This document shows, in pieces, positions 1 through 41,420 of a stretch of DNA of 41,420 nt (positions are counted from its first letter, which is position 1; each line of letters begins with the position of its first letter). The DNA comes from an uncultured Gemmiger sp. (lineage in GTDB: Bacteria; Bacillota; Clostridia; Oscillospirales; Ruminococcaceae). The notes under the pieces were generated by a model. It worked only from the letters and a program-made list of their open reading frames with translations, made no database searches and was not told the origin of the DNA. The stretch spans positions 1 to 41,420 of the forward strand of contig CALXHS010000075.1 in NCBI GenBank assembly GCA_944388165.1, given 5' to 3'. A program made the translations under genes and the position numbers.

Positions 1-845
<845 letters not shown>

Positions 846-870
846 TCCCGCAATACCCTGAATGATACAT

Positions 871-912
871 AAAACCGCCCCGGAAGGCCGAAACCTTCCG
901 GGGCGGTTTTTA
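871..912. terminator. Bidirectional intrinsic terminator between lysS and the GH13 gene
   Basis: A hairpin with arms CCGCCCCGGAAGG and CCTTCCGGGGCGG around a short loop is flanked by A's on the left and T's on the right. It can therefore end lysS on the plus strand and the convergent GH13 gene on the minus strand. Confidence 0.9.
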
Positions 913-935
913 CGTTATGGGAAAGTGAAGCAAAC

Positions 936-2489
936 TCATTCCACCGGCAGCAGCACGGCGCTGGCGGCGGGCATGGTCAGGGTGCTCTTTTCCAGCCTGG
1001 CTTCGCCGCCCAGGGCAAACACCGCCGCTCCGGAAGGGGAGAGGGCACAGGGGCAGCTGACTTCCTTGCCGGAAGGGTTCAGCGCTGCCAGGATCTTCTC
1101 CCCGCCGCCGGTGCGCAGATACACCAGGGGGTAGGCGTCGGCTTCGCAGTAGATGAATTCGATGCCGCCGTCCGCCTGCAGGGCGGGGTGATCCTGACGC
1201 AGGGCGCACAGCGTCTGTACCGTGTGCCACAGGGAATCCTCCCGGGCCATGCTCTCCGCCACGGTGGGGGCGCCGGGGGCACTGTCCTGGGCAGTGTACA
1301 GCTTGTCCGCTTCGGCGGTGGAGAAGCCGTAGTTCCTGCTTTCATCCCACTGCATGGGGCTGCGGGAACCGGTGCGGTTGTAGCCGCCTTCCACCGAATC
1401 CAGGTGCAGATACCGCATGCCGATCTCGTCGCCGTAGTAGACGAAGGGCGCACCGGGCATGGACAGCAGGAAGGCAAAGACGATCTTGATCTCCTCCGGG
1501 TCCAGCCAGTGGCGCAGGCGTTCCATATCGTGGTTGCCGGAAGGAATGCACATCAGCCCCTTGCCGCTGGTCAGGCGGTAGTTCTTTTCATAGGTGTCCA
1601 CAAAGGCCCGGGCGTTGCCCTTGCCTTCCCGGCTGAAGAAGGGATGATCGCAGCGGAAGAGGTCGTTGTAATGGGAATTGCCGAAATGCAGCAGGAAGTC
1701 CATGTGGAAGCCGCCCATGAGGGATTTGTCCGGCTCGCCCCACTCGGACAGCATCACCGCGTCGGGGTACTTTTCGTCCATGAACCGGCGCACCTGCTGC
1801 CACAGTTTGATGGTCTCCTTGCTGTCGGTGTCGTTCTTCACCAGCGACCCCGCCATGTCGATGCGGAAGCCGTCACAGCCCCGGCTCAGCCAGAAATCCA
1901 TCACGTCCATCATGGCCTGCCGGGTGGCCATCGCTTCGGGGGAATCCACCGCGCTCTGCCAGGGTTCGGTGGGGTTGGCGAAACCGTAGTTCAAAGCGGG
2001 CTGGTTGGAGAAGAAGTTCACCGCCACGCAGCCGTCCCGGTCATACAGCCCCCGCAAGGAACCGGTGATGTTGCCGTATCCGGTCACGTCGTGCCAGATG
2101 GAATCGCTCCAGATGTACCGCCCGGAATACTCGTTCTTCTCCACCTTGCAGGATTCAGTGAACCAGGGATGACGGACGGAGGTATGCCCCGGCACCAGGT
2201 CCAAGATCACATGCATGCCCCGGCGGTGGGCTTCCTCAAACAGACGGATCAGGTCGTCGTTGGTGCCGTAGCGGGGGGCTACCTGGCAGTAATCCTCCAC
2301 GTCATAACCTGCGTCCCCGAAGGGGGACAGGAAGCAGGGGTTCAGCCACAGGGCGTTGCAGCCCAGGGTGCGGATGTAGTCCAGCTTTTCCACAATGCCG
2401 GGCAGGTCGCCGATGCCGTCGCCGTTGGTGTCCAGAAAACTCTGGGGATAGATCTCGTAAAAAATGCTTTTTTTCAGCCAGTGTTCCAT
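936..2489 (-). CDS. GH13 family alpha-glucosidase/alpha-amylase-like glycosyl hydrolase
   Basis: This 517-residue protein is a cytoplasmic (no signal peptide) alpha-amylase superfamily TIM-barrel enzyme that cleaves or transfers alpha-linked glucose. The N-terminus has IFYEIYPQSFLDTNGDGIGD, usual for oligo-1,6-glucosidase and trehalose-synthase-like members. The conserved regions are visible in order: region I DLVPGH (H102), region II GFRID (nucleophile D211), region III LSEWGEP (acid/base E249) and region IV SGNHD (stabiliser D321). A beta-sandwich C-domain follows. The common Asn before His in region I is Gly here. The start ATG is at 2489, preceded by AAGGAGGAG. It is a single-gene unit divergent from pgk. 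The exact substrate (maltose, isomaltose or short maltodextrins) cannot be read from sequence. Confidence 0.9.
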   Translation of the reverse strand: MEHWLKKSIFYEIYPQSFLDTNGDGIGDLPGIVEKLDYIRTLGCNALWLNPCFLSPFGDAGYDVEDYCQVAPRYGTNDDLIRLFEEAHRRGMHVILDLVPGHTSVRHPWFTESCKVEKNEYSGRYIWSDSIWHDVTGYGNITGSLRGLYDRDGCVAVNFFSNQPALNYGFANPTEPWQSAVDSPEAMATRQAMMDVMDFWLSRGCDGFRIDMAGSLVKNDTDSKETIKLWQQVRRFMDEKYPDAVMLSEWGEPDKSLMGGFHMDFLLHFGNSHYNDLFRCDHPFFSREGKGNARAFVDTYEKNYRLTSGKGLMCIPSGNHDMERLRHWLDPEEIKIVFAFLLSMPGAPFVYYGDEIGMRYLHLDSVEGGYNRTGSRSPMQWDESRNYGFSTAEADKLYTAQDSAPGAPTVAESMAREDSLWHTVQTLCALRQDHPALQADGGIEFIYCEADAYPLVYLRTGGGEKILAALNPSGKEVSCPCALSPSGAAVFALGGEARLEKSTLTMPAASAVLLPVE

Positions 2490-2548
2490 AAACAGGCTCT
2501 CCTCCTTGTTTTGATGGGGCAGGCCGCCGGGGCGGTCCTTTTGGTTGC

Positions 2549-2577
2549 ATTATAGCGCGTTTTGCCCCGGCAGAAAA
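2549..2577 (-). promoter_or_regulatory. Probable promoter of the GH13 gene
   Basis: On the minus strand a perfect TATAAT lies at 2554-2549. The -35 region, 17 bases upstream, is only TTTTCT and poor, so the assignment rests on the -10 and on its position about 60 bases ahead of the start codon. Confidence 0.45.
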
Positions 2578-2660
2578 GCACCTTTGCAGGAAAAATCCCG
2601 CCGCGTGGGCGCAAAAAATCGCCGCTGCGCCAAAACCGTTAAAAAAGTGTCAACTTCCCC

Positions 2661-2689
2661 TTGCGTTGCGCCCCGATTATGCGTATAAT
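2661..2689 (+). promoter_or_regulatory. Promoter of the pgk-tpiA-gpmI cluster
   Basis: TTGCGT (2661-2666), a 17-base spacer and TATAAT (2684-2689) form a near-consensus sigma-70/SigA promoter. It implies a leader of about 85 bases before pgk. An inverted repeat GGCGCA/TGCGCC lies just upstream (about 2608-2631) and could be a binding site, but no known operator is recognised. Confidence 0.8.
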
Positions 2690-2783
2690 AGGAACATAGC
2701 GATAGGGGATACTGCGCCCCGCCGCCAGGTAAACCGCAAAATGCAGAAATTCCGCCAACGCGGATCGAGAGGAGATTTTTACC

Positions 2784-3992
2784 ATGGGTTTGGGCAAAAA
2801 GACCATCGACGATGAAAACTACGCCGGCAAGCGCGTTCTTGTTCGCTGCGACTTCAACGTTCCGATGAAGGACGGCGTCATCACCAACGACAACCGCATC
2901 AACGCGGCGCTGCCGACCATCCAGAAGCTGGTCAACGACGGCGCCAAGGTCATCCTGTGCAGCCACCTGGGCAAGCCGAAGAACGGCCCCGAGGCCAAGT
3001 TCAGCCTGGAGCCGGTGGCCGTGCGCCTGTCTGAAAAGCTGGGCCAGCCCGTCACCTTCGCCGACGACGACAACGTGGTCGGCCCCAAGGCCAAGGCTGC
3101 TGTTGCCACCATGGGCAACGGCGACGTGGTTCTGCTGCAGAACACCCGTTTCCGCAAGGAAGAGACCAAGAACATCGACACCTTCAGCCAGGAACTGGCT
3201 TCTCTGGCCGAGGCTTATGTGGATGACGCTTTCGGTTCCTGCCACCGCGCTCACTGCTCCACCGCCGGCGTTACCGATTATATCAAGGATACCGCTGTGG
3301 GCTACCTGATGGAAAAGGAAATCAAGTACCTGGGCAACGCTGTCAACGATCCCGTCCGTCCCTTCACCGCCATTCTGGGCGGCGCCAAGGTCGCGGACAA
3401 GCTGAACGTCATCTCCAACCTGCTGGAGAAGGTCGACACCCTGATCATCGGCGGCGGCATGGCCTACACCTTCCTGAAGGCTCAGGGCTACGAGATCGGC
3501 ACCAGCCTGTGCGACGATTCCAAGCTGGACTACTGCAAGGAAATGATGGCCAAGGCCGAAGCCAAGGGCGTCAAGCTGCTGCTGCCCGTGGACACCGCCT
3601 GCGTGGCTGCTTTCCCTGACCCCATCGACGCTCCCGTCGACACCAAGATCTGCTCCGTCACCGAGATCCCGGCCGACATGGAAGGCTGCGACATCGGTCC
3701 CGCTACCATGAAGCTGTTCGCCGACGCCGTCAAGGCTTCCAAGACCGTCGTGTGGAACGGACCTATGGGCGTGTTTGAGAACCCGACCCTGGCCGCCGGC
3801 ACCCTGGCTGTTGCCAAGGCCATGGCCGAAAGCGACGCTACCACCGTCATCGGCGGCGGCGACAGCGCGGCTGCTGTGCAGCAGATGGGCCTGGGCGACA
3901 AGATGACCCACATCTCCACCGGCGGCGGCGCCTCCCTGGAATACCTGGAAGGCAAGGAGCTGCCCGGCATCGCTGTCATTCAGAATGCGTAA
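2784..3992 (+). CDS. pgk: Phosphoglycerate kinase
   Basis: This 402-residue protein transfers phosphate from 1,3-bisphosphoglycerate to ADP in glycolysis, making ATP in the cytoplasm. The N-terminal signature [15 protein letters not shown] (residues 17-31) and SHLGKPK (60-66) form the substrate site. The C-terminal half has the nucleotide-binding GGAKVADK segment, WNGPMGVFE and GGGDSAAA. The length is normal for bacterial Pgk. The start ATG at 2784 follows GAGAGGAG. It is the first gene of a pgk-tpiA-gpmI group under the promoter at 2661. A perfect GC-rich hairpin with a T tail separates it from tpiA. Confidence 0.98.
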
Positions 3993-4003
3993 ATAACCCG
4001 CTT

Positions 4004-4033
4004 TGCGCGGCGGCTCTGCCGCCGCGCATTTTT
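4004..4033 (+). terminator. Intrinsic terminator or attenuator between pgk and tpiA
   Basis: A perfect 10-bp stem (T4004-G4013 with C4019-A4028) with loop CTCTG is followed by TTTTT. No promoter is evident in the 29 bases left before tpiA, so it probably reduces rather than stops transcription, lowering tpiA and gpmI relative to pgk. Confidence 0.75.
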
Positions 4034-4062
4034 GACGGAACCAAAAACAGGAGGTTTTTCTC

Positions 4063-4833
4063 ATGGATAAGCAGAATCGTAAAGCCGTTATCGCCGGCAA
4101 CTGGAAAATGAACATGACCCCCACCGATGCGGGCCATCTGCTGGATCACCTGATCCCCATGGTCGCCGACGCCGGCTGCGAAGTCGTCGTCTGCGTGCCC
4201 GCCACCGACCTGTGCGTGGCCGTGGCCAAGTGCGCCGGCACCAACGTCCATGTGGGCGCCCAGAACGTTCACTTTGAAAAGTCCGGCGCCTTCACCGGCG
4301 AACTCAGCGCCGACATGCTCACCGATCTGGGCGTGGAATACGTGGTCATCGGCCACAGCGAGCGCCGTCAGTACTTCGCCGAGACCGACGAGACCGTCAA
4401 CAAGCGCACCAAGGCTGCCCTGGCCGGCGGCCTGAAGCCCATCATCTGCGTGGGCGAAAGCCTGGCTCAGCGTGAGCAGGGCGTTACCGAAGAGCTGGTC
4501 CGCATGCAGACCAAGATCGCCCTGAACGGCGTCACCGCCGACGAACTGAAGAACGTCATCATCGCCTACGAGCCCATCTGGGCTATCGGCACCGGCCGCA
4601 CCGCCACCGCCGACCAGGCCCAGGAAGTCTGCGCCGCCATCCGCAAGGTGGTGGGCGAGCTGTACGGCGAGGACGCCGCCAAGGCCCTGACCGTGCAGTA
4701 CGGCGGCAGCATGAACGCCGGCAACGCGGCGGAACTGCTCTCCAAGCCCGACGTGGACGGCGGCCTCATCGGCGGCGCCTCCCTGAAGGCCGACCAGTTC
4801 GCCATCATCGTGGACGCTGCCACCAAGGGCTGA
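4063..4833 (+). CDS. tpiA: Triosephosphate isomerase
   Basis: This 256-residue TIM-barrel enzyme interconverts dihydroxyacetone phosphate and glyceraldehyde 3-phosphate. All catalytic elements are present: AGNWKMN with N13 and K15, GHSERR with the electrophile H98, and AYEPIWAIGTG with the base E170. The phosphate-binding YGGS and GGLIGGASL loops are near the C-terminus. ATG 4063 is preceded by AGGAGG. It lies between pgk and gpmI, all on the plus strand. Confidence 0.98.
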   Translation: MDKQNRKAVIAGNWKMNMTPTDAGHLLDHLIPMVADAGCEVVVCVPATDLCVAVAKCAGTNVHVGAQNVHFEKSGAFTGELSADMLTDLGVEYVVIGHSERRQYFAETDETVNKRTKAALAGGLKPIICVGESLAQREQGVTEELVRMQTKIALNGVTADELKNVIIAYEPIWAIGTGRTATADQAQEVCAAIRKVVGELYGEDAAKALTVQYGGSMNAGNAAELLSKPDVDGGLIGGASLKADQFAIIVDAATKG

Positions 4834-4879
4834 GCCCGGCGGACGTTTATCCCCAATCTGAATAAGGAGCATTGATTCC

Positions 4880-6406
4880 ATGTCCAAGAAACCTGTTCTT
4901 CTCTGCATTATGGACGGCTTCGGCTGGACGCCGGACAACACCTTCGGCAACGCCGTCACCGCCGCCAACACCCCCACCCTCGACAAGATTTTTGCCGAGT
5001 GCCCCATGACCACCATCGACGCTTCCGGCATGGCCGTCGGCCTGCCTGACGGCCAGATGGGCAACAGCGAAGTGGGCCACACCAACATGGGCGCCGGCCG
5101 CATCGTCTACCAGCAGCTGACCCTCATCACCAAGAGCATCCGCGACGGCGAAATGCTCAAGAACCCCGTGCTGGTCAACAATATGAAGAAGGCCATCGAT
5201 GCTGGCAAGGCCATCCACCTGATGGGCCTGGTGGGCACCGGCGGCGTTCACAGCCATGCCGACCACTGGTTCGGCGTGCTGGAAATGGCCAAGCATATGG
5301 GCGCCACCAAGGTGTACCTGCACTGCATCATGGACGGCCGCGACACCGACCCCCATTCCGGCGAGGGCTTCCTGGCCGACCTGCAGGCCAAGCTGGACGA
5401 GCTGGGCATCGGCGAGATCGCCACTGTTACCGGCCGTTACTACGCCATGGACCGTGACAAGAACTGGGACCGTGAGGAGAAGGCCTATGCCGCTTTCGTC
5501 TACGGCGAAGGCCGCCATGCCGCCAACGCCCAGGAAGCCATCGACGCTTCCTACGCTGAGGATGTCACCGACGAGTTTGTGGTCCCCGTCATCACCTGCG
5601 AGGGCGGCCGCGTGGAAGAGGGCGACACCGTCATCTTCATGAACTTCCGCCCCGACCGTGCCCGTCAGATGACCCGCATCTTCGTGGACGACGACTTCAA
5701 GGGCTTCGAGCGCCGCAACGGCCGCTTCCCCGTGAACTACGTCTGCATGGCTGAGTACGACGCCACCATGCCCAACTGCGAAGTGGCTTATCCCCCGGTG
5801 GAGCTGAAGAACGTGCTGGGCGAATACCTGGCCGCCAACGGCAAGACCCAGCTGCGCATCGCCGAGACCGAGAAGTACGCCCACGTGACCTTCTTCTTCA
5901 ACGGCGGCGTGGAAGCCCCCTACGAGGGCGAGGACCGCAAGGTCATTCCCAGCCCGAAGGTGGCCACCTACGACCTGAAGCCCGAGATGAGCGCCCCCGA
6001 GGTGGCCGAAGAGTGCCGCCAGCGCATCGAGAGCGGCAAGTATGATGTCATCATCCTGAACTTTGCCAACTGCGACATGGTCGGCCACACCGGCGTGTTC
6101 GAAGCGGCTGTCAAGGCTGTGGAGGCCGTGGACGCCGGCGTCAAGAAGGTCATGGACGCTGTGCTGAAGATGGGCGGCGTCATGTTCCTGACCGCCGACC
6201 ACGGCAACGCCGAAAAGATGGAAAATCCGGACGGCACCCCCTTCACCGCCCACACCACCAATGTGGTGCCCTTCGCCGTCATCGGCGCGGGCGACGTGAA
6301 GCTGCGGGAAGGCGGCTGCCTGGCGGACATCGCCCCCACCATGCTGCCCTTCATCGGCCTGGAAGTCCCGGCTGAAATGACCGGCAAGAGCATCATCGTC
6401 GGCTGA
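4880..6406 (+). CDS. gpmI: 2,3-bisphosphoglycerate-independent phosphoglycerate mutase
   Basis: This 508-residue, manganese-dependent enzyme of the alkaline phosphatase superfamily converts 3-phosphoglycerate to 2-phosphoglycerate. The metal-binding IMDGFGW is at the N-terminus. The phosphorylated serine is S63 in QMGNSEVGH, and the second metal site includes TADHGNAE (D440, H441). The length matches the family. AAGGAG lies ahead of ATG 4880. It is the last gene of the glycolytic cluster and is followed by a strong terminator. Confidence 0.98.
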   Translation: MSKKPVLLCIMDGFGWTPDNTFGNAVTAANTPTLDKIFAECPMTTIDASGMAVGLPDGQMGNSEVGHTNMGAGRIVYQQLTLITKSIRDGEMLKNPVLVNNMKKAIDAGKAIHLMGLVGTGGVHSHADHWFGVLEMAKHMGATKVYLHCIMDGRDTDPHSGEGFLADLQAKLDELGIGEIATVTGRYYAMDRDKNWDREEKAYAAFVYGEGRHAANAQEAIDASYAEDVTDEFVVPVITCEGGRVEEGDTVIFMNFRPDRARQMTRIFVDDDFKGFERRNGRFPVNYVCMAEYDATMPNCEVAYPPVELKNVLGEYLAANGKTQLRIAETEKYAHVTFFFNGGVEAPYEGEDRKVIPSPKVATYDLKPEMSAPEVAEECRQRIESGKYDVIILNFANCDMVGHTGVFEAAVKAVEAVDAGVKKVMDAVLKMGGVMFLTADHGNAEKMENPDGTPFTAHTTNVVPFAVIGAGDVKLREGGCLADIAPTMLPFIGLEVPAEMTGKSIIVG

Positions 6407-6425
6407 TTTTTCCCATAGCATCCCT

Positions 6426-6456
6426 GCCCGGAGGCCCCAAGCCTCCGGGCGTTTTT
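6426..6456 (+). terminator. Intrinsic terminator after gpmI
   Basis: A perfect 10-bp stem GCCCGGAGGC/GCCTCCGGGC with loop CCCAA is followed by GTTTTT. Confidence 0.92.
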
Positions 6457-6467
6457 GTTGCGCGTAC

Positions 6468-6496
6468 TTGCACCCGGGGCATAAATGGGGTATGAT
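6468..6496 (+). promoter_or_regulatory. Promoter of the first sugar amidotransferase gene
   Basis: TTGCAC (6468-6473), a 17-base spacer and TATGAT (6491-6496) lie directly after the gpmI terminator and about 55 bases before the amidotransferase start. Confidence 0.78.
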
Positions 6497-6559
6497 AAGG
6501 ACATACAAACCCTGTAATTCCGCGCCGCCCTGCCGCGGCCGATGATAAAGGAGAACACC

Positions 6560-7681
6560 ATGCGTTATTGCAAGAAGTGCACCATGCCGGACACCCGTCC
6601 CGGCATCACCTTTGACGCCGAAGGCGTCTGCAGCGCCTGCCGTCATTTTGAACACCGCAAGGATGTGGACTGGGACGCCCGCTTCAAGGAATTTGAAAAG
6701 TTCTGCGATAAGTACCGCGGCATGAACGGCCCCGGCGGCTATGACTGCGCGGTGGCGGTCTCCGGCGGCAAGGACAGCCACTTCCAGGTCTGGATGCTCA
6801 AGGAAGTCATGCACATGAACCCCATCCTGTTCAGCGTGGAGGATAACTTCCCCATGACCCAGGCGGGCATCCATAACCTGAAGAACATCAGCGAAGAATT
6901 CGGCTGCACCATCATCAGCTGCAAGCCCAACATCAAGGTGCAGAAGACCCTCATGCGCAAGTTCTTTGAAAAGTACGGCAAGCCCACCTGGTACGTGGAC
7001 CGCCTGATCTACACCTTCCCCCTGCACATGGCGGCCAAGTTCAACACCCCCATGCTCTGCTACGGCGAGAACGTCAGCTTTGAGTACGGCGGCAACGCCG
7101 ACAAGGAGACCTACTCCGCCATGGACCAGATCGAAAACGGCGTGGCCGTGGGCATGCCCATGGAAGAACTGCTGGGCGACGGCGTCACCGAGAAGGACCT
7201 GAGCCTGACCCTGGCCCCCTCTGCCGAGGAGCGCGCCAAGCTGGACCCCTTCTACCTGAGCTACTTTGTGCCCTGGAACAGCTACAAGAACTATCAGATC
7301 GCCAAGGCTCACGGCTTCCATGACCTGACCCATGAGTGGGACCGCACCCACCATGCGGAGAACTTCGATCAGATCGACTCCCGCGCCTACCTGGTGCATT
7401 CCTGGCTGAAGTATCCCAAGTTCGGCCATGCCGCCGCCACCGACTACACCGCCCGCTACATCCGCTACGGCATGATGACCCGGGAAGAGGCCATCCAGGT
7501 CATCAAGGAGCGGGACGGCAAGCTGGACCCGCTGTGCGTGCGGGATTTCTGTCAGTTCTGCGGCTACACCGAGAGCGAGTTCTGGGCCATTATGGACAAG
7601 TTCTACAACCGTGACCTGTTCGAAAAGAACGAGTACGGCGAATGGGTGCTGAAGCATCCCATCTGGGAAGAAAACGCCTGA
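6560..7681 (+). CDS. N-acetyl sugar amidotransferase, WbpG/PseA family (PP-loop ATPase), copy 1
   Basis: This 373-residue cytoplasmic enzyme resembles the N-type PP-loop amidotransferases that convert an N-acetyl group on a sugar to an acetamidino group (WbpG of Pseudomonas O-antigen, PseA of Campylobacter flagellin sugars). Visible motifs are an N-terminal zinc-type pair of CxxC (C4/C7 and C24/C27), the PP-loop SGGKDS (residues 68-73), CYGENVSFEYGG, and a C-terminal CxxxxCxxC. ATG 6560 is chosen because AAAGGAG at 6546-6552 precedes it; an in-frame ATG at 6542 lies upstream of that site. It has its own promoter and is followed by a Dabb gene. The sugar substrate is unknown. A second paralogue lies at 9088 with hisF/hisH partners. 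Confidence 0.85.
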   Translation: MRYCKKCTMPDTRPGITFDAEGVCSACRHFEHRKDVDWDARFKEFEKFCDKYRGMNGPGGYDCAVAVSGGKDSHFQVWMLKEVMHMNPILFSVEDNFPMTQAGIHNLKNISEEFGCTIISCKPNIKVQKTLMRKFFEKYGKPTWYVDRLIYTFPLHMAAKFNTPMLCYGENVSFEYGGNADKETYSAMDQIENGVAVGMPMEELLGDGVTEKDLSLTLAPSAEERAKLDPFYLSYFVPWNSYKNYQIAKAHGFHDLTHEWDRTHHAENFDQIDSRAYLVHSWLKYPKFGHAAATDYTARYIRYGMMTREEAIQVIKERDGKLDPLCVRDFCQFCGYTESEFWAIMDKFYNRDLFEKNEYGEWVLKHPIWEENA

Positions 7682-7701
7682 GGATAAAGGAGCGGTTTTC
7701 C

Positions 7702-8004
7702 ATGGCCAAGCATATCATCCTGTGGCAGCTGAAACCTGAACTCTCCGCCGCCGAAAAGGCGGATGTGAAGGCGGGCATCAAGGCCGGGCTGGAAGGTCTG
7801 GCCGGGCAGATCCCGGGATTGGTGGACATCCATGTGCAGACCGAGGGCCTGCCTTCCTCCAACGCCGACGTGATGCTGGATTCCACCTTCACCGATGAAG
7901 CCGCCCTCAAGGGCTATGCGGTCCACCCCGCCCACGTGGCCGTGGCCGACGGCAAGGTCCGCCCCTTCACCGCCAACCGGGTGTGCCTGGATTACGAGGT
8001 GTAA
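7702..8004 (+). CDS. Dabb (stress-responsive alpha/beta-barrel) domain protein
   Basis: This 100-residue protein matches the small dimeric ferredoxin-like Dabb family: HIILWQLKPELSAAEK at the start, a central helix, and the VHPAHVAVADGKVRPF segment near the end. Family members range from stress proteins to small-ring enzymes, and the function here is unknown. ATG 7702 follows AAAGGAG, 20 bases after the amidotransferase stop, so the two are co-transcribed. A strong terminator follows. Confidence 0.8.
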   Translation: MAKHIILWQLKPELSAAEKADVKAGIKAGLEGLAGQIPGLVDIHVQTEGLPSSNADVMLDSTFTDEAALKGYAVHPAHVAVADGKVRPFTANRVCLDYEV

Positions 8005-8027
8005 GCCCTTTCTTTTGTCACACAAAC

Positions 8028-8067
8028 AAAACCCGCGGTTTTCCTTGTGGAGAACCGCGGGTTTTTG
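8028..8067. terminator. Bidirectional terminator between the Dabb and TM2 genes
   Basis: The arms AAACCCGCGGTT and AACCGCGGGTTT are followed by T's on the right and preceded by A's on the left. They can serve the Dabb gene (+) and the convergent TM2 gene (-). Confidence 0.85.
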
Positions 8068-8081
8068 TATGGTAAATACTG

Positions 8082-8288
8082 TTATACGTAATAGGGATTG
8101 GGTTTGGTGAGCAGGATAATGAGGTCAATCAACCAGCCGATGCCGAACAAACCGAAGGTGAACAGGTACAAAATTCCCATACCGATACGCCCTTCATAAA
8201 ATTTGTGAGCGCCGAAATATCCCAGGAACAAACACAACAGAAAAGCAACCCATTTGTTTTTAGGTGTTTTGGCCACCATTACCGGCAC
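8082..8288 (-). CDS. TM2 domain membrane protein, C-terminal part of an interrupted zinc-ribbon/TM2 gene
   Basis: This frame encodes a classic TM2 domain: a lysine-rich start (KTPKNKW), a first membrane helix [17 protein letters not shown], a [14 protein letters not shown] turn and a second helix ending [13 protein letters not shown]. The same frame continues upstream through an Asn-Thr repeat to a zinc-ribbon ORF (8367-8522) and is broken only by one TAG at 8369-8367. No good ribosome site precedes the possible restart codons (GTG 8288, ATG 8279). This half is therefore made by readthrough, by weak reinitiation, or not at all. TM2 proteins with N-terminal zinc ribbons are common in Firmicutes; their role is unclear. 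Confidence 0.7.
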
Positions 8289-8366
8289 CGTGTTGGTATT
8301 GGTGTTTGTGTTGGTGTTCTGGATGATGATGGAAGGCTGCCCGGCTGCAGGGGGCGGCGTTTCCGT

Positions 8367-8522
8367 CTAGGGAACAAATCCGCCGCAGCCGGGACATTCC
8401 GTGATGTTGGGGTCTGTGATCTCGGCGCCGCAGCCGGGGCAATACCGTTTGGCAGGTGCTGCCTGACCGCAGTGAGGGCAGAACTGCCCTTCATATTCCT
8501 TGCCGCATTTTACGCAATACAT
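8367..8522 (-). CDS. Zinc-ribbon peptide (51 aa), N-terminal part of the interrupted zinc-ribbon/TM2 gene
   Basis: Starting at ATG 8522 after a good AGGAGG, the frame encodes 51 residues with three Cys knuckles: CVKCGKEY with CPHCGQ, CPGCGAE, and CPGCGG. It then ends at TAG (8369-8367) right after FVP. The downstream in-frame sequence encodes a Pro/Ala- then Asn/Thr-rich linker and a TM2 domain, so the original product was probably about 146 residues. Possible explanations are a nonsense mutation (CAG or TGG to TAG), programmed readthrough, or a base-call error. The upstream region is shared with the divergent XRE gene and holds a perfect palindrome. Confidence 0.65.
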   Translation of the reverse strand: MYCVKCGKEYEGQFCPHCGQAAPAKRYCPGCGAEITDPNITECPGCGGFVP

Positions 8523-8555
8523 AAAAACCTCCTGCAACTGATTTTCAGTGCTATA

Positions 8556-8601
8556 TTACACCTGATAAGGTGTAAAGTCAATACATTCGATCAGGTGTGA
8601 A
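8556..8601. promoter_or_regulatory. Palindromic operator candidate between the zinc-ribbon/TM2 gene and the XRE gene
   Basis: TTACACCT-GATA-AGGTGTAA (8556-8575) is a perfect 8-bp inverted repeat. A third half-site, AGGTGTGAA, lies at 8593-8601, next to a minus-strand TATAAT at 8606-8601. Placement between divergent genes, one of them an XRE repressor, suggests autoregulation and control of the zinc-ribbon/TM2 gene. Confidence 0.55.
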
Positions 8602-8643
8602 TTATAGTGCCTTTTAGAGAACGGCTACTCTGGAGGGAACGCT

Positions 8644-8934
8644 ATGTATCGCTATCGCCGTCTGAAAGACCTGCGGGAAGATTCGGATAAGACCCAGCGG
8701 GAGATTGGTGCGCTTTTGGGAACGACCCAGCAGCAATACGCCAAATATGAAGCCGGTATCCAGGAGATGCCCGCCCACCACCTGCTGACCCTGGCAGATT
8801 TTTATGGTGTCAGCCTGGATTATCTGGTCGGCCGGGTGGATACCGACATCGAACGGCTGATGCAGGCGCTCCTGCGGATGGAACCGGGCAAAAGAACGCG
8901 CTTTTTGGCAGCGGCGGAGGAAGGGGAAAACTGA
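8644..8934 (+). CDS. XRE family helix-turn-helix transcriptional regulator
   Basis: This 96-residue protein carries a Cro/C1-type HTH (about residues 5-60, TQREIGALLGTTQQQYAKYE and the following helix), with FYGVSLDYLVGR marking the end of the domain. A short Glu/Arg-rich tail follows. GGAGGG precedes ATG 8644. It probably represses itself and the divergent zinc-ribbon/TM2 gene through the palindrome at 8556. The 3' end overlaps a 21-bp tandem repeat that includes its stop codon. Confidence 0.85.
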   Translation: MYRYRRLKDLREDSDKTQREIGALLGTTQQQYAKYEAGIQEMPAHHLLTLADFYGVSLDYLVGRVDTDIERLMQALLRMEPGKRTRFLAAAEEGEN

Positions 8935-8961
8935 TCTGTAGGAGGAAGGGGAAAACTGATC
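8916..8961 (+). repeat. 21-bp tandem direct repeat at the 3' end of the XRE gene
   Basis: The sequence GGAGGAAGGGGAAAACTGATC occurs at 8916-8936 and again at 8941-8961, a period of 25 bases. The first copy contains the XRE stop codon; the second lies between it and the next promoter. It looks like a recent slippage duplication. Confidence 0.85.
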
Positions 8962-8965
8962 CCTC

Positions 8966-8994
8966 TTGCAAATCCCGTGCCTTTGTGCTATAAT
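8966..8994 (+). promoter_or_regulatory. Promoter of the amidotransferase-hisF-hisH operon
   Basis: TTGCAA (8966-8971), a 17-base spacer and TATAAT (8989-8994), with an upstream TGC making it an extended -10, form one of the best promoters in the window. Transcription should start near 9001, only about 18 bases before a strong terminator hairpin. Confidence 0.82.
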
Positions 8995-9018
8995 CCCCAG
9001 TATCTGAGCAAGGCAACG

Positions 9019-9061
9019 GCGCCGCGCATACAGGAGAACCCTGTGTGCGCGGCGCTTTTTT
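9019..9061 (+). terminator. Leader terminator/attenuator ahead of amidotransferase copy 2
   Basis: A 16-bp stem (9019-9034 with 9040-9055, one G-U pair) with loop AGAAC is followed by TTTTTT. It lies between the promoter at 8966 and the start codon at 9088, with no room for another promoter. The operon must be expressed by readthrough or antitermination. Confidence 0.85.
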
Positions 9062-9087
9062 AATTGGCAGAAAGGAAGGAATCCCTC

Positions 9088-10461
9088 ATGGAAAAACTGC
9101 CCCGTTACGTTGATATCGACTATTCCAAATACGCCCCCGACATTCCCGAAGATCAGCTGGAGACCTATTACGGCCTGCCCCGGAAGGTGCAGTTCTGCAA
9201 GGAATGTGTCATGAGCAACCAGAAGCCCAACTCCTGCTATGAGTTCGAGCACACCATCCATTCCATCAAAAAGACCATGGTCATCCAGGAGGACGGCGTC
9301 TGCGATGCCTGCCATGCCTGCCACAACAAGGCCAACGGCCATATCGACTGGGATCTGCGGGAGAAGGAACTGCGGGAACTGTGCGACCAGTACCGCAAGA
9401 CCGACGGCTCCTACGACTGCCTGGTGCCCGGTTCCGGCGGCAAGGACAGCTTTTATGCCGCCCATCTGCTCAAGTACAAGTACGGCATGCACCCCCTCAC
9501 CGTGACCTGGGCGCCCCACATTTACACCTCCTGGGGCTGGGAGAACATGCAGGCCTGGATCCATGCGGGTTTTGACAACTACCTTTGCACCCCCAACGGC
9601 ATGACCCACCGGCTGCTCACCCGCCTTGCCACCGAGAACCTCTTCCATCCCTTCCAGCCCTTCATCCTGGGGCAGAAGCAGCTGGCCCCCAAGATGGCGG
9701 CCAAGTTCGGTATCCCCCTGGTGTTCTACGGCGAGAACGAGGCTGAGTTCGGCAACCCCATCGCCGACAACAACTCCGCCCTGCGTGACGAGCATTTCTT
9801 TGCGGTCAACGACTACGACCACATTTATCTGGGCGGTGTGAGCCTGCGCCAGCTGGAGGAGGATTACGGCATCGACAAGGCCGACCTGGCCATCTACCTG
9901 CCTTCCGAAACCTCCAACCTGGAGAAAAACCACGTCCAGGTGCGGTATCTGGGCTACTACGAAAAGTGGCATCCCCAGGGCGCCTACTATTACAGCGTGG
10001 AGCACGGCGGCTTCCGCCCAGCTCCGGAACGCACCCAGGGCACCTACTCCAAGTACAATTCCATCGACGACAAGATCGACGATTTCTTCTACTACACCAC
10101 CTACATCAAGTACGGCATCGGCCGCACCACCTACGACGCTGCCCAGGAGATCCGCAACGGCGAGATCACCCTGGATGAGGCTAAGGCCCTGTGCAAGAAA
10201 TTTGACGGCGAATACCCCGACCGCTTCGAGAAGGAAATTTTCAAGTATCTCTCCATCGACAAGAAGCACTTCCCCCGGGCCAGCCAGTTGTTTGAGCAGC
10301 CCCGCATGGACCGGGAGTACTTCATGCACCTGGCCGACCGCTTCCGTTCGCCCCATATCTGGAAGTATGAGGACGGCCTGTGGAAGCTGCGCCACACCCC
10401 CTATGAAGGAGACAGCGAGGTGCTGTGGGGCGACCCCAAAGGCACCCACCACGAACAGTAA
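9088..10461 (+). CDS. N-acetyl sugar amidotransferase, WbpG/PseA family, copy 2
   Basis: This 457-residue PP-loop enzyme is larger than its paralogue at 6560. A roughly 35-residue N-terminal extension is followed by a CxxC pair at C37/C40 and a Cys cluster at C72/C75/C78. The PP-loop GSGGKDS spans 115-121, and VFYGENEAEFGN matches the paralogue's CYGEN region. It is expected to activate an N-acetyl or carboxamide group with ATP and add ammonia to make an amidino sugar. ATG 9088 is preceded by AAAGGAAGGA. It is followed within 15 bases by hisF- and hisH-like genes, the arrangement known for wbpG-hisH2-hisF2, which strongly supports the assignment. The substrate is unknown. Confidence 0.87.
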   Translation: MEKLPRYVDIDYSKYAPDIPEDQLETYYGLPRKVQFCKECVMSNQKPNSCYEFEHTIHSIKKTMVIQEDGVCDACHACHNKANGHIDWDLREKELRELCDQYRKTDGSYDCLVPGSGGKDSFYAAHLLKYKYGMHPLTVTWAPHIYTSWGWENMQAWIHAGFDNYLCTPNGMTHRLLTRLATENLFHPFQPFILGQKQLAPKMAAKFGIPLVFYGENEAEFGNPIADNNSALRDEHFFAVNDYDHIYLGGVSLRQLEEDYGIDKADLAIYLPSETSNLEKNHVQVRYLGYYEKWHPQGAYYYSVEHGGFRPAPERTQGTYSKYNSIDDKIDDFFYYTTYIKYGIGRTTYDAAQEIRNGEITLDEAKALCKKFDGEYPDRFEKEIFKYLSIDKKHFPRASQLFEQPRMDREYFMHLADRFRSPHIWKYEDGLWKLRHTPYEGDSEVLWGDPKGTHHEQ

Positions 10462-10476
10462 GGCAGGGAACGACAG

Positions 10477-11250
10477 ATGGAACGACCGCATAAAAAGATA
10501 CGGCTCATCGCCCGGCTGGATGTGAAGGACGAAAACCTGGTCAAGGGCATCCAGCTGGAAGGCCTGCGCAAGCTGGGCGACCCCAACGCTTTCGCCCGCC
10601 GGTATTACGAGGAAGGCATCGACGAGCTTCTGTACATCGACATCGTGGCCAGCCTGTACAACCGCAACAACCTTTCCAATATTGTCCGCCGCACGGTGGA
10701 TGAGGTGTATATTCCGGTGTGCGTGGGTGGCGGGCTGCGCAGCGTGGAGGACGTGCGGGCCATCCTGTCCATGGGGGCCGACAAAGCGGCGGTGAACACC
10801 GCGGCCATCAAGCGCCCCGAACTCATCACCGAAATCGCCGAAGCCTTCGGCAGCCAGTGCATGGTGCTGTCCATCCAGGCCAAGCGCAGCCATTCCATGC
10901 CCAGCGGGTGGGAAGCCTACTACGACAACGGCCGTGCTCATTCCGGTTACGACGTGGTGGAGTGGGCCCGGCGGGGCCAGCAGCTGGGGGCAGGGGAGAT
11001 TCTGCTTACCAGCGTGGACTGTGAGGGGCTGCAGGACGGCATGGACCTGGACCTCATCCACGCCGTTACCCAGGCTGTCACCGTGCCGGTGATCTGCGGC
11101 GGCGGTGTAGGCTGCGGGGATGACATCGTGGACGCCGCCAGGGCTGGGGCGGACGCCGTGGCCTGCGCCGCGGTGCTGCATTACGGCAAGGAGACGGTGC
11201 AGGAGCTGAAAGAGGAGATCCGCGAAGGCGGGGTGGAGGTGCGTGCATGA
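10477..11250 (+). CDS. hisF: HisF-like imidazole glycerol phosphate synthase paralogue (ammonia-channel subunit of the sugar amidotransferase)
   Basis: This 257-residue TIM barrel is related to HisF. ARLDVKDENLVKG retains the first catalytic Asp (D15, equivalent to HisF D11) and LLTSVDCEG retains the phosphate-loop Asp (D181). The key acid/base Asp of HisF (D130, in AIDAKR) is replaced by Gln (Q134 in LSIQAKR). GLRKLGDPNAFAR is like the HisF2 proteins of amidino-sugar loci. I infer that it no longer cyclises an imidazole and instead channels ammonia from the HisH-like partner to the PP-loop enzyme. No other histidine biosynthesis gene is nearby. The end overlaps the next start by ATGA. Confidence 0.85.
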   Translation: MERPHKKIRLIARLDVKDENLVKGIQLEGLRKLGDPNAFARRYYEEGIDELLYIDIVASLYNRNNLSNIVRRTVDEVYIPVCVGGGLRSVEDVRAILSMGADKAAVNTAAIKRPELITEIAEAFGSQCMVLSIQAKRSHSMPSGWEAYYDNGRAHSGYDVVEWARRGQQLGAGEILLTSVDCEGLQDGMDLDLIHAVTQAVTVPVICGGGVGCGDDIVDAARAGADAVACAAVLHYGKETVQELKEEIREGGVEVRA

Positions 11251-11903
11251 AGGTCACTGTGATTGATTACGGCCTGTCCAACCTGCTCAGCGTCTGCCAC
11301 GCCCTGGAACACTGCGGCGCCGAAGTGCTGCTGACCAGCCGCCCGCAGGACGTGCTGGCTTCCCAAGCCCTGGTGCTGCCGGGGGTGGGGGCGTTCCGGG
11401 ACGGCATGGCCGGGCTGGAACGCCTGGGACTCATCGACCCCATCCGCCGCAAGGCAGGGGAGGGGACCCCTCTGCTGGGCATCTGCCTGGGTATGCAGAT
11501 GCTCTTTGACGAGTCGGAGGAGTTCGGCGTGCACAAGGGCCTGGGGCTCATCCCCGGGCGGGTGGTGCGCATCCCGGACACCGACGCGGACGGCAGCCCC
11601 CAGCGGGTGCCCCACATCAGCTGGCAGAAGCTCATTCCCGCCGAACATCTGGACCAGGAAACCGGCTTTGCGGGCACCGCCCTGGCGGGGGTACGCCCGG
11701 GCCAGGAATGCTATTTTATCCATAGCTATGAAGCAAAACCAGGGGCGGAGGAATACCGTCTGGCGGATACCGTCTACGGCGGGCGGCGCATCTGTGCAGC
11801 CGCCCGGTGCGGGTCGGTGCTGGGGGTGCAGTTCCACCCAGAAAAATCCGGCCCGGTGGGGCTGGAAATTCTGCGCTCTTTTGCACAATTCACAAACGGG
11901 TGA
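11247..11903 (+). CDS. hisH: HisH-like glutamine amidotransferase (class I glutaminase)
   Basis: This 218-residue glutaminase releases ammonia from glutamine. The catalytic triad is intact: nucleophile C80 in LLGICLGMQ, and H197 with E199 in VQFHPEKS. HisH signatures DYGLSNLLSV at the start and PGVGAF (oxyanion strand) are present. It overlaps the HisF-like gene by 4 bases (ATGA), so the two are translationally coupled and likely form a 1:1 complex. Its position with the amidotransferase points to sugar amidination, not histidine synthesis. Confidence 0.88.
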   Translation: MKVTVIDYGLSNLLSVCHALEHCGAEVLLTSRPQDVLASQALVLPGVGAFRDGMAGLERLGLIDPIRRKAGEGTPLLGICLGMQMLFDESEEFGVHKGLGLIPGRVVRIPDTDADGSPQRVPHISWQKLIPAEHLDQETGFAGTALAGVRPGQECYFIHSYEAKPGAEEYRLADTVYGGRRICAAARCGSVLGVQFHPEKSGPVGLEILRSFAQFTNG

Positions 11904-11976
11904 TGGAATGCATGCACTTTACTGTGATTTTACGCAACAAAAATCCAGAAAAAGGCTATTTTCGGCGTTCTATCCA

Positions 11977-12005
11977 TTCACAAACGGGCGTATTTGTTGT
12001 ATAAT
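11977..12005 (+). promoter_or_regulatory. Promoter of the P-loop kinase gene
   Basis: TTCACA (11977-11982), a 17-base spacer and TATAAT (12000-12005). The -35 lies in a 13-bp sequence ATTCACAAACGGG (11976-11988) that also occurs at the end of the hisH-like gene (11888-11900). Confidence 0.72.
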
Positions 12006-12065
12006 CAGGCGAGCGGTTAAAAAATTAACTGCCTGCGTGACAATGAACAGAAAGGGTGTCTCCGT

Positions 12066-12692
12066 TTGAAAAAACTGATCCTGGTCACAAGCCCCCCGGC
12101 TTGCGGCAAGACCTTTATCTCCCGCCAGCTGGCGGCTGCGCTCAAACATGTGGTGTATCTGGACAAAGACACCCTGATCCCGCTGTCCAAGCAGATCTTT
12201 GCGGTGGCCCATCAGCCCTACGACCGCAGCAGCATCTTCTTTGAGAAGTACATCCGTGACCTGGAATACCAGGTCACCCTGGACCTTGCCATGGAAGCCC
12301 TGCTCTACGACGATATCGTGCTGATCAACGCCCCCTTCACCCAGGAGATCCGGGACAACGAATACATCGCCACCCTGCGCAAGGAACTGGCCAAGAAGGA
12401 AGCGGAACTGGTGGTCATCTGGGTGGATACCAACCCCGAAGTCTGCCACCAGCGAATGATCGACCGTGCCAGCGACCGGGATATCTGGAAGCTGAACCAC
12501 TGGGACGAGTACATCCTGGGCGTTAATTTTGAGCCTCCCACGAATCTCAAGCTGGACAACCAGCCTGATTCTCTGCTCATCTTCCACAACTCTTCGGACG
12601 AGGAATTCCAGCAGAGCATGACCGAGATCGTGGCCCAGCTGGAAGAGTCGGTGAAAAAGGGCCGCCGTCCCCGTACCCCCCGCCGCCTGTGA
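12066..12692 (+). CDS. Predicted P-loop kinase/AAA-type ATPase (AAA_33-like)
   Basis: This 208-residue protein begins KKLILVTSPPACGKTF, a Walker A loop in which the first Gly is replaced by Ser (S9 to T16). A switch-like INAPFTQE, a DTNPEVCHQRM lid region and DRASDRD complete a small-molecule kinase or Zeta-toxin-like fold. The substrate is unknown. The start is TTG 12066 with AAAGGGTG upstream; no ATG fits better. A basic tail (RRPRTPRRL) ends the protein. It sits alone between its own promoter and terminator, between the amidination and glycan operons, so a role in sugar activation is possible but unproven. Confidence 0.65.
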   Translation: MKKLILVTSPPACGKTFISRQLAAALKHVVYLDKDTLIPLSKQIFAVAHQPYDRSSIFFEKYIRDLEYQVTLDLAMEALLYDDIVLINAPFTQEIRDNEYIATLRKELAKKEAELVVIWVDTNPEVCHQRMIDRASDRDIWKLNHWDEYILGVNFEPPTNLKLDNQPDSLLIFHNSSDEEFQQSMTEIVAQLEESVKKGRRPRTPRRL

Positions 12693-12727
12693 GCGGGCAG
12701 GCAACCTCATATTTTTCTGCAGTTTCG

Positions 12728-12767
12728 GCAGTCCGCCGGTCATTGTGGCCGGGCGGGCTGCTTTTTT
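12728..12767 (+). terminator. Intrinsic terminator after the kinase gene
   Basis: GCAGTCCGCCGGTCA pairs, with a small bulge, with TGGCCGGGCGGGCTGC and is followed by TTTTTT. Confidence 0.75.
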
Positions 12768-12822
12768 GTGTTTTCGGGGCGGGAAAAAGCGCTGCGCCGC
12801 TCAATCTGACTCTGGCGGGGCA

Positions 12823-12851
12823 TTGCTTTTTGCGCCAAGAACCACTATAAT
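12823..12851 (+). promoter_or_regulatory. Promoter of the glycan operon
   Basis: TTGCTT (12823-12828), a 17-base spacer and TATAAT (12846-12851), 47 bases before the SDR start. A small palindrome TTGTACAA at 12857-12864 lies just after the expected start of transcription. Confidence 0.7.
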
Positions 12852-12898
12852 GTACCTTGTACAAATGTGCAATTCTGTTGTCCGCAAGGGGGATGACC

Positions 12899-13819
12899 AT
12901 GTCCAAGGATCTTCTGGTGGGTTCCACCGGCTTCGTGGGGGGGAATCTGATGGCCGCTCACAGCTTCGCCGCTGCCTGCCATTCCACCGATATCGCCGCT
13001 CAGTTCAGCACCGCGCCCGACCTGTGCGTTTACGCCGGGGTGCCTGCCGCCATGTTCCTGGCCAACGCCGACCCCGAGGCCGACCTGGCCGTGATGGCCG
13101 CTGCCCGGGAAAACCTGCGCAGGATCGCGCCCAGAAAGCTGGTGCTCATCTCCTCCATTGCGGTGTATGCCGACAGCCGGGGCAAGGACGAAGCCGACGC
13201 CCCCACCCCTGCCGACCTGCCCGCCTACGGCCGCAACCGCCTGCAGCTGGAACACTGGGTGCGCCAAGATTTCCCCGACGCCCTCATCGTCCGCTTGCCC
13301 GCCCTGTACGGCCTGGGTCTGCGGAAAAACTTCCTCTTTGACCTGCACACCATCACCCCGGCCATGCTCCGCCCGGAAAAATATGAGGAACTGGCCGCTG
13401 TCAGCGACCTGGTCAAAGCCAGCTATGCTTTGGCGGACAACGGCTTCTATAAGCTGGTGCCGGAGGCGGACGCCGCCGCGCTGCGGGAATTTTTCGCCGC
13501 CAACGACTTCAACGCCCTGGCTTTCACCGATTCCCGCAGCCGCTACCAGTTCTACAACCTGGGCCGCCTGTGGCAGGATATCCGGAAAGCCCTGGATGCC
13601 GGGCTGACCCTGGTCAACCTGACCACCCCGCCGGTCACCGCCGCCGCGGTGTATACCGCCGTCACCGGTGGCAGCTGGCACAATGAGCTGAACAAACCTC
13701 CCTTCGACTACGACCTGCGCAGCCGCCACGCCCAACTGCTGGGCGGGCAGGACGGCTACCTCTGCACCGAGGCGGAGGAACTGGCCGATATCTGCGCCTT
13801 TATGAAAAACTGGAACTGA
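12899..13819 (+). CDS. NAD(P)-dependent epimerase/dehydratase (extended SDR-like)
   Basis: This 306-residue protein has the Rossmann start DLLVGSTGFVGGNL (residues 4-17) and LVLISSIAVYAD, where the catalytic Ser usually lies. It also has AYGRNRLQLEHW, where the SDR YxxxK motif reads YxxxR. The missing Lys is unusual and may mean weak or altered catalysis. Sequences after RLPALYGLG resemble the substrate domain of sugar-nucleotide epimerases. ATG 12899 is preceded by AAGGGGG at a better distance than ATG 12893. It is the first gene of a six-gene unit with an isomerase, two GT2 enzymes, a flavoprotein and a GT-C-like protein. Confidence 0.75.
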   Translation: MSKDLLVGSTGFVGGNLMAAHSFAAACHSTDIAAQFSTAPDLCVYAGVPAAMFLANADPEADLAVMAAARENLRRIAPRKLVLISSIAVYADSRGKDEADAPTPADLPAYGRNRLQLEHWVRQDFPDALIVRLPALYGLGLRKNFLFDLHTITPAMLRPEKYEELAAVSDLVKASYALADNGFYKLVPEADAAALREFFAANDFNALAFTDSRSRYQFYNLGRLWQDIRKALDAGLTLVNLTTPPVTAAAVYTAVTGGSWHNELNKPPFDYDLRSRHAQLLGGQDGYLCTEAEELADICAFMKNWN

Positions 13820-13831
13820 AAGGGGCTTGCC

Positions 13832-14623
13832 ATGCCTTCCATCCAACTGGCCGTCAGCAACATTGCCTGGAACAAGGCCGACGACGAACTGATCTATACC
13901 GCCATGAAGAATGCGGGCTTTACCGGCCTGGAACTGGCCCCCACCCGCATCTTCCCCGAGCAGCCTTATGATAACCTGAGCTCCGCCGCCCTCTTCGGCG
14001 GCTACCTGCACAACCGCTGGGGATTCAGCGTGCCCAGCATGCAGAGCATCTGGTACGGGCAGACCGGCAGCATCTTTGACGAGGCCCAGGCCCGGGACCT
14101 GCTGGTCTACACCGAGGAAGCCTACGCCTTTGCCCACGCTCTCAACTGCCCCAGCCTGGTGTTCGGCTGCCCCAAAAACCGCATGCTGCCCGAAGGCACC
14201 GACCCTGCCGCGGCGGATGCCTTCTTTGACAAGGCGGGCCGTCTGGCAGCCCGGTACGGGGTACGCCTGGCCATCGAGGCCAACACCACCCGGTACACCA
14301 ACTTTCTGAACCATACTGCCGACGCCTTTGCTCTGGTCAAGCGCCTGGACAACCCCGGCCTGGCGGTGAACCTGGACCTGTCCGCCATCATCGAAAACGG
14401 CGAGCGGCTGCGGGACTTCATCCCCGACCTGAACTGGGTCAGCCACGTGCATATCAGTGAGCCCGGCCTGGAACCCATCCAGCCCCGCCCGGAACACAAG
14501 GAACTGGCCATGATGCTCAAGGCCGTGGGCTACCACGGATTTGTTTCCATCGAGATGCGCAACCCCGGCGATACCGGCACGGTGCTGCGCACCATTGACT
14601 ATATTGCGGAGGTGTTTGCATGA
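13832..14623 (+). CDS. Sugar phosphate isomerase/epimerase (AP-endonuclease 2/xylose isomerase-like TIM barrel)
   Basis: This 263-residue protein shows the AP_endonuc_2 pattern: LAVSNIAW at strand 1, GFTGLELAPTRIFP, LAIEANTTR (metal-ligand Glu), LAVNLDLSA, WVSHVHISEPG (metal-ligand His) and FVSIEMRNPG (last Glu). These residues would hold a divalent metal and isomerise a keto/aldose or epimerise a sugar acid. It follows the SDR gene after 12 bases and overlaps the next GT2 gene by ATGA. The substrate is not known. Confidence 0.8.
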   Translation: MPSIQLAVSNIAWNKADDELIYTAMKNAGFTGLELAPTRIFPEQPYDNLSSAALFGGYLHNRWGFSVPSMQSIWYGQTGSIFDEAQARDLLVYTEEAYAFAHALNCPSLVFGCPKNRMLPEGTDPAAADAFFDKAGRLAARYGVRLAIEANTTRYTNFLNHTADAFALVKRLDNPGLAVNLDLSAIIENGERLRDFIPDLNWVSHVHISEPGLEPIQPRPEHKELAMMLKAVGYHGFVSIEMRNPGDTGTVLRTIDYIAEVFA

Positions 14624-15408
14624 GCCGTCAGCCCTTTGACGTTGCCTATACCATGACCGAATTTGCCCCCCGCAGCAGCGACTACTGCCTGCTGATCCCG
14701 GTCATCAATGAAGGTTCCCGCATCCTCACCGAGCTGGGCCGCGCCCAGAAAGCCGGGGTGGACAAGATGGCCGATATCATCCTGTGTGACGGCGGTTCCA
14801 CCGACGGCAGCATGAAGCCGGAGACCCTGAAACTCTACGGCGTGAACACCCTGCTGGTCAAGACCAGCGCCGGGCGTCAGGGGGCCCAGCTGCGCATGGG
14901 CCTGCACTTTGCTCTGGCCCGGGGGTACAAGGGCTTTCTCACCATCGACGGCAACAACAAGGACTCCATCGAGGACGTGCCCCGCTTTATCGAAAAGCTG
15001 AAGGAAGGCTATGACCTGGTGCAGGGCAGCCGGTTCATCAAGGGCGGCAAGGCCGTCAACACCCCGCCTGCCCGGTATCTGGCGGTGCGGCTGGTCCATG
15101 CGCCCATCATCAGCGCCGCGGCGGGCCAGTGGTTCACCGATACCACCAATGCCTACCGGGCGTACAGCCGGGAATACCTGACCCACCCTGATGTGCAGCC
15201 CCTGCGCCCCATCTTTATGGGCTATGAGCTGCTGGCCTATCTGAGCATCCGGGCTTCCCGCCTGGGTCTTAAGGCCTGCGAGGTCCCGGTCACCCGTGCC
15301 TACCCCGCCAGCGGCCGCACCCCCACCAAGATCAGCGGCTTCAAGGGCAACAGTAACCTGCTCAAGGTGCTGTTTGCCGCCGCTACGGGGAAATACGACC
15401 CGAAGTAA
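14620..15408 (+). CDS. Family 2 glycosyltransferase (DPM1-like)
   Basis: This 262-residue cytoplasmic GT-A transferase has YCLLIPVINEGSR at strand 1, DGGSTDGS (nucleotide-sugar site) and FLTIDGNNKDS at the DxD position. Like dolichyl-phosphate mannosyltransferases, it has QGSRFIKGG and TDTTNAYRAYSRE. It carries no membrane segment. It probably transfers a sugar to a lipid carrier or to a growing glycan. It is coupled to the isomerase by a 4-base overlap. A 47-base gap with a perfect palindrome follows. Confidence 0.83.
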   Translation: MSRQPFDVAYTMTEFAPRSSDYCLLIPVINEGSRILTELGRAQKAGVDKMADIILCDGGSTDGSMKPETLKLYGVNTLLVKTSAGRQGAQLRMGLHFALARGYKGFLTIDGNNKDSIEDVPRFIEKLKEGYDLVQGSRFIKGGKAVNTPPARYLAVRLVHAPIISAAAGQWFTDTTNAYRAYSREYLTHPDVQPLRPIFMGYELLAYLSIRASRLGLKACEVPVTRAYPASGRTPTKISGFKGNSNLLKVLFAAATGKYDPK

Positions 15409-15417
15409 AATTTCCAT

Positions 15418-15436
15418 AATATACAATTTGTATATT
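15418..15436. promoter_or_regulatory. 19-bp perfect AT-rich palindrome inside the glycan operon
   Basis: AATATACAA-T-TTGTATATT is a perfect palindrome in an otherwise GC-rich region, located between a GT2 gene and the flavoprotein gene. It could be an operator or an RNA hairpin that affects processing. No T tail follows, so it is not a typical terminator. Confidence 0.45.
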
Positions 15437-15455
15437 GTTTAAGAAGGAATCCGCC

Positions 15456-16574
15456 ATGAATTACGATAAGATCATCATTGGCGCCGGGCTTTATGGCTTG
15501 TATGCGGCTCAGAAATGCGGCGCCGCCGGCCAGCGGGTGCTGGTGCTGGAGCGTGACCCCGCGCCCTTCATGCGGGCTACCTACATCAACCAGGCCCGGG
15601 TGCACATGGGGTATCACTATCCCCGCAGCTACTCCACCGCCATCAAGAGCGCCCACTATTTCCAGCGCTTCTGCGAGGATTACGCCTTCTGCCTGCACAC
15701 CAGGTTCGACCAGGTCTATGCCACCAGCGCCCATTTCTCCTGGACCGACGCCCCCGCATTCCGGCGGTTCTGCGCGGCGGCGGGTATCCGGTGCGACGAT
15801 GTGCCCCCCACCCGGTATTTCAACCCGGGACTGTGCGATGGCGCGTTCCTCACCACCGAATACACCTACGACGCCCAGGTGCTGAAAAAGTGGTTCCTGG
15901 AACAGCTGGCCAAGCTGCCCAACGTCACCGTGCTGTATAACCACAAGCTGGATTCCATCCGGGAAAACGGGGACGTGTGGCAGGTGACGGCAGGGGACGT
16001 GCGTGCCGAAGCGCCCTTCCTGCTCAACGCCACCTATGCGGGGGTCAACGACATCCACGCCATGCTGGGGCTGCCGCCCTTCCAGATCAAGTACGAAAAG
16101 TGCGAGATCATCCTGTGTGAGGTGGCAGAACCTCTGAAAAATGTGGGCATCACCGTCATGGACGGCCCCTTTTTCAGCCTGATGCCCTTTGGCCAGACCG
16201 GCCTGCACAGCCTGACCAGCGTGACCTTCACCCCCCACGAGACCAGCTATGATCCGGTGGCCACCTTCCCCTGCCAGCAGCGCAGCGAAGGCCATTGCGC
16301 CCCCGGCAACCTGTACAACTGCAACGAATGTCCGGCCAAACCGGAATCCGCCTGGCCGTACATGAGCCAGCTGGCCCGCAAATACCTGAAAGAGGAGTAC
16401 GGCTTCACCTACAAGACCAGCCTGTTCAGCATGAAGCCCATCCTCAAAGCCAGCGAGATCGATGATTCCCGCCCCACGGTGGTGCGGGTGATGCACAAGG
16501 CCCCCGCCATGATCAGCGTGCTTTCGGGCAAGATCAACACCGTATACGATTTGGATGAGGTACTGGATCTATGA
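15456..16574 (+). CDS. FAD-dependent oxidoreductase (DAO family)
   Basis: This 372-residue protein starts with a dinucleotide-binding KIIIGAGLYGLYAAQKCG and a terminal Glu after strand 2 (VLVLERDP), the FAD-binding signature of the DAO superfamily. QARVHMGYHYPRS and YTYDAQVLKKW follow, as in flavoproteins that act on amino or sugar substrates. The late sequence has ILKASEIDDSRPTVV and a final GKINTVYDLDEV, in place of the usual GD motif near the FAD. A Cys cluster (CNECPAKP) is at about residue 290. ATG 15456 follows AAGAAGGA. The end overlaps the next GT2 gene (ATGA). It may oxidise a sugar during assembly; this is inferred from context only. Confidence 0.75.
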   Translation: MNYDKIIIGAGLYGLYAAQKCGAAGQRVLVLERDPAPFMRATYINQARVHMGYHYPRSYSTAIKSAHYFQRFCEDYAFCLHTRFDQVYATSAHFSWTDAPAFRRFCAAAGIRCDDVPPTRYFNPGLCDGAFLTTEYTYDAQVLKKWFLEQLAKLPNVTVLYNHKLDSIRENGDVWQVTAGDVRAEAPFLLNATYAGVNDIHAMLGLPPFQIKYEKCEIILCEVAEPLKNVGITVMDGPFFSLMPFGQTGLHSLTSVTFTPHETSYDPVATFPCQQRSEGHCAPGNLYNCNECPAKPESAWPYMSQLARKYLKEEYGFTYKTSLFSMKPILKASEIDDSRPTVVRVMHKAPAMISVLSGKINTVYDLDEVLDL

Positions 16575-17506
16575 ATCAGGAAACCCTGAGCGAAAAGCTC
16601 AATAAAGAAAAGAACTTTGTCTCGGCGGTGGTGTACCTGCGGGGGGATGCCGACCGCACCGTCCGCTTTTTCCAGACCCTGACCGCCGAGCTGGAAGCCC
16701 ATTTTGCCCAGTATGAACTGGTGGCGGTGGATGACGCCGCCGACCCGGCGGTGGTCAAGGCCCTGCGGGAATGGGCCGCCGATCTGCCCAAACCCCTGAC
16801 CATCCTGCACATGAGCCTGCACCAGGGGCTGGAACCCGCCATGAACGCCGGTCTGGACGCCGCCATCGGGGACTATGTCTATGAGTTCGACTCCACCGAG
16901 ATGCCCTATGATGCTTCGCTGATCTTTGCAGCCTACCGCACCGCCCAGCAGGGCAGCGACATCGTCTCGGTCTGCCCCAAGCAGACCCGGGGCGGCAGCG
17001 GGCTGTTTTACAAGGTGTTCAACGCCAACTCTCACAGCGCCTACCGCCTGCGCACCGACGCCTTCCGCCTGGTCACCCGGCGGGCCATCAACCGGGTGCA
17101 CGCGTCCAGCGCCCATCTGCCCTACCGCAAGGCCGCCTATGCGGCTTCCGGCCTGAAGATGACCGACCTGGAATTTGACGGCCGTCTCACCGACAAGCCC
17201 GCCGGCCGCTTTGCCCTGGCCGCCGACAGCCTGGCCCTGTACACCGACGCCGGGTTCCGTCTCAGCGCGGGCATTGCCCTGGCCATGATGGTCTTGGCTC
17301 TGGCGGAACTGGCCTATACCTTCCTCGTCTTCTGCACCGGCCATCCCATCGAAGGCTGGACCACCACCATGTTCGTGCTCACCCTGGGCTTTGCCGGGGT
17401 GTTTGCGGTGCTGACCATCATCATCAAGTACCTGTCCTTGCTGGTGGACCTGACCTTCAAACAGCAGAAATACCTCATCGAAAGCATCGAAAAGATCCAG
17501 AAGTGA
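16571..17506 (+). CDS. Family 2 glycosyltransferase with C-terminal membrane anchor (GtrB/DPM-like)
   Basis: This 311-residue protein has a GT-A domain (LVAVDDAADP, the HQGLEPAMNAGLDAAIGDY segment, then EFDSTE where DxD is expected) and two C-terminal membrane helices (about residues 238-260 and 272-295). The layout resembles bactoprenol-phosphate glucosyltransferase GtrB, which loads a sugar on undecaprenyl phosphate for a GT-C enzyme outside. The DxD variant DST is a deviation. It is followed by such a GT-C-like gene, and a GtrA homologue lies at 23898. Translational overlap with the flavoprotein gene is 4 bases. Confidence 0.82.
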   Translation: MNQETLSEKLNKEKNFVSAVVYLRGDADRTVRFFQTLTAELEAHFAQYELVAVDDAADPAVVKALREWAADLPKPLTILHMSLHQGLEPAMNAGLDAAIGDYVYEFDSTEMPYDASLIFAAYRTAQQGSDIVSVCPKQTRGGSGLFYKVFNANSHSAYRLRTDAFRLVTRRAINRVHASSAHLPYRKAAYAASGLKMTDLEFDGRLTDKPAGRFALAADSLALYTDAGFRLSAGIALAMMVLALAELAYTFLVFCTGHPIEGWTTTMFVLTLGFAGVFAVLTIIIKYLSLLVDLTFKQQKYLIESIEKIQK

Positions 17507-17540
17507 ATCGCCGCGCCGCTGGTGCCGGAAAGGACCCCTC

Positions 17541-19247
17541 ATGCCGTTTTCCCGTCTGAAAAAACCGATCGACCTCTCCCGCCGTGCCTTCTGGGTGTGG
17601 GCGGCTGTGCTGGTGCTGGTGCGCCTGGTGCTCACCGGCTTTCAGCAGGCCTATACCTGGGTAGGGGGCGCGCCCCTGGACGATGAACTCATGTTCCGGG
17701 CGGCGCAGTCCATCTCCGCCGGGCAGTGGCTGGGTGAGTATGATTACCTCACCCTGTCCAAGTCCATGTTCTTCCCGGTGTGGCTGGCCTTGCTCAACGC
17801 CCTGCACATCCCGTACCTGCTGGGCGGGGTGGGGCTGTGGTGCGCCGCCGCCTTGTTCGCGGCCTTTGCCTTCTCCCCGCTGTGGGAGAAACTGCCCGCG
17901 GGGCAGGGAAGAGCCGTGACCCTGGGCCTGTTTGCGGCCCTGGCGTACCTCCCCACCTCCTGGGCGTCCTACACTCTGCGCGTCTACCGGGACAACATCT
18001 TCCCGGCGCTGTGCCTGCTGGCCCTTGCCGGGTTTGCGGGGGCGGCGCTGCGGGTGCTGCGCACCGACAAGACTCCCCTTTGGCCCTGGCTGCTGGCGGG
18101 GGGCGCGGGGCTCACTGCCGGGTATCTCAGCCGGGAGGACGCCGGGCTGTTCCTTTTGCCCTTCGCCGTGCTGGCCACCCTGGGCATGCTGGGGGTGGCG
18201 GTGCGCCGCCGTCGCTGGCTGCGGGCGCTGGTGCAGGTCCTGCCTTACGCCATGCTGGCGGGGGGCGTGGGGATTTTCTGCGCCCTGAATCAGGCATACT
18301 ACGGGGTGTTCACCCTCTCCGATTTCTCCGGCGGGGCTTTTGCCGACGCCATGGGCGCCATGAGCCGGGTGGCCACTGAATCTGACGAACCCATGCTCAG
18401 CGTGCCCGCCGACGCCCGGGAACTGCTGTATGAGGCGATTCCCGAACTGGAACCTCTTTCCTACTGGCTGGAGGAGGATCCCCAGATGGCCAACGATTTC
18501 CGTGACCCTGAACTGGACGACTACCGCGCCGGCAGTTTCTATTGGGCGATCCGGAGGGCCGCACAATACGAAGGCGTTTACGATACCGCCGCAGGCGCTG
18601 AAGCGTATTGGCAGACGGTGGCGGACAAGGTCAACGCCGCCTGTGAGGACGGTACGCTGCCCACCCGCAGCGGGCGGCGCAGCGGCACCACCCAGCCCAT
18701 CCGGGCCGAGTATGTGCTGCCCACCCTGCAAGAAAGCCTGCGCAGCCTGGGCTGGGTGCTCACCTTCCAGGACTGCGAACCCTATGAATCTCTGCGCTCC
18801 ATCGGCACCGAGGAAGACTTTGCCCTCTGGTCCGGCTACCTGCACTGTTCGCTGAACGGCGCCGCCGAAGCGGGCAAGGATACCCCCTATTACAGCCCCA
18901 CCCAGAAACTGGTGTTCGGCTTCCTGCAGGCGCTGCGCCTGGTATGGGCTTTTGTGCTGCCGGTATGCTTCATTCTGGCGGTGGTTTTCTGGCTGCGGGA
19001 CCTGCCCGGCCGGGTGCGTGCCGCCCGGAAATGCTTCACCGCCCTGGTGCCCTGGGTGCTGCAGCTGATGCTGCTGCTCATGGCGGCGCTGCGCTGCGGC
19101 ATGATCGCCTTTGTGGAAGTGTCCAGCTTCGGCATCGGCACATCCACCATGTACCTGGCAACGGTGCATCCGCTGCTGGTGCTGTTCACCGTGGTCAGCC
19201 TGGTGCTGGCCGCCCAGCAAAGGAGGAATGCCCATGCCGCTGGATGA
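17541..19247 (+). CDS. Polytopic membrane glycosyltransferase-like protein (GT-C fold)
   Basis: This 568-residue protein has about ten predicted membrane helices. After the first helix, the outside loop holds DDELMFRAAQ, an acidic pair typical of the catalytic loop of GT-C (GT39/RgtA-like) enzymes that use lipid-linked sugars. The loop SREDAGLFL is near helix 6. A soluble insert of about 180 residues (roughly 265-450) lies between the main helix block and the last three helices. It would act with the preceding GtrB-like enzyme to add sugars outside the membrane. Family assignment is by topology, not a firm match. Confidence 0.65.
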   Translation: MPFSRLKKPIDLSRRAFWVWAAVLVLVRLVLTGFQQAYTWVGGAPLDDELMFRAAQSISAGQWLGEYDYLTLSKSMFFPVWLALLNALHIPYLLGGVGLWCAAALFAAFAFSPLWEKLPAGQGRAVTLGLFAALAYLPTSWASYTLRVYRDNIFPALCLLALAGFAGAALRVLRTDKTPLWPWLLAGGAGLTAGYLSREDAGLFLLPFAVLATLGMLGVAVRRRRWLRALVQVLPYAMLAGGVGIFCALNQAYYGVFTLSDFSGGAFADAMGAMSRVATESDEPMLSVPADARELLYEAIPELEPLSYWLEEDPQMANDFRDPELDDYRAGSFYWAIRRAAQYEGVYDTAAGAEAYWQTVADKVNAACEDGTLPTRSGRRSGTTQPIRAEYVLPTLQESLRSLGWVLTFQDCEPYESLRSIGTEEDFALWSGYLHCSLNGAAEAGKDTPYYSPTQKLVFGFLQALRLVWAFVLPVCFILAVVFWLRDLPGRVRAARKCFTALVPWVLQLMLLLMAALRCGMIAFVEVSSFGIGTSTMYLATVHPLLVLFTVVSLVLAAQQRRNAHAAG

Positions 19248-20469
19248 TCTGCTCATTGTGGGCGGCGGCGCGGCGGGTCTGATGGCCGCCGGCACCGCCT
19301 GTGCCCTGGGGGCTTCGGTCACCGTGCTGGAACACAACCCCAAAGGCCCCGGCCAGAAACTGCTCATCACCGGAAAGGGCCGCTGCAACGTCACCAACGA
19401 CTGTGATCCCCGGGAGTTTATGAACTACGTGCGCCGTAATCCCCGGTTTTTGTTCTCCTGCCTGCACGCCTTCCCTCCCTCGGCGGCCATGGACCTCTTT
19501 GAGTCCCTGGGCGTGCCCCTCAAGACCGAGCGGGGGCGCCGGGTCTTTCCCGAAAGTGACCGGGCGGCGGATGTGCTGGCCGCTCTGCGGCAGTACGCCG
19601 AGGCCGCCCGCTTTGTGAAGGCCGATGCCGAAGAACTGCTCCTGGAAGACGGCGTCTGCAAGGGCGTCATCGCCGGGGGCAGGGCCTACCGCGCCCGGAA
19701 TGTACTGCTGGCCACCGGCGGCGTCAGCTACCCGGTCACCGGCAGTGACGGCAGCGGCTACCGCCTGGCCGAACAGGCGGGGCACACCATCGTCAAGCCC
19801 CAGCCCAGCCTGTGCAGCCTGGTCTCCCCGGACCCGGCCTGCCGCAAGCTCATGGGCCTGTCCCTGCGCAACGTCACCCTGACCTTGCTGCGGGACGGCA
19901 AGCCGCTGTTCACCGAACAGGGGGAGGCTCTGTTCACCCACTTCGGCCTTTCGGGGCCGCTGGTGCTCTCCGCTTCCACCTACATCGACGATATCCGCGC
20001 CCACAAGTACGTGTGCGAGTTCGACCTCAAACCGGCTCTGGACGAAAAGACCCTCTATGACCGCCTGACCCGGGATTTTGCCGCCCTGGGCGGCCGCAGC
20101 GCCCAGGGCGCCCTGGAAAAGCTGCTGCCCCATTCCATGCGCCCGGTGGCGGTGGAAAAGTGGGGCGTGGACCCCGCCACCCGGGCGGCTCAGATCACCC
20201 GGGAGCAGAAGATGGACCTGGTGCGGCTGTGCAAGTACTGGGCCGTGCCCGGCACCGCCCTGGGGGAGCTGGAACACGCGGTCATCACCGCCGGCGGTGT
20301 GGATGTGCGGGAAGTGGACCCCAGGACCATGGCCAGCAAACTCTGCCCCGGGCTGTACTTTGCCGGGGAGATCCTGGACGTGGACGCCCGCACAGGGGGC
20401 TATAATCTGCAGATCGCCTGGGCCACTGCCCGGGCTGCGGCAGCGGCGGCAGCCGAGGCCGACCAATAA
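19234..20469 (+). CDS. NAD(P)/FAD-dependent oxidoreductase, HI0933/YhiN (BaiN-like) family
   Basis: This 411-residue flavoprotein begins LLIVGGGAAGLMAA, then LEHNPKGPGQKLLITGKGRCN, the signature of the HI0933 family. LATGGVSYPVTGSDG and AGEILDVDARTGGYN bind FAD near the middle and end. Related proteins include the bile-acid enzyme BaiN, but most are uncharacterised. ATG 19234 is chosen because AGGAGG lies at 19221-19226; the gene overlaps the GT-C gene by 14 bases. It is the first gene of a housekeeping block (cmk, plsC, ispH-S1). Confidence 0.87.
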   Translation: MPLDDLLIVGGGAAGLMAAGTACALGASVTVLEHNPKGPGQKLLITGKGRCNVTNDCDPREFMNYVRRNPRFLFSCLHAFPPSAAMDLFESLGVPLKTERGRRVFPESDRAADVLAALRQYAEAARFVKADAEELLLEDGVCKGVIAGGRAYRARNVLLATGGVSYPVTGSDGSGYRLAEQAGHTIVKPQPSLCSLVSPDPACRKLMGLSLRNVTLTLLRDGKPLFTEQGEALFTHFGLSGPLVLSASTYIDDIRAHKYVCEFDLKPALDEKTLYDRLTRDFAALGGRSAQGALEKLLPHSMRPVAVEKWGVDPATRAAQITREQKMDLVRLCKYWAVPGTALGELEHAVITAGGVDVREVDPRTMASKLCPGLYFAGEILDVDARTGGYNLQIAWATARAAAAAAAEADQ

Positions 20470-20486
20470 AAAGGAGCGTTGTTCTC

Positions 20487-21149
20487 ATGATTTCTGTTGC
20501 CATCGACGGTCCTTCCGGGGCCGGTAAATCCAGCATGGCCCGCCGCCTGGCGGCCGACCTGGGCTACACCTATGTGGACACCGGCGCCATGTACCGCGCC
20601 ATCGGCCTGTATGCCCGCCGGGCGGAGGCCGACACCAAAAACGCCGACGCCGTGGCGGCGCTGCTGCCGCAGATCAAGCTGGACATCCGCCTGCAGGGCG
20701 GCGCCCAGCACATCCTGCTCAACGGTGAGGACGTGACCGAGGCCGTCCGCGCCGAGGACATCGGCATGGCTGCCTCTGAAGTGTCTGCCTACCCGGCGGT
20801 GCGGGCTTTCCTGCTGGACACCCAGCGGGATCTGGCTGCCAGCCGGGATGTGCTCATGGACGGCCGGGATATCGGCACCGTGGTGCTGCCCAATGCCACC
20901 GTCAAGATCTACCTGACCGCCAGCGCCGACGCCCGTGCCCGCCGCCGTCTGGCCGAACTGCTGGAAAAGGGCAAGCAGACCGATTATGAGACCGTCCTGG
21001 CCGACATCGAACAGCGGGATTACCAGGACACCCACCGCGCCGTGGCCCCTCTGCGCCAGGCCGAGGATGCCATCCTGGTGGACACCAGCAACACCGGCAT
21101 TGAAGAGAGCTTTGCCCTGCTGAAAAAGACGATCCTGGAACACATCTGA
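20487..21149 (+). CDS. cmk: Cytidylate kinase
   Basis: This 220-residue protein phosphorylates CMP and dCMP. VAIDGPSGAGKSSMAR (residues 4-19) is the Walker A loop, YVDTGAMYRA binds the nucleotide, and MDGRDIGTVVLPNA and LTASADARARRR are standard Cmk segments. AAGGAGCG precedes ATG 20487. It is adjacent to plsC and ispH, a gene order seen in many Clostridia. Confidence 0.97.
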   Translation: MISVAIDGPSGAGKSSMARRLAADLGYTYVDTGAMYRAIGLYARRAEADTKNADAVAALLPQIKLDIRLQGGAQHILLNGEDVTEAVRAEDIGMAASEVSAYPAVRAFLLDTQRDLAASRDVLMDGRDIGTVVLPNATVKIYLTASADARARRRLAELLEKGKQTDYETVLADIEQRDYQDTHRAVAPLRQAEDAILVDTSNTGIEESFALLKKTILEHI

Positions 21150-21198
21150 ACCGCCCCCTGCGCATAGGGATGTAAAAAATATAGGAAATGGTGAACTT

Positions 21199-21879
21199 AT
21201 GCTTTTGTACTGGATCCTGCTGCCCATCGTATGGGTGTTGATGCACATTGTCTGGCGCGTGCGGGTGGTGGGCCGTGACCTCATTCCCCGCGGACGCCCT
21301 ATCGTGGTGGCGCCCAACCACCTTTCGGAACTGGACCCGGTGTTCATCCTGGTGGTGATCTTCCGTTTCCGCCGTTTCCGCATCCTGGCCAAGCAGGAGC
21401 TCTTCCGCAATCCCTTTGTGGCCTGGTTCCTGCGCTGCATGGGCGCGGTGCCCATCGACCGGGGCCACGGCGACCTGGAAACCGTCAACCGGGTGACCGA
21501 AGAATGTAAAAAGGGCACCGGTGTGCTCATCTTCCCTGAAGGCACCCGCAGCAAGGACGGCAAACTGGGCAAGCTGAAAAGCGGCGCCTTCGTCATTGCC
21601 GGACAGGCCGGGGCGGACATGGTGCCCTGCCGCATCATCTACGATACCCCCGACCACCGGATGCACCTGTTCTGCCGCATGCGCATCTGTTTCGGGCAGC
21701 CCATCCCGGCGGAGGAACTGCGCATCACCGACCCGCGCCACCAGATCAAGGAACTGCGGGCCCTGCGCACCCGCCTGACCGACGCGCTGGAAGAACTGTA
21801 CCGGGAAAACAGCTTTGAGCCGGCGGAACTGCCTGCCGCCGACCCTGCGCCCCAGGCCGACCCCAAACCCGAAACCTGA
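21199..21879 (+). CDS. plsC: 1-acyl-sn-glycerol-3-phosphate acyltransferase
   Basis: This 226-residue membrane-associated enzyme makes phosphatidic acid. One N-terminal membrane helix (residues 1-20) is followed by the NHLSELDP catalytic HX4D motif and [10 protein letters not shown], the glycerol-phosphate site. [11 protein letters not shown] and a Pro/Ala-rich C-terminal tail end the protein. The ribosome site (AGGAAATGG) is weak. It lies between cmk and ispH. Confidence 0.93.
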
Positions 21880-21895
21880 ATACAGGAGAACTGCC

Positions 21896-23827
21896 ATGGA
21901 GATCATTCTGGCCAAGACCGCCGGCTTCTGCTTCGGCGTGGACCGTGCCGTCAAGCTGACCTACGAACTGCTGGACAAGGGCTGCCATGTGGCTACTCTG
22001 GGCCCGCTGATCCACAACCCCCAGGTGGTGCAGGACCTGGAAAGCCGGGGGGCGCTGACCTGCCCCGACATCGACGCTGTGCCCGACGGGTACGAGGTCG
22101 TCATCCGCAGCCATGGGGTGCCCCGGACGGTCTATGATAAAATCAGCACACGCGGCCTGGCGTTTCATGACGCCACCTGCCCATTTGTGTCAAAAATCCA
22201 TAAAATAGCCGAAGAAGCGGGCAGGAATGGTGCGCTTTTGCTGGTGGCGGGGGATGCGTCACACCCTGAAGTACAGGGGATTGTCGGCCATACAAGCGGA
22301 GAAGTGCGGGTTTTTGCGAATCTGGACGAGTTGGAAAAGATACATGAAATTCTTACGCATCAAAAATCCATTTATGTGGTGGCGCAAACCACTTTTCGGG
22401 TTCAAAGTTGGGAAAGTTGCAAGGCTTCTCTAAAAAAGTGGTGTACAAATGCCAAAATATTTGATACAATATGTAATGCAACGTGGGCGAGGCAACAGGA
22501 GGCGGAGGACCTCAGCCAAAAATGCGATCATATGATCGTCATTGGTGGTCATCATTCCTCCAACACCCAGAAACTGTTGCAGGTCGCCGCCCGGCATACC
22601 GATGCCGTCACCGTCGAGACAGCTGATGAACTTGACCGTGCATGGCTCAAAGGTGCCAGGGTGGTGGGCGTAACAGCCGGGGCTTCCACGCCTTCGTCTA
22701 TAATTGAGGAGGTACTTAACTGTATGAGTGAAGAAATCCGTGACGACATGAGTTTTGCCGAAATGCTCGAGGCCTCTGAGGCGAAACCTCTGTTCGCAGG
22801 TAAGATCGTTAAAGCCAAGGTCATCAGCGTCAGCCCCACGGAGTGCGTCGTGGGCATCGACGGCTCCAAGCACACCGGCATCGTCAAGCTCAACGAGATG
22901 ACGCATGATCCCAACGCCAAGATGGAAGACCTTGTTAAGGTGGACGACGAGCTGGATCTGGTGGTTGTCAAGACCAACGACCAGGAAGGTGTCGACACCC
23001 TTTCCCGCGTCCGTTTCGAAGCCCAGAAGGGCATGAAGGACGTTTCCGAAGCTGCCGAGAACGGCACCGTCATGGAAGGCGACGTTATGGAAGCCAACAA
23101 GGGCGGCGTCGTCGTCAATGTCAAGGGCGTGCGCGTCTTCGTGCCCCGCTCTCAGGCCACCATGCGCCGTGACGAAGACTACACCAAGCTGGTGGGTCAG
23201 CATGTACGTCTGGTCATCACCGAATGCGCCGGCCGCAAGATCGTCGGCAGCATCAACAAGGTGACCGCCGAAGAGAACAAGGCCAAGCGTGAAGAGTTCT
23301 GGCAGAACGTGGAAGTGGACAAGCACTACACCGGCGTTGTCAAGAGCCTGACCTCCTACGGCGCCTTTGTTGACATCGGCGGCGTGGACGGCCTGTGCCA
23401 CATCAGCGAGCTGAGCTGGTCCAACCTGAAGCATCCCTCTGAGGTTGTCAGCGTGGGCGACACCATCGACGTCTACGTCAAGAGCTATGACCCCGAGAAC
23501 CAGAAGGTTTCCCTGGGCTACAAGAAGGAAGAGGACAACCCCTGGGAGAAGCTGAAGAACGAGTATCCCATCGGCAGCGAGTTCACCGCTCCGGTGGTCT
23601 CCATCACCAAGTTCGGCGCCTTTGTCCGCATCCTGCCCGGTGTTGACGGTCTGGTCCACATCAGCGAGATCTCCAAAGAGCGCGTGAACAAGGTCAGCGA
23701 CGTGCTGAAGGTGGGCGACGAAGTCCGCGTGAAGCTGATCAACGTCGACTTCGACCGCAAGCGTATCAGCCTGTCCATGAAGGCCTGCGAGGACGAAGTG
23801 GCCGGCGACGATACCGACGCTGAATAA
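21896..23827 (+). CDS. ispH: IspH (HMBPP reductase) fused to ribosomal protein S1-like RNA-binding domains
   Basis: This 643-residue fusion joins two enzymes common in Clostridia. Residues 1-276 are IspH, the 4Fe-4S enzyme that reduces HMBPP to IPP and DMAPP in the MEP pathway, with cluster cysteines C12, C95 and C193 and conserved RSHGVP and SSNT. Residues 277-643 hold four S1 RNA-binding repeats, the last two with clear [20 protein letters not shown] and [29 protein letters not shown] (22706-22712) before in-frame ATG 22724 allows separate synthesis of the S1 part. Bases about 22140-22560 are AT-rich with ATA codons, unlike the rest. A terminator follows the stop. Confidence 0.95.
22706..22726 (+). 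promoter_or_regulatory. Internal ribosome-binding site and start codon for a separate S1 protein
   Basis: GAGGAGG at 22706-22712 lies 11 bases before ATG 22724, which is in frame and falls exactly at the IspH/S1 boundary. A TATAAT hexamer at 22699-22704 has no matching -35, so it is noted only. Confidence 0.5.
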
Positions 23828-23848
23828 TCTCTGAATTGTTCCCAATGG

Positions 23849-23880
23849 GAGGCCTGCCTGGTCACAGGCGGGCCTCTTTT
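23849..23880 (+). terminator. Intrinsic terminator after ispH-S1, close to gtrA
   Basis: GAGGCCTGCCTG and CAGGCGGGCCTC (one G-U pair) enclose GTCA and are followed by TTTTGGTTTT. Only 17 bases remain before gtrA, so gtrA depends on readthrough or on a promoter further upstream. Confidence 0.78.
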
Positions 23881-23897
23881 GGTTTTATGGGTGTGCC

Positions 23898-24347
23898 ATG
23901 CAGAAAATCAAAGACCTCATCGTCAAATACTATGAACAGCTGTCCTACCTGTTTTTCGGCGGGCTGGCCACGCTGCTCAACTTCCTGATTCTCAACATCT
24001 TCCAGGCGGCTTTCGGGCTGGACTTTGCCGCGGGCGTGGGCAACGTGCTCAACAACGCCATCTGCATCCTCTTTGCCTACTGGACCAACCGCAGCTTTGT
24101 CTTCCGCAGCAAAAGCCGCGGCGCCGCCGCCTGGCAGGAATTCACCAAGTTTGTGGGCTGCCGCATCTTCACCGCCGTGGTGGATCAGCTCATCATGTGG
24201 GGCGGCGTGAGCGTGCTGGGCTCTGCCATCACCTTCGTTTCTCCCGAACTGTGGGCCAACATCGTCAAGCTGTTCTCGCAGGTCGTGGTGATCGTTTCCA
24301 ACTACGTCTTTTCCAAGATCCTGATCTTTACCAAAAAAGCGCCGTGA
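23898..24347 (+). CDS. GtrA family membrane protein
   Basis: This 149-residue protein has four membrane helices and the GtrA pattern: YLFFGGLATLLNF, FAYWTNRSFVF after helix 2, FTKFVGCRIFTAVVDQ, and VVVIVSNYVFSKILIF at the end. GtrA proteins are thought to flip undecaprenyl-phosphate-linked sugars or to aid their use. A GtrB-like transferase is at 16571, so the two may work together although they are apart. The ribosome site is weak. It is followed by a 52-residue membrane peptide and deoC. Confidence 0.85.
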   Translation: MQKIKDLIVKYYEQLSYLFFGGLATLLNFLILNIFQAAFGLDFAAGVGNVLNNAICILFAYWTNRSFVFRSKSRGAAAWQEFTKFVGCRIFTAVVDQLIMWGGVSVLGSAITFVSPELWANIVKLFSQVVVIVSNYVFSKILIFTKKAP

Positions 24348-24372
24348 CAGGCGTGTCAAAGGAGGCTTTCCT

Positions 24373-24531
24373 ATGAAAAACAAGGTACGCGGCGGTGGGC
24401 TGCGTCTCACCGGTCTGATCCTGGGCATCATTGCCACCGTGTGCGGTATCACGTCCATCATCTTCTCCACCATCGGCCTGCATCAGGCGCACCTGTGCAA
24501 ACATTGTGGGAAAGGAGCCGAATACAGATGA
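24373..24531 (+). CDS. Small single-helix membrane peptide (52 aa), unknown function
   Basis: A good AAAGGAGG (24359-24365) precedes ATG 24373. The 52-residue product has a basic start, one membrane helix (about residues 12-37, LTGLILGIIATVCGITSIIF) and a Cys/His tail (LCKHCGKGAEYR). Its stop overlaps the deoC start (ATGA), and its last codons contain the deoC ribosome site, so translation is coupled. It is too short for many gene finders. No family is recognised. Confidence 0.6.
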   Translation: MKNKVRGGGLRLTGLILGIIATVCGITSIIFSTIGLHQAHLCKHCGKGAEYR

Positions 24532-25187
24532 GCCGTTACAGCAAGGAACAGCTGTTTGCAGTGGTAGACCACACCCTGCTCAAGCCCGAAGCCACCTGGC
24601 CCCAGATCCAGAAACTGTGTGACGAAGCCATGCAGTATCACACTGCCTCGGTGTGCATCAACACCTGCTATGTGAAGCAGGCCGCCGAATACATGGCCGG
24701 CCGGGTGCCCGTATGCTGCGTGGTGGGCTTCCCTCTGGGAGCCATGGACACCGCCAGCAAGTGCTTTGAAGCCCGCACCGCCATCGAGAACGGCGCCACC
24801 GAAGTGGACATGGTCATCAACATCGGCCGCCTGAAAAACGGCGAGTACGACGCCGTGCGGGAAGACATCGCCGCTGTGAAGCAGGCCGTGGGGGACAACT
24901 GCCTCAAGGTCATCATCGAGACCTGCCTGCTCACCGACGAAGAAAAGATCAAGATGTGCGACATCGTGCCCGAAGCCGGTGCCGACTACATCAAGACTTC
25001 CACCGGTTTCTCCACCGCCGGCGCCACCTTCCATGATATTGAGCTGTTCGCCAAGCATGTGGCGGGCCGCTGCAAGATCAAGGCGGCGGGCGGCATCTCC
25101 ACCATCGAGGACATGGAGAAATTCCTGGACCTGGGCGCCGACCGGCTGGGTACCTCCCGTGCCGTGAGCCTGCTCACCGCCCAGTGA
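24528..25187 (+). CDS. deoC: Deoxyribose-phosphate aldolase
   Basis: This 219-residue TIM barrel cleaves 2-deoxyribose 5-phosphate to acetaldehyde and glyceraldehyde 3-phosphate. VDHTLLKPEAT starts the fold. KVIIETCLLTDEE and ADYIKTSTGFS contain the Schiff-base Lys, and CKIKAAGGIST contains the second active-site Lys. ATG 24528 is chosen over upstream in-frame codons because AAAGGAG (24511-24517) lies just before it and the family begins there. It is coupled to the 52-residue peptide. Confidence 0.95.
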   Translation: MSRYSKEQLFAVVDHTLLKPEATWPQIQKLCDEAMQYHTASVCINTCYVKQAAEYMAGRVPVCCVVGFPLGAMDTASKCFEARTAIENGATEVDMVINIGRLKNGEYDAVREDIAAVKQAVGDNCLKVIIETCLLTDEEKIKMCDIVPEAGADYIKTSTGFSTAGATFHDIELFAKHVAGRCKIKAAGGISTIEDMEKFLDLGADRLGTSRAVSLLTAQ

Positions 25188-25210
25188 TGCCCCTGTAATC
25201 AATAAAACAA

Positions 25211-25259
25211 CCCCCGCTCTTCCGGGCCGCAAGGTCCGAAAGGGCGGGGAATTTTTTTA
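25211..25259. terminator. Terminator after deoC
   Basis: CCCCGCTCTTCCGG pairs with CCGAAAGGGCGGGG (one mismatch and one G-U) and is followed by AATTTTTTT. The remaining 56 bases to the convergent TraX-like gene show nothing else. Confidence 0.8.
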
Positions 25260-25315
25260 CGATGAATGGCACGATGGAAAGTCGGATGTCTGTTCAATGG
25301 GCAGACGCAATTTTC

Positions 25316-26071
25316 TCAGGCACACCGCAGGGCGATCAGGCCGATGATCCAGAGGTGGGCAGGGTAGAACACATAGAAAAAGTATTTGGCAAAAGGTCCG
25401 GCGGGACTGCGCTGCCCGTTGTACAGGGCGATGAAGGGCAGAACGGTAAGAAAGAGAAAATCGGAGTTGAAGCCCAGCATCACCAGGGTTTCCCACAGAG
25501 TGGGGTAGGCATGGAAGGTCAAAGCAAAAAGCAGGGCGGACATCCCCAAGCAGGACAGGAGGAAGGAGAAAGTTTGTCCCCGGAACCGGTAGGCCAGCAT
25601 CATGAAAGGCAAAATCAGAATGCCGCCCTCGGTGAACAGGATGCCCAGACCCAGCAGCACCACAGCCCCCGCCGTGCGCAGCAGTTTGTTTGCTTTTCCC
25701 CGGGGCGGGCGTTTCGGGTCGGTGCCTGCCAGCAGATCCAGCATGGCCACGCCCACGCCCAAGGTGAGGAAAATGTTGTTGGTCATGGAAAGACCATAGG
25801 GCGCGCCCAGAATGTTGTAGAGCCGGTTGCCCAGGGCCATGGCCGCGCCCCAGCCCAGCAGGCGGAGGGTGTAATGGGGACGGCTGCGGGTATGAACAAA
25901 GCCTTCCACTGCCATGTATGCGAACCAGACTCCCACACATCGGCTGAGAGCATGGAAGAGGGAGGCGGTTTCGGGACTCAGCAGACCGGGGATTTGGTCC
26001 AGATGGTCCAGCACCATCAGCAGGGCCATGAACAGCTTCAGTTCAAAGGCGTTTCGTGTTTTGCACAGCAA
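25316..26071 (-). CDS. TraX-like polytopic membrane protein
   Basis: The protein has 251 residues if it starts at TTG 26071, which is preceded by AAAGGAG at a spacing of 10; an upstream extension of 28 codons has no ribosome site. It shows about seven or eight membrane helices and the TraX family start FELKLFMALLMVLDHL. Later features are SMTNNIFLTLGVGVAMLDLL and KYFFYVFYPAHLWIIGLIAL at the end. TraX was named for F-pilin acetylation; chromosomal homologues in Firmicutes are probably acyltransferases of surface polymers. It follows the metallo-hydrolase gene on the same strand. Confidence 0.75.
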   Translation of the reverse strand: MLCKTRNAFELKLFMALLMVLDHLDQIPGLLSPETASLFHALSRCVGVWFAYMAVEGFVHTRSRPHYTLRLLGWGAAMALGNRLYNILGAPYGLSMTNNIFLTLGVGVAMLDLLAGTDPKRPPRGKANKLLRTAGAVVLLGLGILFTEGGILILPFMMLAYRFRGQTFSFLLSCLGMSALLFALTFHAYPTLWETLVMLGFNSDFLFLTVLPFIALYNGQRSPAGPFAKYFFYVFYPAHLWIIGLIALRCA

Positions 26072-26161
26072 TAGGGGAACGCTCCTTTCGGGATATCTTC
26101 CGCCGGAAACAGGCGGCCGATTACAAAGACGAAAGGCGGGGGCTCTTTTTGGCAAAGAAGG

Positions 26162-26202
26162 AAAAATAAAAGCCCCGCCGGTAAGCAGGGCAAAACGGCG
26201 GG
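26162..26202 (-). terminator. Terminator after the metallo-hydrolase gene
   Basis: On the minus strand CCCGCCG and CGGCGGG are followed by GCTTTTATTTTT. It separates this gene from the TraX-like gene downstream. Confidence 0.7.
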
Positions 26203-26212
26203 AAAGGGGAAC

Positions 26213-27022
26213 TTACAATTCCAGCTCCACCCCGCTGTGCAGGGCACGCAGCTGGTCTCCCATGATCTGCTGCATCCGCTCAAAGGCCGGGCGGCCGGTG
26301 CAGTGGCCGGAGTAAAACCGGCAGCGGTGCTGTGTCAGGGCGCGGGCGGTGTTCTCAATGACCTGCCACTCTTCGGGGGTGTAGTCGGTACCTTTTTTCA
26401 TGTGGAACCCGCTGACGACCATATCCGGATCGCCGCCGAAAATCTCCCTGTACCGGTCCAGAATGTTCAGGATACCGTTGTGGGCGCAGCCGGACAGCAG
26501 CACCCGCCGCCCCTCCGCTTCCACCACCAGGCACTGTTCATGGGCAAAATCGTCCTGCACCGGCACGCCGTTCCGCATCACCCGCAGGTCTAGATTGCTC
26601 TGGGGCCAGTACCGCCGCCCGGTGATGCCGCTGAAAAGATACAGCTCCTCATCCAGCCGGGCGTCTCCGTCCAGAAAATGCATCCGGGGCAGGGCAAGAA
26701 CAGCCTTGTCCATGCCGATGTACTTGTCCCCGTGGTAAAAATCCCCTCCGGCGCTGCGCTGCATCCAGATGTTGGCTTGCGGGGCCAGCTCGGCCATGCG
26801 CAGCAGCCCGCCCGCATGGTCGTAATGCCCGTGGCTGAGCACCACCGTGTCCACCTCGGACAGGTCGATGCCCACCGCCGCGGCGTTGTCCGCAAAAGCG
26901 GAGGTGGAGCCGGTGTCCAGCACCAGAGTGTGGCGGGGTGTCTGCAAATACAGGCTCAGGCCGTGTTCGTGGGCGCAGCCTTCGGCGCCGGGGGTGTTTT
27001 CGATCAGGGTCACAATGCGCAT
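26213..27022 (-). CDS. MBL-fold metallo-hydrolase
   Basis: This 269-residue protein has the metallo-beta-lactamase fold with VLSHGHYDHAGG (H64, H66, D68, H69) and further metal-ligand candidates in LSGCAHNGILNIL, VSGFHMKKG and YSGHCTGRPAFERM. The last motif is typical of the branch that includes methanopterin-pathway RFA-P synthase-like hydrolases; the bacterial role is unknown. The start ATG 27022 follows GGGAGGG; an in-frame extension further upstream has no ribosome site. A clear promoter lies at 27054-27082. Confidence 0.85.
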   Translation of the reverse strand: MRIVTLIENTPGAEGCAHEHGLSLYLQTPRHTLVLDTGSTSAFADNAAAVGIDLSEVDTVVLSHGHYDHAGGLLRMAELAPQANIWMQRSAGGDFYHGDKYIGMDKAVLALPRMHFLDGDARLDEELYLFSGITGRRYWPQSNLDLRVMRNGVPVQDDFAHEQCLVVEAEGRRVLLSGCAHNGILNILDRYREIFGGDPDMVVSGFHMKKGTDYTPEEWQVIENTARALTQHRCRFYSGHCTGRPAFERMQQIMGDQLRALHSGVELEL

Positions 27023-27053
27023 GGATGGTCCCTCCCGAGATTGTTCTGGTTCC

Positions 27054-27082
27054 AGTATACCCCACCGGCCGGACTGAAACAA
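27054..27082 (-). promoter_or_regulatory. Promoter of the metallo-hydrolase gene
   Basis: On the minus strand TTGTTT (27082-27077), a 17-base spacer and TATACT (27059-27054), 32 bases before the start codon. Confidence 0.7.
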
Positions 27083-27190
27083 GGGATTCATGCGGCGCCT
27101 GTGAGGCATGCCCCGCAAAAAACGGGTTGCATTTTTGACCATTCTTCGGCTGGACAGCATGTTCAACTTGTGTTAAGGTTGTGATAGAAA

Positions 27191-27269
27191 ATGCGTCCGG
27201 CCCAAAGGGGCAGACGCGGTGATTTTTGTACAAGATGGCGGCGGCACCGCAGCGGGTGCCGTTTTGTTT
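27191..27269 (+). ncRNA. Candidate orphan small RNA or plus-strand terminator
   Basis: Between two minus-strand genes the plus strand carries a hairpin (GCGTC 27193-27197 with GACGC 27213-27217, inner GCCC/GGGC) and then a second hairpin (CGGCACC 27242-27248 with GGTGCCG 27255-27261) followed by TTTTGTTT. The T tail points only to the plus strand, where no gene precedes it. A promoter upstream (27130-27185) is not convincing. Expression is unproven. Confidence 0.3.
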
Positions 27270-27272
27270 GGT

Positions 27273-27473
27273 TCAGGCGGCGCGGTAGATCCAGTTCCCG
27301 CTGCCGGCGGGGGGCTTTTCATACCACCCGGCCTGCCCGGCGGCGGGGCGGGTCAGGTCCACCGCGGCCACGCGGCGGGCAGTGGGGGGGCGCAGCACGG
27401 CCACCAGCAGAACGGCGGAAAAAACCAGGAAGGCCAGACTGGCCAGATGACGCTTGGCGGTGTTGCTTAACAT
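27273..27473 (-). CDS. Small membrane-anchored protein (66 aa), unknown function
   Basis: ATG 27473, after GGAAAGGGACC, opens a 66-residue frame. It has a basic N-terminus (LSNTAKRH), one membrane helix (LASLAFLVFSAVLLVAVL, about residues 9-26) and an outside tail rich in Arg, Pro and Ala that ends GSGNWIYRAA. No family is recognised. It has its own leader shared with the divergent flavoprotein fusion gene. Confidence 0.5.
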   Translation of the reverse strand: MLSNTAKRHLASLAFLVFSAVLLVAVLRPPTARRVAAVDLTRPAAGQAGWYEKPPAGSGNWIYRAA

Positions 27474-27613
27474 GGCAGGGTCCCTTTCCTTTCTGTGCCG
27501 GAGAAAACGGTTGCGTTCTTTGGATGGGATACAGCATACCGGGCCGATGTATCGGGAATGTATCGTTTTCAGAGGAATTTTGCAAAAAAACCGGGGCAGG
27601 AGATACAATGGGT

Positions 27614-27642
27614 TTGTGTTTTGCCCCCGTTTGCGGTATGAT
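27614..27642 (+). promoter_or_regulatory. Promoter of the CoA-disulfide reductase/siroheme fusion gene
   Basis: TTGTGT (27614-27619), a 17-base spacer and TATGAT (27637-27642), about 90 bases before the start codon. Confidence 0.65.
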
Positions 27643-27738
27643 AGTAATAAGCCGCCGGCCCGGTTTTCAGGGGCCGGGATTGATTCGGAAACAGAAGAGC
27701 CGGAGAGCGCTGCGGTGTGTCCCCGGCAGGAGGTTCGT

Positions 27739-30312
27739 ATGAAAGTTGTCGTCATCGGCGGCGTGGCCGCCGGTACCAAGGCTGCCGCCAAACTCAAGCG
27801 GGAACAGCCGGACGCCCAGGTGGTCATCTACACCAAGGGGCAGGACATCTCCTACGCGGGCTGCGGCCTGCCCTACTACGTGGGCGGCGGCATCGCCACC
27901 CGGGAAGAACTCATCGTCAACACCCCGCAGAAATACGCGGGTCTCACCCAGGTGCAGGTGTTCACCGGCCGGGAGGCTGTGGCCGTGGACGCCGCCGCCA
28001 AGACCGTCACCCTGCGTGCGGTGGACACCGGTGCTGAGGAGACCGAAACCTACGACAAGCTGATCCTGGCTGTGGGCGCCGAACCCTTTGTGCCCCCGGT
28101 GCCCGGCAAGGACCTGCCCGGCGTGTTCACCCTGCGCACCCCGGACGACGCCATCGCCCTGCGTGACTGGGTGGACAAGAAGGGCTGCCGCCGCGCCGTG
28201 GTGGTGGGCGGCGGTTTCATCGGCCTGGAAGCCGCCGAAAACCTGGTGGCCAAGGGTCTGAACGTCACTGTGGCGGACATGGCTTCCCAGCTCATGCCCA
28301 ACATCTTTGACCCCGAATTGGCGGGCTATGTCAAGACCAAGCTGCAGCTGGCGGGTGTGCGGGTGCTCACCGGCACCGCCCTGCAGGGCATCACCGGCAA
28401 CGGCAAGGCCGAAGGCGTCACCACCGACGCCGGGACCCTTCCCGCCGACGTGGTGGTGCTGGCCATCGGCATCCGCCCGGCCACCGCTTTCCTGGCCGAC
28501 AGCGGCCTGGATATGTTCAAGGGAACCATCAAGGTGGACAACAAGCAGCAGACCAACCTGCCCGATGTCTACGCCGTGGGCGACTGCGCCATGGTGTTCA
28601 ACGCCCTTACCGGCAAGCCCCAGTGGTCTGCCATGGGTTCCACCGCCAACATCACCGGCCGCTGCCTGGCCCGCAACCTGGCCGGGCATGAGAGCCTGTA
28701 CGGCGGCTGCCTGGGCACCGGCGTGGTCCGCCTGATGGAGGGCCTCAACGCCGGCCGCACCGGCCTGACCGAAGCCCAGGCCAGGGATGCGGGTTATGAC
28801 CCCGTCACCGTGGTCTGCGTCACCGACGACAAGGCCCACTACTTCCCCGGGGCGGACAGCTTCATCACCAAGCTGATTGCCGACAAAGCCACCCACAAGC
28901 TGCTGGGCATCCAGGTGCTGGGCGGCGGCGCAGTGGACAAGATGGTGGACATCGCCGTTACCGGCATTTCCATGGGCGCGACTCTGGAAACCTTCAACAC
29001 CCTGGACTTTGCCTACGCGCCGCCCTTCTCCACGGCCATCCATCCCTTCGTCCAGGCCTGCTACATTCTGGAAAACAAACTCTCCGGCGCCTTCGAGACC
29101 TTCACCCCCGCCCAGTACGCGGCCGGCGAAGCCGCGGACTATCAGGTCATCGACGTGCAGCCCGCTCCCGCCATCCCCGGCGCCCGCTGGGTGAACCTGG
29201 CCCAGGTCACCGGACCCATTGAGGGTCTGGACAAGGACGCCAAGCTGCTGCTGGTCTGCGCCAAGGGCAAGCGGGGCTACTTCCTGCAGAACCGCCTGAA
29301 GTCCTTCGGCTACACCAACACCCGGGTGCTGGAAGGCGGCGTCACCTTCAACAAGGTCAAGGTGGCGGTGGCCGCTGGTGCCCTCACGCCCCAGGAGATC
29401 AAGCGGGTGAAGGGCCTGGGCTGTCTGCAGGACAAGCGTTACCCCGACGTGTTCAACGTCCGCGTCATCACCCGCAACGGCAAGATCACCGCGGCGGAAC
29501 AGCGCACCATTGCCGAAGCTGCCGAAAAGTTCGGTTCCGGCGAAGTGACCATGACCACCCGCCTGACCCTGGAGATCCAGGGTGTGCCTTACGCCAACCT
29601 GGAAGACCTGATGGAATTCCTGGCCCAGGCCGGGCTCAAGACCGGCGGCACCGGCTCGCTGGTGCGGCCCGTGGTCTCCTGCAAAGGCACCACCTGCCAG
29701 TACGGCCTGCTGGATTCCTTCGGCCTGAGCGAGAAGCTGCATGAACGCTTCTACATCGGTTACCACGATGTCACCCTGCCCCACAAGTTCAAGATCGCCG
29801 TGGGCGGCTGTCCCAACAACTGCGTCAAGCCCGATCTGAACGACCTGGGCATCGTGGGCCAGCGTGTTCCCATGATCGATTCCGCCAAGTGCCGGGCCTG
29901 CAAGAAGTGCCTGGTGGAGGCCAACTGCCCCATCCACGTGGCCAAGCTGGAAAACGGCACTCTGCACATTGATCCCAACGCCTGCAACCACTGCGGCCGC
30001 TGCAAGGGCAAGTGCCCCTTCGGCGTGACCGAAGAGTTTGCGGACGGCTACAAGATCTATATCGGCGGCCGCTGGGGCAAAAAGATCGCCCACGGCCATC
30101 CCATCGACAAGATCTTTACCTCCGAGGAGGAAGTGCTGGATATGGTGGAAAAGGCCATCCTGCTCTTCCGCACCGAAGGCATCACCGGCGAACGCTTCGC
30201 CGATACCATCGACCGTCTGGGCTTTGACTATGTCCAGAACAAACTTCTGACCGAGTCTCTGGACAAGTCCGAAGCGCTGAAAAAGACCGTGATCGGCGGC
30301 GCCAGCTGCTGA
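27739..30312 (+). CDS. Multidomain fusion: CoA-disulfide reductase-like flavoprotein + rhodanese + sulfite/nitrite reductase siroheme domain + 2x[4Fe-4S]
   Basis: This 857-residue cytoplasmic protein is chosen from ATG 27739 after AGGAGG. Residues 1-445 are a pyridine-nucleotide disulfide oxidoreductase: FAD loop VVIGGVAAGTKAA, redox C42 in YAGCGLPYY, NAD loop VVVGGGFIGLEAAEN, and a dimerisation domain. Residues about 450-540 are rhodanese-like with the Cys loop CAKGKRGY (C507). Residues about 560-710 match the sulfite/nitrite reductase half-domain and siroheme-4Fe-4S ligands: CKGTTC (C648, C653) and GGCPNNC (C691, C695). Two ferredoxin motifs follow (C718/721/724/730 and C749/752/755/759). 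NADH electrons could thus reach a siroheme centre for reduction of sulfite or a related sulfur compound. The substrate is inferred. It lies upstream of a metal-chelate importer and siroheme synthase. Confidence 0.88.
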   Translation: MKVVVIGGVAAGTKAAAKLKREQPDAQVVIYTKGQDISYAGCGLPYYVGGGIATREELIVNTPQKYAGLTQVQVFTGREAVAVDAAAKTVTLRAVDTGAEETETYDKLILAVGAEPFVPPVPGKDLPGVFTLRTPDDAIALRDWVDKKGCRRAVVVGGGFIGLEAAENLVAKGLNVTVADMASQLMPNIFDPELAGYVKTKLQLAGVRVLTGTALQGITGNGKAEGVTTDAGTLPADVVVLAIGIRPATAFLADSGLDMFKGTIKVDNKQQTNLPDVYAVGDCAMVFNALTGKPQWSAMGSTANITGRCLARNLAGHESLYGGCLGTGVVRLMEGLNAGRTGLTEAQARDAGYDPVTVVCVTDDKAHYFPGADSFITKLIADKATHKLLGIQVLGGGAVDKMVDIAVTGISMGATLETFNTLDFAYAPPFSTAIHPFVQACYILENKLSGAFETFTPAQYAAGEAADYQVIDVQPAPAIPGARWVNLAQVTGPIEGLDKDAKLLLVCAKGKRGYFLQNRLKSFGYTNTRVLEGGVTFNKVKVAVAAGALTPQEIKRVKGLGCLQDKRYPDVFNVRVITRNGKITAAEQRTIAEAAEKFGSGEVTMTTRLTLEIQGVPYANLEDLMEFLAQAGLKTGGTGSLVRPVVSCKGTTCQYGLLDSFGLSEKLHERFYIGYHDVTLPHKFKIAVGGCPNNCVKPDLNDLGIVGQRVPMIDSAKCRACKKCLVEANCPIHVAKLENGTLHIDPNACNHCGRCKGKCPFGVTEEFADGYKIYIGGRWGKKIAHGHPIDKIFTSEEEVLDMVEKAILLFRTEGITGERFADTIDRLGFDYVQNKLLTESLDKSEALKKTVIGGASC

Positions 30313-30513
30313 GAACGGCCCGGCACTGCCGGGCATATACAACCGAAAAAAGCATACAGGATCTGCCGGACCGCAAGACGGAAAAGGGCCTTAAAACGAT
30401 CCTCTGCTTGTCTGTTTTACAGCGGCAGGGGCGTGGTGTACCCTCAACGCCGGGCGGCCCGGCTTTTTTCGGTCCCGAGGGGAAATTTGTGTGCAAAAGG
30501 GAAAGGAACACAG
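30313..30513 (+). promoter_or_regulatory. Structured leader ahead of the ABC importer genes
   Basis: A 7-bp hairpin GCCCGGC-ACT-GCCGGGC follows the fusion gene stop without a T tail. Further on, AGGATC/GATCCT and CTGCCG/CGGCAG can form competing pairs, before a terminator at 30449-30469. No known riboswitch is recognised (no cobalamin box). It may be an uncharacterised attenuator or only spacer. Confidence 0.35.
30449..30469 (+). terminator. Intrinsic terminator 45 bases before the importer lipoprotein gene
   Basis: GCCGGG-CGG-CCCGGC is followed by TTTTTT. It could end the fusion-gene transcript or regulate the importer by attenuation. Confidence 0.7.
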
Positions 30514-31494
30514 ATGAAAAAACTGCTTGCAACCATTCTGGCACTGGGCCTGCTGGCCGGGTGCACGGCGGCCGCGCCTGCCGATACCGCCGAATCTGCC
30601 GAATCGGCACAGACCACCGCCCGGCCCGCCACCGCCGAGACCTCCGGTGCTGTGACCATCGTGGATGATCTGGGCCGCAGCGTCACGGTGGATAACCCCC
30701 AGCGGGTGGCGGTGCTCATCGGCAGCTTTGCCGATGTATGGTGCCTGGCGGGCGGGGAGGACAGCCTGGTGGCCACCGCCCACGATGCCTGGACCTACTT
30801 TGACCATCTGCCCCTGGATGGGGTGGTGGACCTGGGGGCCACCAAGGAGATCAGCCTGGAGACCCTCATTGCCGCCGAACCGGACTTTATCGTGGCCAGC
30901 TGCAACACCCAGCTGGATCTGGACCTCATGCCCACCTTTGAGGAAATGGGCATCCCCGCCGCCTACTTTGAGGTGAGCACCTTTGAGGATTACCTGAGCA
31001 TGCTGGACCGCTGCACCCAGATCACCGGGGATACCGGCGCCTGCCAGACCAACGGCGCCGATGTGCAGGCCCAGGTGGATGAAGCTATCGCCCGGGCGGA
31101 CGGCAGCCAGCCTTCGGTTCTGTATATCCGGGTATCCAGTTCCGGCTGCAAGGTCAAAAACAGCAAGGATAACGTTCTGGGCGAGATGCTGGCCGCCCTG
31201 GACTGTGTCAATATCGCCGACCGGGAAGGTTCTTTGCTGGAAGACCTGAGCATGGAAGTCATCATGCAGGAGGACCCGGATTATATCTTCCTGGTTTACC
31301 AGACCGCCGACCCCTCGGTGGCCGAGGCGGTGGCCGACCAGACCCTGCGCAGCGACCCCGCCTGGGGCGCCCTGCGGGCGGTGCAGGAAGGCCGCTGCTA
31401 TGTGATGGACCAGACGCTGTACAACCTGAAACCCAATGCACGGTGGGGGCAAGCCTATGAACAACTGGCGGACATTCTGTACCCGGCTGCGTGA
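30514..31494 (+). CDS. ABC transporter substrate-binding lipoprotein (iron-siderophore/cobalamin type)
   Basis: This 326-residue protein has a signal peptide with lipobox LLAGC (lipid-modified C17), an Ala/Thr/Glu-rich spacer, then a helical-backbone binding fold of the FepB/BtuF class. Typical landmarks are IVDDLGRSVTVDNPQRVAVL, VVDLGATKEISLETLIAAEPDF and WGALRAVQEGRCYVMD near the end. It would deliver a metal chelate, heme or corrinoid to the permease. ATG 30514 follows GGGAAAGGA. The neighbouring permease, ATPase and siroheme synthase suggest an iron source for siroheme, but this is inference. Confidence 0.87.
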   Translation: MKKLLATILALGLLAGCTAAAPADTAESAESAQTTARPATAETSGAVTIVDDLGRSVTVDNPQRVAVLIGSFADVWCLAGGEDSLVATAHDAWTYFDHLPLDGVVDLGATKEISLETLIAAEPDFIVASCNTQLDLDLMPTFEEMGIPAAYFEVSTFEDYLSMLDRCTQITGDTGACQTNGADVQAQVDEAIARADGSQPSVLYIRVSSSGCKVKNSKDNVLGEMLAALDCVNIADREGSLLEDLSMEVIMQEDPDYIFLVYQTADPSVAEAVADQTLRSDPAWGALRAVQEGRCYVMDQTLYNLKPNARWGQAYEQLADILYPAA

Positions 31495-32479
31495 GCACCC
31501 GGCGGCGACAGGGCTGTTCCTGGCCCTGGTGACCCTGGTCCTGGCGGTACTCAGCCTCTGCGTGGGGGCGGTGGAAGTAAGCCCCGCCCAGGTGCTGCGG
31601 GCGCTGCTCACCAATGACCCCGCCGACGTTTCCGCCCGGGTGGTGCTGTATTCCCGCCTGCCCCGCACCTGCGGCAGCCTGCTGGCGGGGGCGGCGCTGG
31701 CGGTGTCCGGCGTCATCATCCAGACGGTGCTGGCCAACCCCCTGGCGGCGCCCCATATCATCGGCGTCAACGCCGGCGCGGGGCTGGCCGTCACCATCAG
31801 CTGCGCCCTGGCTCCTATGACCGCCATGCGGCCCCTGGCTGCCTTTGCGGGGGCCATGGTGGGGGTGCTGCTGGTGCTGCTCTTTGCCGAAACTACCGGT
31901 GCTTCCCGCATTACCCTGGTGCTGGCGGGTGTGGCCATCTCCAGCATCTTCAGCGCCCTCATCGACGCGGTGACCACCATCTATCCCGACGCCCTCATCG
32001 GCTACACCGATTTCCGCATGGGCGGATTGGCGGGGGTCACCATGGCCCGGCTGGCCCCGGCGGCGGTGCTCATCGGCATCAGCCTTTTGGCGGTGTTCGG
32101 CCTTACCGGCCTGCTGGACGTGCTGGCCCTGGGTCCTGAGACCGCCCAGAGCCTGGGCCTTTCGGTGCGCCCCACCCGGCTGCTCTTCCTCACCCTGGCG
32201 GCGGCTTTATCCGGCGCGGCGGTGAGCTTCTGCGGTCTGGTGGGCTTTGTGGGCCTGCTGGTTCCCCACGCCGTGCGGGCGGTGGTGGGGGAGGAGAGCC
32301 GCCCCCTTGTCGTCTGTTCTGCCCTGGGCGGTGCGGCCCTTATGACCCTGTGCGACCTGGTGGCCCGCACGGTGGCCGCGCCCTTTGAACTGCCGGTGGG
32401 CACGGTGCTCAGCGTGGTGGGTGGGCCTTTCTTCCTGTGGCTGCTGGTCCGCCAGAGAGGAGGCCGCACCCATGATTGA
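31457..32479 (+). CDS. FecCD family ABC transporter permease
   Basis: This 340-residue inner membrane protein has about nine or ten helices and standard FecCD segments: SRLPRTCGSLLAGAALAVSG, NPLAAPHIIGVNAGAGLAV, and CGLVGFVGLLVPHAVR followed by the coupling region and ELPVGTVLSVVGGPFFLWLL. ATG 31457 is preferred, with GGGGG seven bases upstream; it overlaps the lipoprotein gene by 38 bases. Two chains plus two ATPase chains would form the importer. Confidence 0.92.
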   Translation: MNNWRTFCTRLREHPAATGLFLALVTLVLAVLSLCVGAVEVSPAQVLRALLTNDPADVSARVVLYSRLPRTCGSLLAGAALAVSGVIIQTVLANPLAAPHIIGVNAGAGLAVTISCALAPMTAMRPLAAFAGAMVGVLLVLLFAETTGASRITLVLAGVAISSIFSALIDAVTTIYPDALIGYTDFRMGGLAGVTMARLAPAAVLIGISLLAVFGLTGLLDVLALGPETAQSLGLSVRPTRLLFLTLAAALSGAAVSFCGLVGFVGLLVPHAVRAVVGEESRPLVVCSALGGAALMTLCDLVARTVAAPFELPVGTVLSVVGGPFFLWLLVRQRGGRTHD

Positions 32480-33248
32480 ACTGCAACAGGTACAGGCCGG
32501 GTACCACAAACGCCCGGTGCTGCGGGGCATCGACCTGGAATTCCGCCCCGGGGAGGTGCTGGCCCTCATCGGGCCCAACGGCAGCGGCAAAAGCACTCTG
32601 CTGCGCACCGCGTTGGGGCTGCTGCCCTGCACCGGGGGCCAGGTGCTGTATGACGGTGTGCCGCTCACACAGCTTTCCCCCCGGCAGGTGGCCCAGCAGG
32701 CGGCTTTTTTGTCCCAGACCCGCACCACCCCCAACATCACCGCCCGGCGGATGGTGCTGCACGGGCGGTTCCCCCACCTGTCCTATCCCCGGCATTACCG
32801 GCCGGAGGACAGGGCCATCGTGCAACAGGCCCTGGAGGAAGCAGACGCCGCCGACCTGGCCGACCGCCCCATGAACGAACTCAGCGGCGGCCAGCGGCAG
32901 AAGGTCTATCTGGCCATGGCCATTGCCCAGCAGACTCCCGCCGTGCTCATGGATGAGCCCACCACCTTCCTGGATATCGCCCATCAGCTGGGGGTCATGG
33001 AGATGGCCCGCCGCCTGGCACAAGGGGGGCGGGCGGTGGTGCTGGTGCTCCACGACCTGCCCCTGGCCATGGGCGGCGCCCACCGCCTGGCGGTGCTGGA
33101 AGACGGCCTGCTGGTGCACAGCGGCACCCCCGAAGAAATTTACACCAGCGGCGTGCTGGAACCGGTGTTCCACATCCGGCAAAGCCGCACCAAGACCGCC
33201 GACGGCTGGCGGTATTTCTGTGAACTGCCCCAGAAGGAGGAAGGATAA
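32472..33248 (+). CDS. ABC transporter ATP-binding protein (FepC/BtuD type)
   Basis: This 258-residue ATPase has Walker A GPNGSGKST, the Q-loop AAFLSQTRTT, signature LSGGQRQK, Walker B AVLMDEP and switch LVLHD. It powers the FecCD-type importer. It overlaps the permease by 8 bases and is followed immediately by cysG, whose start is the base after the ATPase stop. Confidence 0.95.
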   Translation: MIELQQVQAGYHKRPVLRGIDLEFRPGEVLALIGPNGSGKSTLLRTALGLLPCTGGQVLYDGVPLTQLSPRQVAQQAAFLSQTRTTPNITARRMVLHGRFPHLSYPRHYRPEDRAIVQQALEEADAADLADRPMNELSGGQRQKVYLAMAIAQQTPAVLMDEPTTFLDIAHQLGVMEMARRLAQGGRAVVLVLHDLPLAMGGAHRLAVLEDGLLVHSGTPEEIYTSGVLEPVFHIRQSRTKTADGWRYFCELPQKEEG

Positions 33249-34565
33249 ATGCCCTGGTTCCCCATGTTTGTGCAGCTGAAAGGCACCGAAGCCCTCATTG
33301 TGGGGGGCGGCACCGTGGCTTTGCGCAAGGCTGAAAAACTGCTGCCCTATGGTCCCCACATCAAGGTGGTGGCCCCGGATATCATCCCGGAACTGGCGGC
33401 GCTGCCGGGGCTGACCCTCTGCCGCCGTCCTTTTGAGGAAAAGGACCTGCAAGGTACACCTGCCCTGGTCATTGCCGCCACCGACGAACCCGCCCTCAAC
33501 CGGAACATCGCCGCCCTCTGCCGGGAAAAGCGCATCCCGGTGAATGTGGTGGACGCCCCCGAAGCCTGCGGCTTCCTTTTCCCGGCGCTGGTGCGGCGGG
33601 GACGGCTGTCGGTGGGTATCTCCACCGGCGGAGCCAGCCCCACGGCGGCGGTGTGGCTGAAAGAGCGCATCGAAAGCATTCTGCCGCCCCATTTCGGTAC
33701 CGCCCTGGACCGTCTGGAAGCCCTGCGCCCGGCCCTGAAAGCCCAAATCCCCGAGGGACGCGACCGGGCCGCCCGGTTCCGCGCCGCCTTTGAGCGGGAA
33801 CTGGCGGTGCCCGCCAGACCCGCCGCCGAAAGCCCCGCCGGCCATGTGGCGCTGGTGGGGGCAGGCTGCGGCAGCGCCGACCTCATCACGGTGCGGGGGC
33901 TGCGGCTGCTGCGGCAGTGCACCGCCCTGGTGTACGATGACCTCATCGACGCCAGCCTGCTGGATGAACTGCCCGCCGGTGCCGAAACCTTCTATATGGG
34001 CAAGCGCAGCGGCCACCACGCCGCCCCCCAGGAGGAGATCAACGCAAAACTCATTGAACTGGCCCAGGCGGGCCACCGGGTGGTGCGGCTGAAAGGCGGT
34101 GATCCCTTCGTCTTTGGCCGGGGCGGGGAAGAAGCCTTGGCCCTGCGGCAGGCGGGCATCGACTTTGAGGTGGTGCCCGGTATCTCCTCGGCCATTGCCA
34201 TCCCGGGGGAGGCAGGCATCCCCGTCACCCACCGGGGCCTGAGCCGGGAGGTGCACATCATCACCGCCCACACCAGGGCCGAAGAACAGCCCGATTACCG
34301 CAAGTACGCGGCGCTGGAAGGCACCCTGGTCTTTCTCATGGGGCTGCAGCGGCTGGAGAAGATTGCCGCTGACCTGCAGGCGGGCGGTATGGCGGGGGAT
34401 ACCCCTGCCGTCGTGGTCAGCGGCGGCAATGCCGCCCATCCCGCCGCCGTGCGGGCGCCGCTGTGCCGTATTGCCCGGGCCGCCCGGACCGCGGGGGTGG
34501 AAGCCCCTGCCATCATCCTGGTGGGCAACGTGGCGGCCCTGGATGTGTACGCCGGGCTGCAGTGA
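33249..34565 (+). CDS. cysG: Bifunctional siroheme synthase (precorrin-2 dehydrogenase/ferrochelatase + uroporphyrinogen-III methyltransferase)
   Basis: This 438-residue protein has an N-terminal CysG/Met8p domain (residues 1 to about 185), with NAD loop ALIVGGGTVALRKA, catalytic D102 in NVVDAPE and SVGISTGGASPTAA. The C-terminal CobA-type methyltransferase (about 195-438) has VALVGAGCGSADLIT, YDDLID, RLKGGDPFVFGRGGEE and VPGISSAIA. Together they turn uroporphyrinogen III into siroheme. It starts directly after the ABC ATPase gene with AAGGAGGAAGG as ribosome site. The upstream siroheme-binding fusion protein is the likely user. A perfect terminator follows. Confidence 0.95.
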   Translation: MPWFPMFVQLKGTEALIVGGGTVALRKAEKLLPYGPHIKVVAPDIIPELAALPGLTLCRRPFEEKDLQGTPALVIAATDEPALNRNIAALCREKRIPVNVVDAPEACGFLFPALVRRGRLSVGISTGGASPTAAVWLKERIESILPPHFGTALDRLEALRPALKAQIPEGRDRAARFRAAFERELAVPARPAAESPAGHVALVGAGCGSADLITVRGLRLLRQCTALVYDDLIDASLLDELPAGAETFYMGKRSGHHAAPQEEINAKLIELAQAGHRVVRLKGGDPFVFGRGGEEALALRQAGIDFEVVPGISSAIAIPGEAGIPVTHRGLSREVHIITAHTRAEEQPDYRKYAALEGTLVFLMGLQRLEKIAADLQAGGMAGDTPAVVVSGGNAAHPAAVRAPLCRIARAARTAGVEAPAIILVGNVAALDVYAGLQ

Positions 34566-34572
34566 TATGCAA

Positions 34573-34607
34573 AAAAACGGGAGAGCGATATTTCGCTCTC
34601 CCGTTTT
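34573..34607. terminator. Bidirectional terminator between cysG and the GLUG protein gene
   Basis: AAAACGGGAGAGCG and CGCTCTCCCGTTTT are exact inverse repeats with an A-rich left and T-rich right flank. It serves both convergent genes. Confidence 0.92.
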
Positions 34608-34608
34608 G

Positions 34609-37608
34609 TCATGCCTTGGCGTGATTTTTGTGTTTGCGGCGGACCAGCGCGGCCACAGCCAGCAGTAGCAGCGCGGCAGCGATGCCGCCCGCCAGCAGCG
34701 GGACCGGAAGTTCCGGCTGTTCCACGGCGGCCAGAGTGTCCTCTCCCGGCTGGACGGTGAACACCAGATAGCTGCCGTCCTCGGTGGTGTCGGCCCGGCG
34801 CCAGCTGCCGTCGGCGGTGCGCAGGTACACGGCGGTGTTTTTCCCGGCGGGCAGGTAATGCATCTGCCAGGATTCCCCGGCGCTTTCCGGCAGGGTAAAC
34901 TGCCAGCTTTCGGTGTGTTTCCCTGTTGCCAGGGGGGCGGCGTCACTGGCGTTCATGGTCAGGTCGCCGCTGCCGAAGCTGCCCTCCGCCAACAGGATGG
35001 GACGGCCGTCCTCCCGCAGTTCGCTGCCCGCCACCACGGTGGACAGGGGCGTGTACACCGCTTCAACGACCTGGTCAAAGCGGATGTTTTCGGTTTGGAA
35101 ATCCGCCCAGGCGGCGGTGCAGCCGTCCTTGGCGGGCACGGCGGGGGCACGGGCAGCATCAAAGCTGCCGCCGTAGTCCACCGTTTCGGAAGCGACCACG
35201 GCACCGTCTGCCTTGAAGGTCAGCACAATGGTGCGGAAGGCTTCGGGCAGGCCCTCCTGCCCGGTCAGGGCGGCGAAATCTTCAAAGGAGAGAGGTTCTG
35301 CCTGCCCGGCATAGCTTACCCCGTCAATGCCGCCCAGGGTGTCGCTCACAAAGTAGTTGCCTGTCTGTTCGGCTTCCTCGTCTGCCAGGGCGGCGGTCAG
35401 GGCGGCGTTTTCCAGGTTCCCGGCAATGGCGCCCACCCATTCGGTGCCTTCCGCCAGCACCAGGGCGCGGCAGCCGGTCACGGTATAACCACTGCCCGCA
35501 ATGCCGCCCACATAATCGCCGCCTTCCAGACGGCCTTTGGCAGCACAGTCCCGGATGGCCGAACGGCTGCGCCCCGCAATGCCGCCCACATAGTCGGCCT
35601 CTGTTCCAACCAGGTCCGCAAGATTGCGGCTGCTCATCACGGTGCCCATGTCCATGCTGCCCACAATGCCCCCCGCACATTCCTTTTTGGCCTGTACGGT
35701 GCCGGTGTTTTCACAGTCACGGATCACGATGCGGCTCTTGTAGGTCACATTCAGGGAACTGCTGCCGGAAATTTTGGTGTCGTCCTCGGGGTCCAGGTCG
35801 TTTTCCCGGGCCATGGCCCCGGCAATGCCTCCGGCGTTGATGTCGGCGTTCACGCTGCCTTCGTTGCGGCAGTTGAATACCTTGCCCTCGGTATCGCTGT
35901 CGGTGTCGCTGTCCGATACATCCTGAAACAGGTCGGAATTGTCCCGGGGTTCGGCGGCCCCCAGCAGGGTGTTGCCGATGACGTTCAGCTGGTCGGTGAT
36001 GGCCTGGATGTCCTGGATCAGGGCCTGGGTATGGCTGCCGGTGTCGGTGTTCAGGCTGCCCACCCCGTCCACCAGGGAGGCAAGACTGCCGTTCAGGCTG
36101 TTGCGGGCGGCGGTGATCTCGTCCCGGTTGGTCACTTCCAGGCTGGGAACGGTCAGGGTCAGCTGCCCGTCCACCGTCAGGCTGCCCTCATGCTGCAATT
36201 TTCCCGAAGGTTCCGGGGCACCGTGGGCCGCTTCGCCGCGGTCCGCCGGTTCATCGGTGGGGGCAGTATCGGCCGGGGCTTCGGTTGTGTCGGTGGATGT
36301 ATCCGCGGTGGGAACAGGTGTTTCGGTGACGTTGGGCGTTTCGCCGGGCTGCGGCTCCGGGGTGGAGGTCACTGCCGGGTCCGGCGTGGGAGTGGGCTCC
36401 TCGCTGGGAGCCGGTGTGGGGGAGGGGCTCAAATCCGTATTGCTGTTGCCGTCCAGATGGGTCAGGTCGGTGAGGGTCACTTGCTGGGTGCCGATGCTGA
36501 TGCCGTTTTCCAGCTTGTCCAGCAGGCCGTTCACCGCCGTGCGGGCGGTGTTTACCTGGTTCTGCAGCTCGTTCAGCTTTCCGGTCAGCTCGCTGGAGGA
36601 AGCCGCCGTATCCCGGTTGGCCTTGTTCATCAGTCCCTGCAGGGTGTCCAGTTCCCCCTGCAATTGCTGCAGGGTATCGGCGCTGTACTGCAAAATGCTG
36701 GAAGGCTCCATCTGCCCCACAATGCCGCCGCCCTCCTTGCGGGCATGGATGGTGCCGTAGTTCACGCAGCCTTCGATGTAGCCCGTCTGGCTGCCTGCAA
36801 TGCCGCCTACATTGTAGCCGATGTGGTCATACCCCACATTGCCCCGGTTCACGCAGGCCCGGATGACCCCGGAAGAACTGCCGGCCACACCGCCCACGTC
36901 GGTGATGTCGGCGGCGCGCTCGGTCTTGAGCAGGTCTTCCACCGTCAGGTCTTCCAGTTCCACTTCGTTCTGGCTCACGGTGGTGTTGATGTCGGCCAGA
37001 TTGGTGCACCCGGTCACCACCCCGTCGTTGCGGCCGGTCACGCCGCCGATAAAATGGTCGCCGTACACGCTGCCGCTGACCGTGCACCCGGAAATAACGC
37101 CGTCGGCGGTGTTGGTGCCCGCAATGCCGCCCACCTGGTTGGTGCCGGTCACGGTGCCCTCAAAACGGCAAGTGTCGATGGTGCCGGCGTTTTCCCCGGC
37201 AATGCCGCCCACTTCCGCCCGGGACCCGCCCGGCTGCACCGTGCCGGTGACGGTGGTCTGCCGCACGGCGCCTTCGGCCTGGATGTAGCGGAACAGCCCC
37301 TGCACGCTGCCGTCGGCGGTCAGGGTCAGGCCGCTGATGGCGTGGCCGCCGCCCTCCCACAGGCCGCCGAAGCTGGGAATGCCGGAAAATCCGGTGCCGG
37401 TCAGGTCGATGTCCGCGTCCAGATATACGATCTTGTCCCGGCTCCAGCTGTCCAGACGGCAATTTTCCGCCAGTTGGAGCAGGTCGTCGGCGTCGGTGAG
37501 ATGGATGGCGTTGTCCCCGTCCTCCGCAAAGACCGTCGCGGGCAGGCTGGCGAACAAAAGGGCGGCGCACAGCAGGGAACACAGTCCCCGTTTGACTGTC
37601 TTGGTCAT
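34609..37608 (-). CDS. Large GLUG-repeat cell-surface protein
   Basis: This 999-residue protein has a signal peptide (LLCAALLFASLPATVFA) and about eleven GLUG-like repeats of the form VGGIAGxNxGxIxxC in two blocks (about residues 115-300 and 590-760). Between the blocks lie two heptad-like helical segments (about 307-373 and 473-550) and a Pro/Thr/Glu linker (about 390-462). A Flg_new/InlB-B-like segment (VDYGGSFDAARAP) precedes the end, which is a membrane helix plus basic tail (LVRRKHKNHAKA). No LPXTG is present. It is therefore membrane-anchored and outside the cell. The start ATG shares a base with the stop of the upstream MMPL gene (TAATG), so the two are coupled and likely interact. Confidence 0.82.
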   Translation of the reverse strand: MTKTVKRGLCSLLCAALLFASLPATVFAEDGDNAIHLTDADDLLQLAENCRLDSWSRDKIVYLDADIDLTGTGFSGIPSFGGLWEGGGHAISGLTLTADGSVQGLFRYIQAEGAVRQTTVTGTVQPGGSRAEVGGIAGENAGTIDTCRFEGTVTGTNQVGGIAGTNTADGVISGCTVSGSVYGDHFIGGVTGRNDGVVTGCTNLADINTTVSQNEVELEDLTVEDLLKTERAADITDVGGVAGSSSGVIRACVNRGNVGYDHIGYNVGGIAGSQTGYIEGCVNYGTIHARKEGGGIVGQMEPSSILQYSADTLQQLQGELDTLQGLMNKANRDTAASSSELTGKLNELQNQVNTARTAVNGLLDKLENGISIGTQQVTLTDLTHLDGNSNTDLSPSPTPAPSEEPTPTPDPAVTSTPEPQPGETPNVTETPVPTADTSTDTTEAPADTAPTDEPADRGEAAHGAPEPSGKLQHEGSLTVDGQLTLTVPSLEVTNRDEITAARNSLNGSLASLVDGVGSLNTDTGSHTQALIQDIQAITDQLNVIGNTLLGAAEPRDNSDLFQDVSDSDTDSDTEGKVFNCRNEGSVNADINAGGIAGAMARENDLDPEDDTKISGSSSLNVTYKSRIVIRDCENTGTVQAKKECAGGIVGSMDMGTVMSSRNLADLVGTEADYVGGIAGRSRSAIRDCAAKGRLEGGDYVGGIAGSGYTVTGCRALVLAEGTEWVGAIAGNLENAALTAALADEEAEQTGNYFVSDTLGGIDGVSYAGQAEPLSFEDFAALTGQEGLPEAFRTIVLTFKADGAVVASETVDYGGSFDAARAPAVPAKDGCTAAWADFQTENIRFDQVVEAVYTPLSTVVAGSELREDGRPILLAEGSFGSGDLTMNASDAAPLATGKHTESWQFTLPESAGESWQMHYLPAGKNTAVYLRTADGSWRRADTTEDGSYLVFTVQPGEDTLAAVEQPELPVPLLAGGIAAALLLLAVAALVRRKHKNHAKA

Positions 37609-40118
37609 TATACTTCCTCCCCTTCGGTGTAGTTCTGTGCCCAGACTGCCGCGTCGGAGGTCTCCTGGGGCAGGTAATAGTCCGGTTCGGCGGGCTCGAT
37701 GGTGGTGCCGGAAGTCACCGCGGCTTTCAGGGTGCCGTTCAGGGTGCCCTTGATCTCGGCGTCGATCACGCCGTTCACATACCCGCGCACCCGGCCGCTC
37801 ACCCGCATGCTGCCGCTGGCGGAGCGGTTGATGCGGGACAGGTCGATGGGGGCTTTCATGGCAAAGCTGGTGCGCTCCACAATGAAATCACCCACCAGCA
37901 GGATCTGGGGCAGCACTGCCAGAACCAGCAGAATAGAGATCACGGTGCCCCTGCCCAGACAGCTGCCGATGGCGGCAATGACCGGGTTGGTGGTCATCAC
38001 GCCGATGAGGGCTCCCGCCACCGCCAGGATGGTGCCGGAGGTGAAGATGGTGGGGAACGCCTGGTTCAGTGCGGTGATCATGGCTTTCTGGATGGGCATT
38101 TCCTTTTTCAGGTCGGTGTAGTGGCTGGAAATGACGATGGCATAGTCGATGTTGGCGCCCATCTGGATGGCGTTGACGATGAGGTAGCCCAGGAAGTACA
38201 GCGGTTCGTTCTGCAGCGTTGGCACCGAGAAGTTGATCCAGATACTGCCCTGGATCACCAGGATCAGCAGGATGGGCAGGCCCACCGACTGGAAGGTGAA
38301 CAGCAGGATGAGCACCACGAACAAAGCCGAGAGGATGCTGATGAGCATATTGTCCTGCACAAAGGAGCCGGACAGGTCCTTCACGTTGGTGGAGTTGCCC
38401 ACCACATAATAGTCGCCGCCGTAATACCGGCCGATGATATCGTGCATAGTGGTCAGGAAATCCATGGTCTCTTCGCTTTCTTCCGGCAGGTTCAGATAGA
38501 CCACCATGCGGCTGTACTTGTCGCTCTGCAGCTGGACCTGGGCCCAGTTCAGCTGGTCGAAGAGATCATCCAGGGTATCCTGCATCTCTCCTTCCAGGGT
38601 GATGTTGCCGTCCTTCATTTCCCGCTGCAGGAACATGAACATGTCAAACAGAGGAACTTTGTAATCCCCGATGCCGCTGAGCACGCTGCCATACTGGTTC
38701 TGGTCCACGGCGTAGGCCACATACAGGGCTTCCGCCGCCTCGTAGTCGATGCCCGCAATCTCCGAAAGCTGGCGCGGTGTCACGGCGTCGGCCAGCATGT
38801 AGCCGTCCTGGGCTTCGGTGTTGGCCAGCCCCTGGGCGGAATCCACCTCGGGGCGGGCTTCCAGCTGCTGCAGGATCTGCCGTTCGGCGTCGTAGTTGCC
38901 CTTGGGCACGATCACCGCCACCATATTGTTGTTGCCGAAGGTGTTCTTGATCTTCTGGTGGGCGATCTGGCTCACGCTCTGTTTGGCGGTGACCAGGTCG
39001 GTAAAGCTGTAGCAGTAGGGACAGCGGTTGGCCAGCACGGCGGCAATGATGGCCACCACCACAAACACCGGCGGAACGATGAACCGGGTGGCCACGTCAA
39101 ACTTGCCCAGGAAGGTGATCTGGGGGATGAGCTTGCGGTGGCGGGTAGCGTCGATCTTGTTGCTGAACACCATGAGCAGCCCGGGCATGAGGGTGAACAC
39201 CGAGAGCAGACTGAACAGGATGGCCTTGATGAGCACAGTGGCCATGTCCCGCCCGATGCCGAAATGCATGAAAGCCAGGGCCGCCAGGCCGGAGATGGTG
39301 GTCAGGGAAGAGGAACTGATCTCCGGGATGGCCTTGGACAAAGCGGCAATGCAGGCTTCCCGGGTGTCCTTGGTCTCGTGCTCATCGGAAAAGCGGTGGC
39401 ACAGGATGATGGCGTAGTCTATGGCCAGGGCCAGCTGCAAAATCACCGTCACCGAGTTGGAGATGAAGGAGATGGTCCCGCACAGGAAGTTGGTGCCCAT
39501 GTTCAGCAGGGCTGCGGCGCCGAAGGTCATGAGAAGCACCGGCACCTCGGCATAAGCGCGGGAGGTCAGGGTCAGCACCACCACGATGATGACGGCAGCA
39601 ATGACCAGAATGACCCCCATCTCGCTGGCCAGGTCGGCGGACATATCCTGCCCCACCTCGGTGTCGATGCAGGCGTCATACCCGGCCAGGGTCTCCCGGA
39701 TGCCGTCCAGGGCCTGCAGGCTGATGTCGTCGGTGGCGGTGCCGTCAAAGGTGACGGTGTACAGGGCCGAAGCCTGCTTGTAGTGGTCGGCGGTATCGTC
39801 GAATTCCACGCTGTACACACCCTCCACATCTTCAATGGCATCGGCAAGGCCGGCGGCTGTGTCGTAGGTCACGTTGGATACCATCACCCGGGCGGTGCCG
39901 AAGGTGGTGAAGTTGTCGTTCATCACGGTCAGCCCCTGCCGGGTCTCGGTGTCGGCGGGCAGATAGGTGGTGATATCGTTTTCCACCTTCACCCAGCCGG
40001 AGGCCACCACGCTGAAGATCAGCGCCAGGGCATACAGCAGAAAGAACAGGTTGCGCCTGTCCACAATGAAGGTGGCGATTTTTTCCAGCCCGCCGGTTTT
40101 CGGCTTCTTTTCTTCCAT
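37608..40118 (-). CDS. MMPL/RND family membrane transporter
   Basis: This 836-residue protein has the RND layout of two repeats, each one helix, a large outside domain and five helices. Both repeats carry an IDYA motif in the proton-relay helix (ALAIDYAIIL near residue 230; GANIDYAIVI near residue 657), which is diagnostic of MmpL-type pumps. TM1 is FFLLYALALIFSVVASGW (about 25-42). MMPL proteins export lipids, surface glycolipids or peptides. GGGAGGA precedes ATG 40118. A terminator-like hairpin lies in its leader. The coupled GLUG surface protein is the likely partner. Confidence 0.92.
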   Translation of the reverse strand: MEEKKPKTGGLEKIATFIVDRRNLFFLLYALALIFSVVASGWVKVENDITTYLPADTETRQGLTVMNDNFTTFGTARVMVSNVTYDTAAGLADAIEDVEGVYSVEFDDTADHYKQASALYTVTFDGTATDDISLQALDGIRETLAGYDACIDTEVGQDMSADLASEMGVILVIAAVIIVVVLTLTSRAYAEVPVLLMTFGAAALLNMGTNFLCGTISFISNSVTVILQLALAIDYAIILCHRFSDEHETKDTREACIAALSKAIPEISSSSLTTISGLAALAFMHFGIGRDMATVLIKAILFSLLSVFTLMPGLLMVFSNKIDATRHRKLIPQITFLGKFDVATRFIVPPVFVVVAIIAAVLANRCPYCYSFTDLVTAKQSVSQIAHQKIKNTFGNNNMVAVIVPKGNYDAERQILQQLEARPEVDSAQGLANTEAQDGYMLADAVTPRQLSEIAGIDYEAAEALYVAYAVDQNQYGSVLSGIGDYKVPLFDMFMFLQREMKDGNITLEGEMQDTLDDLFDQLNWAQVQLQSDKYSRMVVYLNLPEESEETMDFLTTMHDIIGRYYGGDYYVVGNSTNVKDLSGSFVQDNMLISILSALFVVLILLFTFQSVGLPILLILVIQGSIWINFSVPTLQNEPLYFLGYLIVNAIQMGANIDYAIVISSHYTDLKKEMPIQKAMITALNQAFPTIFTSGTILAVAGALIGVMTTNPVIAAIGSCLGRGTVISILLVLAVLPQILLVGDFIVERTSFAMKAPIDLSRINRSASGSMRVSGRVRGYVNGVIDAEIKGTLNGTLKAAVTSGTTIEPAEPDYYLPQETSDAAVWAQNYTEGEEV

Positions 40119-40146
40119 GGCAGAAAAATCCTCCCGTTTTCAAGTC

Positions 40147-40176
40147 AAAAACAGCCCGCAGGCAGTGGGCTGTTTT
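40147..40176 (-). terminator. Terminator-like hairpin in the MMPL gene leader
   Basis: On the minus strand AAAACAGCCC and GGGCTGTTTT enclose nine bases and are followed by a fifth T. It lies about 28 bases upstream of the MMPL start codon, so it may act as an attenuator. Confidence 0.6.
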
Positions 40177-40391
40177 ACCATCTTAGTACGGGAAGAAGCC
40201 AAAAACCATATACAATATTGAACATGTGTAAAGAAATAGAAGGATTTTGCCCGGCTTTCCACACAAAAGGCCCCGGATTGTGGAATTTCCCGGCGGTGAA
40301 ACCGGACTGCACCGGGGCCGGACAGTGACCCGGGCGTCTGAAAAAATTTTGTGAGAGGAACAGAAATTACTCGGCAACCGCGGCGGGAACA

Positions 40392-40400
40392 TGATATAAT
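40392..40400 (+). promoter_or_regulatory. Extended -10 promoter of the alcohol dehydrogenase gene
   Basis: TGATATAAT combines an extended TGn with a perfect TATAAT (40395-40400). The -35 (around 40371-40377) is poor, as is common with extended -10 promoters. Confidence 0.65.
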
Positions 40401-40561
40401 AAAAGGCAGATAAAACCAGGCGTTCCACCGTCCCGTGGTCTTTGGCGGACCACACCGTCCGGCCGCGCATTTCGATGCCGTACTGCCGGAAAAATTCTGT
40501 ATGAAAAGCAGCGAGCCATAAGCCTGCTGCCGAAAAATACATAACAAAGGAGAGATCCCCT

Positions 40562-41420
40562 ATGGTTTCCCGCATCGTTCTGAACACCATCTCTTACCAC
40601 GGCCACGGCACCATCGAGAACATCGTTCCCGAACTGACCTCCCGCGGCTACAAGAAGGCCTTTGTCTGCTCCGACCCCGACCTGATCAAGTTCGGCGTCA
40701 CCAAGAAGGTCACCGACCTGCTGGATGCAGCCAACTTTGCTTACGCCGTGTACAGCGAGATCAAGCCCAACCCCACCATCCAGAACGTCCAGGACGGCGT
40801 GGAAGCCTTCAAGAAGGCGGAAGCCGACTGCATCGTTACCATCGGCGGCGGTTCCTCCATGGATACCGCCAAGGCCATCGGCATCATCATCAATAACCCC
40901 GAATTCTCCGACGTGCGCAGCCTGGAGGGGGTGGCCCCCACCAAGAAGCATGCGGTGTTTACCATCGCCGTGCCCACCACCGCCGGCACCGCTGCCGAAG
41001 TCACCATCAACTACGTGATCACCGATGTGGAGAAGCGCCGCAAGTTCGTCTGCGTGGACACCAACGACATCCCCGAAGTGGCCATCGTCGATCCCGACAT
41101 GATGGCCTCCATGCCCAAGGGCCTGACCGCCGCCACCGGTATGGACGCCCTGACCCATGCCATTGAAGGCTACATCACCAAGGGCGCCTGCACCATCTCC
41201 GACATGTTCCATCTGGAAGCCATCCGCCTGATCTCCGAGAACCTGCGCGGCGCCGTGCAGAACACCCCCGAAGGCCGGGAAGGCATGGCCCTCGGCCAGT
41301 ACATCGCCGGTATGGGCTTCTCCAACGTGGGGCTGGGCATCGTCCACAGCATGGCTCACGGCCTGTCCGCCCTGTATGATACCCCCCACGGCGTGGCCTG
41401 CGCCATCCTGCTGCCGGTGG
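40562..41420 (+). CDS. fucO: Iron-containing alcohol dehydrogenase (lactaldehyde reductase/FucO-like), 3' end outside window
   Basis: The first 286 codons are present. The protein is a group III, iron-activated dehydrogenase that reduces aldehydes such as lactaldehyde to 1,2-propanediol with NADH. GGGSSMDTAKAIG binds NAD, PTTAGTAAEVTINYVI is the family signature, and the four metal ligands are visible in TGMDALTHAIEGY (Asp and His), VHSMAHGLSALYDTPHG (two His). AAAGGAG lies before ATG 40562. It is set apart from the MMPL gene by a long divergent region. The substrate is inferred from closeness to FucO. Confidence 0.88.
   Translation, partial: MVSRIVLNTISYHGHGTIENIVPELTSRGYKKAFVCSDPDLIKFGVTKKVTDLLDAANFAYAVYSEIKPNPTIQNVQDGVEAFKKAEADCIVTIGGGSSMDTAKAIGIIINNPEFSDVRSLEGVAPTKKHAVFTIAVPTTAGTAAEVTINYVITDVEKRRKFVCVDTNDIPEVAIVDPDMMASMPKGLTAATGMDALTHAIEGYITKGACTISDMFHLEAIRLISENLRGAVQNTPEGREGMALGQYIAGMGFSNVGLGIVHSMAHGLSALYDTPHGVACAILLPV

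Follow-up and report, generated by a model that had tools for sequence, protein, structure and literature searches.

Sulfide in the gut is commonly attributed to bacteria that carry dsr or asr or that degrade cysteine. Two familiar arrangements bear on what follows: the NirB fold, in which an FAD/NAD reductase is joined to a siroheme reductase, and DsrC, whose C-terminal cysteine arm is the model for the relay proposed below. Two further systems lie close at hand. Npsr, a CoA-persulfide reductase, is described (PMC7969121) as accepting sulfur on its rhodanese cysteine; bound CoA ferries the sulfur to the cysteine beside the FAD, and NADH reduces it there. Fsr is reported (PMC10229431) to bind sulfite through R355, R423, K460 and K462, with R388 and four cluster cysteines also named, and to space its cysteines as CX5C; the definition of group III Dsr-LP given in PMC3448663 includes peripheral and additional 4Fe-4S ferredoxin groups.

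The window (the whole stretch of DNA analyzed, 41,420 nucleotides from an uncultured Gemmiger sp., contig CALXHS010000075.1) contains an open frame of 857 codons with an ATG start, whose product reads as a CoA-persulfide reductase, a rhodanese and an Fsr/Dsr-LP-type sulfite reductase (SIR) in a single chain. Its features and those of its downstream neighbors are as follows (fractions refer to aligned fusion rows):

27729..27734, + strand: AGGAGG, ribosome-binding-site-like, 5' of the fusion gene (read directly)
27739..30312, + strand: fusion gene, 857 aa (profile searches, structure-relative comparison, residue conservation)
Fusion protein, residues 1 to ~445: CoA-persulfide-reductase-like half
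Fusion protein, residues ~460-540: rhodanese part
Fusion protein, residues ~555-857: siroheme sulfite-reductase half with two ferredoxin motifs
27862..27864, + strand: codon of C42, the redox cysteine by the FAD (92/92; same position as catalytic Cys42 of A. fulgidus Npsr)
29257..29274, + strand: rhodanese active loop C507-AKGK-R512 (C507 92/92, G510 92/92, R512 90/92)
29680..29823, + strand: siroheme/4Fe-4S cysteines C648-X4-C653 ... C691-X3-C695, with K683 and K685 between (alignments)
29890..30015, + strand: two ferredoxin-type cysteine groups, C718, C721, C724, C730 and C749, C752, C755, C759 (92/92 each; Fer4 matches)
30307..30309, + strand: codon of C857, the C-terminal cysteine (91/92; tied to persulfide-reductase presence)
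30449..30473, + strand: terminator-like hairpin with a T run, between fusion gene and importer genes (pattern scan only)
30514..31494, + strand: importer substrate-binding lipoprotein, Peripla_BP_2 (Pfam, profile and structure comparison)
31436..32479, + strand: importer permease, FecCD family (Pfam E 1.5e-83; the start may be a later ATG at 31457)
32469..33248, + strand: importer ATPase (profile searches)
33249..34565, + strand: siroheme synthase CysG, Met8 domain and SUMT domain (NCBIfam above cut-offs)

Pfam recovers the fusion's domains above curated cut-offs and in the order proposed in the initial annotation (CoA-disulfide reductase, rhodanese, sulfite reductase): Pyr_redox_2 at residues 1-290, Pyr_redox_dim at 336-434, Rhodanese at 464-535, NIR_SIR_ferr at 570-630, NIR_SIR at 639-839 and Fer4_6 at 743-763, so that profile search finds the SIR domain. 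The cysteines singled out there (C42, C507, C648/C653, C691/C695 and the ferredoxin motifs) are all present, and each is conserved in 92/92 rows. Homologues with the same architecture were collected and aligned as 92 full-length rows (three genomes are present twice); their occurrence on independent contigs rules out a one-off or an assembly artefact. The related-locus search kept 80 of 249 loci, and the fusion/SIR family is widespread in Oscillospirales, Lachnospiraceae and others. Literature searches turned up no published characterization of the same fusion. A search of plasmids gave 681 matching records, of which 0 cover more than 80% of the query.

Residues 2-535 match the CoA-persulfide reductase 8a56 at 3e-93, and Foldseek aligns the modelled N-terminal half with it at a TM of 0.92 by target length. 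FAD/NAD domains followed by a rhodanese are the mark of CoADR-RHD proteins, and a redox cysteine beside the FAD together with a rhodanese cysteine is that of Npsr; the fusion has both, with C42 and C507 in 92/92 rows. Domains and cysteines thus agree with the earlier description of a predicted NADH/FAD persulfide-reductase half and a rhodanese with its catalytic cysteine in one chain, at scores below the NCBIfam cut-offs for CoA-disulfide-reductase equivalogs (NF007123, 378.3 of 458; TIGR03385, 374.4 of 578.8). The accompanying idea, that a bound persulfide is reduced at the siroheme, is not supported in that form: since Npsr reduces persulfide at the FAD-side cysteine with NADH (PMC7969121), sulfur is likelier to flow from the siroheme to the N-terminal half.

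The nearest solved relative of the C-terminal half is Fsr (4.6e-39). With positions counted on the alignment and Fsr numbers taken from PMC10229431, the Fsr residues map to R575, R643, K683, K685, R608, C648, C653, C691 and C695, invariant in 46/46. Siroheme-4Fe-4S cysteines, sulfite-binding Arg/Lys, and peripheral and additional 4Fe-4S ferredoxin groups are present as in group III Dsr-LP; the spacing is CX4C...CX3C where the canonical group III Dsr-LP/Fsr pattern is CX5C...CX3C. The AsrC model TIGR02912 scores 90.8 bits (cut-off 324.1), and the dsrA and dsrB models fall far below cut-off. The fusion passes 0 of the specific NCBIfam cut-offs tested, and model-based surveys would therefore miss this SIR family. 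In the AlphaFold2 model (mean pLDDT 85.3, pTM 0.62) the N-terminal half is as expected and residues 642-653, which include the CX4C loop, have pLDDT below 50; the best 50 Foldseek matches listed are all to the N-terminal half. With the loop uncertain and those matches confined to the other half, it is sequence comparison that identifies the SIR half. That this half is a sulfite reductase, with siroheme coupled to 4Fe-4S and fed via two further 4Fe-4S clusters, is likely, and we hold it with considerable confidence.

The initial annotation had remarked that CX4C is shorter than the usual CX5C. The spacing was read correctly; it is not peculiar to the fusion, in that CX4C (C-KGTT-C) is shared by 74/77 SIR genes examined in the order. 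Standalone relatives are among these, which rules out CX4C as a sign that the fusion is inactive or has undergone special adaptation. (Among fusion rows, a CX4C...CX3C regular expression matches 87/92; C648 and C653 align in 92/92.) The departure from the canonical CX5C, in a loop modelled at low confidence, does count against the sulfite-reductase reading.

How might the two halves cooperate? A C-terminal cysteine is found in 17/18 fused SIRs and in 6/6 SIRs with a nearby same-strand CoADR-rhodanese gene, as against 0/47 SIRs with no such gene in the fetched flanks and 0/3 with a distant one on the opposite strand; in the sole fusion that lacks it (L022/G112), rhodanese R512 is also changed, to G. 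Because the cysteine goes with a fused or nearby same-strand persulfide reductase, we infer a sulfur relay. Sulfite would be reduced at the siroheme, and the sulfur would leave on the flexible C-terminal C857, the presumed counterpart, inside the same chain, of the arm that DsrC offers to dissimilatory sulfite reductases. C857 would hand the sulfur to rhodanese C507, from which it would pass by way of bound CoA to C42 and the FAD, sulfide being released there with NADH electrons. That the N-terminal half acts as a CoA-persulfide reductase and completes sulfite reduction through this C857-C507-CoA-C42 relay is put forward tentatively, at slightly less than an even chance; NADH electrons may in addition travel via the FAD and the clusters to the siroheme. 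For the SIR as such the relay must be dispensable, since 47/74 SIRs of the CX4C type lack a persulfide reductase in their vicinity; Fsr, for its part, is described as taking a six-electron aSir path without intermediates, for which a relay arm is not needed (PMC10229431).

One can instead imagine a NirB-like enzyme, its FAD half passing NADH electrons via the ferredoxin clusters to siroheme, with the rhodanese and two extra cysteines leftover or regulatory. Fsr, in which a Dsr-LP half is joined to an electron-donating one, would be a precedent, and the NirB model TIGR02374 matches the FAD half and further stretches of the fusion, at 251.5 bits, far under its cut-off of 578.35. We regard this as unlikely, if worth keeping in mind: C42 and C507 are retained without exception and C857 in all rows except one, and the C-terminal cysteine accompanies the persulfide reductase even when the two are separate genes. 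The terminal-cysteine rule offers a direct handle on sulfur exit from siroheme.

The most likely physiological role is reduction of external sulfite (from food, the host or sulfonate breakdown). Sulfur assimilation had been suggested earlier as a possibility; for sulfate this is weakened by the distribution of CysD (TIGR02039; of the pathway, CysD only was searched), which has no match in the window's genome and is above cut-off in 6/295 genomes of the order. The CX5C-type SIRs of two genomes (G201, and the second copy in G279) lie on the same contig as CysD, within ~5 kb, as does the related SIR of G286, which lacks a match to the motif expression; no CX4C-type SIR was seen near CysD. Ruminococcus bromii has a sulfate cluster (PMC6378601), and since the SIRs seen near CysD are CX5C-type or related, its SIR is probably of the other, non-CX4C type.

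The genes next door raise a separate matter: where does the siroheme come from? The window's genome (G000), in an assembly 93.99% complete, has no match to HemB or HemC, and a search of the 8 genomes of loci L024-L031 (7 titled Gemmiger) likewise gave no HemC. Since these bacteria appear unable to make uroporphyrinogen III, we propose that the neighboring SIR enzyme is supplied with a tetrapyrrole by the ABC importer. The siroheme synthase that adjoins it scores 407.4 bits with NF007922 (cut-off 400), 272.3 with TIGR01469 and 148.6 with TIGR01470, the last two also above cut-off. Between 26900 and 34800 a pattern scan finds 12 terminator-like sites against 6.1 expected, and transcription of the importer genes may be separate from that of the fusion gene, or attenuated.

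The comparison drew on 81 SIR-bearing genomes, with flanks fetched for 77 (all except G137, G171, G192 and G212). In this first set an importer lies near the SIR in 39/48 HemC-less and 0/29 HemC-bearing genomes (Fisher 1.2e-13). In 11/15 HemC-less genomes with SUMT above cut-off it adjoins CysG, including cases where it does not lie close to the SIR. These two patterns are what an iron chelate as cargo (siderophore or ferric citrate, for Fe-S clusters, the link to the enzyme being iron and not tetrapyrrole) leaves unexplained, and we think such a cargo improbable. It does draw on the binding protein, whose best profile matches are iron-uptake proteins and whose model has FecB with ferric citrate as its best Foldseek match; the protein is equally like siderophore, ferric-citrate and heme binders, which counts against our reading of the importer.

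In a second set, with the prediction recorded in advance, 17/18 importer-linked genomes lack HemC and 44/62 unlinked ones have it (Fisher 5.9e-7; 2.0e-6 without the 3 genomes common to the first set); L052, whose binding-protein match sits at a contig end, was counted among the linked genomes, and L074 and L075, likewise HemC-less and with nothing more than such a match, among the unlinked. Common descent or patchy assembly could in principle produce the pattern, the two states being inherited together or genes missing from drafts: many genomes are drafts, the Fisher tests ignore kinship, and a test of pairs on the supported branches of a rapidly built SIR tree (without G068, G201 and G286, which have another SIR type) misses 0.05 when confined to importers near the SIR (median p 0.125 and 0.07, 1 pair against). 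We consider this very unlikely. Counting importers near SIR or SUMT/HemC, the same test gives 6.9 concordant and 0 discordant of 10 independent pairs (median p 0.016) and, from the other side, 7.6 versus 0 of 14 (median p 0.008); the tree requires 24 or more changes of HemC state; four families (f1, f13, f14, f24) contain both states, each arranged as predicted; and HemB, present in 4/4 HemC-bearing controls, occurs in 2/76 HemC-less genomes, both genes being missing from 74/76, some rated 98-99% complete. (Seven HemC-less genomes, G014, G068, G140, G202, G243, G261 and G269, are excluded from the HemB and Met8/SUMT follow-up tests.)

The rule has its exceptions. One genome (L087/G358) has HemC together with a linked importer, and four HemC-bearing regions contain FecCD-like permeases (32-34% identity) but no binding protein to go with them. 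Among HemC-less rows, 19/81 show an importer neither by the SIR nor by CysG, with both places covered for part of these rows and several lying at contig ends; in three CysG-bearing HemC-less genomes (G310, G327, G328) none is near CysG, whose neighbors in G310 include nothing tetrapyrrole-related. Pfam scans of selected neighbors of standalone SIRs without an importer gave no recurring sulfur gene.

Heme or cobalamin/cobinamide, serving general needs or supplying a different tetrapyrrole to the SIR domain, would be another cargo, and HmuU and BtuC are indeed among the FecCD relatives (the permease's nearest solved chains are FhuB, HmuU and BtuC); CbiF-like methyltransferases also score below the SUMT cut-off in many genomes of the order. 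Such a cargo seems a poor fit, with little probability: no riboswitch, cobalamin's included, reaches gathering score in 21 importer-linked loci or in positions 20000-41420 of the window, the importer's neighbors are siroheme genes (CysG or Met8), and no difference in active-site residues separates 70 HemC-bearing from 81 HemC-less SIR rows. On distribution, a tetrapyrrole of the siroheme branch is the cargo that we favor with fair confidence, its exact identity with less. Here it is probably uroporphyrinogen III, because CysG adjoins the importer; in relatives with Met8 alone adjacent it would be precorrin-2 or sirohydrochlorin, and in those with neither Met8 nor CysG, siroheme itself. Neither Met8 nor SUMT is above cut-off in 33/36 first-set importer-linked genomes tested for Met8.

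Taken as a whole, the locus is best explained, by a modest balance of probability, as predicted NADH-linked sulfite reduction that depends on an imported siroheme precursor, or on siroheme in many relatives. The larger thesis, a siroheme parasitism, is nearly an even matter that we lean slightly against: many gut Clostridia would have retained a siroheme enzyme after the loss of HemB and HemC and, for the most part, of SUMT and Met8 too, and would take up siroheme or a stage-specific precursor (uroporphyrinogen III, precorrin-2/sirohydrochlorin) through a dedicated importer whose genes lie next to that of the enzyme or of whatever synthase is left, fused members having in addition a DsrC-like C857 arm that hands sulfur to their own persulfide reductase. 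The importer together with the loss of the tetrapyrrole pathway is the most unusual part of the locus, and neither is mentioned in the initial annotation. Should the importer's cargo be a tetrapyrrole of the siroheme branch, these bacteria would rely on other community members for the cofactor of sulfite reduction, an instance of cross-feeding; to our knowledge no siroheme-type uptake system has been known before, and these genes would be a candidate set for the first.

The fusion can be set beside known systems piece by piece. Residues 1-537 share with Npsr (PDB 8a56, 6pfz, 3icr, 3nta) the FAD/NAD, dimerization and rhodanese domains in the same fold and order, and the same catalytic cysteines; unlike Npsr, this protein has an entire siroheme sulfite reductase attached after them, and its last residue is a conserved cysteine. 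With Fsr (PDB 7np8, 7npa, 9tn7) and group III Dsr-LP/AsrC it has in common a single sulfite/nitrite-reductase repeat into which two ferredoxin groups are inserted, and with Fsr also a donor half joined to a reductase half and the sulfite-binding residues; the donor half of Fsr is an F420H2 oxidase, whereas here it is an NADH/CoA-persulfide reductase with rhodanese, CX5C is replaced by CX4C, and the chain has a C-terminal cysteine tail. NirB likewise puts an FAD/NAD reductase and a siroheme reductase on one chain, but lacks the rhodanese between the halves, the redox cysteine by the FAD and the two ferredoxin groups. DsrAB, with DsrC and DsrL, consists of separate proteins; the fusion is one chain. 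The importer has all three subunits of the class III superfamily (FhuB, HmuU and BtuC types, for siderophores, heme and vitamin B12), and is set apart by its linkage, where HemC is absent, to SIR or CysG; literature searches found no characterized class III importer with a siroheme-type cargo. Uptake of uroporphyrinogen III or precorrin-2 has been predicted before: for cobamide salvagers (0.04% for uroporphyrinogen III and 0.6% for precorrin-2; PMC8123684) and, as a suggestion, uroporphyrinogen III for archaea lacking HemBCD (PMC8351635). In the relevant passages of those accounts the products at issue are cobamides or F430, and an importer is not named; for the present locus the end product would be siroheme, and a candidate importer can be pointed to.

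The fusion gene reads as one open frame of 857 codons, and the Pfam models that cover its product all score above their curated cut-offs. It and the genes that follow are laid out as listed here.

27739-30312 (+): fusion gene, with AGGAGG just upstream
Fusion residues 1-290: Pyr_redox_2
Fusion residues 336-434: Pyr_redox_dim
Fusion residues 464-535: Rhodanese
Fusion residues 570-630: NIR_SIR_ferr
Fusion residues 639-839: NIR_SIR
Fusion residues 743-763: Fer4_6
30514-33248: importer genes (binding lipoprotein, FecCD permease, ATPase)
33249-34565: CysG gene, directly after the importer genes

The initial proposal that a disulfide reductase, a rhodanese and a sulfite reductase share one chain is confirmed by these assignments, the sulfite-reductase (SIR) domain being caught in the profile search by both NIR_SIR_ferr and NIR_SIR. 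Residues 2-535 have their best solved relative in the Enterococcus faecalis CoA-persulfide reductase (8a56, 3e-93), and the C-terminal half in the F420-dependent sulfite reductase Fsr (7np8, 4.6e-39); among the best 25 of 99 NCBIfam models, none attains its own cut-off. The gene is single-copy in its genome (G000). Also in the window, the translation of 21815-23827 (+) resembles IspH (LytB) extended by repeats of the S1 type (ribosomal protein S1), a kind of fusion known from other Firmicutes.

Fourteen cysteines are invariant in all of 92 full-length fusion rows (aligned from the contig scan and the genomes of the order, three genomes being present twice), and C857 is retained in 91 of the 92. 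The residues that the Fsr paper gives as sulfite ligands (R355, R423, K460 and K462) and as an assimilatory trait (R388) [PMC10229431] correspond, counted on the Fsr alignment, to R575, R643, K683, K685 and R608 of the fusion, all invariant in 46/46. The first cysteine pair is indeed spaced CX4C, as the initial annotation had it, and Fsr has CX5C; yet of 77 SIR genes analysed from the order, 74 show CX4C, free-standing SIRs among them.

Scanning genome contigs yielded 249 loci with a relative of the SIR half; the best 80 were retained, and among these the closest relatives with a name belong to Gemmiger. Of 295 genomes from the same order, 81 match SIR at 1e-40. The SIR protein also exists free (~310 residues, identity up to ~69%). 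At one scanned locus (L023) the two halves are adjacent genes, and at L021/L122 (G239) one TAA separates them; in L021 this means either that the fusion has lately become two genes or that it is interrupted. In three genomes (G201 C32, G279 C23, G286 C46) another SIR type, only distantly related (31-35% identity; CX5C in G201), shares a contig with the sulfate-activation gene CysD at a distance of no more than ~5 kb, and G279 carries both types. Another neighbour of the fusion gene, in 22 loci (L047 and 21 others of L024-L103), is a divergent gene cluster, its one scanned member being a LysR-type regulator; LysR genes are likewise found in between where the SIR and persulfide-reductase genes are split (L105, L107). 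In 16 loci (L100 5811-6242 and 15 others), most from the Mediterraneibacter group, the fusion is preceded by a gene whose one scanned member is DUF134.

The terminal cysteine follows the partnership of the two halves. Among 74 CX4C-type SIRs it is present in 17/18 fused proteins and in 6/6 with a same-strand CoADR-rhodanese gene nearby, and in 0/47 without such a gene and 0/3 whose CoADR-like gene is 3.3 kb off on the opposite strand. The sole tail-less fusion (G112, L022) also has an altered rhodanese loop (R512 to G). In Npsr, the NADH persulfide reductase, sulfur is described as accepted by the rhodanese cysteine and carried by bound CoA to the cysteine beside FAD [PMC7969121], and a 2026 paper reports that assimilatory sulfite reductases yield zero-valent sulfur directly [PMC13188885]. 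From this pattern, mechanism and product together we propose a relay in which sulfur would pass from siroheme to C857, C507, CoA and C42 in turn. Two things count against the proposed relay: 1) the argument of the Fsr paper is for a six-electron path free of intermediates [PMC10229431]; 2) a persulfide-reductase partner is missing from the vicinity of most SIRs in the family. As to the substrate, CysD exceeds its cut-off in only 6/295 genomes and was not found in G000, so that sulfate activation via CysD is not the sulfite source here; our guess is that sulfite comes from outside.

The importer genes are found near SIR in many relatives, whether SIR is fused or not. (A terminator-like hairpin with a T run, 30449-30473, separates them from the fusion gene.) G000 has no match for HemC or HemB. 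HemC is present in 39/295 genomes of the order, and SUMT is above cut-off in 40/295: these 39 and G000. With linkage defined as an importer no more than 8 kb from SIR, and counting the 77 SIR-bearing genomes with flanks, 39/48 HemC-less genomes are linked vs 0/29 HemC-bearing (Fisher 1.2e-13, kinship ignored). In a second set, 80 genomes of L024-L103 searched for HemC with the prediction recorded beforehand, HemC is absent from 17/18 linked genomes and present in 44/62 unlinked ones (Fisher 5.9e-7, or 2.0e-6 without three genomes common to the first set, kinship again ignored). The exception among the linked genomes is L087 (G358), with fusion, importer and CysG together and HemC present. A quick SIR tree of 151 rows requires at least 24 changes in HemC state. 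Independent supported pairs lean toward the prediction when only importers near SIR are counted, with one pair against, and miss 0.05 (median p 0.125 and 0.07); when importers near SIR or SUMT/HemC clusters are counted, they divide 6.9 vs 0 of 10 (median p 0.016) and, in the other contrast, 7.6 vs 0 of 14 (median p 0.008). In a control for this wider trait (69 HemC regions, HemC-bearing row L066 left out), 4/69 regions hold a FecCD-like permease and ATPase at 31-34% identity, none of the four with a matching binding protein.

The binding protein is a class III member equally like iron-siderophore, ferric-citrate and heme binders. Cobalamin control is spoken against, since no riboswitch reaches gathering score in 20000-41420 of the window or in 21 linked loci. 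HemB is present in 2/76 HemC-less genomes tested (G321 and G345, which may be incomplete assemblies) vs 4/4 HemC-bearing controls, and Met8 in 19/76. Among 15 HemC-less genomes with SUMT above cut-off, the importer adjoins CysG in 11, also in genomes where SIR is not close to it (the exceptions being G310, G321, G327 and G328); in G170 and G090 only a Met8-type gene comes after it; and when 36 linked genomes of the first set were tested for Met8, 33 had no match above cut-off to either Met8 or SUMT. These findings suggest a cargo that varies with the lineage: uroporphyrinogen III, next precorrin-2 or sirohydrochlorin, and last siroheme. Between 70 HemC-bearing and 81 HemC-less rows the active site of SIR shows no difference, and to judge from these residues the cofactor is probably identical in both.

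The initial annotation took the fusion to be possibly new, and neither a description nor a characterisation of it was found in the open-access literature; nor was a report of siroheme import. If confirmed, the importer would be the more surprising part, more so than the enzyme. Salvage of tetrapyrrole precursors for cobamides has been predicted in print [PMC8123684], and it has been suggested that some archaea take up uroporphyrinogen III [PMC8351635].
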